From assembly GCF_947499845.1 (NCBI RefSeq), contig NZ_CANMPM010000006.1:1-64000 (forward strand): a DNA stretch of 64,000 nt, in the 5' to 3' direction. The position numbers and the translations under genes are program-made. The stretch comes from an uncultured Pseudokineococcus sp. (GTDB lineage Bacteria > Actinomycetota > Actinomycetes > Actinomycetales > Quadrisphaeraceae). The notes under the pieces were generated by a model. It had not been told where the DNA came from, searched no databases, and saw only the letters and a list, made by a program, of their open reading frames with translations. Shown here piece after piece: positions 1 to 64,000 of the stretch (its first letter is position 1; each line of letters opens with the position of its first letter).

Positions 1-71
1 TGGCCCGGTGGGGACCAGGGGTGCGCCCGAACCCTGCCTGCCTGGGGCCCGGACAGGAAGAAGGTGCACCA

Positions 72-590
72 GTGAGCGGGAGCAGCAGCCCGGACGCCGC
101 AGGGCGCGGGGAGGTCGCCCCCGAGGCGACGCCGGACGCCGCCGCCCCCGGCCCCGTCGGCACCCCGCCGGCGGACGGCTCCTACGCGGGCGACGTCACG
201 CCCCGCGAGGCCTGGGACCTGCTCGCCGGTGACGAGCGCGCCGTCCTCGTCGACGTCCGCACCGACGCCGAGTGGGCTTACGTGGGCGTGCCGGACCTGT
301 CGTCGGTGGGCCGCGACGTCCTCGGCGTCCAGTGGCAGCACTTCCCGACGGGCGAGCGGAACCCCTCCTTCCTCGCCGAGCTCGCCGACGCCGGCGTGGG
401 GGAGGGGACGCCCGTCGTCTTCCTCTGCCGCTCGGGCGTGCGCTCCGTCGGCGCGGCGCAGGCGGCGACGACGGCGGGCCTCGGCCCGGCGTACAACGTC
501 CTCGACGGCTTCGAGGGCCCGACGGACGACCACCACCACCGCGGGGTGCGCGGCTGGCGCGCCGACGGGCTGCCGTGGCGGCAGGGGTGA
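72..590 (+). CDS. Rhodanese-like sulfurtransferase domain protein
   Basis: A 172-residue single-domain rhodanese. The active-site loop is visible as VVFLCRSGVRS, with the catalytic Cys that carries the persulfide followed by Ser-Gly and Arg; the N-terminal block LVDVRTDAEW is the usual start of the fold. The first 35 or so residues are low-complexity Ala/Pro/Asp. I chose GTG at 72, about 10 bases after a purine-rich GGAAGAAGG, over an ATG at 21 that has no ribosome binding site. Its TGA overlaps the GTG of metZ (GTGA at 587–590), so the two are translationally coupled. Inference: it may trap or deliver sulfane sulfur or sulfide for the homoserine sulfhydrylase that follows. The family is certain; the substrate is not. 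Confidence 0.88.
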   Translation: MSGSSSPDAAGRGEVAPEATPDAAAPGPVGTPPADGSYAGDVTPREAWDLLAGDERAVLVDVRTDAEWAYVGVPDLSSVGRDVLGVQWQHFPTGERNPSFLAELADAGVGEGTPVVFLCRSGVRSVGAAQAATTAGLGPAYNVLDGFEGPTDDHHHRGVRGWRADGLPWRQG

Positions 591-1849
591 CCCCGCCCAC
601 CGGGGGCGCCGACGACGCCGTCTTCCCGCTCGACCCGGCGGCCGCGGCCTCCGACGACCCGTCGGCGGGGGACGGCGCCCGTCGGCTGCGCCCCGACACC
701 CTCGCCGTCCGTGGCGGTCTCGAGCGCTCGGGCTTCTCCGAGACGGCCGAGGCGCTGTACCTGACGTCGGGCTACGTCTACGGCTCGGCCGCCGAGGCGG
801 AGGCGGCGTTCTCCGGGGACCTCGACCGGTTCGTGTACTCCCGCTACGGCAACCCGACGGTCGCGACGTTCGAGGAGCGGCTGCGGCTGCTCGAGGGCGC
901 GCCCGCGTGCGTGGCGACGGCGTCCGGCATGTCCGCGGTCTTCACGGCGCTCGCGGCGCTGCTGGGGCAGGGTGACCGCGTCGTCGCCGCCCGCAGCCTC
1001 TTCGGCTCCTGCTTCGTCATCCTCGACGAGATCCTCCCGCGCTGGGGCGTCGAGACGGTCTTCGTCGACGGCGCCGACCTCGACCAGTGGGAGGCCGCGC
1101 TCGCGCAGCCGACCACGGCGGTCTTCTTCGAGACGCCGTCGAACCCCATGCAGGAGGTCGTCGACGTCCGCCGCGTCTCCGAGATGGCGCACGCGGTCGG
1201 CGCGACGGTCGTCGTCGACAACGTCTTCGCCACCCCGGTGCTGCAGAAGCCGATGGAGATGGGCGCCGACGTCGTCGTCTACTCGACGACGAAGCACATC
1301 GACGGCCAGGGCCGCACCCTCGGCGGGGCCATCCTCGGGCCGGTCGAGCTGCTCACCGGCGGCGTCGAGACGCTGATCCGGCACACGGGGCCGTCGCTGT
1401 CTCCCTTCAACGCGTGGGTGCTGACGAAGGGCCTCGAGACGCTGGCGATGCGGGTCGAGCGCCAGGTCGCCTCGGCCGAGCGGATCGCGCGGTGGCTCGA
1501 GGGGCAGCCCGGCGTGCGGTCCGTCGTCTACCCCTTCCTCGACAGCCACCCGCAGGCCGACCTCGCCCGCGCGCAGATGAGCGGCGGCGGCACGGTCGTC
1601 ACGATGACGCTCGACGGCGGCAAGGACGCGGCCTTCCGGCTGCTCGACGGGCTGCGCGTCGTCGATATCTCCAACAACCTCGGCGACTCCAAGTCGCTCA
1701 TCACGCACCCCGCGACGACGACGCACCGCCGGCTCGGGCCGGAGGGACGCGCGCGCGTCGGCATCACCGACGGGCTCGTGCGGCTGTCGGTGGGGCTCGA
1801 GGACGCCGACGACCTGCTCGAGGACCTGGCGCAGGCGCTGCCGGGCTGA
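587..1849 (+). CDS. metZ: O-succinylhomoserine sulfhydrylase (Cys/Met metabolism PLP enzyme)
   Basis: A 420-residue fold-type I PLP enzyme of the cystathionine gamma-synthase family. It should join sulfide to an activated homoserine to give homocysteine. Seen: YSRYGNPT near residue 90 (phosphate-binding Tyr and Arg), the FETPSNP block, and STTKHIDGQG with the PLP-binding Lys at about residue 236. The sequence around SLFGSC and the STTKHIDGQGR wording fits MetZ better than MetB. The GTG start at 587 overlaps the rhodanese stop. O-acetyl and O-succinyl specificity cannot be separated by eye. A hairpin follows the stop within 50 bases. Confidence 0.88.
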   Translation: MTPPTGGADDAVFPLDPAAAASDDPSAGDGARRLRPDTLAVRGGLERSGFSETAEALYLTSGYVYGSAAEAEAAFSGDLDRFVYSRYGNPTVATFEERLRLLEGAPACVATASGMSAVFTALAALLGQGDRVVAARSLFGSCFVILDEILPRWGVETVFVDGADLDQWEAALAQPTTAVFFETPSNPMQEVVDVRRVSEMAHAVGATVVVDNVFATPVLQKPMEMGADVVVYSTTKHIDGQGRTLGGAILGPVELLTGGVETLIRHTGPSLSPFNAWVLTKGLETLAMRVERQVASAERIARWLEGQPGVRSVVYPFLDSHPQADLARAQMSGGGTVVTMTLDGGKDAAFRLLDGLRVVDISNNLGDSKSLITHPATTTHRRLGPEGRARVGITDGLVRLSVGLEDADDLLEDLAQALPG

Positions 1850-1897
1850 CGGCCGGGGCGCCCCGCCCGAGAGACCGGGTGGGGGGAGCGGTGCGCC

Positions 1898-1921
1898 GAG
1901 GACGCGGCTGACCGCGTCCTC
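1898..1921 (+). terminator. Hairpin after metZ
   Basis: Perfect 10-bp stem GAGGACGCGG/CCGCGTCCTC with a CTGA loop. No T-run follows, as is usual for high-G+C actinobacteria. The stem and its GTGCGCC flank recur almost unchanged at 2820–2855. Confidence 0.65.
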
Positions 1922-1991
1922 AGCCCACGGCTGACGTCGTCGGCGCGAGAAGTCCCTCGACCGTGCGACGGGCGCCACGTAGCGTCCGCGC

Positions 1992-2795
1992 GTGCCCGCC
2001 TCCCCTCACCGCCATGTCGCCCTCGTCACGGGCGCCAACCACGGCATCGGCGCCGCCACCGCGCGGCGCCTGGCCGCCGACGGGTGCGCGGTCCTCCTCA
2101 CCTTCCTCGCCTTCGACGACCCCGAGGCCGAGGAGGGCTCGCGGCGCGCGCACGCCTCCGACGCCGACGGCGTCGTCGCCGCGATCCGCGCCGACGGCGG
2201 CACCGCGCTGGCCGTCGCCGCCGACCTCTCCGACGCGGACGTCGTCCCGGCCCTCTTCGACCGCGCCGAGGCCGCGCTCGGGCCCGTCGACGTGCTCGTC
2301 CACAACGCCACGGCGTCGCTGCTCGACACCTTCCGCCCCCAGGCGCGCGACTGGGCGGGCCGGCCGCAGCACGGGCTCACCGTCGAGAGCTTCGACCGCC
2401 AGCTCGCCGTCGACGCGCGCGCCGGGGCGGCCCTCATCGCGGACTTCGCCGTCCGCCTGCAGGTGCGCGGCGGCACCTGGGGGCGGATCGTCACGCTGAC
2501 GTCCGGTGGCGTCGAGGGGTTCCCCGGCGAGGTGTCCTACGGCGCCGCGAAGGCCGCGCTCGTCAGCCTGACGCTGTCGGCGGCGCTCGAGCTGTCGCGC
2601 TTCGGCGTCACCGCGAACGCTGTCCACCCGCCCGTCACGGACACCGGCTGGGTCACCGACGAGGTGCGCGACGCCGTCGCGGCGGACGACCGGTGGATGG
2701 GCGTGGCCGGGCCCGACGACCCGGCCCGCGTCATCGCGTGGCTCGCCTCGGAGGCGGCGGACCGGGTGACGGGGAACGTCCTCCGGATGGCCTGA
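1992..2795 (+). CDS. Short-chain dehydrogenase/reductase (SDR)
   Basis: A 267-residue classical SDR. The NAD(P)-binding motif TGANHGIG lies at residues 13–20, the N-x-A structural motif appears as VHNATAS, and the catalytic Tyr/Lys are in SYGAAK around residue 183 with an upstream Ser in TLTSGG. The C-terminal part (VTGNVLRMA) is slightly shorter than in FabG-like enzymes. GTG at 1992 leaves only eight residues ahead of the first beta strand. It sits between two near-identical hairpins, so it is probably transcribed alone. Substrate unknown. Confidence 0.85.
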   Translation: MPASPHRHVALVTGANHGIGAATARRLAADGCAVLLTFLAFDDPEAEEGSRRAHASDADGVVAAIRADGGTALAVAADLSDADVVPALFDRAEAALGPVDVLVHNATASLLDTFRPQARDWAGRPQHGLTVESFDRQLAVDARAGAALIADFAVRLQVRGGTWGRIVTLTSGGVEGFPGEVSYGAAKAALVSLTLSAALELSRFGVTANAVHPPVTDTGWVTDEVRDAVAADDRWMGVAGPDDPARVIAWLASEAADRVTGNVLRMA

Positions 2796-2819
2796 GCGTC
2801 GGCGCGACGGGTCGAACGG

Positions 2820-2855
2820 TGCGCCGAGGGCGCGGCGCACCGCGTCCTCGGCGCA
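2820..2855 (+). terminator. Strong hairpin after the SDR gene
   Basis: A 16-bp stem (2820–2835 with 2840–2855) around a CGCA loop, with a single G·T pair. Its sequence repeats the hairpin at 1898–1921, including the leading GTGCGCCGAGG, so this is a repeated element as well as a likely terminator. Confidence 0.7.
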
Positions 2856-2920
2856 CAGCTCCCATCGATCCGCGGTCCATCACGCGGAAGAGACGCCGCG
2901 GGATGGTCGTTGCCCCGGGC

Positions 2921-3628
2921 ATGACGACGATCGGACTCATCGGGGCCGGCAACATCGGCAGCACCGTCGCGCGACTGGCCGTGGACGCCGGCTACGACGT
3001 GGTGCTCTCCAACTCGCGCGGCCCGGAGACGCTGTCCGACCTCGTCGGCGAGCTCGGCCCCCGGGCGCGGGCCGCGACGGCGACGGAGGCCGCGGAGGCG
3101 GGCGACCTCGTGGTCGTCACCGTCCCGCTGCACGCCTACCAGGCCGTCCCGGCGGCGCCGCTGGCCGCCAAGACGGTCATCGACACGAACAACTACTACC
3201 CGGACCGCGACGGGCACGTCGACGCCCTCGACCACGCCGAGGTGACGACGAGCGGCCTGCTGCAGGAGCACCTGCAGGCCTCGCACGTGGTCAAGGCCTT
3301 CAACAACATCTTCTTCGTCGCCCTCGGCCAGCTCGGGCGCCCGCAGGGCGAGGAGCGCAGCGCGCTGCCGGTCTTCGGCGACCACGCCGGCGCCAAGGGC
3401 GAGGTGACGGCTTTCCTCGACGCGATGGGCTACGACGTCGTCGACGGGGGCGGGCTCGACGACAGCTGGCGCTCGGAGAACGGCCGCCCCGTGTACGTCA
3501 TGCCGTACGCGACCGACGGCGACGTCATGAAGCCCTCCCGCGGCAGCGCCGAGGACGTCCGCGAGGCCCTGGCCCGCGCCGACCGCATCAGCGAGCCCCA
3601 GCCCGCGCAGGCGGCCCCGCCCAGCTGA
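2921..3628 (+). CDS. NAD(P)-binding reductase of the F420-dependent NADP oxidoreductase type
   Basis: A 235-residue single Rossmann-domain protein. TIGLIGAGNIGST at the N-terminus is a textbook GxGxxG dinucleotide site, and the next strand ends in SNSRGP, where Ser/Arg suit NADP rather than NAD. VVTVPLHAY and KAFNNIFF are typical of the NADP oxidoreductase coenzyme F420-dependent family (proC/G6PD-like first domain). ATG at 2921 places the Rossmann strand at once; ATG at 2903 would add six residues and is possible. Whether F420 is really the partner cannot be told. The stop lies inside a tandem repeat. Confidence 0.8.
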   Translation: MTTIGLIGAGNIGSTVARLAVDAGYDVVLSNSRGPETLSDLVGELGPRARAATATEAAEAGDLVVVTVPLHAYQAVPAAPLAAKTVIDTNNYYPDRDGHVDALDHAEVTTSGLLQEHLQASHVVKAFNNIFFVALGQLGRPQGEERSALPVFGDHAGAKGEVTAFLDAMGYDVVDGGGLDDSWRSENGRPVYVMPYATDGDVMKPSRGSAEDVREALARADRISEPQPAQAAPPS

Positions 3629-3671
3629 TCGATACCCCCAGCTGATCGACACCGCCCAGCTGATCGACACC
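3619..3671. repeat. Tandem repeat, 17–18 bp, 3 copies
   Basis: Three consecutive copies of a unit close to GCCCAGCTGATCGACACC, starting in the last two codons of the reductase gene. The first copy supplies its TGA stop; the others repeat that stop in non-coding DNA. Confidence 0.85.
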
Positions 3672-3687
3672 CTCTGGGCGCAGTCCC

Positions 3688-3732
3688 ACGACGCCCCGGA
3701 GCGCCGCCACAAGCGGCGCGTCGGGGCGTCGT
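3688..3732 (+). terminator. Two-part hairpin terminator
   Basis: Outer 11-bp stem ACGACGCCCCG/CGGGGCGTCGT and inner 7-bp stem GCGCCGC/GCGGCGC with small internal loops. It ends the reductase transcript about 60 bases after the stop. Confidence 0.7.
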
Positions 3733-3949
3733 CATCCCCGGCCCGCAGCGGCCGGAGGGGCCTCGTCGAGCCCCTCCGGAGCCCCGCCGTGTAACGGTCG
3801 TGTAGCGCGCCGTGAACAGTGGATGGCGGGGCCTCAGGGAGGGCGCGCGGAGGGCGATGGAGGGGCTACCGTCCCGCCACCACGACGACGTGGACGACGT
3901 CCGGCGACGCACGACGCGCCGGGCGACCCTCAGCCGGAAGGAGCCCGCC

Positions 3950-4975
3950 GTGAGCCACATCACCACCTTCTACGAGCCGGGCTCCGATACGGGGGGCTGG
4001 CGGGGCACGCGCGTCGCCGCCGTCCAGGTCGCCCCGGTCCTGCTCGACCTCGCGGCCAACGCCGCTCGCTCGGCCGCGGCCATCACCGCCGCCGTCCTCG
4101 ACGGTGCGGACGTCGTCGTGCTGCCCGAGCTCGTGACGAGCGGCTACGTGCTGGCCGACGTCCACGAGGCGCGGTCGGTGGCCATCCCCGCGACCTCCCC
4201 GGTGCTCGCCGGGTGGGCCGAGGCCGGCAGCGCCCGGCCGGGCGCCGTGGTCGTCGGGGGCTTCCTCGAGCTGGCCGAGGACGGGCGCCTGCACAACAGC
4301 GCGGCCGTCGTCGACGCGGCCGGCGTGCGCGCCGTCTACCGCAAGGTGCACCTCTGGGACGCCGAGCGGCACCTCTTCTCGCCCGGTGACGCCCCGCCGC
4401 CCGTCGTCGAGACGGCGCACGGCCGCGTCGCCGCGCTCATCTGCTACGACCTCGGCTTCCCCGAGTGGCCGCGCACGGCGGCGCTCGCCGGCGCCGACCT
4501 CATCGCCGTCCCGACGAACTGGGCGGCCGGCTACCGGCCTCCGGGGGAGCGGCCGATCGGCCAGGTCGCGGCCATGGGGGCGGCGCGCGCCAACCACGTC
4601 GTCGTCGCGTGCAGCGACCGGACCGGCGTCGAGCGCGGCGTCGAGTGGAGCGAGGGCTCCGCCGTCGTCGGCGCCGAGGGCTGGGTGCTCAGCGAGGACG
4701 TCGCGGGCGAGGGCGTCGCCTGGGCGACGGTCGACCTGCAGGCCGTCCGCGACCGCCGGCTCGGCCGGCACGGGCACCTGTGGGGCGACCGGCGCCCCGA
4801 CCTCTACGGCGCGCTCATCGCGCCCCTGCTCCCGCACGCCGACGAGGCCGTGGCCGCGCACGTGCCCGCCGTCCGCGAGCCGGTCGGCCCGGAGGTCGGC
4901 GTCGAAGTCGGCGCTGCGGTCGGCTCTGCGGTCGGCGCCGAGGTCGCCGCTGCGGTGCCGGCGCCCGTCGAGTGA
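3950..4975 (+). CDS. Nitrilase-superfamily amidohydrolase
   Basis: A 341-residue carbon-nitrogen hydrolase. The catalytic triad is visible: Glu60 in VLPELVTSGY, Lys132 in YRKVHLW, and Cys165 in ICYDLGFPE. It should hydrolyse an amide, nitrile or N-carbamoyl group in the cytoplasm; the closest look is to N-carbamoylputrescine amidase or aliphatic amidase types, but specificity is open. GTG at 3950 has a fine GGAAGGAG seven bases upstream, which beats the far upstream ATG at 3812. The last 30 residues are an oddity: a Val/Gly/Ala-rich repetitive tail (EVGVEVGAAVGSAVGAEV) encoded by 15–18 bp tandem repeats after the normal end of the fold. Confidence 0.85.
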   Translation: MSHITTFYEPGSDTGGWRGTRVAAVQVAPVLLDLAANAARSAAAITAAVLDGADVVVLPELVTSGYVLADVHEARSVAIPATSPVLAGWAEAGSARPGAVVVGGFLELAEDGRLHNSAAVVDAAGVRAVYRKVHLWDAERHLFSPGDAPPPVVETAHGRVAALICYDLGFPEWPRTAALAGADLIAVPTNWAAGYRPPGERPIGQVAAMGAARANHVVVACSDRTGVERGVEWSEGSAVVGAEGWVLSEDVAGEGVAWATVDLQAVRDRRLGRHGHLWGDRRPDLYGALIAPLLPHADEAVAAHVPAVREPVGPEVGVEVGAAVGSAVGAEVAAAVPAPVE

Positions 4976-5131
4976 CCGTCGGGCGGGCGCCCGTCATGCA
5001 CGGCCGCCCGCCCGCCACCACCGGCCCGTCCGGCACGCCCGGCCCCTGACGAGCACGCCCTCGGACGTGACCGCCGTGGGAGCATCCGCGCCGGGCGTCC
5101 GGACGGTCCGGTCCCCGGCGGAGGAGAGCGC

Positions 5132-6127
5132 GTGGCCCGGACGACGAGCGCCGACGTCGCGCGCGCCAGCGGCGTCTCGCGCACCACGGTCAGCTACGTG
5201 CTCAACGGCCGCCGCGACGCCTCGATCTCCGAGGCGACCCGCGAGCGCGTCGTCGAGACGGCGCGCCGGCTCGGGTACGCGCCGTCCGCCGCGGCCCGCG
5301 CCCTGCGCACCGGTCGCAGCGACCTCGTGCTCTGCGTGCTGCCCGACTGGCCGATCGGGCCCGTCGTCGACGTCCTCCTCGAGGACCTCACCGAGGAGCT
5401 GGCCGCGCGGGGCATGGCCCTGCTCGCCCACCACGGGCGCGACCGCCGCCCCCTCGCCGACCTGTGGCGCGCCGTCGACGTCCGCGCCGTCGTCGGCCTC
5501 ACCGCCTTCGCCCCCGAGGACGAGGCGGCCATGCGGCGCGCCGGCATCCAGGTCCTGACGACGGCGGCGGCCGAGGGCGGGGGCCGTGCCCCCTTCGCCG
5601 GCGACCAGGTGCGCGCCGGTCGTCTCCAGGCCGAGCACCTCGCCGCCACGGGCCGCCGCCCCCTCGGCTACGCCTACCCGGCGGACCGGCGCGTCGCGGC
5701 CTTCGCCGACCAGCGGCTCGCCGGCGTGCGCGCCGCGTGCGCGGAGCTCGACCTGCCCGCCCCGGTGGTCCGCGAGGTGGAGCTGGAGGCGACGTCGGCG
5801 GCCGCGGCCGTGCGCGCGTGGCGGTCGGCGGGCGACGCCGTGACGGGGGTGGCGGCGTACAACGACGAGGTCGCCCTCGCCGTCCTCGCGGGCGTCCGGC
5901 AGGAGGGCCTGCGGGTGCCCGACGACCTCGCCGTCGTCGGCGTCGACGACGTGCCCCTGGCCCGGCTCGCCGCGCCGCCGCTGACGACGGTCGCGCAGTC
6001 CGTCGACCGGCAGGTGGCCCACCTCGTCGCCCGGCTGGTCGCCGGCATCGACGACGGCGCTGAGGGCGGGGACGCACCCCCCGCGCCGCCAGACCTCCTG
6101 GAGCTCGTGGTGCGCGAGTCCGGCTGA
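5132..6127 (+). CDS. LacI-family transcriptional regulator
   Basis: A 331-residue LacI/GalR regulator. The N-terminal helix-turn-helix reads TTSADVARASGVSRTTVSYV, followed by the LNGR hinge-region start; the rest is a periplasmic-binding-protein-like sugar sensor ending in DDVPLARLAAPPLTTV, the usual subunit-interface block. GTG at 5132 follows GGAGGAGAG. No sugar transporter or catabolic operon lies beside it, so its target is elsewhere or may be the secreted beta-helix gene convergent to it. A very strong hairpin follows its stop. Confidence 0.9.
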   Translation: MARTTSADVARASGVSRTTVSYVLNGRRDASISEATRERVVETARRLGYAPSAAARALRTGRSDLVLCVLPDWPIGPVVDVLLEDLTEELAARGMALLAHHGRDRRPLADLWRAVDVRAVVGLTAFAPEDEAAMRRAGIQVLTTAAAEGGGRAPFAGDQVRAGRLQAEHLAATGRRPLGYAYPADRRVAAFADQRLAGVRAACAELDLPAPVVREVELEATSAAAAVRAWRSAGDAVTGVAAYNDEVALAVLAGVRQEGLRVPDDLAVVGVDDVPLARLAAPPLTTVAQSVDRQVAHLVARLVAGIDDGAEGGDAPPAPPDLLELVVRESG

Positions 6128-6135
6128 GCGCGAGC

Positions 6136-6198
6136 GCGTCCGGGGACGCGCAGCCGTGCGGATCGCTCTCGCGAGCACGGCTGCGCGTCCCCGGACGC
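6136..6198. terminator. Bidirectional 24-bp hairpin terminator
   Basis: A perfect 24-bp inverted repeat (6136–6159 and 6175–6198) with a 15-base loop, placed between the convergent LacI and beta-helix genes. It can stop transcription from both sides. Confidence 0.85.
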
Positions 6199-6236
6199 AG
6201 GGGCGCCGGACCTGAGGAGCCCAGGTGCTCAGGAGG

Positions 6237-8126
6237 TCAGCGGACGGGGAAGTCCGCGACGTACTGCGGCGTACCGGTGTTCGTGTCGTCCACCTGGCCG
6301 CCGACGCCCTCGACGACGTGGCGGATGGTGCCCGCGCCGAGGTTGACGGTGAGCAGGTGGTGCAGCTGGACGCCCGGCGTCGTCGGCGCCTCGAACCCGT
6401 TCTCCGTCACGATGCTCGGGTTGTTGCGGTTGTAGACGTACGACCCGCCGCCGTAGAGGCGGTGCGTCCGCACCGAGTCCGCCACCCGGTAGCCGGGGTA
6501 GCCGAGCGTGCCGTCGGGCTGCGTCCAGTCCGCCTGCGTCGGCGGGTCGTACGGCAGCTCGTTCTGGTAGAGCACCACGGTGCCGCGCTCGCCGTTCCAG
6601 GTGGTGTTGACCCGCTGGAAGTGCTCGACGAAGAGGCCGGTCGCGGTGACGTCGTCGCCGTTGACGACGGCGCCCTGGCGGCCGGTGTTGACGGCCCAGC
6701 GCTCGTCGTCGCCGAGGAAGCCGCCGGAGAAGTCCTCGACGCCGTGGTCACCGCGCCAGACCCACGTGTGGTCGACGAGCACGTCGTCGCTGTTGACCTC
6801 GAGCGCGGTGTCCACCTTGCCGACGTGGGGCCCGCCGACGCGGAAGAAGACGTCCGACAGGGTCGTCGGGTCGTCGGCCCCGCGGTGGGCCCGGCCCGCG
6901 TTCCCGTTCTTCGACCCCACCTGCAGCAGCACCGGCGACTCGACGGTGCCGGCGTCGATCGTGACGCCCGCGACGACGACGCCGGGGACGTCGGCGACGG
7001 TCAGGGGCACGGCGCCGCCGACCGCGGTGAGGGTGGCGTGGCCGAGGCCGAGCACGACGGTGCCGGCCCGCTTGACGGCGATGGTGCGGTCGACGTCGTA
7101 GACGCCCGGCGTGAGCAACAGGTTGCTGCCGCGCGCGAGGGCCGTGTTGATGTCCTTGACGGCGCTGCGGGGCGTGGCGACGTAGAAGGACGACAGCGGC
7201 AGGGTGCGGCCCTCCGTCACGTCCTGCTCCCAGGAGGCGCCGCGGGTGCCGCGGTGCGCCGCGGGCACGCGGACCTGGTACCGGCCCTGCCCGTCCACCC
7301 AGAGCCAGGGCTTCTCGCGGCTGAGCGGCGTCTCGTCGAGCACCGTGTACGGCGGCGTGGGGAAGCCCTCCTCGCTCGGGGCGCCCTCGACGCCGGAGAA
7401 GACCTGGTTCCAGACGCCGTTGGACCACGAGCCGATCGAGCTGTTGCGGGTGAGCCACTGCTGCTGCGAGCCGTTGACGACGTCGCCCGCGACGGTGTCG
7501 GCCATGAAGCCGCCGCTCGCGAACTGCGGCCCGTCGGTGCAGTAGTCCATCAGCGAGAGCGTGCCGCCGGTGACGTGCACGCGCCGCATCGGCGAGGCCT
7601 GCGAGACGGCGAAGAAGTTGGCCGTCGAGCGGCAGCCGTCCTGCCCGGCCGCGTTCACGGCGATGTGGAGGTTGGACACGGTGCGCCAGAAGTTGTCGAG
7701 GGCGATGCAGTTGGGGCTGCCGTCGGCGTTCGGGCGGCAGCGGTTGTAGACCTCGACCTTGCCGTTGATGGTGACGTCGTCCGGCGAGGCGCCGAGGCCG
7801 GCGACCTCGGTGTAGTAGCCGACCTTCACCTGCAGCGGCTCGGCGTCGGTGCCGTAGGTGCCGGGGCGGAAGAGCAGCGCGTAGCGCTCGGTGCCGAACT
7901 CGTTGGTGAACTGCTGGGCGTAGACCTCGTCGACCCGAGCCTGGATCTCCGCCGTCGGCATGCTCGGGTCGAAGACCGTGACGTTCGGACCGAGGTCCGA
8001 CGTGGGGGGCTGCGGCGGCGCTGCGGCCGCGGGTCCGGCGCCGAGGGCGCCGGTGAGCAGGAGACCGGCGGTCAGGGCGGCGGCGCGCCGTCCCGTCCGT
8101 CCGGGTCGAGGGAGCTGGTGTCGCAA
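6237..8126 (-). CDS. Secreted right-handed beta-helix protein (often mis-named adenylyl cyclase)
   Basis: A 629-residue exported protein. A signal peptide covers about residues 1–36 (Arg-rich start, then AALTAGLLLTGALGAGPAAAA). I chose TTG at 8126 because AGGAGG lies six bases upstream; a GTG 30 bases further up has no such site. The body shows repeated short beta-helix turns (Val/Gly/Asn/Asp-rich: GVVVAGVTIDAG, SDDVLVDHTWVWRG, NGDDVTATGLFVEHF) typical of pectate-lyase-like or GH55-like folds. Similar actinobacterial proteins are often labelled adenylyl cyclase, but no cyclase motif is present. Probably an extracellular glycan-binding or glycan-cleaving enzyme; substrate unknown. Confidence 0.7.
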   Translation of the reverse strand: MRHQLPRPGRTGRRAAALTAGLLLTGALGAGPAAAAPPQPPTSDLGPNVTVFDPSMPTAEIQARVDEVYAQQFTNEFGTERYALLFRPGTYGTDAEPLQVKVGYYTEVAGLGASPDDVTINGKVEVYNRCRPNADGSPNCIALDNFWRTVSNLHIAVNAAGQDGCRSTANFFAVSQASPMRRVHVTGGTLSLMDYCTDGPQFASGGFMADTVAGDVVNGSQQQWLTRNSSIGSWSNGVWNQVFSGVEGAPSEEGFPTPPYTVLDETPLSREKPWLWVDGQGRYQVRVPAAHRGTRGASWEQDVTEGRTLPLSSFYVATPRSAVKDINTALARGSNLLLTPGVYDVDRTIAVKRAGTVVLGLGHATLTAVGGAVPLTVADVPGVVVAGVTIDAGTVESPVLLQVGSKNGNAGRAHRGADDPTTLSDVFFRVGGPHVGKVDTALEVNSDDVLVDHTWVWRGDHGVEDFSGGFLGDDERWAVNTGRQGAVVNGDDVTATGLFVEHFQRVNTTWNGERGTVVLYQNELPYDPPTQADWTQPDGTLGYPGYRVADSVRTHRLYGGGSYVYNRNNPSIVTENGFEAPTTPGVQLHHLLTVNLGAGTIRHVVEGVGGQVDDTNTGTPQYVADFPVR

Positions 8127-8166
8127 CGTGGTCCTCCTCGTCGAGGGCGTCACCCGGTGACTCGTG

Positions 8167-9078
8167 TCACCAGCGCCCGGATCGTCGCACGACGGCGCGC
8201 TCCTGCCCAGGCCCCACCTCCGGGGCCCGGGTGGTCGGCTCAACCGCCGGCCACCCGGTCGCCCAGACCGACAGCAGGGCGAGCTTCTCGGCGTCGGGCG
8301 TGCCCGGCGTCGCGGTGAAGACGAGCAGCGCCTGGCTGCGGTCGGAGGTGTGCAGCACCTGGCAGTCGAGGTCGATCTCGCCGAGGTCGGGGTGGACGAG
8401 GACCTTCCGCTGCTCGGCGCGGACCGCGACCTCGTGCCGCGCCCACACCTCTGCGAACTCGGGGCTCACCCGCAGCACCTCCGCGACCAGGCGCTGCGCG
8501 GGCGGAGCGGCGTCGCGCCCGAGCGCGGCGCGCAGGTCGGCCGCCCAGACCCGGCCCTGGCGCTCGTGGTCGCGGGCCGCGTAGCGGGCGCGCTCCTCCT
8601 GGTCGCCCGCGAACCAGCGCCAGACGGCGCTGCGCGAGAGGCCCTTCAGCGCCGTCTGGTCCCCGAGGAGCGCTCGGGCGCCGGGGTTCTGGACGAGCGT
8701 GCGCGCGAGGTCGTCGACGACCTGCGCCGGCGTGTCGTGGAGCCGGTCGAGCACCCGCAGGAGCGCCGGGTGCACGTGCTCGGACCGGCTCGTGCGCTCG
8801 GGCGCCGGGTGCCCGGCGAGGCGGAAGAGGTGGTCGCGCTCGTCCTGGGTGAGCCGCAGGGACCGGGCGACGGCGAGCAGCACCTGGGGCGACGGCTGCG
8901 GGCCGCGCTGCTGCTCCAGCCGCGCCCAGTAGTCGCTGGAGATGCCCGCGAGGCCGGCGACGTCCTCGCGGCGCAGCCCGGGCGTCCGCCGTCGGGCCGT
9001 CGTCGCCAGCCCGACGTCGGCGGGCTGCAGGGCCTCGCGGCGCCGCCGGAGGAAGTCGGCGAGCTCGGATCGGTGCAC
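8167..9078 (-). CDS. XRE-family regulator with MmyB-like ligand-binding domain
   Basis: A 303-residue regulator. The N-terminal helix-turn-helix spans roughly residues 5–85 (FLRRRREALQP, then TPGLRREDVAGLAGISSDYW), and the C-terminal two thirds match the MmyB-like PAS-type domain (ARTLVQNPGARALLGD, RWFAGDQEERARYAARDHERQ, HTSDRSQALLVFTATPGT). GTG at 9078 sits at the natural domain start. Proteins of this family commonly control a divergent neighbouring SDR gene, and an SDR lies divergently at 9258 with a perfect inverted repeat between them. Confidence 0.9.
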   Translation of the reverse strand: MHRSELADFLRRRREALQPADVGLATTARRRTPGLRREDVAGLAGISSDYWARLEQQRGPQPSPQVLLAVARSLRLTQDERDHLFRLAGHPAPERTSRSEHVHPALLRVLDRLHDTPAQVVDDLARTLVQNPGARALLGDQTALKGLSRSAVWRWFAGDQEERARYAARDHERQGRVWAADLRAALGRDAAPPAQRLVAEVLRVSPEFAEVWARHEVAVRAEQRKVLVHPDLGEIDLDCQVLHTSDRSQALLVFTATPGTPDAEKLALLSVWATGWPAVEPTTRAPEVGPGQERAVVRRSGRW

Positions 9079-9111
9079 GGGCGCAGCATCCCCCGCCCGA
9101 CGGGGCACCAG

Positions 9112-9132
9112 CCAGGGACCGGCGGTCCCTGG
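9112..9132. promoter_or_regulatory. Inverted repeat, candidate operator of the MmyB-type regulator
   Basis: CCAGGGACC-GGC-GGTCCCTGG, perfect 9-bp half-sites with a 3-base spacer, in the 179-bp intergenic region between the divergent regulator and SDR genes. Position and symmetry suit a homodimer binding site; the assignment is inferred. Confidence 0.55.
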
Positions 9133-9257
9133 ACGAGCCGTCCCTTCCGCCGCCCAGACGCGGGGCGCAGGCTGCTGCGGCACAGGGGGTCCGGGCGCGG
9201 GAGGGTCCGTCGCCCCCACGGCCCGCAGCGGGCCGCACCCACCCAGGAGGAGGACCC

Positions 9258-10040
9258 ATGAGCACCACGGCACCGGCGGGCACCGGACCCGCGACCGAGA
9301 AGATCGCCGTCATCACCGGGGCCGGTCGCGGCCTCGGCCGCAGCACCGCCGAGCACCTGCTGGCCCGGGGCACCCGGGTCATCGGCACCTACCGCAGCGA
9401 CGAGGCCGCCGCCCGCTCGCTCGTCGAGGCCCACGGCGCCGACCGCGTCGAGGTGCTGCGGCTCGACACGGCCCGCACGGCCGAGTACCCGGCGTTCGTC
9501 GACGCGGTCCGCGCCGCCGCCGCCCGCTTCGGCCGCGACCGGGTCGACCACCTCGTCAACAACGCCGGCACGGCCCTGCACGCGTCCTTCGCCGAGACGA
9601 CGGAAGAGCAGTTCGACGAGGTCCTCGCCGTGCACCTGCGAGCGCCGTACTTCCTCACCCAGGCGATGCTGCCCGTGCTCGCGGACGGCGGCCGGGTCCT
9701 CAACGTCTCCAGCGGGCTGGCGCACTTCGTCGTGCCGGGCTCGTCGGCCTACGCCGTGATGAAGGCCGGCGTCGAGGTGATGTCGCGCTACCAGGCGGTC
9801 GAGCTGGGGGAGCGGCGCATCCGCGTCAACACCGTCGTCCCCGGCGCCATCGCCACCGACTTCTCCGGCGGGATGGTGCGCGACGACCCGGGCGTCAACG
9901 CCGCCGTCGCGGCGAGCATCCCGCTCGGGCGGGTCGGCCGCCCCGAGGACGTCGGCGGGGCCGTCGCGCTCCTCCTCGACGACGCCTTCGGGTGGGCGAA
10001 CGGGGCGACCGTCGAGCTGACGGGCGGCCAGCGGCTGTAG
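9258..10040 (+). CDS. SDR-family oxidoreductase under a divergent MmyB-type regulator
   Basis: A 260-residue classical SDR. Cofactor motif TGAGRGLG at residues 20–27, NNAG in the fourth strand region, Ser in NVSSGLA and the catalytic SAYAVMK around residue 164. The ending WANGATVELTGGQRL is the standard SDR C-terminus. ATG at 9258 is preceded by AGGAGGAGGACCC, an excellent ribosome binding site. Divergent pairing with the XRE/MmyB regulator suggests ligand-induced expression. Substrate unknown. Confidence 0.9.
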   Translation: MSTTAPAGTGPATEKIAVITGAGRGLGRSTAEHLLARGTRVIGTYRSDEAAARSLVEAHGADRVEVLRLDTARTAEYPAFVDAVRAAAARFGRDRVDHLVNNAGTALHASFAETTEEQFDEVLAVHLRAPYFLTQAMLPVLADGGRVLNVSSGLAHFVVPGSSAYAVMKAGVEVMSRYQAVELGERRIRVNTVVPGAIATDFSGGMVRDDPGVNAAVAASIPLGRVGRPEDVGGAVALLLDDAFGWANGATVELTGGQRL

Positions 10041-10050
10041 CCGGTGGCCC

Positions 10051-10095
10051 GGCGCGTCGGGCCCTGGCGCGTCGGGCGCTGGCGAGTCGGGCACC
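10051..10095. repeat. Tandem repeat, 15 bp, 3 copies
   Basis: Three adjacent copies of GGCGCGTCGGGCNCT with single-base differences, 10 bases after the stop of the SDR gene. Confidence 0.85.
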
Positions 10096-10145
10096 GGGGG
10101 GTCGAGGCCCCGTAGGTTCGGCTCCTCGACGAGGGGAGGTCGGCC

Positions 10146-11642
10146 ATGGGACGCGACGAGTTCGCCGTGGCGCCGGGAGCGGCGCAGGAGCCGCTCGTGC
10201 TGGCGCTGGATGTGGGGTCGACGGCGACGCGCGGCGCGATCCACGACGCGACCGGGCGGCCGGTCGGTCGCCGGGCCAAAGTCGCCCACGCCTTCACCAC
10301 GGGGGCCGACGGCACCTCGGAGATCGACGCCGACCAGGTGGTCGACGAGGTCGCCGACGTCGTCACCCGCCTCCTCGACCACCACGAGGGCCCGCCCGTG
10401 GCGGGCGTGGCGCTCGACACCTTCGCCACCTCGCTGGTCGGCGTCGACGCGGACGGGCGCGCGCTCGGGCCCTGCTCGACCTACGCCGACGCCCGCGCCG
10501 CGGCCCACGTCGCCCCGCTGCGCGCCGAGCTCGACGAGGCCGCCGTGCAGCAGCGCACGGGCACGCGCCTGCACACGAGCTACCTCGCGCCCCGGCTGCG
10601 GTGGCTGGCCGAGACCCGCGCCGACGTCGTCGCGCGCGCGAGGACGTGGATGTCGCTCGGCGAGTACGTCCACCTCCGGCTGCTCGGCGCCACCGCGGCG
10701 AGCACGCCGACGGCGGCCTGGACGGGCATGCTCGACCGCCGCACCGGTCGCTGGGACGAGGAGCTGCTCGCCGCGAGCGGCACGACGGCGCAGCGCCTCT
10801 CGCCGGTGCAGGACCCCGGCGTGCCGATCGACGGCGTCGACGCCGCACGCGTGGCCCGCCGCTGGCCGGCGCTCGCGCACGCCGCCTGGTTCCCGGCCGT
10901 CGCCGACGGCCTCTCGAGCAACCTCGGCACCGGGGCGGGCGACGCCGCGTCGATGGCGCTCGCGGCGGCCACGAGCGGGGCCGTGCGGGTGCTCGTCCCC
11001 GGCGTGCCCGAGCACGTCCCCGAGGGCCTGTGGTGCTACCGGGTCGACGCGCGGCGCAGCCTGCTCGGGGGCGCCGTCAACGACGTCGGCCGGCTCGTGG
11101 CGTGGGCGCAGGCGACCCTGCGGCTGCCCGAGGACGACGCGGCGCTCGACGCCGTCCTCGCCGCCGACCCGGACCCGCGGACGCCGGCCGTCGTGCCCTT
11201 CCTGTCCGGCGAGCGGAGCACCGGCTGGGCGGCGAGCGCCCGCGCCGTCGTCGCCGACGTCTCCGCGGGCACGACGCCCGAGGCCCTGTTCCGCGGCAGC
11301 GCCGAGGGCGTCGCGACGACGTACGCCCGCGTCGTCGAGCAGCTCGTCGAGGTGGCGGGCCGCCCCGAGCGCCTCGTCGCCTCGGGGCGCATCACGCAGG
11401 GCCTGCCGCACCTGCTGCAGCTGGTCGCCGACGCCATCGGCGCCCCCGTGCAGCGGGTCGACCTCAAGCGGATGACGCTGCGCGGCACGGCGCTGCTGGC
11501 GCTCGAGGCGCTGGCGCCCGATGTCGTCCGCGCCGACCCGCCGGTCGCGGGCGTCTTCGAGCCCCGGGCCGAGCGGGCGGAGCACTACGTCGCCGTCCGG
11601 GAGCGCTTCGACGCGCTGTACGACGTCGCGCGGGGTCGCTGA
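10146..11642 (+). CDS. FGGY-family carbohydrate kinase, gluconokinase-like
   Basis: A 498-residue sugar kinase. The N-terminal ATP/sugar-fold start LALDVGSTATRGAIHD, the central GLSSNLGTGAGD and the C-terminal RLVASGRITQG glycine-containing block are FGGY features. GERSTGWAASARAVV resembles the gluconate kinase subgroup. ATG at 10146 follows GGGGAGG. It should phosphorylate a sugar or sugar acid with ATP in the cytosol; gluconate is the best guess, not proven. It stands alone, without a transporter or dehydrogenase, and ends at a strong bidirectional hairpin. Confidence 0.82.
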   Translation: MGRDEFAVAPGAAQEPLVLALDVGSTATRGAIHDATGRPVGRRAKVAHAFTTGADGTSEIDADQVVDEVADVVTRLLDHHEGPPVAGVALDTFATSLVGVDADGRALGPCSTYADARAAAHVAPLRAELDEAAVQQRTGTRLHTSYLAPRLRWLAETRADVVARARTWMSLGEYVHLRLLGATAASTPTAAWTGMLDRRTGRWDEELLAASGTTAQRLSPVQDPGVPIDGVDAARVARRWPALAHAAWFPAVADGLSSNLGTGAGDAASMALAAATSGAVRVLVPGVPEHVPEGLWCYRVDARRSLLGGAVNDVGRLVAWAQATLRLPEDDAALDAVLAADPDPRTPAVVPFLSGERSTGWAASARAVVADVSAGTTPEALFRGSAEGVATTYARVVEQLVEVAGRPERLVASGRITQGLPHLLQLVADAIGAPVQRVDLKRMTLRGTALLALEALAPDVVRADPPVAGVFEPRAERAEHYVAVRERFDALYDVARGR

Positions 11643-11668
11643 GGCTCGGCCCGACCGGGAGGCGGTGG

Positions 11669-11716
11669 ACCTGTTCGACGCTCGTGACCGTGCACCGTCA
11701 CGAGCGTCGAACAGGT
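11669..11716. terminator. 19-bp bidirectional hairpin terminator
   Basis: ACCTGTTCGACGCTCGTGA pairs perfectly with its complement at 11698–11716 around a 10-base loop. It lies between the convergent kinase and permease genes. Confidence 0.85.
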
Positions 11717-11726
11717 GAGGCGGGGG

Positions 11727-12923
11727 TCAGGCGGGACGCACGGCGAGGGCCGCCACGGCGGCGACCACGACGACCGGCACGAGCACGAGCCCGCGGGCGG
11801 CGAAGCGCCACCAGTCGACGGGCACGCCGGCCTCGCGGCACGCCCGCGCCCACAGCAGCGTGGCCAGGCACGCCCACGGCGTGACGAGCGGGCCCAGGCC
11901 GACGCCGACGAGGAGGGCGACGACGCGCTCCGGGCTCCCGGCGACGGGCTCCAGGGCCAGGTAGGCGGGCAGGTTGTCGACGAGGTTGGCGCCGACGGCG
12001 CCGACGGCCGCCAGGCGCAGCAGCCCGCCGAAGCCGTCGCCGTCGCCGGCGGCGACCGCGAGGGGCGCCGTGAGGCCGTGCTCGCCGGCGGCGGCCACGA
12101 GGAGGAAGAGGCCGAGGACGCCGACGAGGAGGGGGAGGTCGGTGAGGCCGCGCAGCGAGGCGCGGCGGCGGAGGGCCGCCGCGAGCAGGACCGAGGCCGT
12201 CACGAGGGCGGGCACCTCGACGGGGACGCCGACGAGCGGCAGCACCGCCAGGGCGGGCGCGAGCAGCACGCAGACGACCGACGCGAGGACCAGCTCGCCG
12301 CGGTCCGCGACGACCGGCGGCGGCACGAGCGCCGGGTCGTAGCGGCCGCGCAGCGCCGGCCGCCCGAGCAGCGCGAGGACGGCCACGGTGACGAGCACGC
12401 CGACGACGGCGGGCGCCAGCGCGAGCCGCAGGAACTGCTCCTCCCCGCCGGGGAGCCCGGGACCGGCCACCGCGAGGAGGTTGGTGAGGTTGGCCACGGG
12501 CAGCAGCAGCGACGCGGTGCTGGCCAGCCAGACCGTCGTCATCGCGAGGAGCATCGGCGGGGTGCCGGTGCGCCGGGCCAGGACGAGCACGACCGGTGTC
12601 AGCAGCACCGCGGTCGTGTCGAGCGACAGGACGGCGGTGCACGCCGTCGCCAGGGCGACGACGGACAACCACAGCACCAAGCGCCGGCCGCCCGCGAGGA
12701 CGGCGAGGCGCGCGGCCGCGGCGGCGAAGACGCCGGCGCGGTCGGCGAGCGTCGCCACCACGGTGATGCCGAGCACGAAGAGCAGCACGGGCGCCGTCCG
12801 CCCGACCACGTCGCGGGCGCCGTCCTCGCTCAGCGCGCCGCTCACCAGGGCCAGCCCGCCCGCCCCCGCGAGCAGCAGCCAGACGCCGCCGCGGGCGGAC
12901 GGTCGCTGGAAGGCGGCCCTCAC
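11727..12923 (-). CDS. SLC13/ArsB-type anion permease
   Basis: A 398-residue polytopic membrane protein with about 10–11 hydrophobic segments. The blocks LDTTAVLLTPVVLVLARR and ANLVDNLPAYLAL are the paired, inverted-topology signatures of the ArsB/NhaD ion transporter superfamily (SLDTTAVLLTP matches the first re-entrant region, NLVDNLPAYLA the second). It should export or exchange an anion such as arsenite, or a dicarboxylate or sulfate. No arsenic genes are nearby, so the substrate is open. GTG at 12923 is the only sensible start. Confidence 0.8.
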   Translation of the reverse strand: MRAAFQRPSARGGVWLLLAGAGGLALVSGALSEDGARDVVGRTAPVLLFVLGITVVATLADRAGVFAAAAARLAVLAGGRRLVLWLSVVALATACTAVLSLDTTAVLLTPVVLVLARRTGTPPMLLAMTTVWLASTASLLLPVANLTNLLAVAGPGLPGGEEQFLRLALAPAVVGVLVTVAVLALLGRPALRGRYDPALVPPPVVADRGELVLASVVCVLLAPALAVLPLVGVPVEVPALVTASVLLAAALRRRASLRGLTDLPLLVGVLGLFLLVAAAGEHGLTAPLAVAAGDGDGFGGLLRLAAVGAVGANLVDNLPAYLALEPVAGSPERVVALLVGVGLGPLVTPWACLATLLWARACREAGVPVDWWRFAARGLVLVPVVVVAAVAALAVRPA

Positions 12924-13013
12924 GTCAGCACGGGGTCTCGGGCGCAGCGGTGCACCGCTGCCGGTCCACCCCGGAGCGGCACCGCGGCCCGGCGCCGGAG
13001 ACCGGCGAGAGCG

Positions 13014-13838
13014 TCACCGCAGGACGACGTCGAGCGCACGGCGCCTGTCCCTCGCCGGGGTGCCGAGCTCGACAGCGACCTCGTCGGCGCCCCGCACGGA
13101 CGCGGCCGTGGCGTCGCGCACCAGGGGCGGCAGGGCGGTGGCGAGCAGGTCGCGCAGCTCCTCCGGCGTCGCGGGCGCCGACGGCTCGAGGGCGCAGGCC
13201 CGCGCGACGAGGCCGCGCGTGTGCTTGGCCATGTGGGAGACGACGGACCGCTTCCCGTCGCTCTCGCGCAGGACCCGCACGGACGCCGTCCGGGAGGCCG
13301 TCTCGCCGCGCGGGGTCCAGGCCGCGGCGTAGTCGGCGGAGCGGCAGTCGACGACGAGGCGGCCCGCCGCCAGGGGGTCGAGGGCCGCGCGCAGCGGCTC
13401 GCGCCACAGCGCGGCCAGCCCGCCCAGGTCGGGCAGGGCGACCCCCATGGACAGCCGGTACGGCGGCACGCGGTCGTCGAGCCGCAGGGCGCCCCACGCC
13501 GCCGAGGAGACGAGGAGCCGCTCGTCGGCGCGCTGGCGGGCGCCGTCGTCGAGGGAGGCGAGGTCGAGGGCGTCGTAGAGGACGCCGGTGTAGAGCTCGG
13601 CCACCGGGACGGCGGGCTCCGTGCGCCAGCGGGTGGTGCGCTCGGCCTCCGGGCGCAGCTGCTCGCTGCCGGCGCCGAGGGCCTCGCGGCCCGCGCGGGT
13701 GCGGCTCAGCCGGGCCGCCGCGCCGAGCACCCGGCGGCGGGTCGGCGTCAGGCCGGGGGAGGAGAGGGCGCGCAGGTCGACGGGCTCGCCCTCCGCGGCG
13801 CCGGTCTTGCCCTGGGACGGCGGGAGCAGCACGAGCAC
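13014..13838 (-). CDS. yaaA: YaaA-family peroxide stress protein
   Basis: A 274-residue YaaA (DUF328/UPF0246) protein. The N-terminus LVLLPPSQGKT is the family hallmark, with LYTGVLYDALDL in the middle and VVSHMAKHTRGLVAR near the C-terminal third. Known from E. coli YaaA: a DNA-binding protein that lowers free iron during peroxide stress. GTG at 13838. The neighbours are a permease and a LysR regulator on the same strand, with over 90-bp gaps, so it is probably a single-gene unit. Confidence 0.88.
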   Translation of the reverse strand: MLVLLPPSQGKTGAAEGEPVDLRALSSPGLTPTRRRVLGAAARLSRTRAGREALGAGSEQLRPEAERTTRWRTEPAVPVAELYTGVLYDALDLASLDDGARQRADERLLVSSAAWGALRLDDRVPPYRLSMGVALPDLGGLAALWREPLRAALDPLAAGRLVVDCRSADYAAAWTPRGETASRTASVRVLRESDGKRSVVSHMAKHTRGLVARACALEPSAPATPEELRDLLATALPPLVRDATAASVRGADEVAVELGTPARDRRRALDVVLR

Positions 13839-13875
13839 GGCCGGAGCCTACGGACCGCCGTCGCCGCTCCCGGAC

Positions 13876-13997
13876 GCGTCGTCGCCCGCTCGCCCCCGAC
13901 GCGGGCGCCTCAGGGGCGAGTCGTCGCCGGCTCGCCCCGGGGAGGGGCGCACGAGCGGCGAGTCGTCGTCGGCTCGCCCTCGGGAGGGGGCGCGCAG
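13876..13997. repeat. Imperfect tandem repeat, about 42 bp, 2 good copies and 1 degenerate
   Basis: GCGAGTCGTCG[C/T]CGGCTCGCCC blocks recur at 13916 and 13958 with a degenerate copy starting near 13876. They fill the gap between yaaA and the LysR gene and end at the LysR stop codon. Confidence 0.7.
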
Positions 13998-13998
13998 G

Positions 13999-14901
13999 TC
14001 AGGCGCCGGCCGCGTCGACGGCGACGCGCAGGCTCTCCCGCAGCGCCCGGACGCCCGGGCTCGTGGCGGCACCTCGCCGCACGGCGGTGAAGAGGCGGCG
14101 CCGCGGGCGCTCCGGAAGGCGGTGGAGGACGACCCCCGGCGTCCTCCCGGCGCGGACGAGGTCCGGCACGAGGGCCGCCGCGTGGCCGGAGGCCACGAGG
14201 TGGGCGTGCAGGAGGACGTCGCTCGTGACGATCCGCACGTCGGGCTCGAAGCCCGCCTCGCGGCAGCGGGCCAGCGCCCAGCGGCCCGGGTCCAGGCGCG
14301 GCGGCTCCATGACCCACGGGACGTCCGCGTGGTCCTCCAGGCGGTGGCCCCGGCCGGCCAGCGGGCCCTCGAGCGGCACGGCGAGGCGGAACTCGTCGTG
14401 GAGGAGGTCCTCGACGTCGACGCCGGGGGAGCGGACGGTCGGCGATCCCGGGTACTCCTCGCCGAGGACGAGGTCGGCGTCGTGGGCGGTGAGGGCCGAC
14501 AGCGCCGGTGCGGGCTCCTGCTCGACGAGCTCGACGCGCAGGTCGGGGTGGTGCTCCGCCAGCCAGGTGAGCGCGTCGGGCACGAGCGAGAGCAGGACGG
14601 AGGCGAAGGCGGCGACCCGCAGGGTGCCGCGCGCCGTGGACCCGAGGGCGGCGAGGTCCGCCTCCGCCTGCTCGAGCTGCGCCAGGACGGCGTCCGCGTG
14701 GCCCACGAGCACCCGGCCCGCCGCGGTGAGCCGCACGCGCCGGCCGGCCGGCTCGAGCAGCTGAGCCCCGGCCTCGCGCTGCAGCTGTGAGAGCTGCTGC
14801 GAGACAGCGGACCTGCTGTACCCGAGGGCGGCGGCGACCTCGGCGAGGGTCCCGCGGCGGTCGAGCTCGTGGAGCAGGCGGAGCCGGTGGACGTCGAGCA
14901 C
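13999..14901 (-). CDS. LysR-family transcriptional regulator
   Basis: A 300-residue LysR-type regulator. The winged helix-turn-helix covers residues 1–60 (LHELDRRGTLAEVAAALGYS then RSAVSQQLSQLQRE), followed by the two-lobed effector domain. GTG at 14901 has a perfect AAGGAGG six bases upstream. It is divergent from a 60-residue membrane protein gene at 15116 with a 214-bp intergenic region that carries direct repeats near its own start, suggesting autoregulation and control of that gene. Confidence 0.92.
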   Translation of the reverse strand: MLDVHRLRLLHELDRRGTLAEVAAALGYSRSAVSQQLSQLQREAGAQLLEPAGRRVRLTAAGRVLVGHADAVLAQLEQAEADLAALGSTARGTLRVAAFASVLLSLVPDALTWLAEHHPDLRVELVEQEPAPALSALTAHDADLVLGEEYPGSPTVRSPGVDVEDLLHDEFRLAVPLEGPLAGRGHRLEDHADVPWVMEPPRLDPGRWALARCREAGFEPDVRIVTSDVLLHAHLVASGHAAALVPDLVRAGRTPGVVLHRLPERPRRRLFTAVRRGAATSPGVRALRESLRVAVDAAGA

Positions 14902-14914
14902 GGTCCGCCTCCTT

Positions 14915-14943
14915 CGAACGGTCAGCAGAGGTGAACGGTACCG
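14915..14943. promoter_or_regulatory. Direct repeat GAACGGT and palindrome CGGTACCG, candidate LysR site
   Basis: GAACGGT occurs at 14915 and 14933, the second continuing into the palindrome CGGTACCG (14936–14943). Lying 14–42 bases upstream of the LysR start, it could be the autoregulatory site. A TTGACA at 14971 on the plus strand might be a -35 element for the divergent small gene, but no good -10 follows. Confidence 0.35.
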
Positions 14944-15115
14944 CTCGGACAGGGTCGCTGGACGGGAAGGTTGACAACGCGGACACTGGGGGCTGCGACG
15001 GCGCGCCGAGGTGGTCCACGCCCGCGTCGGCGCGTGGTGGTCGCCGTCCCGCACGCCGGGACGCCGTGCGCGGCAGTCGCTCGCGCACCCCGACGACCTC
15101 CGAGGAGGAGCCCTC

Positions 15116-15298
15116 GTGACCTTCACCTTCACCTTCTTCCTGCTGCTGGGCCTCACCGCCTGGGTCGTCGCCCTCGGACGCCAGGCCGTGCCGCGCCGCC
15201 TCCGCGTGCCGCTCTCCCACGCGGGCACCGGTGACCTGGCGCGCGACGCCGCCCGCGGCGCCCGCCTGCTCGCCTCGCCGGCCGGCCCGCGCCGCTGA
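15116..15298 (+). CDS. Small single-pass membrane protein (60 aa), divergent from LysR
   Basis: A 60-residue protein with one hydrophobic segment at residues 2–20 (TFTFTFFLLLGLTAWVVAL) followed by a basic, cytoplasmic-looking tail (RQAVPRRLRVP, ending AGPRR). GTG at 15116 is preceded by GAGGAGGAG, a strong ribosome binding site, which is the main reason to call it real. No family recognised. Its place opposite a LysR gene makes it a candidate target of that regulator. Confidence 0.6.
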   Translation: MTFTFTFFLLLGLTAWVVALGRQAVPRRLRVPLSHAGTGDLARDAARGARLLASPAGPRR

Positions 15299-15460
15299 CG
15301 CGGTCCCCGGCCGGGCGGACCCCCTCCCGCCCGGCTGGGGTCGGCCGCTCGGGGGAGCGTGACGATCCGCCCGTCGGCGGACGCACCGGGCAGGTGGGGC
15401 GTCCTAGCGTCGCCAGTGCCGGGCGGCCCGTCCGGTGTCGACCGACCCGGAGGACCGGAC

Positions 15461-17290
15461 GTGGCCCCCACCCCTCGCCGCACCGCTCGCCCCACCGCTC
15501 GTCGGGGCGCTGCCGCAGCCCTCACCGCCGCCCTGCTCACGACGACGCTGCCCTCGGCGGCGGCTGCTCCCGGCCGCGCGCCGGTGGCCGCGGCTCCCGT
15601 GGCCACCACGGACCTGACCACCGGGGACCTGAGCACCGGCGGCGTGAGCGCCCCCGTCCCCGCGCTGGACTGGCGGCCCTGCGGCGCCGGTCTCGAGCCC
15701 TTCCTCTGCGCGCGGGCCGAGGTGCCCGAGGACTACGACCGGCCCGAGGGGCCCACGAGCAGCATCGCCCTGACGAAGCTGCCGGCCTCCGACCCCGCGG
15801 GGCGCATCGGCACCCTGTTCACGAACCCCGGCGGGCCGGGGGGCTCCGGCGTCGACTTCGTCCAGCAGGCCGCGCAGGTGGCCTACTCGCCCGAGGTGCG
15901 CGCCCGCTTCGACGTCCTCGGCTTCGACCCGCGGGGCGTCGCCCGGTCGACGCCGGCGACCTGCTTCCGCACGGCGCAGGCGGAGGAGGACTTCCTCCTC
16001 GGCCTGCCGCCCATCGCCTTCCCCGTCACGGAGGCCGAGGTGGCGCCCTACCTCGGCGCGAACGCGCGCCTGTCGACGCGCTGCGGCGTGACGGCGGGCG
16101 AGCGCCTCGACTCGTCCTCGACGGCGAACGTGGCCCGCGACATGGACCTCCTGCGCCAGGCGGTCGGCGACGAGGGGCTCACCTACGCGGGCTACAGCTA
16201 CGGCTCCGTCCTCGGCGCCACCTACGCGGCGCTGTTCCCGACCCGGGCGCGCGCCCTCTTCATCGACGGGACCCTCGACCCGGCGGCCTGGGTCGGCGAC
16301 CCGAGCGGGCGCGACCCGCTGTCGGTCGGCGTCCGCACCGGCCAGGGCGTCGCCGCCAGCCAGACCTTCGCCGAGCTCCTGCGGCTCTGCGCCGAGGCCG
16401 GGCCCGGCTCGTGCCTGCTCGCCTCGCTGGGCGACCCGGCCGACGTCGCCGAGCAGGCCCTCGCCGGCCTGCGCGCCGAGCCGCTCGTCGTGCCCGTCCC
16501 CGGGGCCGCGCCCGTGGTCCTGGACTACGCGACCACCGTCGCGAGCCTCTTCCCCCTCCTCTACAGCTCGGCCACCTTCCCCCTCGCCGACCAGCTGCTC
16601 GCCGAGGTGGCGGTGCTGCAGCAGGTGACGACGGGGGCGACGCGCGAGCGGGCGCTCGTGCGCGCCGGCGATGTGCTCGGGGCGCTGGCGGACGCGGGTC
16701 TGCTCGCGCCCGCGGGAGCGGCGCCGGCGCCCGGAGCCCGGGTCGGCGAGGAGTACGCCTCCTTCGGCGGCAACCTGGCGAGCCTCTGCGCCGAGACGGC
16801 GCGCCCGGGCCGCCGCTCGGCCTACGCGGCGATCGCGGCGGCGCAGGAGGACGTCGCCCCCCACTTCGGGCCCTACCGCGCCTGGGTGGGCCTGCAGTGC
16901 GAGGGCCTGGGCGCCGACGACCCCGACGCCTACCTCGGGCCGTGGGAGCAGGCGACGGAGATCCCCGTGCTCGTGGCCGGGACCCGCTTCGACCCGGCGA
17001 CGGCCTACGGGTTCACGGCGCCGTACGCCGCCTCCTTCCCCGACGGTCGGCTGCTCACCGTGGAGGGCGTCGGCCACACGACCCTCGGCGTCAGCTCCTG
17101 CGCGGACGCGCTGGTGACGCGGTACCTCGTCGACGTCGAGGCGCCGCCGAGCGGAGCCGTGTGCGGCCAGGACGTGCCGGCGTTCCCGCCGCCCGTGCCG
17201 GGAGCCGGCGCGCGCGCCCTGCTCGCGGACGACGGCGCCGCGGCCCGCGAGGCGCTGACGCGCACCGCGGTGCTCTCCGGCGCGCGCTGA
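15461..17290 (+). CDS. Secreted alpha/beta hydrolase, tripeptidyl aminopeptidase (TAP) type
   Basis: A 609-residue exported serine hydrolase. A signal peptide covers about residues 1–36 (RRGAAAALTAALLTTTLPSAAAA). The oxyanion-hole region LFTNPGGPGGSG, the nucleophile elbow GYSYGS (Ser near residue 246), the Asp in AGTRFDPATAY and the His in GVGHTTLG form the expected triad of the Streptomyces TAP/S33 group. GTG at 15461 follows GGAGGACCGGAC; an upstream ATG at 15359 would bury the signal peptide. It probably releases short peptides from the N-termini of extracellular proteins. Confidence 0.87.
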   Translation: MAPTPRRTARPTARRGAAAALTAALLTTTLPSAAAAPGRAPVAAAPVATTDLTTGDLSTGGVSAPVPALDWRPCGAGLEPFLCARAEVPEDYDRPEGPTSSIALTKLPASDPAGRIGTLFTNPGGPGGSGVDFVQQAAQVAYSPEVRARFDVLGFDPRGVARSTPATCFRTAQAEEDFLLGLPPIAFPVTEAEVAPYLGANARLSTRCGVTAGERLDSSSTANVARDMDLLRQAVGDEGLTYAGYSYGSVLGATYAALFPTRARALFIDGTLDPAAWVGDPSGRDPLSVGVRTGQGVAASQTFAELLRLCAEAGPGSCLLASLGDPADVAEQALAGLRAEPLVVPVPGAAPVVLDYATTVASLFPLLYSSATFPLADQLLAEVAVLQQVTTGATRERALVRAGDVLGALADAGLLAPAGAAPAPGARVGEEYASFGGNLASLCAETARPGRRSAYAAIAAAQEDVAPHFGPYRAWVGLQCEGLGADDPDAYLGPWEQATEIPVLVAGTRFDPATAYGFTAPYAASFPDGRLLTVEGVGHTTLGVSSCADALVTRYLVDVEAPPSGAVCGQDVPAFPPPVPGAGARALLADDGAAAREALTRTAVLSGAR

Positions 17291-17325
17291 GCCTGCGCAC
17301 CACGGGGGCGCTGTGGCGCCCGTGG

Positions 17326-17350
17326 GGCGGGCCCGCTTGCCGGGTCCGCC
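17326..17350 (+). terminator. Hairpin after the TAP hydrolase
   Basis: 10-bp stem GGCGGGCCCG/CGGGTCCGCC with one G·T pair and a 5-base loop, 35 bases after the stop. A weaker stem precedes it at 17299–17325. Confidence 0.6.
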
Positions 17351-17525
17351 CCGCGAGCGCAGCGTGGGGCCTCCGACGGGTCGGCGCTGGAGACGGCGGC
17401 GCGGCCCGTGCGCCCGTGAGGAGCACCGTGATGGCTGCGCGACGGCACGGCACCGCAGACGCCCGGCACGACGGAGGACGAGCCGGTGCCCCGGTCCCGG
17501 CGGGCCGCGACGGGGAGGTCCGACG

Positions 17526-18371
17526 GTGACGACCGAGCTGCTCGACCCGCGCGGGGCTGCGCCGGTCGCGACCGCCCACTTCGTCGGGACGGCGACGACC
17601 GTCCTGCGGCTCGGGCCGTTCACGGTGCTGACGGACCCCAACTTCCTCCACCGCGGCCAGCGCGCCTGGCTCGGGTACGGGCTCGTCAGCACGCGCCTGT
17701 CCGAGCCGGCGATGAGGGTGGACGAGCTGCCCGGACTCGACGGCGTCGTGCTCAGCCACCTGCACGGGGACCACTTCGACCGGGTCGCCCGGCGCGGTCT
17801 CGCGCGGGACCTGCCCGTCCTCACCACCGGGCAGGCCGCCGAGCGGCTGCAGCGCTGGGGCTTCTCGGCGGCGCGCGGGCTGGCGACGTGGGAGACGACG
17901 GTCTTGCGGCGCGACGGCTGGACGCTGCGCATCACCGCGACGCCGGGCACGCACGGGCCGGGGCCGGTGGCGCGGGTCCTGCCCGACGTCATGGGCACCG
18001 TCTACGAGCTCCTCCACGGCGAGGGCGCCGCGGAGCCGGCGCTCGTCCACCGCCTCTGGGTCAGCGGCGACACCCTCCGCCGCCCCTTCCTGCACGAGGT
18101 CGTCGAGCGCCACGGACCGCTCGACGCGGCCGTCCTCCACCTCGGCGGCACGCGCGTGCTCGGGCTGCTCGTGACGATGGACGCCCGGCAGGGCGCCGAC
18201 GTCGTCCAGATGCTCGCGCCCCGCGTCACCGTCCCCGTGCACTACGACGACTACACGGTCTTCCGCTCGTCGCTCGGGCACTTCGTCGACGAGTGGCGGC
18301 GGCGCCGCCTGCCCGGCGAGCTGCGCCTCGTCCAGCGCGGGGAGACGGTCTCGCTGGTCCCCGCCGCCTGA
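17526..18371 (+). CDS. UlaG-like metallo-beta-lactamase-fold hydrolase
   Basis: A 281-residue MBL-fold protein. The metal motif SHLHGDHFD is at residues 77–85 (His78, His80, Asp82, His83), with later ligands expected in TPGTHGPG, SGDT and PVHYDDY. The N-terminal FVGTATTVLRLGPFTVLTDPNF matches the UlaG/L-ascorbate-6-phosphate lactonase-like group of MBL hydrolases rather than beta-lactamases. GTG at 17526 follows GGGGAGG. The gene stands alone. Substrate unknown. Confidence 0.85.
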   Translation: MTTELLDPRGAAPVATAHFVGTATTVLRLGPFTVLTDPNFLHRGQRAWLGYGLVSTRLSEPAMRVDELPGLDGVVLSHLHGDHFDRVARRGLARDLPVLTTGQAAERLQRWGFSAARGLATWETTVLRRDGWTLRITATPGTHGPGPVARVLPDVMGTVYELLHGEGAAEPALVHRLWVSGDTLRRPFLHEVVERHGPLDAAVLHLGGTRVLGLLVTMDARQGADVVQMLAPRVTVPVHYDDYTVFRSSLGHFVDEWRRRRLPGELRLVQRGETVSLVPAA

Positions 18372-18393
18372 GGCGCCGTCCGAGGGCGCGGCC

Positions 18394-19626
18394 TCACGCC
18401 GCCCGGTCGCCCGACGTCCGGTGGCCCGCCGTCCGCTCGCCCGTCGTCCGGTCGCTGGTCGCCCGCAGCCAGCCCCGCAGGAGGGCGGTGGCGGCGCGGT
18501 CGGGGACGGCGCGCAGGAGCGCCTCGGGCAGCACCCGGCCGGTGGGCTCCCGCCGCGACGCCTCGGAGACGAGCGCCGTGCGGGGGTGGCTCGCGCGCTC
18601 GTAGGCGCGCAGCGCCGCCGCCGGGTCGGCCGCCGCCGAGGGCCGGCGCAGCGCGCGGGCGAGGGCGGCAGCGTCCTCGAGGGCCTGGTTGGTGCCCTGC
18701 GCGAGGGCGGGCGGGACGGCGTGGGCTGCGTCCCCGAGGAGGGTGGCGCGCCCGCGGCCCCACGGCCGGTGGACCCGGTAGGTGCCGCGCTCGTAGGCGG
18801 TGAGCCGCGCCCGCGGGTCGTCCAGCAGGGCCAGGGCCGCCCGCGCCTCGGGCGCGCGCCAGCCGCCGAAGAGGCGGCGCAGCAGGTGCGCCGGCTCCTC
18901 GGGAGCGTCCAAGGGTCCGCCGCCCGCAGGCGCCTCGCCCGCGCCGGACGCCGGCTGTCGACGGACGTCCCACCACACCTGCACCAGGCCGTCGCCGCAG
19001 GGGTTGAGCCCGAGCATCCCGGCCCGCCCGACGAGCAGGAGGCACGTGTCCCCGTCGTCGACGGCGGTCCCGGTGGGCAGGGGCGGCAGCTGCCACGTCG
19101 TCGCCCCCGTGGGGCGCAGCGCGTCGCCGTGCAGCGCCGCGCGGACGGCGCTGCGGGCGCCGTCCGCGCCGACCACCACGTCCGCCTCCGCGCGCCCGCC
19201 CCCGTCGAGGAGCACCGCAGGGCGCCCCCCGCCGCCTCCGTCCTCGTCCTCGGCGCCCTCGCTGAGCCCCGCGCACCGGGTGCCGGTGCGGACGAGCGAG
19301 CGCGTCGCGCCCGCGGCGAGGGCGTCGACGAGGTGGCCGCGCGGGACGGTGACGACGGCCCCGCCGGCCGCCCGCAGGTCGAGGGACAGCAGCGGACGTC
19401 CGTCCGGCGAGCGGCGCTCCATGCGCGCGAGCCGCCGGCCCAGCCGCGCGGCGCCGACCTCGAGGTCGTCGAGGACGGCCGTCGCCCCCGGCCACAGCGT
19501 CACCGCGCCCCCGCTGGCGCGCAGGGCCGGCGCCTCCTCGAGCACGACCACGGCGTGGCCGTCACGGTGAAGGCCCCGCGCCGCGGCGAGCCCTCCGACG
19601 CCGGCGCCGACGACGACGACCTCCAC
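18394..19626 (-). CDS. FAD-dependent monooxygenase (aromatic hydroxylase type)
   Basis: A 410-residue flavoprotein hydroxylase. The FAD Rossmann motif is at the start (VVVVGAGVGGLAAARGL), the DG fingerprint reads VVGADGARSAVR, and the GD motif is GRATLLGDAAHAVPPALAQG. GTG at 19626 begins right at the first strand. It should use NAD(P)H and O2 to hydroxylate an aromatic or similar compound. Odd point: the last 20 residues are a repeat of the pattern x-G-x-R-T, encoded by 15-bp tandem repeats at 18404–18459 that run to the stop codon. Confidence 0.85.
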   Translation of the reverse strand: MEVVVVGAGVGGLAAARGLHRDGHAVVVLEEAPALRASGGAVTLWPGATAVLDDLEVGAARLGRRLARMERRSPDGRPLLSLDLRAAGGAVVTVPRGHLVDALAAGATRSLVRTGTRCAGLSEGAEDEDGGGGGRPAVLLDGGGRAEADVVVGADGARSAVRAALHGDALRPTGATTWQLPPLPTGTAVDDGDTCLLLVGRAGMLGLNPCGDGLVQVWWDVRRQPASGAGEAPAGGGPLDAPEEPAHLLRRLFGGWRAPEARAALALLDDPRARLTAYERGTYRVHRPWGRGRATLLGDAAHAVPPALAQGTNQALEDAAALARALRRPSAAADPAAALRAYERASHPRTALVSEASRREPTGRVLPEALLRAVPDRAATALLRGWLRATSDRTTGERTAGHRTSGDRAA

Positions 19627-19759
19627 CTGCCCACCGCCCTCCGCCGCCCCGGCGGCGGCCCCGGCCCATCGTGCGCGACGGCGCCCGCCGCGGCACGACC
19701 GGCCCGGCGCCGCCTCCCCGGTCAGCGGCCCGGGCACGGTCCCGGGGCGCGGTCAGCGG

Positions 19760-19924
19760 TCAGCGGCCGGGGCGCCGGCGCTCGTCGCGCCTCCTGCGGC
19801 CCTCGAGCCGCTGCAGCCGCACCGGGCACACCGGTGCGTGCACCAGGGCGAGCTCGCCCTCCGTCATCCCCGGGTAGCGCGCCGCGTACTCCCGCGCGCA
19901 CCCGCATCCCCCCGTGTCCTCCAT
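19760..19924 (-). CDS. Small Cys-X-Cys protein (54 aa)
   Basis: A 54-residue ORF, MEDTGGCGCAREYAARYPGM at its start and a strongly basic end (Arg-rich, ERRRPGR). Features: a CGC motif at residues 7–9, a third Cys in APVCPVRL, a middle helix-like segment with balanced charge (YPGMTEGELALVHAPVC) and third-position G/C codon bias like that of real genes. Three cysteines with basic residues suggest a metal-binding or nucleic-acid-associated miniprotein. The ribosome binding site is weak (GAAG). I recall similar short actinobacterial hypotheticals but cannot name a family. Confidence 0.55.
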   Translation of the reverse strand: MEDTGGCGCAREYAARYPGMTEGELALVHAPVCPVRLQRLEGRRRRDERRRPGR

Positions 19925-20131
19925 GCTTCAACCATCGGCCGCTCGTCCCGCTCCGACGAGCGCCCGGCGGCCCCGCGGGTGACGCCGCTCGGCCGGTCGG
20001 GTGCGCGACGGCGCGGCCGCCACCCGCCGGGTCCGCGGCCGCGAAGCCGCCTCCCGCGGGGCGCCGCACCTCCGACCGCGCTCCTGCCCGGGCCCCTGAT
20101 AGCGCCCCCGACTGCGCCCCTCACGGGGCCC

Positions 20132-20914
20132 TCACCCGCGCTCCGGCCCCGGTGCGACCGGGCCCGCGCTCCCGGGCCCGCCCGACGCCCGGGCGGCGAG
20201 CTCCTCGCGCAGCGCGGCCACCTCCGCCCGGAGCGCGTGGACGTCGCCGCGGGTGGCGGCCTGCTGCTCCGCCTCGACGTCGCGGACGCGGTCGATGAGC
20301 CAGGAGGCGAGGGAGGCCGTCACGGTCCCGAGGAGCGCGACGCCGGCGACCATGAGGCCCACGGCGACGGCCCGCCCGCTGTCCGTCACGGGGTACAGGT
20401 CGCCGTAGCCGACGGTGGAGATCGTCGTGACCGCCCACCACACGGCGTCGGGGTAGGTCTCGATGAGCGCCCCCGGCGCGCCCCGCTCGGCGTCGAGGAC
20501 GGCGAGGCCGGCCACGACGACGACGAGGACGGTGGCGCCGCCGACGTAGACCGCCACCCGCCCGCGGAGGCTGTCGGCGGCGTGGCGGTTGAGCACCTGC
20601 AGCAGGGTGATGAGGCGCAGCAGGCGCAGCGGCCGCAGCAGCGGCAGGACGACGACGGCGACGTCGAGGGGGTGTCCGCGGAGGAAGCCCCACCGGTCCT
20701 CGCTGAGCACGAGGCGCACGGCGAGGTCGACGGCGAAGACGGCCCACAGCAGCCACCCGGCGACGTGCGCCGTCGTGGCCCAGGCCGAGGCGAGGTCCGG
20801 CTCGAGGATCGGCACCGCGTAGGCGACGAGGTAGAGCAGCGCCGCCGCGGTGAGGGGCCACTCGGCCCGCCGCTCCCAGCGGCGGCGCCGCGCGTCGTCC
20901 TGCAGGCCTGCCAT
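20132..20914 (-). CDS. Voltage-gated potassium channel family protein
   Basis: A 260-residue six-helix channel subunit. The selectivity filter TVGYGD is at residues 167–172 between the pore helix and S6 (VGLMVAGVALLGTVTASLASW). An S4-like segment with regularly spaced arginines lies at about residues 94–110 (RPLRLLRLITLLQVLNR). Residues 210–242 form an Ala/Glu/Arg-rich coiled coil, likely for tetramer assembly. It should conduct K+ across the cytoplasmic membrane. Its start is divergent from the FIST gene. Confidence 0.93.
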   Translation of the reverse strand: MAGLQDDARRRRWERRAEWPLTAAALLYLVAYAVPILEPDLASAWATTAHVAGWLLWAVFAVDLAVRLVLSEDRWGFLRGHPLDVAVVVLPLLRPLRLLRLITLLQVLNRHAADSLRGRVAVYVGGATVLVVVVAGLAVLDAERGAPGALIETYPDAVWWAVTTISTVGYGDLYPVTDSGRAVAVGLMVAGVALLGTVTASLASWLIDRVRDVEAEQQAATRGDVHALRAEVAALREELAARASGGPGSAGPVAPGPERG

Positions 20915-20940
20915 GGGGTGAGGCTAGGAGGTGCGCCCGA

Positions 20941-20992
20941 CGCTGCCCGGTCGCGCTGCCCGGTCGCGCTGCCGGTCCCCGCTGCCCGGTCC
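20941..20992. repeat. Tandem repeat, 13 bp, 4 copies
   Basis: CGCTGCCCGGTCG twice exactly, followed by two variant copies, starting 27 bases upstream of the channel start codon in the divergent intergenic region. Confidence 0.8.
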
Positions 20993-21124
20993 GCCGGCGC
21001 GTCCGGCTGCCGGCGCCCGCCCGGCCGGGGCCTCGACGGCGCCGACGCGTCCGCGCGGATGATCTCCGGCGCCCCGGCGCCGGGTCTCCTCAAGCGGGGG
21101 AGGGACCCGGACGACGGACCACCC

Positions 21125-22279
21125 ATGGGGGAGACCGGTGACCGGTGGATGGCGACGAGCCAGGCGAGCGCCGCCGCGGGCGCGCGGCGCGCCGGCGCCG
21201 AGGCGGCCGGCCGCGCGCTGGCGGGCCGTGCGCCGGCCCTCGTCGTCGTCCAGTCCGCCGGCCACCTCGACCACGTCGAGGTGCTCGCCGGCGTCCGCTC
21301 CGTGACGGGGGAGGCGCCCCTGCTCGGCGGCAGCGCGACGGACGCCTTCGGCGCGGAGGGGCCCGCCACGGACGTCGTCGTCACCGCCCTCGGAGGGTCG
21401 GGGCTGCGTGCGGCCACCGCCGCCAGCAGCGACCCCGACGTGCGCGCCCGGGGCGTCGAGGTCGCCCGGGCGCTCGAGCACGTCGCCGGGAGGCACCGCC
21501 TGCTCCTCCTGCTCCCCGACGGGCTGGACTACAGCCAGGACCAGCTGGTCCGCGGGGTCTACGACGTCGCCGGGCCCTCCGTGCCCGTCGTCGGCGGCGG
21601 CTCCTCGGCGGTCGTCGGGCGGGAGCGCACGGCGCTGCTGCACGGCGGCGAGGTGCGCCGCGGCGGCGTCGTGGCGGCTGTCCTCGCCTCCGACCGCCCC
21701 TTCGGCGTCGGCGCCCACCACGGCATGCGCCCCGTGGGCGACGCCCTCGTCGTCACGGGCTCGACGGGGCTGGAGGTGCAGACGCTGGACGGCGAGCCGG
21801 CGCTCGACGCCTACCTCGCCCGCCTGAGCGCGCCGTCGGCCGCCCACTACGACGCCAGCGCCTTCGCCGCCTTCGCGCAGCTGCACCCGCTGGGGCTGGC
21901 CCGCCGCCGCCGCGAGGAGGCGCGCGTCGTGGTGGGGGCGGACCTGCGGAACCGCACGCTCCAGTTCGTCACGCCCGTCCCGCAGGGCGGCCTCGTGCGG
22001 CTCATGGAGGGCGACACGGGCTCGGTGCTGGAGGCCGCCCGCACCGCGTGCGACGAGGCGGTCGGGGGCCTGGGCGACCACGCGCCGGCCGGGCTCCTCG
22101 TCTTCAGCTGCGTGGCGCGCCGGCAGCTGCTCGGCGAGGAGGGCGTCGCCGCGGAGGTCGCGTCCGTGCGGGAGGTCGGCGGCAGCGCGACGTCCGTGTC
22201 CCACAGCTTCGGGGAGATCGCCCGCACCAGCGGCTACGCGGGCTGCCACAACCAGACGCTCGTCGCGCTGGCGGTGTGA
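21125..22279 (+). CDS. FIST-domain sensory protein
   Basis: A 384-residue soluble protein with FIST_N (about residues 30–220: VVVQSAGHLDHVEVLAGVRS, LLGGSATDAFG, GGGSSAVVG) and FIST_C (about 230–360, ending TSVSHSFGEIARTSGYAGCHN, the typical FIST_C close). FIST domains are known as small-ligand, probably amino-acid, sensors coupled to signalling outputs. One base separates its TGA from the GTG of a GGDEF–EAL gene, so the pair is an operon and the sensor very likely feeds that enzyme. ATG at 21149 is an alternative start eight residues in. Confidence 0.88.
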   Translation: MGETGDRWMATSQASAAAGARRAGAEAAGRALAGRAPALVVVQSAGHLDHVEVLAGVRSVTGEAPLLGGSATDAFGAEGPATDVVVTALGGSGLRAATAASSDPDVRARGVEVARALEHVAGRHRLLLLLPDGLDYSQDQLVRGVYDVAGPSVPVVGGGSSAVVGRERTALLHGGEVRRGGVVAAVLASDRPFGVGAHHGMRPVGDALVVTGSTGLEVQTLDGEPALDAYLARLSAPSAAHYDASAFAAFAQLHPLGLARRRREEARVVVGADLRNRTLQFVTPVPQGGLVRLMEGDTGSVLEAARTACDEAVGGLGDHAPAGLLVFSCVARRQLLGEEGVAAEVASVREVGGSATSVSHSFGEIARTSGYAGCHNQTLVALAV

Positions 22280-22280
22280 C

Positions 22281-24587
22281 GTGCCCGCGTCCGCGACGTC
22301 CCAGGCGCAGCTCGTCGAGTTCGTCGCGGCGACGTCCTCGAGCCGCTCCGAGGCCGAGGTCGTCGGCGCGGCGGCCGAGCTGGCCGCCACCACCATCGAC
22401 GCCGAGGTGGCGCTGCTGCTGGACGGCGAGGAGGTGCTCTCCTCGACGGGGTGGGCGCCGGGCGCGGACGTCGGTCCCCTGGTGCGGGCGCTGGGGACCT
22501 GCGGCTCGGCGACGGTCGACCTCCAGGACCTGGGCCCCGTCACGGCGCTCGCCATGCCCGTGCCCTCCCTCGGACCGGGCGGCCAGCTCGTGGTCGCCCG
22601 TCTCGACGACGGGTTCGAGCCGGCCGAGCGCGCGCTCGTCATGGGCATGGCGCGGCTGCTCGGCGTCTCGGTGGACGCCGCGCGCGCCCTCGAGGGCGAG
22701 CGCGACGCCCGCGCCGAGGTCGAGGCCACCGCGGGGGAGCGGCTCCGGCTGCTCGCCGCCCTGCGGGAGCGGGAGATGCTGCTGACGACCCTTCTCGAGG
22801 TCCAGCGGGCCATCTCCCACCGGCGGCCGCTGGAGGAGGTGCTCGACCTCGTCGCCCGCGGGACGAGCGCCTCGCTCGGCGACGTCCCGGTGGCGCTGGT
22901 GCTCCAGAGCGGCCCCGCCGGCGACCGGCTCGGCGTCGTCGCCTCCACGCACCCGGCCCTCACGGCCACCACCGGCGACGACCTCGTCGCGCTCGCCGCC
23001 AGGGCCGTCACCGCCCCCGGCACGAGCAGCGAGCGCGTCGGTGGCGAGGTGCGCCTCGCCGCCCCCGTCCACCTGCAGGGGCGGGCGCTGGGGGCGCTCC
23101 TGGCCCGTGTCGCGCCCGCGGACGTCGAGGCGGCCGAGGGGCTGCTCGCCGCCTTCGCCGCGCACGCGAGCATCGCCCTCGGTGACGCCGACACGGCGGC
23201 CATCACGCGGCAGGCCTTCTACGACCAGCTGACGCGCCTGCCGAACCGGGCGCTGCTGCTCGACCGGCTCGAGCGGGCGCTCGCCCGCCGGGACGCGACG
23301 GGGCGGAGCACGGCCCTGCTCTTCGTGGACCTCGACCGCTTCAAGCAGGTGAACGACCGGTACGGGCACGCCGTCGGCGACCGCGTGCTCGCGGAGTGCG
23401 CCGCCCGGGTCGAGGGCTGCCTGCGCGCGGACGACACGGCCGCCCGCCTCGGCGGTGACGAGTTCGCCGTCCTGCTCGAGGACGTGACGAGCGAGGGCCA
23501 CGCCGTCGAGGTCGCCGAGCGCCTGGTGCACGCCGTCTCCGCGCCCCTGCGCTCGCTCGGCATCGAGCTCGGCGTCGGCGCGAGCGTGGGCGTGGCGCTG
23601 GCCGCGGACGGCGCGGGCGACGCCCACGCGCTGCTCGGAGAGGCCGACCTCGCCATGTACCGGGCGAAGGCCGAGGGGGGCGGGGCCGTCGTCGTCTTCC
23701 ACCCGAGCATGCACGCCGAGCGCACCGACCGGCTGGCGCTCGAGGCCGACCTCGCCCGCGCCGTCGACCGCGAGGAGCTCGTGCTGCACTACCAGCCGGT
23801 CGTGGACCTGCGCGACGGGCGCGTCCTGGGCGCCGAGGCGCTCGTGCGCTGGCAGCACCCGGTGCGCGGCCTCCTCGGCCCGGACGTCTTCGTGCCGGTC
23901 GCCGAGGCGACCGGGGACATCGCGGCGGTGGGGCGGTGGGTGCTGCGCGAGGCCTGCCGGGCGGCGGTGCGCTGGCGGGTCACGGCGCCGTCGGCGACCG
24001 TCGCCGTCAACGTCTCGCCGCGCCAGGTCGCCGACCCGGGCTTCGTCGCCCTGGTGCGGGACGCCCTGCGCGACGCGCGGCTGCCGCCCGAGGCGCTGGT
24101 GCTCGAGATCACCGAGAGCATGCTCCTGCCGGGCGGGGCGCCCGTCCTCCAGCGGCTCGAGGAGCTGGCGCACGCCGACGTGTCCGTCGCCGTGGACGAC
24201 TTCGGGACCGGCTACTCGTCGCTGTCGTCGCTGCGCCGGCTCCCGGTGGACGAGCTGAAGGTCGACCGCAGCTTCGTCCGCGACATGGGCGACCGCGAGG
24301 GCCTGGCCGTGGTGCGGGCCGTCCTCGACCTCGCCCGCGCCCTGGGGCTCCGCTGCGTGGCCGAGGGCGTCGAGCACGCCGAGGAGGCCGCTCTGCTGGC
24401 CAGGCTGGGGTGCGAGCGCGCGCAGGGGTACTACTTCTCGCGCCCCCTGCCCGAGGGCGCGCTGCTCGAGATGCTCGCCGAGCGCGCTGCCGCCCCGCGC
24501 CCCGCGCCGGTGCCCGTCCCGCGGCAGCCGCGCCGTCGTCCGGCCCGAGCGGAGCGGCGGGATCCCGCGGGCGCGCCCCGGGGCTGA
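22281..24587 (+). CDS. GAF-like/GGDEF/EAL cyclic-di-GMP enzyme
   Basis: A 768-residue cytoplasmic protein. Residues 1–290 form one or two GAF-like sensory regions joined by a helical linker (EVEATAGERLRLLAALRERE). The GGDEF domain has DxxTRLPNR, then RLGGDEFAVLLEDV near residue 391, an intact diguanylate cyclase site. The EAL domain starts LGAEALVRWQHP near 517 and keeps ITESML, DDFGTGYSSLS and EGVEHAEE, so phosphodiesterase residues look intact too. GTG at 22281, one base after the FIST stop. It may make or break c-di-GMP depending on signal. Confidence 0.93.
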   Translation: MPASATSQAQLVEFVAATSSSRSEAEVVGAAAELAATTIDAEVALLLDGEEVLSSTGWAPGADVGPLVRALGTCGSATVDLQDLGPVTALAMPVPSLGPGGQLVVARLDDGFEPAERALVMGMARLLGVSVDAARALEGERDARAEVEATAGERLRLLAALREREMLLTTLLEVQRAISHRRPLEEVLDLVARGTSASLGDVPVALVLQSGPAGDRLGVVASTHPALTATTGDDLVALAARAVTAPGTSSERVGGEVRLAAPVHLQGRALGALLARVAPADVEAAEGLLAAFAAHASIALGDADTAAITRQAFYDQLTRLPNRALLLDRLERALARRDATGRSTALLFVDLDRFKQVNDRYGHAVGDRVLAECAARVEGCLRADDTAARLGGDEFAVLLEDVTSEGHAVEVAERLVHAVSAPLRSLGIELGVGASVGVALAADGAGDAHALLGEADLAMYRAKAEGGGAVVVFHPSMHAERTDRLALEADLARAVDREELVLHYQPVVDLRDGRVLGAEALVRWQHPVRGLLGPDVFVPVAEATGDIAAVGRWVLREACRAAVRWRVTAPSATVAVNVSPRQVADPGFVALVRDALRDARLPPEALVLEITESMLLPGGAPVLQRLEELAHADVSVAVDDFGTGYSSLSSLRRLPVDELKVDRSFVRDMGDREGLAVVRAVLDLARALGLRCVAEGVEHAEEAALLARLGCERAQGYYFSRPLPEGALLEMLAERAAAPRPAPVPVPRQPRRRPARAERRDPAGAPRG

Positions 24588-24656
24588 GGGCGCTCCAGGA
24601 GCCGCGGGTCGCGCAGCGCCTGCGGCCCCGGCGCGTGGCCGGCGGCGTGGGTGCGG

Positions 24657-25047
24657 ACGAGCCGGTCTCTACGCCGGGTTCTGTCCCCCACCGCCGTCGC
24701 CGGCGCTGGTGGGGTGGCGACCATCCATCTCCGACGTGCGTCGCCGCACGCCTCCAGCGACCTACCCGGCAGCTCGGGCGGGCCGCCCTCTGACGCTGCC
24801 TGTCTGGTCTTGCTCCGGGTGGGGTTTGCCGAGCCACCCCCGTCACCGGGGGTGCTGGTGGTCTCTTGCACCACCCTTTCACCCTTACCGGGGCCGTCCG
24901 TGGACGGTCCCGGCGGTCTCCTCTCTGTGGCACTGTCCCGCGGGTCACCCCGGGTGGGCGTTACCCACCACCCTGCCCTGCGGAGCCCGGACGTTCCTCG
25001 GCGCCGCCCCTCGCGGGGCGACGACGCGGCCGCCCGACCGACTCGTC
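24657..25047 (-). ncRNA. rnpB: RNase P RNA (bacterial class A)
   Basis: About 391 bases on the minus strand. Conserved core pieces are easily read: GAGGAACGTCCGGGCTCC near the 5' end (P4 5' strand region), GTAAGGGTGAAAGGGTGGTG, AAGAGACCACCAGC, GAGCAAGACCAGACAGG, and GACAGAACCCGGCGTAGAG near the 3' end (P4 3' strand). The ends pair (CGAGTCGG with CCGGCTCG) to form P1. Ends are estimated to within a few bases. It processes the 5' ends of pre-tRNAs. Only 13 bases separate it from the stop of the upstream GGDEF–EAL gene on the same strand, so its promoter must lie within that gene or it is cut from a read-through transcript. Confidence 0.96.
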
Positions 25048-25060
25048 CGCGAGCGGGAGG

Positions 25061-26917
25061 CTAGACCGCCGGGCGGGGCGCCCGCGAGCCCGGCGCCGCG
25101 TCGTCGGCGGTCGCCCGGCGCGGCCCCGGCACGTCGGCCAGCCCGCTGCCTGGGTGGGCGTCCCCGGCCGGTGCGGCGCTCGGGCGTCGCAGCCGGGCGG
25201 CGAGCGACGCCAGCGGCTCGGGCCGGCCGAGCGCGAAGCCCTGGAGCAGGTCGCAGCCCAGCCCGGCGAGCGCGCGGCCCTGCTCGGGCGTCTCGACGCC
25301 CTCGGCGACGACGTAGAGGCCCAGGGAGCGGCTCATCGCCGTCACCGCGCGGACCAGCCGGGCGCGCCCGGCGCAGGTGTGCGCCGTCGCGGTGAAGCCG
25401 GCGTCGAGCTCGAGGTAGGCCGCCGGCAGCCGGTCCAGGCGGCTCAGGGAGGAGTACCCGGTCCCGAAGTCGTCGACCGCCATCCGGACGCCGAGGACCC
25501 GGGCCGCCAGGTGGGTCGCGACGGCGCGCTCGTCGCCGCCCTCGACCACCGACTCCGTCACCTCGAGGACGAGCTGGGCGGCGGGCCAGCCCGTGCGGTC
25601 CAGGACGGCGGCCAGCCGCTCGACGTAGTCGTCGTCGACGAGCTCCAGCCCGGAGACGTTGACGGCCAGCACGAGGCCGCGCTCGCGCGCCTCCGGCAGG
25701 GACGCGAGGACGTGGCAGGCGCGCTCGAGGACGGCGGCGCCGAGCTCGCCGACGAAGCCGTGCGCCTCCGCGACGGCGACGAAGACGTCCGGGCTCACGG
25801 CGCCGCGCAGGGGGTGCGTCCACCGGGCCAGCGCCTCCACCCCCACGGGGGGTCCGCCGGGGGCGTCGGCGGCCACCAGCGGCTGGTAGACGGGACGGAC
25901 GGCGCCGGCCGCGACCGCCGCGCGCAGGTCCGTCGCCAGGGCGACCGACGCCGTCTCCGGCCCGGCGACCTCGCACCGCGCCCGTCCGCCCCGCTTGGCG
26001 CGGTAGAGCGCGGCGTCGGCGCGGTGCAGCGCGGCCGCCGGCCCCTCGGGCGGCGCCCAGGCGGCCACGCCGGCCGACGCCGGGCGCCCGGGGTCGCGCA
26101 CCAGCGGCGACAGGACGAGCGCGAGCTCGGCGGGCGGTGCCGCCAGGGCCACGGCGAACTCGTCGCCGCCCACGCGGGCGAGGAGGGCCGACCGCGGGAG
26201 CACGGCGCGCCACCGGGCCGCCGTCGCCCGCAGCAGCTCGTCGCCGGCGTCGTGCCCCGAGGCGTCGTTGACCGCCTTGAAGCCGTCGAGGTCGACGAGC
26301 GCCACGGACAGCGGCCCGCCGGAGCGGCCCGCGGCCAGCGCCAGCCGCTCGAGGGCGTCGTCGAGGCCCCGCCGGTTCGGCAGCCCGGTGAGGCCGTCGA
26401 CGCTCGCGCTGGAGGCGCGGCGCGCGAGGACCCCGACGACCAGCGCGACGGCCACGAGGACGAGGTCGAGGGCCAGGGCGCTGAGCAGGCCGACGCCGCC
26501 GCGCACGAGCAGGGTCGCCGTCGTGGTGGCCAGGCACGCGGAGAGGTGGACCAGGGCGTGCAGCCGGGCGAAGAAGACGCCCGTGTCGACGGTGACGAAG
26601 ACGGACACCGCGGCGACGAGGACGGCGCTGCGCGGGTCGGGGGTCACGAGGACCGCCGCGCCGATGAGACCGGTGGCCAGCGCGGCGAGCGGGTGCGTGG
26701 CGAGGCGCGGCAGGTGCGCGCGGCGTGCGGCCACGACCGCGCCGACGAGGAGCGCCGACGCGCCCAGGGCCGTCAGCACCGGGCGCCCGGGCGCCCCGGC
26801 GGAGTCGGACGCCGCCACGAGCAGCGCCACGAGGCCGCCGGCGACGTAGAAGACGCCGAAGGCGGCGCCCACCGCGCGCGGCGTCGCCACCTCCGGCTCC
26901 CGCCGCCACTCCTCCAC
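25061..26917 (-). CDS. Membrane-anchored GGDEF/EAL cyclic-di-GMP protein
   Basis: A 618-residue protein. The N-terminal 190 residues hold about six hydrophobic helices (for example AVGAAFGVFYVAGGLVALLV, LALDLVLVAVALVVGVLARR), an integral membrane sensor of MASE type. The GGDEF domain has DGLTGLPNRR and RVGGDEFAVALA near residue 249; the EAL domain has GVEALARWTHP near 360, EVTESVV, DDFGTGYSSLSRL and EGVETPEQG. Both active sites look intact. GTG at 26917 follows GAAGAAGGTGAC. The longer upstream reading is Arg/Thr-rich shadow. rnpB lies 13 bases downstream. Confidence 0.92.
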   Translation of the reverse strand: MEEWRREPEVATPRAVGAAFGVFYVAGGLVALLVAASDSAGAPGRPVLTALGASALLVGAVVAARRAHLPRLATHPLAALATGLIGAAVLVTPDPRSAVLVAAVSVFVTVDTGVFFARLHALVHLSACLATTTATLLVRGGVGLLSALALDLVLVAVALVVGVLARRASSASVDGLTGLPNRRGLDDALERLALAAGRSGGPLSVALVDLDGFKAVNDASGHDAGDELLRATAARWRAVLPRSALLARVGGDEFAVALAAPPAELALVLSPLVRDPGRPASAGVAAWAPPEGPAAALHRADAALYRAKRGGRARCEVAGPETASVALATDLRAAVAAGAVRPVYQPLVAADAPGGPPVGVEALARWTHPLRGAVSPDVFVAVAEAHGFVGELGAAVLERACHVLASLPEARERGLVLAVNVSGLELVDDDYVERLAAVLDRTGWPAAQLVLEVTESVVEGGDERAVATHLAARVLGVRMAVDDFGTGYSSLSRLDRLPAAYLELDAGFTATAHTCAGRARLVRAVTAMSRSLGLYVVAEGVETPEQGRALAGLGCDLLQGFALGRPEPLASLAARLRRPSAAPAGDAHPGSGLADVPGPRRATADDAAPGSRAPRPAV

Positions 26918-26993
26918 GTCACCTTCTTCGGCCGGGGAGGGCGCGGGGCGCTGGGGGGCGTCACCCGGACGCCGGGCGTGCCAGGGTGGCGCC

Positions 26994-27485
26994 GTGGACG
27001 CCACCTCGGCCGCGGGCGGCGGCGGGCTCGCCGTCGCGGTCTCCGTCGTCTTCCTCCTGTTGGGGGTCGCGCTCGTCGTCACCGGCGTCCTGGGCGTCCG
27101 GCGGGCCGCGGCCGCCCGCCGTCGCGTCGCGGCCCTGCGCGAGCGGGGGGTGCGGGCGCGCGGCACGGTCGTCGACCTCCAGATCAGTACCCGCGGGCGG
27201 GGCCCGGAGGCGCGGACCACCTACCGCCCGGTCGTCACCTTCACGACGGCCGACGGCGCGGAGGTCACCACCGTGGCCGGCCCGGACGCGACGGCCGCCT
27301 GGGTCGAGCGCACCCCCGTCGTCGTCCGGCACGACCCGGCCGACCCCGAGCACGCCGAGGTGCTCGAGCCGGTCCCCGGCGCGGCGCTCGGCACCTCGAC
27401 GACGGGGCCCCTGGCCGTCGGCCTCCTGCTCGCCGTCGTCGGGCTCGTCATCGGGGCGACGGCATTGGCCGGCCTCGTCACCTGA
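26994..27485 (+). CDS. DUF3592 membrane protein
   Basis: A 163-residue protein with two hydrophobic helices (residues 11–35 and about 135–160) flanking a soluble beta-rich domain (GTVVDLQISTRG, TYRPVVTFTTADGAEV, VVVRHDPADPEHAEV), the standard layout of DUF3592 proteins. Function unknown. GTG at 26994, divergent from the GGDEF–EAL gene with 76 bp between starts. Its stop is followed at once by a 24-bp tandem repeat. Confidence 0.8.
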   Translation: MDATSAAGGGGLAVAVSVVFLLLGVALVVTGVLGVRRAAAARRRVAALRERGVRARGTVVDLQISTRGRGPEARTTYRPVVTFTTADGAEVTTVAGPDATAAWVERTPVVVRHDPADPEHAEVLEPVPGAALGTSTTGPLAVGLLLAVVGLVIGATALAGLVT

Positions 27486-27493
27486 GCCCTCGC

Positions 27494-27565
27494 GCGGCTG
27501 CGCCGGACGGGTGAGCCGCGGCTGCGCCGGACGGGTGAGCCGCGGCTGCGCCGGACGGGTGAGCC
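27494..27565. repeat. Tandem repeat, 24 bp, 3 identical copies
   Basis: GCGGCTGCGCCGGACGGGTG + AGCC three times without a mismatch, then a partial fourth. Begins 8 bases after the DUF3592 stop and contains a TGA in each copy. Confidence 0.92.
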
Positions 27566-27613
27566 GCGGCCGTCAGTGCGGCGGCGCGTCCCGTCGTCGG
27601 GCCACGCTGGGGC

Positions 27614-27934
27614 GTGCCGCCCGTCAGCCCGCTCGCCCTGCGCGCCCCGGTCGCCGCCCTGCTGGCGTCGCGGGCGCCCGCCGGGACGCCGCCCGAGGCC
27701 GTGGCCGCGCTGGTGCTGGCGCTCGCGGTGCCCGTCGTCGGTCCGGTCCTCGGCGTCGTCCTCGGCCGCTCCGCGCGGCGCCGGTGCGACGCCGAGCACC
27801 TGCCCGGCCGCGAGGTGGCCCTGGCCGCCGAGATCGTGGGGTGGTCGCTGCTCGGCGTCCTCGCCCTCGGGGTCCTCGTCGTCGCGATGCTCGTCGTCGT
27901 GCCGCTCGTCTGGCTGGCGGGCGCGGGCGGCTGA
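27614..27934 (+). CDS. Small two-helix membrane protein (106 aa)
   Basis: A 106-residue protein with two long hydrophobic stretches (about 29–50, VAALVLALAVPVVGPVLGVV, and 74–102, GWSLLGVLALGVLVVAMLVV) joined by a short basic and charged loop (GRSARRRCDAEHLPGREVAL). The layout resembles DUF4190-type proteins but I cannot confirm membership. GTG at 27614. It follows the DUF3592 gene after the repeat and may share its transcript. Confidence 0.6.
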   Translation: MPPVSPLALRAPVAALLASRAPAGTPPEAVAALVLALAVPVVGPVLGVVLGRSARRRCDAEHLPGREVALAAEIVGWSLLGVLALGVLVVAMLVVVPLVWLAGAGG

Positions 27935-27959
27935 GCCCTCGACCGGGAGGGCCCCGGGC

Positions 27960-29381
27960 TCAGACGCTCTCGCGGGCGTGGCCGAAGAACCCGCGCGAGC
28001 GGATCATCTCGGCCACCTCCGGCGGCACCATCGGCTCCCAGGAGCCGTCGCCGGCGGCGATCCGCCGCAGCACGTCGCGGCTGAGGATGGGCAGGTAGTC
28101 CTCGCGGGCGTTGTCGAGCTCGACGAAGCTGCCGCGCCCGGCGAGGTAGTCGAAGAGCGGCTGCAGCTCCTCGTCCACGCGCAGGCCGCCGACGCGCCGC
28201 ACCTCGCCGGTCGCCAGGTCGACCATCGGGTACACGAAGAGCTTGAGGTCGTTCTTCAGCAGCCGCCCGAAGCTCTCGAGGATCCCGCCGGGCAGGTGGG
28301 CGTGGTTGGCCTCGTCGAAGAGGTCCACGAGCGTGGGGACGCCCATGACGAAGCCGATGCGCCCGCGCGTGCGCTCCGCGAGGTAGGCCGCCAGCCGGTG
28401 GTGGTCGACGAAGGCCGAGATGAGCGTCGTCGCCCCGCAGGCGCCGAGGAGGTCGGCGCGGGCGAGGAAGTCGCGCCGGTCGACGTCCGCCCCGCCGGCG
28501 AGCAGGTTGCTCATCGTCAGCTCGGTGAGCCGCAGCACCTGGTCGCCGTCGACGTCCGGCTCGTCGGCGAACTTCTCGTGCGCGCACCGCAGCATGTCCA
28601 TGTTGACGACCGTGGGCGGGCGGAAGCTGCCGCGCTCGACGAGCACCGGGCGCTTGCGCAGCACCTCGCTCGGCTGGAGGACGTCGCCGTCGGGGCCGAA
28701 CACCGCGACGCCGGACAGGCCCAGCTGCACGAGCCGCAGCGCCATCAGCCGGTTGTCGACGTGGCGGAACTCGATGCCGCGGAAGGAGATGACGTCGATC
28801 TCGATGCGGCCGGTGGAGAGCCGGTCCAGCAGGCTCTCGACGAGGCGGTCGGGCTCGTACCGCTCGAAGAAGGCGGCGTGCAGGAGGTTGACGCCGACGA
28901 TGCCCAGCGCCTCCTGCTGCAGGGACGCCTCGTCGTCGAGCATCCGCACGTGCAGCACGATCTCGCTCGGCTCGTCGTGGGGCTGGGCCTGGAAGCGCAC
29001 GCCCATCCAGCCGTGGCACTCGTTGCCGCCCCGGTAGCTGCGGGCGACGACGGTGTCGGCGAAGGCGAAGAAGCACGTGTCGTCCCCGCGCGTGGGGCCG
29101 AGCCGCTCGACGTTGAGCTCGAGCTCGTGGTCGAGCATCGCCTCGAGCCGCCGGCGGGAGACGTAGCGGTCGGAGCGCCCGTAGACGGCGTCGCTGACGG
29201 CCATGTCGTAGGCCGACATCGACTTCGCGACGGTGCCCGCGGCGCCGCCGGCGCGGAAGAACCAGCGCGCCACCTCCTGGCCGGCGCCGATCTCGGCGAT
29301 GGTGCCGTACCAGCGCGGCTCGAGGTTGATGCGCAGCGCCTTCTGCAGGGTGTCCGCCGCGCTGTCCACGGTCGTGCTCAC
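27960..29381 (-). CDS. Highly conserved cytosolic protein of unknown function (often mis-named TonB-dependent receptor)
   Basis: A 473-residue soluble protein that I recognise as a family spread over cyanobacteria, proteobacteria and actinobacteria. Hallmarks: YGTIAEIGAGQEVARWFFR, GGAAGTVAKSMSAYDM, YGRSDRYVSRRRLEAMLDHE, FFAFADTVVARS, GNECHGWMGVRFQ and GILESFGRLLKNDLKLFVYP. Automated names include TonB-dependent receptor and nicotinate-nucleotide adenylyltransferase; neither fits, since there is no signal peptide, barrel or HxGH motif. Charged and His/Asp residues are unusually well conserved, suggesting an enzyme. GTG at 29381. It is flanked by unrelated genes. Confidence 0.8.
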   Translation of the reverse strand: MSTTVDSAADTLQKALRINLEPRWYGTIAEIGAGQEVARWFFRAGGAAGTVAKSMSAYDMAVSDAVYGRSDRYVSRRRLEAMLDHELELNVERLGPTRGDDTCFFAFADTVVARSYRGGNECHGWMGVRFQAQPHDEPSEIVLHVRMLDDEASLQQEALGIVGVNLLHAAFFERYEPDRLVESLLDRLSTGRIEIDVISFRGIEFRHVDNRLMALRLVQLGLSGVAVFGPDGDVLQPSEVLRKRPVLVERGSFRPPTVVNMDMLRCAHEKFADEPDVDGDQVLRLTELTMSNLLAGGADVDRRDFLARADLLGACGATTLISAFVDHHRLAAYLAERTRGRIGFVMGVPTLVDLFDEANHAHLPGGILESFGRLLKNDLKLFVYPMVDLATGEVRRVGGLRVDEELQPLFDYLAGRGSFVELDNAREDYLPILSRDVLRRIAAGDGSWEPMVPPEVAEMIRSRGFFGHARESV

Positions 29382-29448
29382 GTCGTCCGCCTCCTCGCGT
29401 CCCCGGTCGCGTCCGGCGGCGCAGGAGGGCGGCCGCCGCTGGTCGCGA

Positions 29449-30752
29449 TCATGTCGGGCCTCGGAAGCCCTGGCGAGCCCCGGTGGGCCGGTCGGGGGCC
29501 CGGTCGGGGGTGGAGCCGCGCTGTGCGGCCCGCTCGTCGCGCAGGAGCGCGAGGACGGCGGCGCCGCCCGCCAGCGACCCGGCGGCGAGCACCGCGAGCG
29601 CCGCGGACCACGACGCCCGCGCGGCCATGACCGGGACGAGCCAGACGGTGACCGCCGTCGTGAGGTAGCCCGCGGCCATCTGCACGGCGACCGCCCCGCC
29701 CACGAGGTCGGGGTCCGCGTGGCGGGTGACGAGCGCGGACAGCTGGGCCGAGTCGGCGACGACCCAGAAGCCCCAGACCGCGACGAGCGCTACCACGACG
29801 CCGAGCGGTGCGCCGCGCAGGACGGCGAGGGCCAGGGCGGCCGAGCTCGAGCCCGCGACGCACACGAGGACGACCACGGGCTGCCCCACCCGGTCGGCGA
29901 GCAGGCCGGCGGCCACGCAGCCGAGCGCCCCGGCGGCCACGCACGCCGCCGTCAGCGCGGGGACCGCCGTCGAGGGGTCCGGCAGCGCGGCCACGGCGGC
30001 GGTCCCGGCGAGCAGGGCCCCGTCCAGGCCCACATCGCGTACAGCTCCCACATGTGGCCGACGTACCCCAGGACCGCGAGCACGACGGGGCGGCGGCGCA
30101 GCGCGTCGAGCGCGGCCCGGCGGTCGAAGGCCGCCGGGGAGCGGCCGTGCGGGCCGGAGCGCCGCAGGAGCAGGGCCAGCCCGGCGCCGAGGAGGGCGCC
30201 CGCGCTCGTCACCACGACGACGAGCCGCCAGGGCGGGCCGCTCGCCCCGGTGCTCGCCCCGGCCGCGGCGACGGCGTGCGGCAGCGCGGTGCCCAGGGTC
30301 AGCGCCGCCACCATGGCACCGAGGGCCACGCCGCGGCTGCGGCGGGACCACGTCGTCGTCTCCTTCAGCGCCGAGGGGTAGACGAGCGCCAGCGCCGCAC
30401 CCGTGAGCAGCCGCGAGGCGACGGCCGCCGCCGGGCCCGCGGCGAGCAGCAGCCCCGCGTTGGCGAGGGCGGCCGCGGCGGCGCCGACGGCCAGGAGGCG
30501 CCGGGCGGGGACGGCGTCGGCGAGCCCCGTGCCGGCCGAGACGAGCGCGCCGACGACGAAGCCCAGCTGCACGCCCACCGTCAGGAGCGCGGACGCGGTG
30601 GGGGAGAGGTCCCAGGCGGCGGCCAGCTGGGGCACGACCGCGGCGGCGGAGAACCACGTCCCCATCGCCAGGGCCGTGGCCGCGGCGAGGACGGCCAGCG
30701 CCGTCGCGGGGTAGCGGGGGAAGGCTGCCCGAGCCGCGCCGTCCGCCGTCAC
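29449..30752 (-). pseudogene. MFS transporter split by a one-base frameshift
   Basis: Two reading frames together make one 434-residue, 12-helix major facilitator protein. The N-terminal half starts at GTG 30752 (after GGGAGGAGG) and runs to MWELYAMWAWTG, then falls into Pro/Arg-rich shadow. The C-terminal half continues in another frame as ALLAGTAAVAALPDPS with six further helices and a stop at 29449. The break is at the C-run 30018–30021: five C instead of four would restore TGALLAGT. Either a recent inactivating deletion or a homopolymer sequencing error. GHMWELYAMWAW is typical of nitrate/nitrite- or drug-type MFS members; substrate unknown. Confidence 0.8.
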
Positions 30753-31146
30753 GACCCCTCCTCCCGCGCCGCCGGACCGGGTGCCGGGGCCCGTGCGGCG
30801 GACAGGCTCGCACGCGGAGCGCGCGCCCGCGGGGCCTCGGCGGAGGAGGGGGGCCCGGGAGGTGGTTCGAGAGGGGCTCCGACGAGGGGATCGGAGAGGC
30901 AGGTCACGCCCAGGTCTCGCGGGAGGGGCCTCCCGTACGGTGGACGGGTCCGGGCGGCCCGATGCGCCGCCGGGCGTCGCGGCCCCGTGGGCCGCCGGGA
31001 CCGCCGAGCGGCCGCCGGGCGCGAGGGCGCCGACGCCGACCGACCCCGCGCCGCCCGCACGAGGCCACCGGCCCGTGCGCGCCCGTCCGTCGTCCCGCCC
31101 ACCGGCGGGACCGCCGCGGGGTCCCGCCCACCACGGGAAGGACCCG
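30753..31146. other. 394-bp divergent intergenic region
   Basis: Lies between the start codons of the MFS gene and the betaine-binding lipoprotein, so it should hold both promoters. CGGGAGGGGCCTCCCG at 30920–30935 is a short inverted repeat and the block GTCCCGCCCACC is repeated near 31093–31131. No convincing -10/-35 pair, riboswitch or small gene was found. Confidence 0.5.
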
Positions 31147-32103
31147 ATGACCCGCACCACCACGACCACCCGCGCCCTGGCCGCCTCCGGGGCGGCGCTC
31201 GCTCTCGCCCTCACGGCCGGCTGCGGCAGCGACGACGGCGCCTCGGCCGACGGCGGCTCCGACGGCATCACCGTGCGGACCACCGAGTTCTCCTGGGTCG
31301 CCGCCACGCTGACCAACGAGGTCGTGCGGCAGGTCGCCGCCGACCACCCCGACCTCGGCGTCGCCGACCTCGAGACCTCCCAGCTCGACCCGGCCGCCGC
31401 CTGGGCCGGCGCCGGCAACGGCGACCTGGACCTCGTCACCGAGGTGGCGCTGCCCAACCAGCAGCCGCTGCTGGACCAGACCGAGGGCTTCGAGCTCCTC
31501 GGCGAGGTCTACAGCGGGGCCGACCAGGGCTGGTACGTGCCGAGCTACGCCCTCGAGCCGGGCCAGCCGCTCGAGGGCCTGACGTCGGTCACGCAGCTGC
31601 CCGAGTACGCCGACGCGCTGGGCAGCACGCTCTACGACGCCGACCCGGGGTGGATCACCACCGAGCAGAACGAGGCGCGGCTGGCGGGCTACGACATCGG
31701 CTTCGAGCACTCGACGTCGAGCGCCGCCGCGCTCTTCGCGCAGCTGGACCGCGCGTACGAGCGCGAGGAGCCGGTGCTCGTCTACCTCTACCAGCCGCAC
31801 TGGGTCTTCGCGCAGTACGACGTCACGAAGCTCGAGGAGCCCAACCCCTACGAGGAGGGCTGCTTCGCCGAGGGCGGCGCGGGCGACTGCGCCATGCCCG
31901 ACTACGCCGGCGGCGTGGCCGCGAGCGACGAGCTGCAGGAGGAGGTGCCCGCCTTCACCGAGATGCTCTCCCGCATGGAGATCCCCGTCGACGACATGGA
32001 CGCGATGATCGCCGAGGTCGACGTCGAGGAGCGCGACGCCGCCGACGTCGCCCAGGAGTGGGTCGAGGAGAACGACGACGCCGTGGAGAGCTGGGTCGGC
32101 TGA
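31147..32103 (+). CDS. Glycine betaine/proline-type ABC substrate-binding lipoprotein (OpuAC/ProX family)
   Basis: A 318-residue exported lipoprotein. Signal peptide with lipobox LTAGC (Cys at about residue 27), then an Asp/Gly/Ser linker. The mature part matches the OpuAC family: DLVTEVALPNQQ, DQGWYVPSYAL, and the YLYQPHWVFAQYDV block whose aromatic residues normally cage the quaternary ammonium group. ATG at 31147 follows GGGAAGGACCCG. No permease or ATPase is adjacent, so it is an orphan binding protein that must dock on a transporter encoded elsewhere or act as a sensor. A strong hairpin follows. Confidence 0.85.
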   Translation: MTRTTTTTRALAASGAALALALTAGCGSDDGASADGGSDGITVRTTEFSWVAATLTNEVVRQVAADHPDLGVADLETSQLDPAAAWAGAGNGDLDLVTEVALPNQQPLLDQTEGFELLGEVYSGADQGWYVPSYALEPGQPLEGLTSVTQLPEYADALGSTLYDADPGWITTEQNEARLAGYDIGFEHSTSSAAALFAQLDRAYEREEPVLVYLYQPHWVFAQYDVTKLEEPNPYEEGCFAEGGAGDCAMPDYAGGVAASDELQEEVPAFTEMLSRMEIPVDDMDAMIAEVDVEERDAADVAQEWVEENDDAVESWVG

Positions 32104-32120
32104 CCCACCCGACCTCCCGC

Positions 32121-32155
32121 CGAGGGCGGTGCCGCGACGAGCGGCGCCGTCCTCG
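32121..32155 (+). terminator. 15-bp hairpin after the betaine-binding protein
   Basis: CGAGGGCGGTGCCGC pairs with 32141–32155 using two G·T pairs, 5-base loop GACGA, 17 bases after the stop. The remaining 215 bp to the next gene show no clear feature. Confidence 0.65.
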
Positions 32156-32370
32156 CGCGCGTCCCGGGCCTCGCGACACGGGAGCGGCCCGCGCCTCCGG
32201 AGGGCCCTCGCGGCCCGGCGGCTGCTCCGGGCGGGGGAGCGGAGGGCGCGGACGGCCCGCTCCCGCCCGGCTCGTGCCACGCTCGCCCCGGACGTGCGGC
32301 GGGGGCCCGTGGAGTGCGGGCAGGGGACGACGGCGGGGGCCATGACGAGCGGACCGGGGGGCGGGGCGCG

Positions 32371-34053
32371 GTGACCGCGCGCCTGCTGCCGGCGGACCCG
32401 GAGTTCGCCACGGCGAGCGAGCGGCTGCTCGCGACCACGCTGCGCGACCAGCTGCCGGACGACGCGGTCGTCGTGTGCGGACAGCGCTTCGCCTACCAGG
32501 GGCGGGACCTCGAGGCCGACCTCGTCGTCGCCTGGCCGGGCGTCGGCGTCGCCGTCGTGGAGGTCAAGGGCGGCAGCGTCTGGCGCAGCGACGGCCAGTG
32601 GTGGCAGGAGTGGTCGGGCGGGCCGCGCCGGGTGCACCCGGTCGACCAGGCACGGCGCTGCCGGTACGCCCTCCGTGACGTCCTCCGCCGGCACTCCCGG
32701 GTGAGCGACCTGCGCGCGGCCCACTTCGCCGCCTTCCCCACCACCGACCTGCCGGAGGGCTTCACGGCGCCGGACGCGCACCGCTGGATGCTGCTCGACC
32801 GGGCCGACGTCGCCCGGGCGGCGGACCGCATCAAGGACGGCCTCGAGCGCACGCCGGACGGGGAGGTCCCCACCCGGGAGGACGTCGAGGCTCTCGTGGC
32901 GTGCCTCACCGGCCCCTCGGTGCCCCCGCGGGAGGTTCTCGCGACGCTGCGCGAGCGCGAGGCCGCGTGCGAGCTGCTCACGCGGGAGCAGGCGCGGGTC
33001 CTCGACGGGCTGGAGGCCGCGTCCCGCGTCGAGGTCCGGGGCGGTGCGGGCACGGGCAAGACGTGGCTGGCGCTCGAGAAGGCGAGGCGCCTGGGGCGCA
33101 GCGGCCAGCGCGTCGCGCTCATGTGCTACTCGCGGGGGCTCGCCGCCTCGCTCGAGCGCGAGGTCGCGCCGTGGCCGCGGCGAGAGCGACCCGCCTACGT
33201 CGGCACCTTCCACGGCCTCGCGGCACGGTGGGGCGCCCCGCCCGGGTCGGACGACGACGGCGACTACTGGGAGCGGCGGCTGCCCGAGCAGATGGCCTCT
33301 CTCGCGACGGCCCTGCCGATCGCCGAGCGCTTCGACGCCGTCGTCGTCGACGAGGCGCAGGACTTCGACGCCGGCTGGTGGCCCGCGGTGCTCGCCGTCC
33401 TGCGGTCGCCGCAGCACGGGTGCCTGTACGTCTTCACCGACGACGGCCAGCGCGTCTTCGGGCGACGTGGCCGGCCCGCCGTCGACCTCGTGCCGTTCAC
33501 CCTCACCGAGAACCTCCGCAACACCCAGCAGATCGCGCAGGTCTTCGGCAGCCTCGCGCCGGCGCAGATGCGCTACCGCGGCGGCGACGGGCCGGCCGTG
33601 AGCTTCGTGCCCTGCGCCGCGGGGGACGCGGTCGCGCGGGCCGACGAGGTGGCCGACGGCCTGCTGGACGACGGGTGGCCCGCGTCGTCCGTCGCGCTCC
33701 TGACGACGCACCACCGCCACCCCGTCCAGGTCGAGCGGCAGGCCCACGGGCAGGACGCCTACTGGGCGACGTTCTGGGAGGACGACGACCTCTTCTACGG
33801 GCACGTGCTCGGCTTCAAGGGCCTCGAGCGCCCGGCCGTCGTCCTGGCCGTCGACGGCTTCCGCGACCCCGCCCGCGCCCGGGAGATGCTCTACGTCGGC
33901 CTGTCACGGGCCCGCGACCTGCTCGTCGTCTGCGGGGACCCCGAGCAGATCCGTGTGGTGGGCGGCGAGGGCGTGGCGCGGCGGCTGCTGCGGCCCCACC
34001 CCGGTGAGTCGGCGGGTCAGGGCAGTGGAGCGGGGGGTATCGGGCTCTCGTAG
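32371..34053 (+). CDS. NERD nuclease-related domain / superfamily 1 helicase-like ATPase
   Basis: A 560-residue protein. Residues 5–110 are a NERD domain with the PD-(D/E)xK-like core GRDLEADLVVAWPGVGVAVVEVKGG split as Asp50 and Glu64-x-Lys66. Then comes a UvrD/DUF2075-like motor: Walker A GGAGTGKT at 224–231, Walker B VVVDEAQDF around 325–332, motif III TDDGQRVF, ENLRNT, FKGLERPAVVLAV and a final YVGLSRARDLLVV. It should be an ATP-driven DNA or RNA translocase with nuclease activity; such proteins often occur in defence islands. GTG at 32371. Its last 37 bp overlap the end of a convergent gene. Confidence 0.82.
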   Translation: MTARLLPADPEFATASERLLATTLRDQLPDDAVVVCGQRFAYQGRDLEADLVVAWPGVGVAVVEVKGGSVWRSDGQWWQEWSGGPRRVHPVDQARRCRYALRDVLRRHSRVSDLRAAHFAAFPTTDLPEGFTAPDAHRWMLLDRADVARAADRIKDGLERTPDGEVPTREDVEALVACLTGPSVPPREVLATLREREAACELLTREQARVLDGLEAASRVEVRGGAGTGKTWLALEKARRLGRSGQRVALMCYSRGLAASLEREVAPWPRRERPAYVGTFHGLAARWGAPPGSDDDGDYWERRLPEQMASLATALPIAERFDAVVVDEAQDFDAGWWPAVLAVLRSPQHGCLYVFTDDGQRVFGRRGRPAVDLVPFTLTENLRNTQQIAQVFGSLAPAQMRYRGGDGPAVSFVPCAAGDAVARADEVADGLLDDGWPASSVALLTTHHRHPVQVERQAHGQDAYWATFWEDDDLFYGHVLGFKGLERPAVVLAVDGFRDPARAREMLYVGLSRARDLLVVCGDPEQIRVVGGEGVARRLLRPHPGESAGQGSGAGGIGLS

Positions 34054-34361
34054 GCCTCGGCGAAGACCTGCGCGACCTCCGGCCAGAGCCGTGCGCGACC
34101 CTCCTCGACAGAGGTGAGGTCCGCGGCGTGGTCGTCGAGCACCACGAAGTCATGGGGGATGACGCGGCCCGACCGGTCTCGGCGACCGAGGGGGTCAGGG
34201 AAGCGGAGGGCGCCGCCGACAGCGGTCGTCTGCCACAGCTCGTCGTCCATCACTGCCCCATCGAAGGCGCCTTCGTAGGCAAGGAGGGGGTCGTCGAGCC
34301 CCCCGGTGCGCAAGATGCGGAAGCCCCAGGTCCGGCCCCGCGTGGCCCACAGGAAAGTCAC
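34017..34361 (-). CDS. 114-residue partner protein of the P-loop GTPase, unknown function
   Basis: A 114-residue protein that starts at GTG 34361 inside the stop of the GTPase gene (GTGA overlap, 34358–34361), so translation is coupled. N-terminus TFLWATRGRTWGFRILRTGG is rich in aromatic residues, followed by an acidic middle (DDPLLAYEGAF, MDDELWQ) and HDFVVLDDHAADL; no signal peptide or membrane segment. The compact alpha/beta look would suit an adaptor or GTPase-activating partner, but this is inference. Codon use and G+C are lower than in flanking genes, like its partner. The 3' end overlaps the NERD helicase gene by 37 bp. Confidence 0.75.
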   Translation of the reverse strand: MTFLWATRGRTWGFRILRTGGLDDPLLAYEGAFDGAVMDDELWQTTAVGGALRFPDPLGRRDRSGRVIPHDFVVLDDHAADLTSVEEGRARLWPEVAQVFAEAYESPIPPAPLP

Positions 34362-35503
34362 TCGAGGCCCCGGAGCAGCACCTTTGCTCGCTCTGCGTCC
34401 TCGAGCGCCAGCTTGAAGGCCGCCAACGTGGCCGCCGCGTACTCCTGCTTCTCGAGTGCGGTGGCGTGCACCTGCTTCAACTTTCCGCCAGCGAGGTCGG
34501 CAGCAGCCTTGGCGATGCGCGGCCCGAGTAGGCCAGCCAGCACCCCGGCAGGTCCCGGCAGCGGGAGCGGCACTCTCCGTCCTACTAGGAGACCTGCCAG
34601 ACCGTCGACGTTCTCGAGCAACGCGTCGCCGACCTTGGCGGGCAACGCCTTGAGGGACGCCCACCGGGCGTGGGTCTCGAGAGGCAGGACGGCCGCCATG
34701 GGGTGGATGAGGTCGACGCCTACGCGATCGAGTACGCGGATCCGCTCGGCGTCGAACTTGGCCGAGGACAAGAGCACGAAGTCCGCCCCGAGTGCGAGGG
34801 CCTCGTCGGCCTCGACGAGCTCGCCGACCGCTCGGCGCAGTGCGTCGAGGTCGTCGCCGGCCTTCTCGATCAGGAGGTCTCGGAAGTCGTAGACGTCCAT
34901 GTGGGGGAGCAGGTCGGCCTTGGAGAGCGCCATGACCCAGATGCGGGGGAAATTCGTCAAGCGTCCTTCGTCCGCGAGGAGACCGTCCTTCAAGGACAGC
35001 AGGCCGTTGCGTAGGTTCGTCATGAGGAGTTTGAGGTACTTCTCCTCCTGCCCGCTCTCCTCCACCAGGCGCTGTCCGTCGACGAGCACGAGAGCCACGT
35101 CGGCGCCAAGGAGCTGCTTGAAGGTCTCTACGCGTCGTCGCCCCTCCTCGGCGTTGACCGGAGTCTCCTCGAACCAGTCACCGGGGTAGTCGTGCCACAC
35201 CAGTCGGAGGGCGTCGACGGACGCCCTCTTGCGGGAGTCGCCCTTGAATCGGGCGGAGAACGCGTAACGGGATGCGCGGAACTTGTTGGTGGGTGGCCTC
35301 TTGTCCGCGTTGCGCATGCCGAGGTAGTTCTTGTGCAGACGGATGCCCTGACTGACGTCGTCGGCTGTGACGTTGTACAGGGATGTCCGGTCGAATTCGG
35401 CTTCCTGCATGGCGCCGTAAAAGGATGACAGCAGGACCGTCTTACCGCTGCCGCTCTCCCCGAAGACGGCGATCGACTGCTCCAGCACCTTCGGTGGCTT
35501 CAT
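34358..35503 (-). CDS. TRAFAC-like P-loop GTPase, possible conflict/defence system
   Basis: A 381-residue GTPase. G1/Walker A GESGSGKT at residues 15–22, a G3-like DYPG at 105–108 after a hydrophobic strand (LRLVWH), DVALVLVDGQ as the following strand, and a G4-like SKAD at 194–197 in place of NKxD. Residues 300–330 are hydrophobic and Gly/Pro-rich (GLLVGRRVPLPLPGPAGVLAGLLGP), perhaps a membrane-touching hairpin. The C-terminus is a charged helix. The wording resembles TRAFAC GTPases of multi-gene biological conflict systems (double-GTPase type). G+C is around 62% by eye against about 74% nearby, pointing to horizontal transfer. Operon with the 114-residue gene. Confidence 0.75.
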   Translation of the reverse strand: MKPPKVLEQSIAVFGESGSGKTVLLSSFYGAMQEAEFDRTSLYNVTADDVSQGIRLHKNYLGMRNADKRPPTNKFRASRYAFSARFKGDSRKRASVDALRLVWHDYPGDWFEETPVNAEEGRRRVETFKQLLGADVALVLVDGQRLVEESGQEEKYLKLLMTNLRNGLLSLKDGLLADEGRLTNFPRIWVMALSKADLLPHMDVYDFRDLLIEKAGDDLDALRRAVGELVEADEALALGADFVLLSSAKFDAERIRVLDRVGVDLIHPMAAVLPLETHARWASLKALPAKVGDALLENVDGLAGLLVGRRVPLPLPGPAGVLAGLLGPRIAKAAADLAGGKLKQVHATALEKQEYAAATLAAFKLALEDAERAKVLLRGLE

Positions 35504-35560
35504 GCCGCGACCCTATGCACTGCTGTTGGCCCGGCGCAGAGGAACCCGGGCGGGAACGCA

Positions 35561-35597
35561 CCGCAGCCCCCGCCGGCGGACCGGCGAGGGGCTGCGG
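35561..35597 (-). terminator. glnA terminator hairpin
   Basis: CCGCAGCCCC-CGCCGG with CCGGCG-AGGGGCTGCGG, about 16 bp with one bulged base and a CGGA loop, 15 bases after the glnA stop. Confidence 0.75.
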
Positions 35598-35611
35598 GAG
35601 GCCCGGACGAC

Positions 35612-37036
35612 TCAGATGTCGAAGTACATCTCGAACTCGTGGGGGTGCGGGCGGAAGCGGATCGGGTCGATCTCGTTGGTCCGCTTGTAGTCGATCCAGG
35701 TCTCGATGAGGTCCTCGGTGAAGACCCCGCCGCGGGTGAGGTACTCGTGGTCGGCCTCGAGCGCGTCGAGGACGGCGCCGAGCGAGCCGGGCACCTGGTC
35801 GATGGCCGCGTGCTCCTCGGGCGGGAGCTCGTAGAGGTCCTTGTCGACCGGGGCCGGCGGCTCGATGCGGTTCTGGATGCCGTCGAGACCCGCCATGAGC
35901 ATGGCCGCGAACGCCAGGTAGGGGTTGCTCGAGGGGTCCGGCACGCGGAACTCGATGCGCTTGGCCTTCGGGTTCGACCCCGTGATCGGGATGCGGACGC
36001 AGGCCGAGCGGTTGCGGGCCGAGTAGACGAGGTTGACCGGCGCCTCGTAGCCCGGCACCAGGCGGTGGTAGCTGTTCACCGTCGGGTTCGTGAAGGCCAG
36101 CAGCGACGGCGCGTGCTTGAGCAGGCCGCCGATGTACCAGCGGGCGACGTCGGAGAGGCCGCCGTAGCCGCGCTCGTCGAAGAAGAGCGGCGAGCCGTCC
36201 TTCCACAGCGACTGGTGCACGTGCATGCCCGAGCCGTTGTCGCCGAAGAGGGGCTTGGGCATGAAGGTCGCCGTCTTGCCGTGCTGGTGCGCCACGTTCT
36301 TGATGACGTACTTGAACAGCATGACCTTGTCGGCCGACTTGAACAGCTCGTCGAACTTGTAGTTGATCTCGGCCTGGCCGGCCGTGCCCACCTCGTGGTG
36401 GGCGCGCTCGACCTCGAGCCCGAGGGCGTCCAGGGCCAGGACCATCTGGTCGCGCAGGTCGGCGAAGTGGTCCACCGGCGGCACGGGGAAGTAGCCCCCC
36501 TTGTAGGGCGTCTTGTGCCCGAGGTTGCCGCCCTCCTCCTTGCGCCCCGTGTTCCAGGCGCCCTCGACGGAGTCGATGTGGTAGTAGCTCTCGTGCTGGT
36601 TCGTCTCGAAGCGGACGTCGTCGAAGACGTAGAACTCCGCCTCGGGGGCGAAGAACGCGGTGTCCGCGATCCCGGTCGAGCGCAGGTACTCCTCGGCGCG
36701 GCGGGCGATCTGCCGCGGGTCGCGGGAGTACGCCTCGTCGGTGAAGGGGTCGACGATGCCGAAGTTGACGACGAGCGTCTTCTCCGCCCGGAACGGGTCG
36801 ACGAAGGCGGTCTCGACGTCCGGCACCAGCTTCATGTCCGACTCGTGGATCGCCTGGAAGCCACGGATCGAGGAGCCGTCGAACATCTGGCCGGTGGTGA
36901 AGAAGTCCGCGTCCACGGAGGCGGCCGGCACGGTGAAGTGCTGCATCACCCCCGGCAGGTCGCAGAACCGGACGTCGATGAACTTGACGTCGTTCTCGGC
37001 GATGTAGGCGAGCACCTCGTCGGCGTTGGTGAACAT
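35612..37036 (-). CDS. glnA: Type I glutamine synthetase
   Basis: A 474-residue GS-I, the full family length. Seen: [20 protein letters not shown] (metal Glu), [10 protein letters not shown], the ATP-binding block [27 protein letters not shown] and the adenylylation-site region [11 protein letters not shown] with Tyr near residue 400, so it is the GS-I-beta, adenylylation-controlled kind. It makes glutamine from glutamate, ammonia and ATP and is the main nitrogen entry enzyme. Start ATG at 37036 follows AGGAGAGTGG. A four-half-site GlnR operator sits 175–212 bases upstream. Monocistronic, with its own terminator. Confidence 0.97.
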
Positions 37037-37338
37037 CCACTCTCCTGGCGGGGTCGGAGGTCGTCGGTGGCGGTCGGGCCGCCGGTGGTGCCTGTGGTGG
37101 TCCCTCGGTGTCGTGCTGGGTGTCGTGCGGGTGGTGCGGGCGGCGGCGGGGCCCCGCGCTGCGGGAGCGGTCCGGCGCGCCGTCTCGGGAGGGGAACCTA
37201 GGAGCGGGCGGTTGCCCGCTCGTCACGCGAGTGTTTCCGACGTGTTGCGCGGCGCGCGGTTGCGACGCGCCGCGCGGGCCAGCCGGGCGGGCGGCACCGC
37301 CCGCGGGGCGCCGGAGGGCGCCCGTCTAGCGTGGCGCC
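37037..37338. other. Divergent glnA–RDD promoter region with long glnA leader
   Basis: About 300 bp between the glnA and RDD starts. It holds the GlnR operator at 37211–37248, a possible glnA -10 TAGGTT at 37195–37200 (minus strand) and then a leader of about 155 bases containing CACGACAC-type short repeats. No riboswitch fold was recognised. Confidence 0.55.
37211..37248 (-). promoter_or_regulatory. GlnR operator, four half-sites
   Basis: Read on the glnA strand: GCAAC-n6-GAAAC-n6-GTGAC-n6-GCAAC, all spacers exactly six bases. This is the a-b-a-b arrangement gTnAC-n6-GaAAC known for GlnR boxes at actinobacterial nitrogen genes, with one mismatch in the first and one in the last half-site. 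It should let GlnR adjust glnA to nitrogen supply and might also act on the divergent RDD gene. Confidence 0.8.
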
Positions 37339-37749
37339 GTGGCGAGGAGCGGACCGAGCGGTGCGGAGGCGTCCTGGCCGGGGCGCCGCCTGGGCCTGCC
37401 CCGGGAGGGCTCGCGGTCCGTCGCACGGACCGGTCGGCGGCTCGCCGGCGTCGCGGTCGACTGGGCGCTGGCGCTGCTCGTCTCGAGCGCCCTGCTGGGC
37501 GGCGACCCCTGGGCGACCCTCGGCGTCTTCGCGCTCCTGCACGCCGTCGGCGTCGGCACGGTGGGCGGCAGTCCCGGGCACCTGCTCCTCCGTGTGCGGG
37601 TGCTGCGCGTGGACGGCGCATGGCCCGGTCCGTGGCGCGCGCTCGTCCGCACCCTCCTGCTGTGCCTCGTCATCCCGGCCGCCATCTGGGACGCCGACCA
37701 GCGGGGGATGCACGACCGCCTGGCCGGCACCGTCGTCGTCCGCCGCTAG
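37339..37749 (+). CDS. RDD-family membrane protein
   Basis: A 136-residue protein with the RDD pattern: basic N-terminus with GRRLAGVAVDWALALLVSSAL (the R and D of the name), a second helix WATLGVFALLHAVGVGTV, the loop GGSPGHLLLRVRVLRVDG and a last helix LLLCLVIPAAIWDADQRGMHDRLAGTVVV. Divergent location next to glnA is common in actinobacteria. Function unknown; RDD proteins have been linked to ion transport and membrane stress. GTG at 37339. Confidence 0.88.
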   Translation: MARSGPSGAEASWPGRRLGLPREGSRSVARTGRRLAGVAVDWALALLVSSALLGGDPWATLGVFALLHAVGVGTVGGSPGHLLLRVRVLRVDGAWPGPWRALVRTLLLCLVIPAAIWDADQRGMHDRLAGTVVVRR

Positions 37750-37835
37750 GACGACCCGGGCGTCGGCGTCCGCCGGGCCCCCGCCGGGACGAGGACCGGA
37801 CGCCCCGCGCGGCGCAGGCCTGCCAGCATCGTGCC

Positions 37836-38486
37836 GTGACCGAGCTCCCGCCGCCGACGCCCACCGCCGGACCCGCCGCGCCGCGCGTGCGACCCGCCTC
37901 CGGCGCCGGGGCGCGCGACGACGTCCTCGTCGTCGCCGCCCTGGCGGTGGAGGCCGTCCACGTGCCCGCGCACCTGCCCCTGCTGCTCACGGGGCCGGGC
38001 AAGACGGCCGCGGCCACGGCGGTCGCCGCCGTCCTGGCCGCCCGGCAGCCAGCCGATCGCCCGCTCGTCGTGGGCGTCGGCACCGCGGGCGCGCTGCGCG
38101 CGGGCGTGAGAGGCCTGCACGTGCCGCGCAGCGTGGTGCACCACGACATCTCCGCCGACGCCCTGGCCCGTCTCGGCGCGCCGACGACCACGGAGCTGGC
38201 GCTGGACGCGCTGCCGGGGGAAGCCTCGGGAGATGTGGTGCTCGCCACGGGCGACGTCTTCGTGGCCGACGAGGACGTCCGGGAGCGGCTCGCGCGGCGC
38301 GCCCACCTCGTCGACATGGAGGGCTTCGCCGTGGCGTGGGCCGCCCGGTCGCTGGGCGCGCGCGTCGTGCTCGCCAAGCACGTCAGCGACGCCGCCGACG
38401 AGGGCGCCTGGTCGTGGCCGGACGCCGTCGCCGCGAGCGCGCGGGCGCTGGGGGAGTGGCTGGCCGGCGTCCTGCCCCCGCGCTGA
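37836..38486 (+). CDS. Nucleoside phosphorylase/MTA–SAH nucleosidase-like protein
   Basis: A 216-residue protein of the PNP/UDP phosphorylase superfamily. The glycine-rich LLLTGPGKTAAATAVAAVLA and LVVGVGTAGALR give the first half of the base/ribose pocket, and LVDMEGFAVAWAAR carries the ME(G/S)xA motif that binds ribose and base. KHVSDAADE provides the catalytic Asp region. It is close to 5'-methylthioadenosine/S-adenosylhomocysteine nucleosidases; exact nucleoside is uncertain. GTG at 37836, preceded by a 35-residue-long low-complexity N-terminus. Confidence 0.8.
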   Translation: MTELPPPTPTAGPAAPRVRPASGAGARDDVLVVAALAVEAVHVPAHLPLLLTGPGKTAAATAVAAVLAARQPADRPLVVGVGTAGALRAGVRGLHVPRSVVHHDISADALARLGAPTTTELALDALPGEASGDVVLATGDVFVADEDVRERLARRAHLVDMEGFAVAWAARSLGARVVLAKHVSDAADEGAWSWPDAVAASARALGEWLAGVLPPR

Positions 38487-38528
38487 GGCCGCGGCGGCGG
38501 GCCCGGGCGCGCCGGTGCGAGGCCGGCG

Positions 38529-39329
38529 TCAGCGGCCGCGGGCCGCCTTGCGGTCGGGACGGGCGCGCATCGGGTCGACGCCCTTGGGGACGGGCATCCG
38601 CATGCCGCCGATGGCGCGCAGACGACCCTGCACCTGGCCCATCTCCGCCTTCGTCATCACGGGCTTGAGGCGCTGCACCTTGCGGGCGAGCTTCGGGAGC
38701 GGCACCTGGCCCTCGCCGGAGCCGGCCTGCAGGACGTGCACGGGGACGCTCGGCACCACGCGCGCGACCTTGCGCCGCTCGCCCTCGAGCAGCTTGGCGA
38801 CGCGGTGCGGGGCGCCGTCGCCCACGAGCACGACGCCCGCGCGGCCGACGCCGCGGAAGACGGAGTCCTGCGTGCGCGGGTCGATGGCGACGGGCTCCTC
38901 GCCGATGTCCCAGCCCCGGCGGATGGAGCGCAGGGCGGCGCCCGCCGCACCCGGTCGGCCCTCGATCTGGCTGTACGCCGCGGCCTCGGCCTTGCGGGCC
39001 AGGACGACCATGGCGCCGAGCAGGGCCAGGGGCAGGCCGATGACCGTGAGGTAGATCGGGTGGCCGACGGCGAAGCCGATGACCAGGGCCACGACGAGCA
39101 CGGCGGCCGCGACGCCGAGCATCCACCAGGTGACCGACGGGTCGGCCTTCCGGGTCATGTCGTAGACCTGGTGCATCTGCGCGATGCGGCCGGTGGGGCG
39201 CCCGTCGGGGCCGAACTTCGGACGGGCGCGGCGGCGGCGCAGGGCCGCGAGCGGCCCCCGCCCACCGGTCCCGTCGGCGCCCTTGCCGGCGGCGTTGGCG
39301 GGGGGCGGGGCGGGTGCGCGACGAGCCAT
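38529..39329 (-). CDS. DUF4191 membrane protein linked to lipA
   Basis: A 266-residue protein with two adjacent transmembrane helices at about residues 67–110 (WWMLGVAAAVLVVALVIGF, YLTVIGLPLALLGAMVVLA), preceded by RIAQMHQVYDMTRKADP and followed by a soluble part with DPRTQDSVFRGVGRAGVVLVG. This is the actinobacterial DUF4191 family, which is normally found just downstream of lipA, as here (114 bp after it, same strand). Function unknown; a link to lipoate or membrane handling is only by neighbourhood. Confidence 0.88.
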   Translation of the reverse strand: MARRAPAPPPANAAGKGADGTGGRGPLAALRRRRARPKFGPDGRPTGRIAQMHQVYDMTRKADPSVTWWMLGVAAAVLVVALVIGFAVGHPIYLTVIGLPLALLGAMVVLARKAEAAAYSQIEGRPGAAGAALRSIRRGWDIGEEPVAIDPRTQDSVFRGVGRAGVVLVGDGAPHRVAKLLEGERRKVARVVPSVPVHVLQAGSGEGQVPLPKLARKVQRLKPVMTKAEMGQVQGRLRAIGGMRMPVPKGVDPMRARPDRKAARGR

Positions 39330-39443
39330 GCCCGTCAGGATACGGGCCGTCGGCGGGCGCGCCGCCGCCCCCGCCGGAGAGGGGGCGGGGGCGGCGCGTC
39401 AGGTCGTCAGGGGCGACCGGGCGTCAGGAGCGCGGTGGGGCCG

Positions 39444-40448
39444 TCAGGAGCGGGCGAGCAGCGCGGACGCCTCCTGGCGGGCGGGCTGCTCGACGTCCAG
39501 GTGGCTGAGCTCGGGAGGGATGGTGGCGCCGCGGCGCTTCATCGCCCCGGCCCACAGCCGCCCCGCGCGGTAGGAGGAGCGGACGAGCGGCCCGCTCATG
39601 ACGCCGGCGAAGCCCATCTCCTCGGCCGCGTCGCGCAGCTCGACGAACTCCTCGGGCTTGACCCAGCGGTCCACCGGGTGGTGGCGGGGGCTGGGGCGCA
39701 GGTACTGGGTGATGGTGACGAGGTCGCACCCGGCCTCGTGGAGGTCGCGCAGCGCCTCTACGATCTCCTCGGTGGTCTCACCCATGCCCAGGATGAGGTT
39801 GGACTTCGTCACGTGCCCGGCGCGGCGGCCCTGCGTGATGACGTCGAGGGAGCGCTCGTAGCGGAAGGCCGGGCGGATGCGCTTGAAGATGCGCGGCACC
39901 GTCTCGACGTTGTGCGCGAAGACCTGCGGGCCCGCGTCGAGCACCTGGCCGACGAGCTCGGGGACGCCGTTGAAGTCCGGCACGAGGATCTCGACGCCCG
40001 TGCCGGGGTTGAGCTCGCGGATGGCGCGGATCGTCTCGGCGTAGAGCCAGGCGCCGCCGTCCTCGAGGTCGTCGCGGGCGACGCCCGTGACGGTGGCGTA
40101 GCGCAGGCCCATGGCCTGCACGCTCTCGGCGACGCGGCGCGGCTCGTCCCGGTCCAGCGGCGACGGGCGGCCGGTGTCGATCTGGCAGAAGTCGCAGCGC
40201 CGCGAGCACTGCTCGCCGCCGATGAGGAAGGTGGCCTCGCGGTCCTCCCAGCACTCGAAGATGTTGGGGCAGCCCGCCTCCTCGCACACCGTGTGGAGGC
40301 CCTCGCGCTTCACGAGGCCCTTCAGCTCGGAGTACTCCGGACCCATCTTCGCCTTCGTGCGGATCCACGAGGGCTTCTTCTCGATGGGGGTCTCGGCGTT
40401 GCGCGCCTCGACGCGCAGCATCTTGCGTCCCTCGGGTGCGACCGTCAC
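39444..40448 (-). CDS. lipA: Lipoyl synthase (radical SAM)
   Basis: A 334-residue LipA. It inserts two sulfurs into octanoyl groups on carrier proteins. Both iron-sulfur motifs are visible: auxiliary-cluster Cys55, Cys60 and Cys66 in [12 protein letters not shown], and the radical [11 protein letters not shown] (Cys81, 85, 88). The C-terminal R-S-S-Y motif, with the Ser ligand of the auxiliary cluster, is seen as [12 protein letters not shown] at 40448. Downstream DUF4191; the products serve sucB and the glycine cleavage system, both represented in this window. Confidence 0.97.
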
Positions 40449-40471
40449 GCGCTCCAGCGTACGCGCGCGGG

Positions 40472-41920
40472 TCAGGCCCGCCAGCCGCCCTCGTCGACGC
40501 CGCCCGGCACGTCGGCGGACGGGTCGTAGGGCGTGCGCGTGAGCCGGAAGGTCGCGAGGTCGAGGTGCGAGGGGCGCCCGTCGCCGTCGCGGAGCACCCG
40601 CAGGCGCTCCCCGGCGTAGTAGGCGTCGAGGCCGACCCACGTGCCGTCGCCGGCGGGGGAGCGGCGGAAGCGGGAGGACCGGCCGGGGCGGCCCAGCCCC
40701 TCGAGGAGGAAGCCGTCGGCCTCCGAGCGCACCACGAGCGGGGAGGGGCCCCAGTACCAGGGGCCGACGAGCTCGAGCACGTCGTCGGCGACGGGGCTGG
40801 GGGACCAGGGCTCGGGCAGCCGCGGCTCGGCCTCGGCGAGGGTGTCGAGCAGGCGCAGGGGGAGGTCCCCGAAGCCGGTCGTCGAGCTCGTCATGGCGAC
40901 GACGCCGTCGCCGCTCGCCACGTCGACCTGGAGCCCGGCGATGAAGCCCGGCATCGAGCCGCCGTGGCCGACGAGGCGCCGCCCGCCGAGGTTCCAGACC
41001 TGGACGCCGAGGCCGTACCCGACGCCCCACCCGGCGCCGCGGGGGTCGTCCACCGCCTGCGGCGTCGTCATGAGCCGGAGCGCCTCGTCGCTGACGACGC
41101 CGGCGGCGGTCGGCGAGCCCGCGAGGAGGGCGGCGAAGCGCGCCATGTCCGGCACGCTCGCCCACACCTGGCCCGCGGGGGCCATCGCCCCGGCGTCGTG
41201 CTCGGGCTCGGGGAGGACGACGTCGGCCCAGGGGTGGACGGCGAGCCCGGCGGCGGAGTCCTCGTCGCGCCGGAAGCCGGCGCGGTCCATGCCCAGCGGG
41301 TCGAGGACGTCGGCCCTCAGCGCCTCGTGCCACGGCCGCCCCCGCAGCCGGGCGAGGAGCTCGCCGAGGACGGCGAAGCCCGTGTTCGAGTAGTGGAAGC
41401 GCGTGCCGGGGCGGTGCCGCCGGGCGTCCGCCGTGAGCGCGGGCGCCAGGGCCGCCCAGTCGCCGCCCGGCGTGCGCTCCCACCACGGCCCGGCGCCGTC
41501 GTTCTCCGCCTGCAGGCCGGAGGCCTGGCCGAGCAGCTGCCCCACGGTGAGGGCGCCGACGTCCGCGCGGTCGGAGCCCAGCTCGGGCAGGTGCCGCCCC
41601 ACCGGGTCCTCGAGGTGGAGGAGCCCCTCGTCGTGGGCGCGCATGAGCGCGGTGGCGACGAGCGGCTTGGTGATGGAGCCGATGCGGTAGCGCGTCGTGG
41701 GGGCCGGGGCCGACGGCGGCTCGCCCGGCCCGCTCGTGCTGCCGCGCGCCGCCCACCAGACGAGGTGGCCGTCGCGCACCAGGCCGGCGACCACCGACGG
41801 CAGGCGGCGGTCGACCTGCTCGCGCGCCAGCAGGTGCAGGAGGCGGTCGGTCGTGCTCTCGCGCAGGGGCGAGGGCGCGGGGGGCTCGGGCGGCTGCGGG
41901 GTCTGCGAGGGGGCGGTCAC
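40472..41920 (-). CDS. Serine hydrolase of the beta-lactamase/class C-like (PF00144) family
   Basis: A 482-residue, probably cytoplasmic, penicillin-binding-like hydrolase. Catalytic motifs: SITKPLVAT (Ser-x-x-Lys), [10 protein letters not shown] (Tyr-x-Asn) and GHGGSMPGF (His-x-Gly). A C-terminal beta-rich domain follows ([16 protein letters not shown] onward), as in DUF3471-bearing members. No signal peptide. Start is uncertain: GTG 41920 avoids overlap with the divergent LLM gene, whereas ATG 41941 would overlap its start. Likely an esterase or D-aminopeptidase-type enzyme; true beta-lactamase activity is doubtful. Confidence 0.85.
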
Positions 41921-41939
41921 ACGGGCCAGGATGGCGCCC

Positions 41940-42875
41940 ATGGACCTCCGCGTGTTCACCGAGCCCCAGCAGGGCGCCACCTACGACGACCTCCTCGCCG
42001 TCGCGCGCACCGCCGAGGCGGCCGGCTACGACGCCTTCTTCCGCTCCGACCACTACCTCGTCATGGGCGACGGCGACGGGCTGCCGGGCCCCACGGACGC
42101 GTGGACGACGCTGGCCGGGCTCGCCCGCGAGACCTCCACCATCCGCCTCGGCACGCTCGTGTCCTCGGCCACCTTCCGCCACCCCGGGGTGCTCGCGGTG
42201 CAGGTGGCGCAGGTGGACCAGATGTCGGGCGGCCGCGTCGAGCTCGGCCTCGGCTCCGGCTGGTACGAGGAGGAGCACCGCGCCTACGGCATCCCCTTCC
42301 CGGACGTGCGCGAGCGCTTCGACCGCTACGCCGAGCAGCTCGCCGTCGTCGCCGGCCTCCTCGGCACGCCGGCGGGCGAGACCTTCTCCTTCGCGGGGGA
42401 CCACTACGAGCTCGTCGACTCCCCGGCGCTGCCCAAGCCGGTGCAGGCGCGCGTGCCCGTCGTCGTCGGCGGCGGCGGCAAGCGGCGCACGCCCGCGCTG
42501 GCCGCCCGGTACGCCACCGAGTTCAACCTGCCGTTCGGGTCCGTCGAGGACGTCCGCACCCAGTTCGGCCGGGTCCGCGACGCGTGCGCTCAGGCCGGGC
42601 GCGACGCGGGCGAGCTCACGTGGTCGTCGGCGCTCGTGGCGTGCGTCGGCCGCCACGACGCCGAGGTGGCCCGCCGCGCGGCGGCCATCGGGCGCGACGT
42701 CGAGGAGCTGCGGGCCAACGGCCTGGCGGGCACGCCCGACGAGGTCGTCGAGAAGCTCGGGCGCTACGCGGCGGTCGGGTCGCGGCGCACCTACTGCCAG
42801 TTCCTCGACCTGGGCGACCTCGACCACGTCGAGCTCGTGGCCGAGCGCGTGATGCCGCAGGTCGCCGCCCTCTGA
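41940..42875 (+). CDS. LLM-class (luciferase-like) F420- or FMN-dependent oxidoreductase
   Basis: A 311-residue TIM-barrel flavin/deazaflavin oxidoreductase. Family blocks: [50 protein letters not shown] and [20 protein letters not shown]. The SDHY and G-S-A-TFRHP wording suits the F420-dependent TIGR03560-type group. ATG 41940 or 41931 are both possible. Divergent from the serine hydrolase with nearly abutting starts. The C-terminus carries a normal [14 protein letters not shown] helix. Substrate unknown. Confidence 0.87.
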
Positions 42876-42878
42876 GGG

Positions 42879-42897
42879 CGGCCCCGGGCGGGGGCCG
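42879..42897. terminator. Short G/C hairpin between convergent genes
   Basis: CGGCCCC-GGGCG-GGGGCCG directly after the LLM stop and 10 bases before the lipB stop; can serve both. Confidence 0.5.
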
Positions 42898-42906
42898 GGC
42901 GCCCGC

Positions 42907-43581
42907 TCAGACGGCCGCGGCCGCCGGGGCGGGGCGCTCGCCGGCCGGCAGGGTCGCGCCCAGGTGCCGCTCGACGACGGGCAGGGCCTCGGCGACGCGC
43001 AGCGGGCGGCCCAGCTCGGCCGTCAGCGTCGTGACGTCCGCGTCGGGGATGCCGCACGGGACGATGCCGCCGAAGCCGTCGAGGACGTTGTCGCAGTTGA
43101 GGGCGAAGCCGTGCATCGTCACGCCCTGGGCGACGCGGATGCCGATGGCGCCGACCTTGCGGTCCCGCCGGCCCGGCAGACCGGACCCGTCGCCGCGCAC
43201 CCAGACGCCGCTGCGGCCCTCGACGCGCTCGGTGGGCAGGCCGAGCTCGGCGCAGGCGTCGATGAGGACCTGCTCGAGCCGCCGGACGTAGGCGACGACG
43301 TCGACGGGGTCGGGCAGCCGGGTGATCGGGTAGCCGACGAGCTGGCCCGGCCCGTGCCAGGTGATCTTCCCGCCGCGGTCGACGTCGACGACGGGCGTGC
43401 CGTCGAAGGGCCGCTCGTGGGGCAGCGTGCGCTTGCCCGCGGTGTAGACGGCCTCGTGCTCGAGGAGGAGGACGACGTCCTCGGCCCCGGTGACGACCTC
43501 GGCGTGGGCGGCGCGCTGCAGGTCCCACCCCCGGCGGTACTCCACGGCGTCGGACCCGAAGCCCACGTGCTCGAAGCGCAT
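42907..43581 (-). CDS. lipB: Lipoyl(octanoyl) transferase
   Basis: A 224-residue LipB that moves octanoate from acyl carrier protein to lipoyl domains, the step before LipA. Seen: [17 protein letters not shown] (RGGxxTxHGPGQ signature at residues 69–80), catalytic Lys142 in RKVGAIGIR and catalytic Cys176 in [11 protein letters not shown] at 43581. It is about 2.5 kb from lipA on the same strand, with a hydrolase and an LLM gene between them. A 90-residue-longer upstream reading is not needed. Confidence 0.96.
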
Positions 43582-43712
43582 GGGACGACGGTACGCCGCC
43601 CGACCGGCGCCCCCGTGCGGCCGACCGCGCCGGAGGGGCAGGATCGCGCCGTGAGCACCGCCGCCCCCCGCCACCGCCCCGCCCCGCGTCGCCGGCCCCG
43701 GCAGGAGCGCCC

Positions 43713-44771
43713 GTGAGCGCCGCCGAGCGACCCGTGCGGGTCGGCCTCGTGGGCTACGGCAGCGCCGGGCGCGGCATCCACGCCCCGCTGCTGCGCGAGG
43801 CGGGCCTCGACGTCGCCCTCGTCGCCACGGCCTCCCCGGATCGGGCCGCGGCCGCGGCGCAGGAGGTGCCGGGCGCGCGGGTGGTCCCGGACCTCGACGC
43901 CGTGCTCGCGGCAGGGGACGGCCCGGACGGCGTCGACCTCGTCGTCCTGGCCTCGCCGACGGGCGTGCACGAGGAGCAGGTGCTCGCCTGCGTCGCGGCC
44001 GGGCGGCCGGTGCTCGTCGACAAGCCGCTGGCGGTCGACGCCGAGGGCGCGGCGCGCTGCGTGCGGGCCGCCCGCGCCGCGGGCGTGCCGCTCACCGTCT
44101 TCCAGAACCGGCGCTGGGACGACGAGCAGCGGGCGCTCGCCGCGGTGCTCGCGGCGGGCGAGCTGGGCGATGTCCTGCGCCTCGAGCGGCGCTGGGAGCG
44201 CTGGCGGCCCGTGCCCAAGGACCGCTGGCGGGAGAACGCGCCCGCGTCGGAGGGCGGCGGCATGCTGCTCGACCTGCAGTCGCACCTCGTCGACTCCGCG
44301 GTGCAGCTGCTCGGGCCGGTGGAGTCCGTCTACGCCGAGGTGTCGGCGGTCACGACCGCCGCCGAGGACACGACCTTCCTCGCGCTGCGCCACGCGGACG
44401 GGGCGCGCAGCCACCTCTCGGCGGTGAGCGCCGCCGGGGCCCCCGGGCCCCGCACCCGGGTCCTCGGCACGCGGGGCTCCTACGTCGTCGTGCCGTTCGA
44501 GGGGGAGGTCTCGGGCTTCGCCGGCGTCCTCGACGACGCGCCCGGCAGCACCGGGTGGGTCGTGCGCGGCGAGGAGCGCACGCCGGTGCCGACGCCTCCG
44601 GGCGGTCACGCCGACCTCTACCGCGCGGCGGCCGCCGCGGTGCGCGGCGACGGGCCGTGGCCGGTCGACCCGGCCGACGCGGTGGCCGTCCTCGCCGTCC
44701 TCGACGCGGCGCGCGCGAGCGCCGCGCAGGGCCGGGTCGTCCCCGTGGAGGTGCCGGACCTCGCTCCCTGA
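43713..44771 (+). CDS. Gfo/Idh/MocA-family oxidoreductase
   Basis: A 352-residue NAD(P)-dependent oxidoreductase. Rossmann start [20 protein letters not shown], the family EKP motif as LVDKPLAVD (Asp replaces Glu), and the substrate domain with NRRWDDEQ and [21 protein letters not shown], the latter giving the catalytic His. GTG at 43713 follows CAGGAG. Members act on sugars, inositols or bile pigments; specificity unknown. A short ORF (43651–43716) overlaps its start by GTGA and could be a leader, but this is weak. Confidence 0.9.
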
Positions 44772-44789
44772 GCGGCCCAGGGCCGGGGA

Positions 44790-44838
44790 GTCAGGGCCAG
44801 GACGTCAGGACCGAGGGGTCAGGGCTGAGGTCAGGGCT
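44790..44838. repeat. GTCAGGG-type short repeats at the convergent gene ends
   Basis: GTCAGGRCY occurs at 44790, 44804, 44819 and 44830 (11–15 bp spacing) between the oxidoreductase stop and the S51 peptidase. The last copy contains the peptidase stop codon (read as TGA on the minus strand). Confidence 0.6.
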
Positions 44839-45577
44839 GGGGGAGCAGCCGCGCCTCCAGGCGGGTCTCGACGGCGCGGGGCTCCGCCCCGCTCGTGTCG
44901 CGCTCGACGCGGTAGCCGGCCGCGGCCGGGCGGTCGGTGACGACCTCGACCAGCTCGGTGCCCCGGTAGACGAGGCCGGCGCCGTCGTCCGTGCAGTACG
45001 TCAGGGGCAGGTCGCCGGCGGCCACCGCGCGGTGGACGAGGGGGCGCCGCTGCTCCTCGGAGTCGTAGTGGACGCCGTTGCCGTAGGGCAGCAGCCCGAG
45101 GCCGTCGGTCACGAGCCGCAGGTCGGGCCCGAAGGAGTCGGTGGGGCCGCCGACGTGCCAGCACAGCGACCCCGCGCTCACGCCCGAGAGGACGACGCCC
45201 GCCCGCCAGGCCTCCGCCATGACCGGGCCGAGGTCGTGGAGGCGCCACAGCGCCAGCAGGCCCGCGACGCTCCCGCCGCCGACCCAGACGACGTCGGCAT
45301 CGAGCAGCAGGCCGCGCACGTCGTCGTGCGAGGGCATGGGCATCAGCGCGAGGTGCTCGAGGTGCATCCCCGCGACGCGGGCGGCCTCCGAGAGCTCGGC
45401 GGCGAACCAGCGCTGGTCGCCCCCCGCGGTGCCGACGTGGACGACGCGCGGAGGCCGTCCGGTCGCGCCCGACAGGTCGACGGCGTGGTGGACGAGCCCG
45501 GAGAGCTCGAGGCGGGTGCGTCGTCCGGGGCGCAGGCCCCCGGAGGTCGCGAGGACGGTGGGGGCGTCGGCGGGCAC
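44831..45577 (-). CDS. Peptidase E-like (S51 family) serine peptidase
   Basis: A 248-residue protein of the S51 dipeptidase E/cyanophycinase-like class. The nucleophile elbow is GVSAGSLCW (Ser in GxSAG), preceded by ADVVWVGGGSVAGLLALW, the usual oxyanion strand; the His is expected in VHYDSEEQRRPLV. It should cleave Asp-X dipeptides or similar small substrates in the cytoplasm. GTG at 45577. Divergent from the kinase-like gene 130 bp away. Confidence 0.87.
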   Translation of the reverse strand: MPADAPTVLATSGGLRPGRRTRLELSGLVHHAVDLSGATGRPPRVVHVGTAGGDQRWFAAELSEAARVAGMHLEHLALMPMPSHDDVRGLLLDADVVWVGGGSVAGLLALWRLHDLGPVMAEAWRAGVVLSGVSAGSLCWHVGGPTDSFGPDLRLVTDGLGLLPYGNGVHYDSEEQRRPLVHRAVAAGDLPLTYCTDDGAGLVYRGTELVEVVTDRPAAAGYRVERDTSGAEPRAVETRLEARLLPQP

Positions 45578-45707
45578 GCTCCCATCCTGCCCCGGGGGCT
45601 CGCCCCCGCAGCGCTCCGCCGCCGGCTCGGCTCTCGTCGCAGGGTCCCGGGGGAGCCGCCTGTGGACGGCGCCTGCGGGGTCGGGCGCGAGCCGCTGCAC
45701 TGACGGC

Positions 45708-47645
45708 GTGGTGGGACGGCACGCGGCGCGCGGTGGGCGGGAGCCCGAGGGGTCGGACGACGGCGGGCAGGGCCCGGCGTCGCGGGAGGGGCTCGGCCCC
45801 GACCGGGGCGCGGGGGAGGAGGACGACCTCGGCGGCAGCTCCGGCCCGCCGTGGTGGGAGCGGCTCGAGGACCGGGGCGCCGAGGCGGCGCCCTGGCCGC
45901 TGCGCGTCGTGCCGGCCGAGGAGCCGCTCCCGGGCCTCGACCTGCCCGTCGACTCCGGCGACGGCCCGGCGGAGGGGCCCGCCGTCGCTCCCGTCGTCCC
46001 CGGGTGGACGGTGCAGCGGCTGCTGGGTCGGGGCGGGTCCGGGGAGGTGTGGCGCGCCGTCGAGGAGGCCACCGGGGAGGCCGCCGCGCTCAAGGTGCTG
46101 CGCACGTCGGTGCCGGTGGACGAGGCCGCGCGAGCGCGTCTGAGGGACGAGGCGGCGCTGGCGGCCGCGCTGGACGGGCCCCACCTCGTGCGTCTGCAGG
46201 GGGTCACCGAGACGGCGGCCACCGCCGCGTCTCCTCCGCGGCCCGTCCTGGTCCTCGAGCACGCTCTCGGCGGCAGCCTCGGCGCGCTGGTCGCCGCTCG
46301 CGGCGCCCTCGACGCGGGCGAGGTCGTCACCCTCCTCGTCCCGCTGGCCGGGGCACTGGCGGACCTGCACGCCTCCGGCGTGGTCCACGGCGACGTCTCG
46401 CCGGGCAACGTCCTCTTCGCCGAGGACGGTCGACCGCTGCTGGCCGACCTCGGCACCGCCGGGCTCGTGGCGGCCGCACCGGCCGCGGGCGGAGGGCCGC
46501 CGCTCGTCGAGCTGACGCCGGGCTACGCGGACCCGCAGCGCCTGGCGGGCGCCTCCGCGACGCCGGCCGGGGACGTGCACGCGCTCGCCGCCTGCGCCTG
46601 GCACGCGCTCGCGGCCCTGCCGCCGGGGCCGGTGTCGCAGCGCCCGCCGCTCGTCGTGCTGCGCCCGGACCTGCCGCGGCCGCTCGTGGACCTGCTGGAG
46701 GACTGCCTGGAGGCGGACCCGGAGCGCCGGCCCGACGCGCGGGCCCTCGCCTCCCGCGCCTGGGGCTGCGCGGCGGCCGAGCCCGTCCGTCTCGTGCCGA
46801 CCGACCCCGGTGCCCCGCCCGACGAGGTGGTGACGCACCGCGTCCGCGCCGCGGCGCGTCGCGGCGCGGCGTCCCCCGACGCGGCGCCGTCGGAGGGGAC
46901 GGGTCGGCGGCGCCGTCGACGGTCGCGGCGGGGGGCCGCCGGAGGGCGTCGGCGCCCCTCGGCGCCGACGGCCGTCCTCGCGGCGGCGGGCGCGGCCGCG
47001 GTCGTCGCGCTCGTGGCGCTCCTGGTGCCGCTCGTCCTCCCGGACGCCGGCGCGTCGGCCGCCGGAGCGCCCGGTGCGCCCTCGTCCGCCGCGGGACCCA
47101 CGGGGACGCCGACGCAGCCCGGTGGGACGGCGTCGCCGGCAGCGCGCCCCGCCCGGCCGACGGCGTCGGCGGCCGGCCCGACCGCGGAGCCTCCGGCGGA
47201 CCCGGCGGTGGACCCGCCCGAGGGCCTGGTGGCGGACCCGTCGACGGACGACCCCGTGGCGGCCGTGACCGCGCTCGCGGCGCTGCGTGACCGCGGCTTC
47301 GCGACGAGGGACGCCGCCCCGCTCGAGCGGGCGTCGGCGGCCGGTTCCCCCGCCCTGGCGGCGGACATGGCCGAGCTGGAGGCGCTGACGCGCCGGGGCG
47401 AACGGCTCGCGGGGCTGGAGACCGTGGTGGTCCGCGCGGAGCGGGCGCCGGTCCCGGACGGGGCCGGGGCGAGCACGGACGACGTCCTCGTCGACGTCGT
47501 GACGCGCAGTGCCGCGCACCGGCTCGTCGCGGACGACGGCAACGTGCTCGCGGTGGTGGCGGAGGGGCAGGACGTCCCCGCGCGGCTCCGGCTGGTCCGG
47601 CGGGAGGACGGGTGGGCGGTGCAGGAGGTGCTGGCGCCGTCCTGA
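45708..47645 (+). CDS. Atypical membrane Ser/Thr protein kinase
   Basis: A 645-residue protein. Residues 100–360 are a eukaryotic-type kinase: Gly loop LLGRGGSGEVWRAV, Lys in AALKVL, catalytic HGDVSPGNVLF (HGD instead of HRD) and LADLGTAG (DLG instead of DFG); the P+1/APE region is changed to TPGYADPQR. The essential Lys, Asp, Asn and Asp are kept, so activity is possible. An Arg-rich juxtamembrane stretch leads to one helix (VLAAAGAAAVVALVALLVPLVL, about 425–446), then a Pro/Ala/Thr linker and a 110-residue extracellular alpha/beta domain without PASTA repeats. GTG at 45708 or 45711. Confidence 0.85.
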   Translation: MVGRHAARGGREPEGSDDGGQGPASREGLGPDRGAGEEDDLGGSSGPPWWERLEDRGAEAAPWPLRVVPAEEPLPGLDLPVDSGDGPAEGPAVAPVVPGWTVQRLLGRGGSGEVWRAVEEATGEAAALKVLRTSVPVDEAARARLRDEAALAAALDGPHLVRLQGVTETAATAASPPRPVLVLEHALGGSLGALVAARGALDAGEVVTLLVPLAGALADLHASGVVHGDVSPGNVLFAEDGRPLLADLGTAGLVAAAPAAGGGPPLVELTPGYADPQRLAGASATPAGDVHALAACAWHALAALPPGPVSQRPPLVVLRPDLPRPLVDLLEDCLEADPERRPDARALASRAWGCAAAEPVRLVPTDPGAPPDEVVTHRVRAAARRGAASPDAAPSEGTGRRRRRRSRRGAAGGRRRPSAPTAVLAAAGAAAVVALVALLVPLVLPDAGASAAGAPGAPSSAAGPTGTPTQPGGTASPAARPARPTASAAGPTAEPPADPAVDPPEGLVADPSTDDPVAAVTALAALRDRGFATRDAAPLERASAAGSPALAADMAELEALTRRGERLAGLETVVVRAERAPVPDGAGASTDDVLVDVVTRSAAHRLVADDGNVLAVVAEGQDVPARLRLVRREDGWAVQEVLAPS

Positions 47646-47648
47646 GCC

Positions 47649-48167
47649 TCAGGCCGACGGTCCGGCGACGACGAGCTCGGCGACGACGGTCGCGTCCGTG
47701 GTCGAGACCAGCCGGTAGGTGCCGGGCGCGTCCGGCGCCTGGAGGGTGATGAGCCGCTGGAGCGGGACATCGACCTCGAGGGCGCCGTCGGCGGTCGTGA
47801 GGACCTGGTCGTCCTCGGTGTGGTTCACCAGCGAGTACCAGTCACCGGGCTCCACCGGGCCCTGGACGCGGGTCGTCCCTCCGGAGCCCAGCATGACGGT
47901 CACCTCGAGGTCCCCGTGGTCGTGCGGGGTGCGTCCTCCGGCGGAGCCCGTGAGCGGTGCCGCCGCCTCGTCGGCCGCAGGTCCGGCGGCGAGGACCGTG
48001 CTGCCGTGGTGGCCGGCGACGACGGCCGGTGCGCCGCTCGGGCCGACGTCGTCGTGGGCGGTGGCGCCCACCGCCAGACCGACGAGGAGCGCGGCGGCGG
48101 TCGAGGCCGTGCCCACCTGGACGGCGCGCTGCCACCGGCGCACCACGGGTCGTCGTGCGGGGGTCAT
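47649..48167 (-). CDS. Exported beta-rich protein, possibly cupredoxin-like
   Basis: A 172-residue protein with an N-terminal hydrophobic export segment (AVQVGTASTAAALLVGLAVGA, residues 16–36), a low-complexity His-containing region (HDDVG, GHHGS, PHDHGDLEV) and a C-terminal beta sandwich-like domain (GDWYSLVNHTEDDQVLTT, APGTYRLVSTTDATVVAEL). The last part looks like a small cupredoxin or Ig-like fold but the full set of copper ligands is not clear. It follows the CHRD gene on the same strand, after a strong hairpin. Convergent to the kinase gene with 3 bp between ends. Confidence 0.65.
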   Translation of the reverse strand: MTPARRPVVRRWQRAVQVGTASTAAALLVGLAVGATAHDDVGPSGAPAVVAGHHGSTVLAAGPAADEAAAPLTGSAGGRTPHDHGDLEVTVMLGSGGTTRVQGPVEPGDWYSLVNHTEDDQVLTTADGALEVDVPLQRLITLQAPDAPGTYRLVSTTDATVVAELVVAGPSA

Positions 48168-48228
48168 GCCTGCCTCCGTCGGCCGGACCTGCGGGGCCCG
48201 CGCGACGCCGCGCACGGGGGAGAGCGGT

Positions 48229-48270
48229 CGGCCCCGGCGCCGGCCGTGAGCACGGCCGGCGCCGGGGCCG
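48229..48270 (-). terminator. Perfect 42-bp palindrome, terminator of the CHRD gene
   Basis: 20-bp arms (48229–48248 and 48251–48270) separated by AG; in RNA the innermost pairs will open into a small loop. 15 bases after the CHRD stop. Confidence 0.8.
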
Positions 48271-48285
48271 GGGAGAGCCGCTGGG

Positions 48286-49041
48286 TCAGCCGCGCTGGCC
48301 GGCGCGACGACGCGAGTAGGCGAGGCCCGCGGCACCCGCCGCCGCCACGGCCGCGCCGCCGACGACGAGCGTGAGGGTCTGCGTGCCCGCCGCACCGCCG
48401 GCGCCGGTGTCGGCGCCGCCGCCCGGCATCGACATCGAGGCGACGTCGAGCGTGCCGCAGGCGGCCGGGTCGGTGGCCTCCTCGGGCAGCGAGGGGTCGA
48501 GGTCGGACATGACGTCGCCGTCGTAGGCGCCCGAGCCGTTGAGGTCGACGCCGTGCAGGACGACGACGCCGTCACCGTTCGCGATCTGCTGGGCCACCTC
48601 GGGCGAGACCTCGAGGGTCCGCGAGTAGGTGGGGTTGCCGACCGGGAAGCGGTCGACGGCGAGGCCGCTGTCGGGGGAGGTGTCGCCCTCGGTGGTGAGG
48701 GAGACGGCGATGGCGCCGTAGCTGCCGGCGGCGTCGGTGACCTGCAGGGCGCCGTTCGCGCCGGAGCCCTCCATGTCGTTCGACGGGCAGGAGTTCGTGC
48801 CGCCGATGTGGATGTGCTGCGCGTGGGGAGCGCCCTCGAGCAGGCCCTGGGGCGTGATGTTGATCGTCAGCTCGTCGCCGGTGATGGAACCGGTGACCTC
48901 GGCGCTGGCGCCGCTGTCGTTGAGCTGGGTGAGGCTGCCGGTGAGCTCCGTGGTGCCGCTGCTCGCCGCCATCGCGGGGGCCGCGAGGGGGAGCGTCGTG
49001 ATGGCCAGGGCCGCGGAGAGGGCGAGGGTCTTCTTGATCAC
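48286..49041 (-). CDS. Secreted CHRD-domain protein with C-terminal membrane anchor
   Basis: A 251-residue exported protein. Signal peptide at residues 1–28 (IKKTLALSAALAITTLPLAAPAMA). The core matches a CHRD (chordin-like) domain: ELTGSLTQLNDSGASAEVTG, LEGAPHAQHIHIGGTNSCPS and GVVVLHGVDLNGSG. Near the C-terminus a Gly/Ala linker leads to a hydrophobic helix (LTLVVGGAAVAAAGAAGLAY) and the basic tail SRRRAGQRG, so it stays anchored on the outer face of the membrane or is sorted to the wall; no clean LPXTG is present. GTG at 49041 after GGAGGACATCCCC. Confidence 0.83.
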   Translation of the reverse strand: MIKKTLALSAALAITTLPLAAPAMAASSGTTELTGSLTQLNDSGASAEVTGSITGDELTINITPQGLLEGAPHAQHIHIGGTNSCPSNDMEGSGANGALQVTDAAGSYGAIAVSLTTEGDTSPDSGLAVDRFPVGNPTYSRTLEVSPEVAQQIANGDGVVVLHGVDLNGSGAYDGDVMSDLDPSLPEEATDPAACGTLDVASMSMPGGGADTGAGGAAGTQTLTLVVGGAAVAAAGAAGLAYSRRRAGQRG

Positions 49042-49284
49042 GGGGATGTCCTCCGGTCGTCGGGAACGGCGTCGGCGCCGTCGTCGGATCCGGCGGAGCG
49101 AGCTCCGCCGCGACCTACGAGACCACGGGAACAGGCCCCTGACCAGCGAGAACGCGTGTCGGGGGCCGAAGTCCACCGCTTCGGGTCGTCATCGGCGCGC
49201 GGACCAATCCAGAGGGTGCCGTCCCGCGAAGGGAGGGGAGGACGGGTTGGCGGCGACGACCCCAGGACGGCGCCCCGACGCGCG

Positions 49285-50178
49285 TCAGGCGGCGTCGGCG
49301 AGCCAGCGGGCGGCGGCGTCCGCGTCCTCGTGGGCGAAGCGGAAGCCGCTGCGCTGGAGCACGGTCGGCAGCACGCGCTGGCTGGCGAGGATCTCGTCGG
49401 CGAAGCCGCCCACGACCGCCCGCAGGGCGAGCCGCGGGACCGGGAGGAGCGTGGGCCGGCCGAAGGCCCGCCCCAGGGCTCGCGTCAGCTCCGCGTTGCG
49501 CACCGGCGCCGGCCCCGTGAGGTCGACCGGCCCCTCGACGTCGGTCTCCAGCAGGTGGACCAGGGCGGAGACCTCGTCCTCGAGGGTGATCCAGCTCCAC
49601 CACTGCCGACCGTCGCCGAGAGGTCCGCCCAGGCCGAGGCGAAGCAGGGGGAGCAGCTTGCCGAAGGCGCCGGCGCCCGGGGCCATGACGAGCCCCGTGC
49701 GGGCGAAGGCGGTGCGGATCCCGGCGTCCTGCGCGGGGCGCGCGGCCGCCTCCCAGTCGAGGACGACGTCCGCCAGGAAGGTCGAGCCCGGCGCGGAGGC
49801 CTCGGTGAGGACCTCCTCGCCCCGGTGGCCGTAGACGCCGATCGCGGACCCCTGCACGAGGACCCGCGGCCGGGGCTCGAGCCGGGCGAGGGCCTCGGCG
49901 AGCGTGCGAGTGGGCTCGGTGCGCGAGGCGAGGACCTCGCGCTGGTACGCCGGGGTCCAGCGCTGGTCCCCGACGCCCGCCCCCGAGAGGTTGACGGCGG
50001 CCTCCACGCCCTCGAGGGCGCCCGCGTCGAGACGGCGACGGGCCGGGTCCCAGCGCACCTGGTCGGGACCGGAGGGCTCGCGCCGGACGAGCTGGACCAC
50101 CTGGTGGCCCCGCTCGGCGAGGCGCTCGCGCAGGGCGGTGCCGATGAGGCCGGAGGCACCGCAGACGACGACCTTCAT
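49285..50178 (-). CDS. TIGR01777-family NAD-dependent epimerase/dehydratase
   Basis: A 297-residue extended-SDR protein (SulA/YfcH-like, TIGR01777). MKVVVCGASGLIGTALRERL carries the GxxGxxG site, DAAVNLSGAGVGDQRWTPAY is the family hallmark block, RVLVQGSAIGVYG gives Ser/Tyr, and the DUF1731 C-terminal part ends RSGFRFAHEDADAAARWL. ATG at 50178. In actinobacteria this gene often stands next to sucB, lipA or lipB, as here. The enzyme reaction is unknown; a role in cell division or septum has been suggested for cyanobacterial homologues. Confidence 0.88.
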   Translation of the reverse strand: MKVVVCGASGLIGTALRERLAERGHQVVQLVRREPSGPDQVRWDPARRRLDAGALEGVEAAVNLSGAGVGDQRWTPAYQREVLASRTEPTRTLAEALARLEPRPRVLVQGSAIGVYGHRGEEVLTEASAPGSTFLADVVLDWEAAARPAQDAGIRTAFARTGLVMAPGAGAFGKLLPLLRLGLGGPLGDGRQWWSWITLEDEVSALVHLLETDVEGPVDLTGPAPVRNAELTRALGRAFGRPTLLPVPRLALRAVVGGFADEILASQRVLPTVLQRSGFRFAHEDADAAARWLADAA

Positions 50179-50290
50179 GCGCGCGACCTCCGGGGCCGGG
50201 AGGGCCCGGGAGGCGGGCCGTCGTGGTGGTGCGGGTGGTGGTGCGGGTCGACCGCCGCCGCGCCCGGGGAGGCGCGGCGGCGGCCGACTC

Positions 50291-50310
50291 CGACGGCGGC
50301 TGCGCCGTCG
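50291..50310 (-). terminator. Small hairpin after sucB
   Basis: CGACGGC-GGCTGC-GCCGTCG, 7-bp stem, 23 bases downstream of the sucB stop. Confidence 0.45.
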
Positions 50311-50332
50311 TCGTGCTCTCGCGGGGATGCCC

Positions 50333-52327
50333 CTACAGGCCGACCTCGGAGGCGAAGTCGCCCTCCTCGAGCCGCGCCTTCAGCGTGGACAGGAAGCGGG
50401 CCGCGTCCGCGCCGTCGACGATGCGGTGGTCGTAGGACAGGGCCAGGTACATCATCGAGCGCACCGCGATGGACTCCCCGCCGTCGCCGTCCGTGACGAC
50501 GACCGGGCGCTTGACGATCGCGCCGGTGCCGAGGATGGCCACCTGCGGCTGGTTGATGATCGGGGTGTCGAAGAGCGCCCCGCGGCTGCCCGTGTTCGTG
50601 ATGGTGAACGTGCCGCCGGCGAGGTCGTCGGGCGTGACCTTGTTCGTCCGCGTGCGCTCGGCGAGGTCGGCGATCCGGCGGTTGAGGCCCGCGAGGTTGA
50701 GGTCGCCCGCCTCCTTGATGACCGGCACGAGCAGGCCGCGCTCGGTGTCGACTGCGATGCCGAGGTTCTCCTGCGCGTGGTAGACGACCGAGTCGCCGTC
50801 GACGCTCGCGTTGACCTGCGGGTAGGCCTTGAGGGCCTCGCAGACGGCGAGCGCGAAGAACGGCATGAAGGACAGTCGCCCGCCCTCGCGCTGCTCGAAG
50901 GAGGACTTGGCGCGGGCCCGCAGTCGGGCGATCCGCGTCACGTCGACCTCGACGACGCTCGTCAGCTGGGCCGAGACCTGCAGCGACTCGACCATGCGCT
51001 GGGCGATGACCTTGCGCAGGCGCGACATCTTCTCCGTCGTGCCCCGCTTGGAGGCGACGGCGCGCGCCGCCTCCTCGGTGCGGCCCTTGACGGAGGGGCC
51101 GTCGGCGCGGGTGCCGGCGGAGGACTCCGCCGAGCCGGACGGGGCCTGCTGGGCCGGGGCCGCGGCGGCCGCGGGCTGCTCCTGCTCGGCGGGCTGCTGG
51201 TCCGCCTGCTGGGCCTTCTCGGCCGCGGCCAGGACGTCCTGCTTGCGCAGGCGGCCGCCCACGCCCGTCCCGGTGAGGGTCGAGAGGTCGACGCCGTGCT
51301 GCTGCGCGAGCTTGCGCACGAGCGGCGTGACGTAGCCGCTGCCCGTCGACGACGGCGACGTGGTGCTGCCGCCGCTCGCGGGCTCCGAGGCCTGCGGCTG
51401 GGCGGTGCCCGTCGGGACCTGCGGCTCGGGCGACGTGTACGACTGCGTGTCCTGCTCGGGCTCGGACTGCCCGGCGGGCGGGGCCTCCGGGTCGCCGGAG
51501 TCGTCGGCGCCCGAGCCGCGCGAGGACGTCTTGCGCTCCGCGTCCTCCTCGGCCTGCTCGCGGGAGGCCGCCTCGTCGCCGAGGTCCTCGGCGTCGTCGG
51601 ACTCGCCGGGGGCCGGGGCGGGGGCCTCCTGCGCCTCGCCGGCGCCCTGGTCCTGCGCGTCGCCGCCGGAGGAGTCGCCGCCGGCGGGCTCGCCGCCGAC
51701 GATCACGAGGTCCGCGCCGACCTCGACGGTCTCGTCCTCGCCCACGAGGATCTTGGTGATGGTGCCCGCCACGGGGGAGGGGACCTCGGTGTCGACCTTG
51801 TCGGTGGAGACCTCGAGCAGGGGCTCGTCGACCTCGACCGTGTCGCCCTCGCTCTTGAGCCAGCGGGTGACCGTGCCCTCGGTGACGCTCTCGCCGAGCG
51901 CCGGCATCGCGACCGTCGTCCCGGAGCCGCTGCCGCCGCCCTGCTGGGGCGAGGCCGCCTGCGGCCCCGCGGAGGAGGGCTCCTCCTGCTGCGGCTGCTC
52001 GTCCTGCGCGGGGGCCGGCTCGGGCGAGGGCTGCTCGTCCTGGGCGGCGTCCTGCGAGCCCTGGTCCGCGTCGCCGCCGTCCCCGGCCTCGCCGTCGCCG
52101 ATGACGGCCAGGTCGGCGCCGACCTCGACCGTCTCGTCCTCCTCGACGAGGATCTGCTGCAGCGTCCCGGCGAAGGGCGAGGGGACCTCGGTGTCGACCT
52201 TGTCGGTCGACACCTCGAGCAGGGGCTCGTCGACCTCGACGGCGTCACCGACCTGCTTGAGCCAGCGCGTGACGGTGCCCTCCGTGACGCTCTCGCCGAG
52301 GGCGGGCATCTGCACGGACTGGGACAT
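50333..52327 (-). CDS. sucB: Dihydrolipoamide acyltransferase (2-oxoglutarate dehydrogenase E2)
   Basis: A 664-residue E2. Two tandem lipoyl domains, nearly identical ([14 protein letters not shown] and [14 protein letters not shown] in both), with lipoylated Lys at about 42 and 177, joined by long Gln/Glu/Pro/Ala linkers. A peripheral subunit-binding domain follows ([20 protein letters not shown], about 335–375), then the catalytic domain ending in [16 protein letters not shown] with the active His near 633. It transfers succinyl (or acyl) groups to CoA. ATG at 52327. The lpd gene is 78 bp upstream on the same strand, and lipA/lipB in the window supply its cofactor. Confidence 0.94.
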
Positions 52328-52405
52328 GGGGTCTCCTGTTCCTCTGGGGTCGGACGGCTCGGTGCGGGTGCTGGCGTCCCGCACGACGAGCGGGGCGCCC
52401 GGCCC

Positions 52406-53809
52406 TCAGCTGTGGCTGTGCAGCGGCTTCCCGGCGAGGGCCAGGTGGGCCTCGCCGAGGGACTCGTTCTGGGTCGGGTGCGCGTGCACCAGCGCGGCGA
52501 CCTCCTCGGGGAAGGCCTCCCAGTTGACGATGAGCTGGGCCTCGCCGACCTGCTCGCCCATGCGGTCGCCGACGGCGACGAAGCCGACGACGGGGCCGTC
52601 CTTCTGCCGGACGAGCTTGACGAAGCCCTGGGTGCCGAGGATCTGGCTCTTGCCGTTGCCGCCGAGGTTGTACTCGAGCACCTCGACGCCGTCCTCGCCG
52701 TGGAGCTCGCGCGCCTGGCGCTCGGTGAGGCCGACGGAGGCGATCTCCGGCGTCGAGTAGGTGACCCGCGGGATCATCGCGTCGACGACCGGCGCCGGCT
52801 GCTGGCCGGCGATCTCCTCGGCGACGAAGATCCCCTGCGCGAAGCCGCGGTGCGCGAGCTGCAGGCCCGGGACGATGTCGCCGACGGCGTAGACGTGGCC
52901 GCCCGCGCCCGTCTCGACGCCGGTGCGGAGCCGCTCGTCGGTGATGACGAAGCCGCGGTCGAGGGTGACGCCGGCGTCCTCGTAGCCGAGGCCCTGCGTC
53001 GAGGGCCCGCGGCCCACGGCGACGAGCATGAGGTCGGCGTCGAAGGTCTTGCCGTCCTCGAGCTCGACGTGGACGCCGCTGTCGTCCTGCGTGACGCCCT
53101 TGAAGCGCACGCCGGTGGAGAAGCCGATCTTGCGCTTGCGGAAGGCGCGCTCGAGGGCCTTGGAGGCCGCCTCGTCCTCCGCCGCGACGAGGCGGGGGAG
53201 CGCCTCGACGATCGTCACGTCGACGCCGAAGGACTTCCACACGCTGGCGAACTCGCAGCCGATGACGCCGCCGCCGAGGACGATGGCCCGCTCGGGGACG
53301 TGGTCGAGCCGGATGGCCTGCTCGCTCGTGATGACGCGGCCGCCGATCTCCAGGCCGGGGAGGCTCTTGGAGTAGGAGCCGGTGGCGAGGACGACGTTCT
53401 TGCCGCGGTAGCGGGTGCCGTCGACCTCGACGGCGTCGCTGGCGACGAGGCGGCCCTCGCCCTCGACCATCGTCACCTTGTGGGCCTTCACGAGGCCCTG
53501 GAGGCCCTTGTAGAGGCGGCTGACGATGCCGTCCTTGTACTTGTTGACCCCGGCCATGTCGATGCCCTGGAGCTCGGCCTTGACGCCGAAGCCCTCGGCG
53601 TGGCGGGCGGAGTCGGCCACCTCGGCGGCGTGGAGGAGGGCCTTCGTCGGGATGCAGCCGCGGTGCAGGCAGGTGCCGCCCAGCTCGGCCTTCTCGACGA
53701 GGCAGACCGACAGGCCCAGCTCGGCGGCCCGGAAGGCCGCGGAGTACCCGCCGCTGCCACCCCCGAGCACGACGACGTCGTAGACGGTGTCTGCGGGGGA
53801 CTCGGGCAC
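52406..53809 (-). CDS. lpdA: Dihydrolipoamide dehydrogenase (E3)
   Basis: A 467-residue FAD disulfide reductase. FAD motif VVLGGGSGGYSAAF, redox-active Cys47 and Cys52 in GGTCLHRGCIPTK, NAD motif AIVLGGGVIGCEFASV, second FAD segment HVYAVGDIVPG and the dimer-interface active His-Glu pair in LVHAHPTQNESLGEA. It reoxidises the lipoyl groups of the dehydrogenase complexes. GTG at 53809 with AGGAG nine bases upstream. Forms an lpdA–sucB operon. Confidence 0.96.
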   Translation of the reverse strand: MPESPADTVYDVVVLGGGSGGYSAAFRAAELGLSVCLVEKAELGGTCLHRGCIPTKALLHAAEVADSARHAEGFGVKAELQGIDMAGVNKYKDGIVSRLYKGLQGLVKAHKVTMVEGEGRLVASDAVEVDGTRYRGKNVVLATGSYSKSLPGLEIGGRVITSEQAIRLDHVPERAIVLGGGVIGCEFASVWKSFGVDVTIVEALPRLVAAEDEAASKALERAFRKRKIGFSTGVRFKGVTQDDSGVHVELEDGKTFDADLMLVAVGRGPSTQGLGYEDAGVTLDRGFVITDERLRTGVETGAGGHVYAVGDIVPGLQLAHRGFAQGIFVAEEIAGQQPAPVVDAMIPRVTYSTPEIASVGLTERQARELHGEDGVEVLEYNLGGNGKSQILGTQGFVKLVRQKDGPVVGFVAVGDRMGEQVGEAQLIVNWEAFPEEVAALVHAHPTQNESLGEAHLALAGKPLHSHS

Positions 53810-54010
53810 GCGGGGCTCCTGGGGTGTCGCTGGGTCGCGGGACGTCTGTCCGCCCCTGCCCGCGGAGGTCGTCCGCGGCGCCGGGGCGCCGCCCATCCTG
53901 GCACTACCCCGGGCGAGCGCGGCAACCGGACGCGGCCGGGGCCCGCGGGGCGGTGGCGGGACCACGGGGACCACCGCGTGGGTCGCCCCCCACCTACGTC
54001 CGTCGAGCAC

Positions 54011-55765
54011 GTGTTCGAGCCGCTGTCGGTGGTCGCGCCTACGGTCGTGGGTGTGGAGGACGAGGCGGTGCCGGAGGCGGGGGTGCCCGGCGCCGTGCCG
54101 GGCGCTTCTCCCTCCGAGGTCGTGCCCGGTGACGAGAACGTTGGTGCCGCGTCGCCTGCTGTCTCCTCCGGCGTGGTGGCAGGTGCTGAGGCGGTGCCGG
54201 CGCTGTTCGCGTTGCGGTCGGCTCTGGCGGCGGGGCGTGCGGCGGTGGCTGGGTTGGGGGTGTGGTCGGTGGCTACGGCGGACCTGCGGGCGGTGCTGTC
54301 CGAGCTTGAGGCCTTGGTGCGCGTCTCCCAGGCCGCGCAGGTGGTGGTGCTGGGGGAGGTCGCGGCCCGGGGTGAGGCGCTGGTGCCGGGCGGTCTGACG
54401 CCGGGCGAGCGGGCCGTCCTCGCGCGGTCGCGGGCGGGGGACGGGCGCGGTGAGCTCGCGGGGGTGCTGGGGGTGCACCCCGCGACCGCAGCCCGCCGGC
54501 AGGCCACCGTCGCCTACGTCACCGGTTCCGGGCTGCCCGCCCAGCGGGTCGCCCGCACGGGCGGGCGCGGCGCCGGGCTGGGGGAGGGCACCGCGACGGG
54601 CGCCGCGCTGGCCGCGGGGCTCCTCAGCGCTGAGGCCGCGGACGTCGTCGCGGGGACGGTGCTGGACCTGCCCGAGCACTACGGGCCGGCAGGACGCGCG
54701 GCGGTGGAGCGGGTGCTCCTCGCCCACGCCCCCGAGGTGCCGTTGACGGTGCTGCGCCACCACGCGGCGGGGTTGCTGGCCCGCGCCGAGCTGTCCGAGG
54801 CCGGCGACGACGCCCCGGTCGAGGGCGGTGACCTGCTGGGGCGGCGGGAGGAGCGCGCGCACCGGCGCCGGGAGCTGTACTGCTCGCCGGACCTGCACGG
54901 CACGTGGCACGTGCGGGGGCGCCTGGCCCCCGAGGCCGGCGCGACCCTCATGACCGCGCTGGAGGCCCTCGCTGCCCCGGAGCCGTCCGGACAGCACGGC
55001 CCGGACCTGCGTTCCGCGGCGCAGCGCCGCGCCGACGCCCTCGTGGCCCTGGCCGACAAGACCCTGTCGGCCCCGCCGGGCAGCCCCACCGGAGTCCCCT
55101 CCGAGGGCGGTGCCCGGGCCCGGGTGGTCGTGACGATGGACCTGCCCGCCCTCACCGGCGCCGTGGCCGGGGCGGGTCTGCTGGCTGACGACGCCCCGCT
55201 GTCGGCCGGTGCGGTGCGCCGGTTGGCGTGCGACGCCGAGGTCGTGCCTGCGGTCTTGGGCTCCCGCTCCGAGCCGTTGGACGTGGGCCGGGCCGCCTAC
55301 ACCGTCACACCCGCCCAGCGCCGCGCCCTCGCGATCCGCGACCGCGGGTGCATCGCTCCGGACTGCGACGCCCCCGTGAGCAGGACCCAGGCCCACCACG
55401 TCGTGCACTGGGCCGACGGCGGCCCCACGGACCTGTCCAACCTGGCCCTGGTGTGCGGGCACGACCACCGGCGCGTCCACACCGGCGCCCTCGTCGCCCA
55501 CCTCGTCGACGGACGCCCCGTCATCACCCGCGCCGGCGACCCACCACCGGCCACCGCGCCCCCACCCTGGCGGGCGCGCCTGGAAGACCTCGCCCACGAG
55601 CTGACCGACGAGCTCCACCACCCCGACGGCACCTGCGCCGCCGACGAGTCCGAGCCCGGTCCCTCCGTCGAGCCCGGGGGTGCCGGTCCTGGCCGCCGAC
55701 CCGGCCGTGATGGCGGCCTCGTGGACGACGGGTCACCGAGCGGCGACGACGGCGACGACCCCTGA
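54011..55765 (+). CDS. DUF222/HNH endonuclease (13E12-repeat type) protein
   Basis: A 584-residue protein of the DUF222–HNH family, found in multiple copies in many actinobacteria. The DUF222 helical part covers about 60–380 (ADLRAVLSELEALVRVSQAAQ, LAPEAGATLMTALEALAAPE). The HNH nuclease at about 440–485 is complete: DRGCIAPDCDAPVSRTQAHH, VVHWADGGPTDLSNLALVCG and HDHRRVH, with two zinc Cys pairs and the catalytic His pair. A Pro/Asp-rich tail follows. Start unclear, no ribosome binding site; GTG 54011 is my choice, GTG 54053 possible. Role unknown, perhaps mobile or repair related. Confidence 0.83.
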   Translation: MFEPLSVVAPTVVGVEDEAVPEAGVPGAVPGASPSEVVPGDENVGAASPAVSSGVVAGAEAVPALFALRSALAAGRAAVAGLGVWSVATADLRAVLSELEALVRVSQAAQVVVLGEVAARGEALVPGGLTPGERAVLARSRAGDGRGELAGVLGVHPATAARRQATVAYVTGSGLPAQRVARTGGRGAGLGEGTATGAALAAGLLSAEAADVVAGTVLDLPEHYGPAGRAAVERVLLAHAPEVPLTVLRHHAAGLLARAELSEAGDDAPVEGGDLLGRREERAHRRRELYCSPDLHGTWHVRGRLAPEAGATLMTALEALAAPEPSGQHGPDLRSAAQRRADALVALADKTLSAPPGSPTGVPSEGGARARVVVTMDLPALTGAVAGAGLLADDAPLSAGAVRRLACDAEVVPAVLGSRSEPLDVGRAAYTVTPAQRRALAIRDRGCIAPDCDAPVSRTQAHHVVHWADGGPTDLSNLALVCGHDHRRVHTGALVAHLVDGRPVITRAGDPPPATAPPPWRARLEDLAHELTDELHHPDGTCAADESEPGPSVEPGGAGPGRRPGRDGGLVDDGSPSGDDGDDP

Positions 55766-56050
55766 CCCCGGCGTGCGCCGTGCCTGTTCTCGGCGGCGTG
55801 GGTCCCCGCCCGCGGTCGCTGGTGCCCGCGGTCGCTGTTGCCGTCGGAGGCCGGTGCCCTCGGAGCCCGGTCCCTGCGAGGGGGGCCATGACCCCGGCGT
55901 CTCGTGCCGGACGGCCCCGCGCGCGCGTCGATCGGCCCGGCGCCGCCGTCGGTGGTCGGGAGGGCGACCCGCACCGGGCGCCCAGGCGGCACGGCTACCG
56001 TGGTGAGCTCGGCGGGGGCCTGCCTCGCACGGCGCACGGAGGAGGACGGC

Positions 56051-56416
56051 ATGGCGTGGTGGTCGCGGCTCCTCGGCCGGGGCGGCGCAGCGTCGCCGGG
56101 GTCGGCGGCGGGCGCGCCGTCACCGCGCGCGGAGCGCGGTGAGTCCTCGGCGCACATGGCCGAGTTCGCGCGCACCCGCGTGGGCGTCGAGGCCTACCTC
56201 GAGCCGGCGACCAACGACACCGGACTGACGCTGCTCCTCATCGCCACCGACGGCGAGTGGACGCGGCGTCGGGTGCCCGACGTGAGGACGGCCCGGCAGT
56301 TCGCCCAGGACCTGGCCATGCCCTTCTACGACGTCAACTTCACCGGCTACCCGCAGCGCATGCGCGACTACAACGCGCGCCAGCGGGCGGAGGAGAAGGC
56401 CCGGCGCCGACGGTGA
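56051..56416 (+). CDS. Conserved actinobacterial 121-aa protein of unknown function
   Basis: A 121-residue soluble protein. An Arg/Ser/Ala-rich, disordered N-terminus (about 35 residues) precedes a compact domain: MAEFARTRVGVEAYLEPATN, LLLIATDGEWTRRRVPD, RTARQFAQDLAMPFYDV and GYPQRMRDYNARQ, ending in a basic tail (KARRRR). The wording is familiar from many actinobacterial hypotheticals. ATG at 56051 follows GGAGGACGGC. The next gene is a GntR regulator 76 bp later; no function is suggested by context. Confidence 0.75.
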   Translation: MAWWSRLLGRGGAASPGSAAGAPSPRAERGESSAHMAEFARTRVGVEAYLEPATNDTGLTLLLIATDGEWTRRRVPDVRTARQFAQDLAMPFYDVNFTGYPQRMRDYNARQRAEEKARRRR

Positions 56417-56492
56417 GGGGTCTCCCGCCCGCGGCGTCCCCGGGCGCCGGCGGCGCGCGACCTGTCGTGGTCTCGGCTCGGCGGGCGCGACC

Positions 56493-56852
56493 GTGATCGC
56501 CTTCCGCGTCGACGAGGGCTCGGGCGTGCCGCCGTACGAGCAGCTGCGGGCGCAGGTCGTGGAGGCCGTCGGCGCGGGTGACCTCGCGCCGGGGGAGAGG
56601 CTGCCGCCGGTGCGGCGCCTCGCCGAGGAGCTGGGCGTCGCGCCGGGCACCGTCGCGCGGACGTACAAGGAGCTCGAGGCCGACGGCGTCGTGGAGACCC
56701 GTGGCCGCGCCGGGACCGTGGTCGCCGCGGGCACGGACGCCGAGGCGCAGGCCGTCGCGGCCGCGACCGAGTACGCCGAGCGGGTCCGGCGCCTCGGCGT
56801 CGACGGCGACCGCGCGCTGGCGCTCGTCCGCGCAGCCCTCGGTCCTCGCTGA
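56493..56852 (+). CDS. Short GntR-family regulator (YtrA type)
   Basis: A 119-residue GntR protein. The winged helix-turn-helix is complete (PPYEQLRAQVVEAVGAGDLA, RLPPVRRLAEELGVAPGTV, ARTYKELEADGVVETRGRAG), followed by only about 45 residues forming two helices, the layout of the YtrA subfamily that usually controls ABC transporters. No such transporter is in the window. GTG at 56493. Confidence 0.88.
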   Translation: MIAFRVDEGSGVPPYEQLRAQVVEAVGAGDLAPGERLPPVRRLAEELGVAPGTVARTYKELEADGVVETRGRAGTVVAAGTDAEAQAVAAATEYAERVRRLGVDGDRALALVRAALGPR

Positions 56853-57084
56853 CGCACCGCCTCCCGCCGCCGCCGAGGTCCTCTCGCCCTGAGGGGTCCT
56901 TCGACCTGACGGGCCCTTCGACCTGACGGTTCCTTCGGCGCCGCGGGTGCCATCAGGCCCGAGCCCCTCACGCGTTGGCCCTCACGCACGGGTCCTCACG
57001 CACGGGCCCACGACGCGGCGGACGCGGTCGCACGACGTCAGCACCACGAGCCGGGCCTACGAGCATCGAGCACGGGGAGCACGT
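56853..57084. repeat. Gene-free stretch with two tandem-repeat arrays
   Basis: Part of a 327-bp gap. Array 1 (56892–56938): about 2.5 copies of GGTCCTTCGACCTGACG. Array 2 (56967–57008): three 14-bp copies of CTCACGCACGGGYC, the first degenerate. Nothing else is recognisable before the pepA terminator at 57085. Confidence 0.75.
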
Positions 57085-57124
57085 CGGGCCGCAGGTCCAC
57101 CCTCAGCGGTGGTCCTGCGGCCCG
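57085..57124 (-). terminator. 17-bp hairpin, pepA terminator
   Basis: CGGGCCGCAGGTCCACC pairs with 57108–57124 (one mismatch) around CTCAGC, 55 bases downstream of the pepA stop. Also lies downstream of the convergent GntR gene. Confidence 0.7.
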
Positions 57125-57179
57125 TCGTCGGCGCGGAAGACGCCCCAGCGTCGCGCGGTGGCGGCGGCGGGGGCGGGTG

Positions 57180-58688
57180 TCAGCGCTTGCCGGCGTCCTC
57201 GAGCACCTGCACGAGCGTGCGCACGGCCACGCCGGTGCCGCCCTTGCCGGTGTAGCCCCACGGCTTGCCCTCGTTGAAGGCGGGCCCAGCGATGTCGAGG
57301 TGCGCCCAGGGGATGCGGGGGCTGCCCTCGCCGCCCGTGCGGCCCACGAACTCCCGCAGGAAGAGACCGGCGACGAGCATGCCGCCGTAGCGCTCGCCCA
57401 TGTTGGCGATGTCGGCCACCGGCGAGTCCAGGCTCGCGCGCAGCTCCTCCGGCAGCGGCATGGGCCAGAACTGCTCGCCCGAGCGCTCGGCGGCCGCGAC
57501 GACGCGCTGGCCCACCTGCGGGTCGTCGGCCATGACGGCGGAGACCCGGCTGCCGAGGGCCACCATCTGGGCGCCGGTGAGGGTGGCGACGTCGAGGATG
57601 AGGTCGGGCTGCTGCTCGCTCGCGGAGACGAGGCCGTCGGCCAGCACGAGGCGGCCCTCGGCGTCGGTGTTGAGCACCTCGACGGTGCGGCCGCCGTACG
57701 TCGTGATGACGTCGGAGGGACGCATGGCGCCCCCGCCGGGCATGTTCTCGGCGAGGCAGAGCCAGGCGGTGACCTCGACGGGGAGCTTGAGGCGCGCGGC
57801 GGCGACGACGGCCTGCAGCACGGCGGCGGCGCCGCCCATGTCGCACTTCATCGTCTCCATCGACGCGGCGGGCTTGATGGACAGGCCGCCCGAGTCGAAG
57901 GTGATGCCCTTGCCGACGAGCGCGACCTTCGCGGCGGCGCCCCGCGGCGACCACGTGACGCTGACGAGCCGCGGCCCGCGCGCCGAGCCCTTGCCGACGC
58001 CCGTGAGGCCGCCGTAGCCGCCCTTGGCGAGCGCGACGTCGTCGAGCACCTTGACCTTGAGGCCGTGCTCCTTGCCCGCGGCGACGGCGACGTCCGCGAA
58101 GGACTCGGGGTAGAGGTCGACCGGCGGGGCGTTGACGAGGTCGCGGGCGGCGGCGACGGCGTCGGCGAGGACGCGCGCGCGCTCGACGCCGACCTTGAGC
58201 TCCTTGTCGCGCGGCGACGTCGTCAGCAGCGCGACCTCGGCGACGGGGGCCTTCTGCGCGGCAGCGGTGCGCTCCTTGTACGGCGAGTAGGCGTAGGCGC
58301 CGAGGAGGGCGCCCTCGACGGCCGCGACGGCGTCCTCGACGTCGGCCGCGGGCAGCCCGAGCGCGAGCACCTGCAGGCCCGCGCACGCGCGGGCGGCGGC
58401 GCCGGCGGCGCGGCGCAGCGCCTCACGGCCCGGGCGGTCGCCCGTGGTGCGGCCGACGCCGGCGAGGACCAGCACGCCGGCGGTGGCGCCGCCGGCCGAG
58501 GGCACCTTGACGACCTCGTCCGCCGCGCCCGTGACGCCGAGGGAGCCCAGGGCCCCGGGGAGCCACCGCAGGGCGCGCGGCAGGTCGGCGAGGAGGCGGG
58601 GGCCGTCGTCGGTGGCGGCGACGGCGAGGACGACGGCGTCGGCCGGCGCCGACGCCACGTCCTTGTTCACGAGGTTCACGGAAGTCAT
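57180..58688 (-). CDS. pepA: Leucyl aminopeptidase (M17)
   Basis: A 502-residue M17 aminopeptidase. Catalytic domain signatures: [19 protein letters not shown] (metal Lys and Asp), [12 protein letters not shown], and [14 protein letters not shown] near residue 339 with Asp, Glu and Arg of the active site. The N-terminal 150 residues form the usual alpha/beta cap. It cleaves N-terminal Leu and other residues in the cytoplasm, a general peptide-turnover enzyme. ATG at 58688. Divergent from gcvT with 92 bp between; actinobacteria commonly keep pepA and gcvT together. Confidence 0.96.
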
Positions 58689-58780
58689 CTGGGCAGGCTA
58701 CCCACGCACCCACGACCCGCGACCGGCGCGGACCGCCGTCGGAGGCCGCCGTCGCCGCGGGCCTGGCTAGGGTCGCCCGG

Positions 58781-60010
58781 GTGACCACGGGAGCAGGAGC
58801 CACGCACGACGACCCCCGCGACGCGAGCCGGGCGGGGACGGCGCAGTCCGCCGCCGCCGCGGAGGCCGAGGCCCCGGTGGTGCGCGAGGAGGCCGCCGAC
58901 GACCTCGCCCCGGGCGGGGCCCTGCGGGGCCCGCTGCACGACCGCCACGTCGCCGCGGGGGCGAAGATGGCCGACTTCGGCGGCTGGTCCATGCCGCTGG
59001 AGCACGCCGGCGGCGGCGTCGTCGCCGAGCACCGGGCCGTCCGCGAGGCCGTGGGCCTCTTCGACGTCAGCCACCTCGGCAAGGTGCGGGTGCGCGGGCG
59101 CGGTGCGGCGGCCTTCGTGGACTCCTGCCTCACCAACGACCTGGGGCGCATCGCCCCCGGCCGCGCGCAGTACAGCCTGTGCTGCGCCGAGGACGGCGGG
59201 GTCGTCGACGACCTCATCGCCTACCTGCGCGGCGACGACGAGGTCTTCACGGTCCCGAACGCGGCCAACGCCGGCGAGGTGGCGGAGCGCCTGCGGGGCG
59301 CTGCGCCGGAGGGCGTCGAGGTCCTCGACGAGCACCGCGAGCACGCCGTCCTCGCCGTCCAGGGCCCGGAGGCCGACGGCGTCCTGCACGCCCTCGGCCT
59401 GCCCGTGGGCGCCGACTACATGGGCTGGGTCGACGCCTCGTGGCGCGGCCGGCCCGTCGTCGTCTGCCGGACCGGCTACACGGGGGAGCGCGGCTACGAG
59501 CTGCTGCCGCGGTGGGAGGACGCGGGCGAGCTGTGGGACGCCGCCCTCGAGCAGGTCCGCGCCCGCGACGGGCGAGCCTGCGGCCTCGGCGCCCGGGACA
59601 CGCTGCGCACCGAGATGGGGTACGCGCTCCACGGCCACGAGCTGACGCGCGACATCACCCCCGTGCAGGCGCGCGTCGGCTGGGCGGTCGGGTGGGGCAA
59701 GCCCGCCTTCTGGGGGCGCGACGCCCTCCTCGCCGAGCGGGAGGCCGGCCCCGCCCGCCGCTCGTGGGGGCTCCTCGCGCAGGGCCGCGGCGTGCTCCGC
59801 GCCGGCCTCGCGGTCGAGGACTCGGAGGGCCGCCGCGTCGGCACCACGACGTCGGGCACCTTCTCCCCGACCCTGGGGGCGGGCGTCGCCCTCGCGCTGC
59901 TCGACGCGGCGGTCGAGCGGGACGACCTCGTGGCCGTGGACGTGCGCGGCCGCGCCCTCGCCTGCCGCGTCGTGCGCCCGCCCTTCGTGCCCGACCGCAC
60001 GCGGGCCTGA
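58781..60010 (+). CDS. gcvT: Aminomethyltransferase, glycine cleavage T protein
   Basis: A 409-residue GcvT. Blocks: [65 protein letters not shown]-like [34 protein letters not shown] and [17 protein letters not shown]. With H, P and L proteins it passes the methylene group of glycine to tetrahydrofolate; the H protein is lipoylated, linking it to lipA/lipB here. The N-terminal 55 residues are an acidic, low-complexity extension absent from most GcvT, so the true start may be later, at one of the internal GTG codons. No glycine riboswitch was seen upstream. Confidence 0.93.
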
Positions 60011-60090
60011 CCAGGTCCTCCCGGCACCCGCGCCACCGGCCCGCGCCAGCAGCCCGCCACCACCGGCCCGGCCCCCGGTGGGGCCCCGGG

Positions 60091-60858
60091 TCAGAGCCCG
60101 GCGGCCCCGCCGACGAGGCTGCCGACGGCGAAGGTCGCCGCCATCGCCAGGGCGCCGCCCACGAGCAGGCGCACGACGGCGGGCCGCACCGGCGAGGCGC
60201 CCAGGCGGGCGCTGACGGCGCCGGTGAGGGCCAGCGCCGCGAGGACGGCGAGGACGGTGACCGGCACCCGCAGCTCGGGCGGGGGCAGCAGCACGGCGAG
60301 GAGCGGCAGCAGGGCGCCGGTCGTGAACGCGACGGCGGAGGCGCCGGCCGCCTGCCACGGCCGGCTGAGCTCCTCCTCGTCGAGGCCCAGCTCGACGTCC
60401 AGGTGGGCCGCGACGGGGTCGTGCGCCGTCAGCTCCTCGGCGACCTGCCGCGCCGTCGCCGCCGACAGGCCCTTCTCCTCGTACAGCGACGCCAGCTCGG
60501 CCAGCTCCTCCTCGGGCTGGGTGGCGAGCTCCTGCCGCTCCTTCGCGATGAGCGCGGCCTCGCTGTCGCGCTGCGTGCTCACGCTGACGTACTCGCCGAG
60601 GGCCATCGACACCGCGCCGGCGACTAGCCCGGCGAGCCCGGCGGTGAGCAGCGGGCCGCGGTCGACCGTGGCCCCGGCGACGCCGACGACGAGGCCGGCG
60701 GTCGAGACGATGCCGTCGTTCGCGCCCAGCACCCCGGCGCGCAGCCAGCCCAGCCGCCCGGGGCCCCGTCCGTGCGGCTCGCCCTCGTGGGTCGCCGACG
60801 CCCGGATCCCGGCCGGGGCGACGACCTCGCCCGGCGACCGCTCGTCGACCTCGTCCAC
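60091..60858 (-). CDS. VIT1/CCC1-family iron/manganese transporter
   Basis: A 255-residue membrane protein. LRAGVLGANDGIVSTAGLVVGV is the signature of the first helix, then GAVSMALGEYVSVSTQRDSE, a charged cytoplasmic domain of about 70 residues with Glu-rich metal-binding helices (EEELAELASLYEEKGLS, HLDVELGLDEEEL) and three C-terminal helices (AFTTGALLPLLAVLLPP and others). Known relatives move Fe2+ or Mn2+ out of the cytosol. GTG at 60858 follows GGGAGAGCGA; GTG 60882 is an alternative. Confidence 0.9.
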   Translation of the reverse strand: MDEVDERSPGEVVAPAGIRASATHEGEPHGRGPGRLGWLRAGVLGANDGIVSTAGLVVGVAGATVDRGPLLTAGLAGLVAGAVSMALGEYVSVSTQRDSEAALIAKERQELATQPEEELAELASLYEEKGLSAATARQVAEELTAHDPVAAHLDVELGLDEEELSRPWQAAGASAVAFTTGALLPLLAVLLPPPELRVPVTVLAVLAALALTGAVSARLGASPVRPAVVRLLVGGALAMAATFAVGSLVGGAAGL

Positions 60859-60974
60859 CGCTCGCTCTCCCGCTGCGTCCACGGGGAGATGCTGCGCCCG
60901 GACCGGTCGCCGCGCAGCCGAGGTGAGGCTGCGCTTCGCCGTCGCGCGCGGCGCCCGGGACCGGTTGGTCTGGG

Positions 60975-61766
60975 TCAGGGAGCGCTGCGCCGCCGCCGCT
61001 GCAGCGCTCGTGCCGCACCGGCGGACAGGCCCGCGGCGAGCGCCAGCGCCACCGCGACGGCTCCCGCGAGGCCGGCCGGTCCGGCGAGGAGGGAGTCCGG
61101 CCCCGGGGCGTCCGCGGCGGCGCCGTCGGCCCCTGCGGCGGCCTGCGGAGCGGGGGCGCCGAGGGCCACGTCGACCGGTCCGTCGGCCGCGCGCGCCGCG
61201 TCGGGCAGCGGGACCGCGGGCTGGCAGACGTCGGCGGGGTAGGAGTCGAGGGCGCACAGCACGCCCGACTCGGCGCGCAGGGCGGCGACGTCGTCGAGGA
61301 CGACCTCGCCGGAGGAGCCCTCCGGCACCTGAGCGCAGGCGCCACGCGCGGCGGGGGGCTCCTCCTGCGCCCCCGGGGGCGCGTCGACGGGCCGGCCGTA
61401 GTCGACGACGACGCCCACGCGCACCTGCCCCTCGACGGGTGCGACGTCCTGGCACAGCTCGGCGAAGGTCGGCCGGCCGCGCGGCGGCCGCGGCCGGGCG
61501 TCGGCCGGTGCGGTCACGAAGCGCCAGCCCTCGACGGTGCCGTCCTCGGCGGTCCGGGCGCTGGGGCCCACGGGGGCGAAGGCCCAGGCGCCGTCCTCGA
61601 CGAGGAAGGAGCCCCAGTAGGCGACGGCCTCCGGTGCCGTGGCCGACGCCGCGGGCGCGACGGCGAGCAGGGCGGCGACGGCGGCGGCTCCTGCGGTGGT
61701 GCGTCGTGCCAGTGTCCTCAGCGCTCCTCGTCGGTGGGCTCCTCCTCGAGTGGGGCCCTCAGCCAC
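60975..61766 (-). CDS. Exported, membrane-anchored protein of unknown function
   Basis: A 263-residue protein. Signal peptide within residues 1–45 (TAGAAAVAALLAVAPAASA), an outer domain with AYWGSFLVEDGAWAFAP, GWRFVTAPAD and RPTFAELCQDVAPVEGQVRVGVVVDYG, four Cys that could form two disulfides, then a Pro/Ala linker, a C-terminal helix (AGLAGAVAVALALAAGLSAGAA) and a basic tail RALQRRRRSAP. Similar proteins occur in other actinobacteria, often near transport genes, but I cannot name the family. GTG 61766 is the only start ahead of the signal peptide in this frame. 11 bp after the YihY gene, likely one operon. Confidence 0.72.
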   Translation of the reverse strand: MAEGPTRGGAHRRGALRTLARRTTAGAAAVAALLAVAPAASATAPEAVAYWGSFLVEDGAWAFAPVGPSARTAEDGTVEGWRFVTAPADARPRPPRGRPTFAELCQDVAPVEGQVRVGVVVDYGRPVDAPPGAQEEPPAARGACAQVPEGSSGEVVLDDVAALRAESGVLCALDSYPADVCQPAVPLPDAARAADGPVDVALGAPAPQAAAGADGAAADAPGPDSLLAGPAGLAGAVAVALALAAGLSAGAARALQRRRRSAP

Positions 61767-61777
61767 GGTAGGCGCCG

Positions 61778-62707
61778 TCAGGCCACGTCCTGGCGAGCCC
61801 CCCGCTCGACCCCGGCCCGCACCGCCTCGAGCTGGGCCGCGACCGCGAGGCCGAGGTAGATGGCGACGGACGTCAGCTGGCCCCACAGCAGGAGCGCGAC
61901 GACGACGGCCAGCGGCCCGTAGACGGTCGTGAAGCTCGACGACAGCTCGACGTACTCGACGACGCCCGCCGTCAGCGCCGACCAGAGGGCGAGGACGACG
62001 AGGCCCCCCAGCGCCAGCCACGACCAGCCGGGCTGCACCCGGCGGGGCCCGTGGCGGAACATGGCCGTCACCGAGGCCACGAGCAGCAGCGCGCCGAACG
62101 GCACGGCCACCGCCTGGACGACGTCGTCGTCACGGCCGTAGATCTCGTGCACGGCGTCGCCGGCCGGCCCGGAGCCGACGAGCAGGACGAAGCCCGCGAG
62201 CGCCGGCAGCCCCGCGACGACGGCCATGACCGCCGCGCGCGCGTACCGGCGCACGAAGGGGCGGTCGCGCTCGACGCCGTAGATGCGGTTGGCGCCGCGC
62301 TCGACCTGGGCCATCGCCGTCGTCAGCACGGCGAGGGCGGAGACGAGGCCGATCCACAGCGCCAGCCGCGCGCCGCCCGAGGAGGGATCCTCGTCCAGCG
62401 TCGCGGTCACGAGATCGCGCGAGACGCCGGGCGTGAGGGCGATGACGACGGCGCGCAGGACCTGCGCCACGTCCGGGCCGCTGACGGACCCGGCCAGCCC
62501 GACGAGCGCCACGACGAGCGGCAGGGCGGCGAGGCAGATCTGCAGCCCGAGGGCGCGCGAGTGGGAGAAGCCGTCGGCGTAGCGGAAGCGGCGGAAGGAC
62601 TCCACCGCGAGGGACGGCCCGCAGCGCCGCAGCGTGTGCCACGCGTCGTCGGCCTCGAGCTCCTCCTCGTGCCGGGACGTCTCGGGCACGTGCGTGGCGC
62701 TGCTCAC
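61778..62707 (-). CDS. YihY/virulence factor BrkB-family membrane protein
   Basis: A 309-residue, six-helix inner membrane protein. FRRFRYADGFSHSRALGLQICLAALPL is the family start, with ALWIGLVSALAVLTTAMAQVERGANRIYGVERDRPFVRRYARA in the middle and VYGPLAVVVALLLWGQLTSVAIYLGLAVAAQLEA at the end, the most conserved block. Long mis-called ribonuclease BN; the function is unknown. GTG at 62707. Divergent from the methyltransferase gene and followed at 11 bp by the exported protein. Confidence 0.9.
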   Translation of the reverse strand: MSSATHVPETSRHEEELEADDAWHTLRRCGPSLAVESFRRFRYADGFSHSRALGLQICLAALPLVVALVGLAGSVSGPDVAQVLRAVVIALTPGVSRDLVTATLDEDPSSGGARLALWIGLVSALAVLTTAMAQVERGANRIYGVERDRPFVRRYARAAVMAVVAGLPALAGFVLLVGSGPAGDAVHEIYGRDDDVVQAVAVPFGALLLVASVTAMFRHGPRRVQPGWSWLALGGLVVLALWSALTAGVVEYVELSSSFTTVYGPLAVVVALLLWGQLTSVAIYLGLAVAAQLEAVRAGVERGARQDVA

Positions 62708-62830
62708 GCGGTGCAGCCTGGCACTTCCGGGCGACCTCTCGTGCCGCCCCCGCCCCCGTGCGCCTGGACCCCTCGGGCCATCGGCGGGCGCCCGAGGACC
62801 AGCCCCGCCGAGGCGGGCGAGGATGACCCG

Positions 62831-63523
62831 GTGACGCCGGAGGAGGTCGTGCGCGCCGAGGCCGCCCCGGCGCCCGTGCCGCTCGTGCCGGAGGTGGTGC
62901 TGCCCGTGGCCGCCGACGTCATGGCGGTGTGGCAGCGCGCGGAGGACCGCGCCGGCGCCCCGCAGCCACCGCCCTTCTGGGCCAGCCCGTGGGCGGGCGG
63001 CCAGGCCCTGGCGCGCACGGTGCTGGACCGGCCCGGCCTCGTGGCCGGGCGGCGGGTCGTCGACGTCGCCTGCGGGTCGGGCCTCGTGGCCGTGGCGGCG
63101 GCCCTCGCCGGCGCCGGCGACGTGCGCGCGCTCGACGTCGACCCGGCGGCGGTGGCCGCCGCCCGGTGGTCCGCCGCGCTCAACGGGGTCCACGTGGAGG
63201 TGCTGCTCGCCGACGCCCTGGCGGACGCCGGCCCGACCGGTCCGCTGGGCGGGGCGGAGGTGGTCCTCGTCGGCGACCTCTTCTACGAGCGCTCGACGGC
63301 GCTGCGGCTGCTGCCGGTGCTGCGGCGCCTGCGCGAGGGAGGCGCCGACGTCCTCGTCGGCGACCCCGGCCGCGCCCACCTGCCCCGCGCGGCCTTCGAC
63401 GAGGTGGCGCGCCACGACGTGCCCGTCGTGGGAGGGCTGGAGGACCGCGCCGTCCGCTCCACGGCCGTGCTGCGCCCCCGGGGCCAGCTCCGGGTCGGAG
63501 CCGCCGGCGGCCGGGACCGGTAG
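62831..63523 (+). CDS. Class I SAM-dependent methyltransferase (ETFB-lysine/PrmA-like)
   Basis: A 230-residue methyltransferase. FWASPWAGGQALART precedes motif I VVDVACGSGLVAVAAALAGA; the acidic loop is ALDVDPAAVAAARWSAALNG; and EVVLVGDLFYERSTALRLLP carries the D-x-F-Y-E block seen in ETF-beta lysine methyltransferases and related protein N-methyltransferases. It may methylate lysine in a flavoprotein subunit or a ribosomal protein. GTG at 62831, divergent from YihY by 123 bp. Ends 12 bp before the convergent nitroreductase. Confidence 0.85.
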   Translation: MTPEEVVRAEAAPAPVPLVPEVVLPVAADVMAVWQRAEDRAGAPQPPPFWASPWAGGQALARTVLDRPGLVAGRRVVDVACGSGLVAVAAALAGAGDVRALDVDPAAVAAARWSAALNGVHVEVLLADALADAGPTGPLGGAEVVLVGDLFYERSTALRLLPVLRRLREGGADVLVGDPGRAHLPRAAFDEVARHDVPVVGGLEDRAVRSTAVLRPRGQLRVGAAGGRDR

Positions 63524-63535
63524 GCCCCCGGTCGC

Positions 63536-64000
63536 TCAGGCCTCCGGCTCGTCGCTGAGCGGCGTCCGGCAGGTGCCGCGGTAGACGTACTGCGAGAGCC
63601 GCTTGCGCTGGCGGCTCGACCAGTCGATGCGCGGGCGGCGCGCCTCCTCGGGCACGTAGCCGAGGCGGTAGACGGCCATGAGCTCGAGGTCGTCCGGCAC
63701 CGCCAGCATCTGCTGGATCTCGGCCCAGGCCTCGGGCACCTCCATGGGGAAGGAGACGAACTGGATGCCCATGCCGAGCTGCACCGTCGTCAGCCAGATG
63801 TTCTCCACCGCGGCGCCCATGCCGAAGACGGAGTAGAAGCCGGAGAGCTCGCCCGGGCGGTACTCCTCCTTGTCGAGCAGCACGGCGAGCAGCAGCGGGG
63901 ACCCGGCGACGAGCTGGCGGTTCTGCTCGGCGAGGGTCCGCGGCACCCGGAGCCGGTTCATCATCGCCTGGCCCGCGCCGGTGAAGACCGAGCGCGTGAA
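63536..64000 (-). CDS. Nitroreductase-family protein (N-terminus outside the window)
   Basis: The last 155 residues of a gene that runs off the right edge; the frame is still open at 64000 (reading [17 protein letters not shown] inwards). [25 protein letters not shown] is the conserved FMN-binding central block of nitroreductases and the end [21 protein letters not shown] matches the family tail. Uses FMN and NAD(P)H; substrate unknown. ATG codons at 63964 and 63961 are internal, not the start. Confidence 0.85.

What the first reader, a model, noticed from the sequence alone, without database searches (positions are those of the whole stretch)
34017..35503. Low-G+C two-gene island: P-loop GTPase plus a translationally coupled 114-residue protein
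Between a G+C-rich helicase gene and glnA sits an operon whose bases and codons differ visibly from everything around it (about 62% against about 74% G+C by eye). The first gene has G1 GESGSGKT, a G3-like DYPG and G4-like SKAD; the second starts inside its stop. TRAFAC GTPases paired with small partners occur in known bacterial conflict systems (double-GTPase and related). This exact two-component pairing is not one I know by name, so it could be an undescribed minimal GTPase defence or stress system acquired horizontally.
Basis: partly seen in the sequence, partly recalled or inferred. Interest (0 to 1): 0.75.

Follow-up and report, generated by a model that had tools for sequence, protein, structure and literature searches.

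The report
Mobile bacterial GTPase with small partner
A switch-like GTPase and a small partner protein, encoded together, have moved between many actinobacteria, sometimes next to anti-virus genes; the partner's predicted shape resembles domains that control such switches in complex cells, so this may be a stripped-down immune or stress switch.

Summary
Window 34017-35503 (-) encodes a 381-aa GTPase with conserved G motifs and a 114-aa partner whose start overlaps the GTPase stop. Both have the lowest GC3 (0.85/0.86; mean 0.97) and worst codon fit of the genes scored. Plain G+C is less telling (66/71%; glnA beside them 67%).

The GTPase passes Pfam's cut-off for Double-GTPase 2; its modelled fold is nearest YcjX. 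The partner matched nothing in Pfam, NCBIfam, PADLOC or PDB sequences. Its AlphaFold model (pLDDT 95) has the order of elements of longin domains, which regulate GTPases elsewhere (best Z 6.4: suggestive only).

All 47 loci with the whole gene and its downstream DNA have the partner next (4-nt overlap in 41 of 45 measured). A same-genus genome lacks a 3.35-kb stretch holding the pair plus a NERD-UvrD helicase. The pair is sparse, taxonomically mixed, also on plasmids, and beside restriction or other defence genes in several loci.

Best reading: a mobile, minimal GTPase-regulator switch of conflict islands; a new variant of DO-GTPase systems without recognisable GAP1. The defence role and the regulator's biochemistry are inferred.

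The parts
34358..35503 (-). GTPase, 381 aa (P0001): DO-GTPase2 / YcjX-like P-loop GTPase with a helical C-terminal part (residues ~263-372) that holds a poorly modelled, moderately hydrophobic stretch (~294-334)
   Evidence: Pfam PF19993 40.1 bits, cut-off 27; 20 of 20 homologues match it; model pLDDT 82.4, VIA Z 15.5 to YcjX; hydropathy
35438..35461 (-). G1 / Walker A, GESGSGKT (residues 15-22)
   Evidence: sequence; most positions at least 90% conserved in 41 homologues
35180..35191 (-). G3, DYPG (residues 105-108) inside W-H-D-Y-P-G-(E/D)-W; Asp at 109 in this copy, Glu in at least 90% of homologues
34913..34924 (-). G4, SKAD (residues 194-197); Lys and Asp invariant in 41 homologues
34017..34361 (-). 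Partner, 114 aa (P0002), predicted longin-like fold (strand-strand-helix-strand-strand-strand-helix-helix); no family in the libraries searched
   Evidence: AlphaFold2 pLDDT 95.0, pTM 0.89; Foldseek and VIA; no Pfam/PADLOC/NCBIfam family
34358..34361 (-). GTGA: GTG start of the partner overlaps the TGA stop of the GTPase
   Evidence: 4-nt overlap in 41 of 45 loci measured
34152..34196 (-). Partner signature D-P-x-G-R-x-D-x-x-G-R-x-I-P-H (residues 56-70); D56, D62, R66, I68 and H70 invariant in 41 homologues
32371..34053 (+). NERD-UvrD helicase (open frame from 32314), convergent with the pair and overlapping the partner's 3' end by 37 nt; co-absent with the pair in G001
   Evidence: Pfam NERD 1.7e-10, UvrD_C_2, UvrD-helicase; PADLOC RTasNERD-Hel 3.3e-32 and C3a187 'NERD+UvrD' 2.8e-20
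32201..35546 (.). Cassette absent from same-genus genome G001 (limits read from BLAST ends; the left limit is soft by some tens of bases)
   Evidence: window 30435-32200 = L121 1-1756 (94.7%), window 35547-38483 = L121 1814-4748 (96.1%); 57 nt between them in G001
35545..35612 (-). Strong hairpin just after the glnA stop (terminator-like); the cassette begins directly beyond it
   Evidence: -49.1 kcal/mol, z -4.1 against 200 shuffles; the hairpin-forming sequence is also in G001

Best explanation
A horizontally mobile two-protein GTPase switch. The GTPase is a member of the Pfam DO-GTPase2 family with a YcjX-like core; the 114-aa partner is a single longin-like domain that binds it and sets its nucleotide state (GAP, GEF or scaffold), the two being made in step by coupled translation. 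The switch belongs to conflict (anti-mobile-element) or stress islands and works either on its own or with a neighbouring effector, here the co-mobile NERD-UvrD nuclease-helicase. Shown: obligate co-occurrence, overlap of the genes, gain or loss as a unit, taxonomic mixing, G-motif conservation, predicted folds. Inferred: binding, GTP turnover, regulatory direction, and a defence function.
For: All 5 G-motif regions or their equivalents conserved. Pfam DO-GTPase2 above cut-off in P0001 and matched by 20 of 20 homologues. Partner directly downstream in 47 of 47 loci with the whole GTPase gene and downstream DNA; in one drawn set of 306 phylum genomes both occur in the same two genomes, adjacent. 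4-nt overlap in 41 of 45 measured. Divergence of the two proteins is correlated (Mantel r 0.48 within Actinomycetota, 38 pairs, 0 of 999 permutations as high). Cassette absent in G001 with flanks intact; sparse: 6 of 394 class and 18 of 396 order genomes after removing unrelated hits; tree mixes genera and orders; on Curtobacterium plasmids. Partner model: longin order of elements, and 48 of the 50 listed VIA rows come from longin/roadblock-type complexes (subunit identities partly recalled). Defence-type neighbours in several loci.
Against: Partner Z values (6.4 and below) lie under the 8 that the tool warns may mean only a common arrangement; Foldseek gave no match at E <= 0.001. No binding or enzymatic data. 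Many loci show no defence gene in the neighbours I looked at; the neighbourhood comparison is small, hand-read and not a formal test. Only 6 of 47 loci have the helicase within 2 kb. No classical effector domain is visible in the pair.
Confidence: 0.55

Rival explanations
1. Cut-down member of the DO-GTPase-GAP1 conflict systems proper: the partner is a divergent stand-alone GAP1-N domain, and GAP1-M, GAP1-C and effectors have been lost.
For: Same GTPase family as the GTPase next to GAP1-N2 in L084; GAP1 is typically encoded downstream of the GTPase (PMC7159879, section 27 read); a forced alignment puts WGFR on SGFRF and D-x-x-G-R-...-H on D-x-S-G-R-...-H, score 15.1 reached by 5 of 150 column shuffles.
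Against: hhalign gives probability 0.5-0.8%; no GAP1 family hit for any of 20 partners at E <= 10. GAP1-N1 sequences could not be obtained for a profile comparison (0 of 148 genomes, no positive control).
Confidence: 0.4
2. Envelope or membrane-stress GTPase module in the manner of YcjX, not a defence system: the GTPase docks on the membrane through its C-terminal hydrophobic stretch and the partner regulates it.
For: YcjX is the nearest fold (Z 15.5 against 11.7 for the next); partners in two Lentisphaerae contigs carry a C-terminal transmembrane segment (hydropathy 2.9 and 2.4); a 2024 paper places a DO-GTPase-family protein with psp operons and predicts a role in membrane stress (PMC11237479, passages seen).
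Against: DUF463 (YcjX) Pfam cut-off not met for P0001 (12.2 bits against 25); sparse distribution, plasmids and restriction neighbours fit a conflict role better than a housekeeping stress role.
Confidence: 0.25
3. Toxin-antitoxin-like selfish pair: one protein harmful, the other its restraint, kept by addiction.
For: Two small overlapping genes, mobile, on plasmids, decayed copies present (L037, L151, L051).
Against: GTPase motifs strongly conserved; partner has no toxin or antitoxin family match; a stop-broken GTPase with its partner intact (L051) and a partner remnant without a detected GTPase (L151) both survive.
Confidence: 0.12
4. Ordinary native operon of the glnA region with drifting composition.
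For: Same place beside glnA in two species of the genus (window, G002).
Against: Absent beside glnA in same-genus G001 and G003; elsewhere in unrelated contexts; foreign codon usage.
Confidence: 0.03

Closest known systems
DO-GTPase-GAP1 systems (Kaur et al. 2020, PMC7159879; Pfam DO-GTPase2 PF19993, GAP1-N1 PF20012, GAP1-N2 PF20013)
   Same: GTPase family by Pfam; a partner gene directly downstream; mobile neighbourhoods; acidic residue after the G3 glycine.
   Different: Partner is a single ~110-aa domain with no GAP1 match; no zinc ribbon on the GTPase; no GASH or FNIII protein or second GTPase in the cassette.
YcjX (DUF463), PDB 6nz4/6nz5/6nz6
   Same: Closest fold of the GTPase model (Z 15.5, 252 residues aligned, rmsd 4.1).
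   Different: Sequence below the DUF463 cut-off; different partner gene; sparse and mobile here.
Longin/roadblock regulators of GTPases (MglB-MglA, Ragulator-Rag, Mon1-Ccz1, SRX-SRbeta)
   Same: Predicted order of elements of the partner and its pairing with a GTPase.
   Different: No sequence similarity found; weak Z; the invariant D/R/H cluster is not something I know from longins (recalled); no evidence of a dimer.
NERD-UvrD helicases (PADLOC RTasNERD-Hel, C3a187 'NERD+UvrD')
   Same: The third gene of the cassette matches these models.
   Different: The helicase is common without the pair (22 of 59 relatives match it, 2 of 59 have the pair) and the pair mostly lacks it.

Membership tests
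DO-GTPase (Pfam DO-GTPase2) | score over the curated cut-off | tested here: met
   40.1 bits against 27; 20 of 20 homologues match at E <= 0.01
DO-GTPase | conserved glutamate in the Walker B motif (PMC7159879); taken here as the residue after DxxG, which is my reading | tested here: inconclusive
   Glu at position 109 in at least 90% of 41 homologues, Asp in the window copy
DO-GTPase-GAP1 system | downstream GAP1 protein with N, M and C domains | tested here: not met
   partner is 114 aa; no GAP1 family in P0002 or in any of 20 partners at E <= 10
DO-GTPase-GAP1 system | partner is at least a GAP1-N domain (distant homology) | tested here: inconclusive
   hhalign probability 0.5-0.8%; shuffle test 5 of 150; GAP1-N1 not available
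DO-GTPase-GAP1 system | GASH (with N1) or FNIII (with N2) component | tested here: not met
   none among the three cassette proteins; genes outside the cassette were not scanned
DO-GTPase-GAP1 system | second paralogous GTPase (38% of systems, so not required) | tested here: not met
   a single GTPase gene in the cassette
YcjX / DUF463 | score over the Pfam cut-off | tested here: not met
   12.2 bits against 25; 4 of 20 homologues reach E <= 0.01
Longin fold | order of elements strand-strand-helix-strand-strand-strand-helix-helix | tested here: met
   model of P0002, pLDDT 95; the longin order itself is recalled
Longin / roadblock superfamily | clear structural match or homology | tested here: inconclusive
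   best Z 6.4 (8yqg_B, rmsd 3.8, 104 aligned); Foldseek best E 0.029
MglA-MglB type switch | partner acts as GAP or GEF on the GTPase | not testable with these tools
   needs biochemistry
Known anti-phage system in PADLOC-DB 2.0.0 | model match for both genes | tested here: not met
   GTPase only mad3/mad8 at E 0.015-0.017; partner none
NERD-UvrD helicase | NERD plus UvrD-type helicase domains | tested here: met

The most novel reading that the evidence does not exclude
A bacterial, horizontally mobile GTPase-longin immune switch: the smallest form of a broad class in which GAP1 of the DO-GTPase systems is itself a longin/roadblock-type regulator, so that bacterial conflict systems and eukaryotic Rag/Ragulator or Rab-GEF switches share the same two-part logic. 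The invariant Arg/Asp/His cluster of the partner would be the GTPase-facing or catalytic site, and the NERD-helicase one of several exchangeable effectors.
Probability: 0.22. Interest if true: 0.85.

Novelty: new variant of a known kind. Interest (0 to 1): 0.6.

Why it matters
DO-GTPase systems were proposed as immune switches from genome context, and I found no structure or mechanism for them in my paper searches. This pair is the same GTPase family reduced to one GTPase and one small domain, both predicted with usable confidence, which makes the switch biochemically tractable: two small soluble candidates and a testable prediction (the partner binds and regulates the GTPase). If the partner is a true longin, a link between bacterial conflict GTPases and longin-regulated GTPases of archaea and eukaryotes becomes directly testable.

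Tried and rejected
Two-gene island as the mobile unit: rejected for this window, because G001 lacks the helicase together with the pair. A fixed glnA-locus function: rejected. Simple G+C argument: weak, because glnA is equally low.

Phage or prophage origin: two scans of viral contigs gave no relative; the one 'phage' record (MT835574, unannotated, 'UNVERIFIED') is up to 96-98% identical over several kb to bacterial genome locus L044 and I take it as bacterial DNA.

GAP1-N identity by sequence: not supported, weakly suggestive by shuffle test. GAP1-N1 search in 148 genomes gave nothing, with no positive control.

Weak hits dropped before counts: G345, and G484 and G534, lie in genes that begin like ABC-transporter ATPases; G540 lies in what reads as a larger DO-GTPase operon. 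In one search, seven partial matches (22 to 76 profile positions, E 2.6e-4 to 0.0097) were not counted. In one search one of three matches (G077) is a fragment beside a GTPase fragment. In one search a 57-residue match in G007 (E 9e-4) was not counted. Loci left out of the 47: L061 and L064 (same contigs as L039 and L040), L074 (contig ends at the GTPase), L037, L082 and L083 (GTPase fragments), L151 (partner remnant only), L088 (fragments). The 47 are not all independent: L038 and L044 are near-identical, and window/L012 and some genera are related. L051 carries an in-frame stop in the GTPase.

Defence neighbourhood: 19 neighbours picked by eye from 12 loci were scanned with Pfam; five of them had no family at the limits used or none over its cut-off (L067:12360, L069:11650, L073:8992, L046:7494; L046:8393 below cut-off), and L065:8473 is DUF2130 and L062 a UvrD helicase without further context. 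In the comparison by PADLOC at E <= 1e-30, 115 neighbours of 18 loci matched 36 families (25 shown) and 145 genes from 18 other regions of the same contigs matched 23 (15 of them kinase models named PD-T4-6, one member each); the near set includes generic models (mad3, DndA/SspA) and the control includes JetA, WYL, mad3 and mad6. I did not map all rows to loci, so this is suggestive only. 148 control genes were called; one very long one was left out of A7 and two more from A8 to fit the residue limit.

Literature: no paper holds 'DO-GTPase2'; searches for longin with anti-phage, roadblock with phage defense, and NERD with GTPase and defense island gave nothing on this pair in the listings. Absence is only for that library.
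Full report
What is there. On the minus strand, downstream of glnA (35612-37036), lie a 381-codon GTPase gene (34358-35503) and a 114-codon gene (34017-34361) that starts with the GTG of a GTGA overlap. Convergent with them is a NERD-UvrD helicase gene (32371-34053, +) whose 3' end overlaps the partner's by 37 nt. G+C over the pair is 67.1% against 77.2% for the window; glnA is as low (67.3%), but GC3 (0.853, 0.860) and codon fit are the worst of the genes scored, so the foreign look is real.

The GTPase. Pfam DO-GTPase2 is the only family over its cut-off (40.1 bits, cut-off 27), and 20 of 20 homologues match it. Over 41 homologues W103, H104, D105, P107, G108, W110, K195, D197, S246 and A248 are invariant and the G1 glycines, Lys and Thr at least 90% conserved, so nucleotide binding with the guanine-type KxD is expected. 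The model (pLDDT 82) is closest to YcjX (Z 15.5, 252 residues, rmsd 4.1; next row 11.7); Foldseek ranks eEF1A and YcjX together. Residues 294-316 and 326-334 are poorly modelled; this stretch is moderately hydrophobic in many homologues, which may mean membrane contact (inference).

The partner. No family in Pfam, PADLOC or NCBIfam and no meaningful PDB sequence match (best E 0.7). Thirteen positions are invariant in 41 homologues: W5, R8, G9, W12, G13, Y29, R53, D56, D62, R66, I68, H70, W93. The model is confident (pLDDT 95.0, pTM 0.89) with order E-E-H-E-E-E-H-H. Of the 50 VIA rows listed, 48 come from entries with longin or roadblock subunits (identities partly recalled), led by an Asgard longin (8yqg_B, Z 6.4) and including SRX, the longin partner of the GTPase SRbeta (1nrj_A, Z 5.1); the other two are TraR and LasR. 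Foldseek found nothing at E <= 0.001, best 0.029 for GATOR1. Z below 8 can be a common arrangement, so the fold class is likely and homology unproven. In two Lentisphaerae contigs the partner has a C-terminal transmembrane segment.

Pairing. I examined every locus holding the whole GTPase gene and its downstream DNA: window; 18 loci from G genomes in which the GTPase frame is whole (L012-L017, L039-L050); L051 with an in-frame stop; G884; one plasmid (L036); one record labelled phage (L038); 24 from named genome contigs. That is 47, and 47 have the partner directly downstream (in L077 by the motif in a three-frame reading, as BLAST gave only E 0.024). The genes overlap by 4 nt in 41 of 45 measured; exceptions L017 (-7 with my choice of start), L049 (+17), L078 (+16), L079 (+24); L051 and L077 not measured. 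In one drawn set of 306 phylum genomes the partner profile and the GTPase profile each hit the same two genomes, adjacent (only some candidates per genome were scored, and seven weak partial GTPase matches were discounted). Pairwise divergences correlate (Mantel r 0.755 over 40 pairs, 0.482 over the 38 Actinomycetota, 0 of 999 permutations as high). One plasmid holds a partner remnant with no GTPase found (L151), so decay occurs.

Mobility. Same-genus G001 (about 95% identical DNA) has both flanks and 57 nt in place of window 32.2-35.55 kb; G003 has glnA without the cassette but a different far flank; G002 has all three genes. So helicase and pair were gained, or lost, together. The pair is in 2 of 59 relatives, 6 of 394 class genomes and 18 of 396 order genomes after removal of unrelated hits (the sets overlap). 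The GTPase tree (support values not shown) interleaves Arthrobacter with Streptomyces and Modestobacter and sets the window's genus beside Micromonospora. Copies sit on Curtobacterium plasmids. Genomic surroundings differ widely.

Neighbours. The NERD-UvrD helicase lies within 2 kb of the pair in 6 of 47 loci: window and L012 (convergent, downstream), L038, L044 and L047 (divergent, upstream), L040 (downstream, frameshifted); a further fragment is 5.3 kb off in L015. As it is common on its own (22 of 59 relatives at E <= 0.001, weak hits included), it is a recurrent associate, not an obligate part. Other defence-type neighbours: type IIG R-M (L013), HKD+Snf2 (L014), HEC-05/GmrSD (L017), C5 methylase and DrmB (L045), type I R subunits (L065, L073), GmrSD_N (L072), Vsr (L067), type I R fragment (L076), type ISP R-M (L036, with CBASS-like genes and TniQ; and L069 by similarity) and a phage integrase (L050). 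Counting the helicase, 17 of 47 loci have such a neighbour; these were picked by eye and the rest not fully scanned. A small comparison with other regions of the same contigs leans the same way but is not a formal test (details under Tried and rejected).

Comparison with the known. Kaur et al. (PMC7159879; section 27 read, other passages) define DO-GTPase systems by the GTPase plus a three-domain GAP1, with GASH or FNIII components. Here the GTPase qualifies; the partner has no GAP1 match and the cassette no GASH or FNIII. A profile comparison with six GAP1-N2 domains gave under 1% probability; forced to full length it aligns a shared D-x-x-G-R-...-H signature with a score reached by 5 of 150 shuffles. 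GAP1-N1 could not be compared. So: same GTPase family, not a canonical system, possibly its minimal relative. PMC11237479 (passages) mentions a DO-GTPase-family protein beside psp genes and predicts a membrane-stress role, a live rival.

How it most likely works. The partner, made in step with the GTPase, binds it and governs its GTP cycle, as longin or roadblock proteins do for their GTPases; a phage or plasmid cue flips the switch, and the output is either the GTPase's own action (perhaps at the membrane) or a neighbouring nuclease-helicase. The first clause rests on co-conservation and predicted folds, the rest on neighbours; neither is shown biochemically. I put the switch reading at about 0.55 as a whole and the defence part alone near 0.45.

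Noticed in passing
L058:8913-9875 and 13580-13735; L081:2589-3560 and 4895-5080: Two Geodermatophilaceae-type loci have a quinone-oxidoreductase-like gene near the pair and a second, truncated copy of the same family; in L058 the two copies bracket the pair over about 4 kb, which could mark an insertion with duplication.
   Followed up: no
L038 (MT835574.1): A record labelled 'Bacteriophage sp.' is 96-98% identical over several kb to a bacterial genome locus (L044) and carries metabolic genes by their look; probably bacterial DNA mislabelled as phage.
   Followed up: partly
L051:9220-10383: The GTPase of this copy has an in-frame TGA while its partner frame is intact: a decaying copy.
   Followed up: no
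L037:5977-7461 (Frondihabitans plasmid 2): N-terminal GTPase fragment cut off at an IS3-family transposase.
   Followed up: no
L151:5001-5210 (Curtobacterium plasmid D40): Unannotated partner remnant in front of a type ISP restriction gene, the same order as in L036, with no GTPase detected.
   Followed up: partly
L077:11926-13896: In the Desulfoarculaceae contig two further membrane-protein frames follow the pair on the same strand; possible extra components.
   Followed up: no
L052:4758-12252: What reads as a larger DO-GTPase operon (dynamin-like GTPases, an Hsp70-like protein, two P-loop GTPases), found through a weak hit.
   Followed up: no
window 35545-35612: Very stable hairpin after glnA (-49.1 kcal/mol), also present in G001; the cassette begins just beyond it.
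   Followed up: yes
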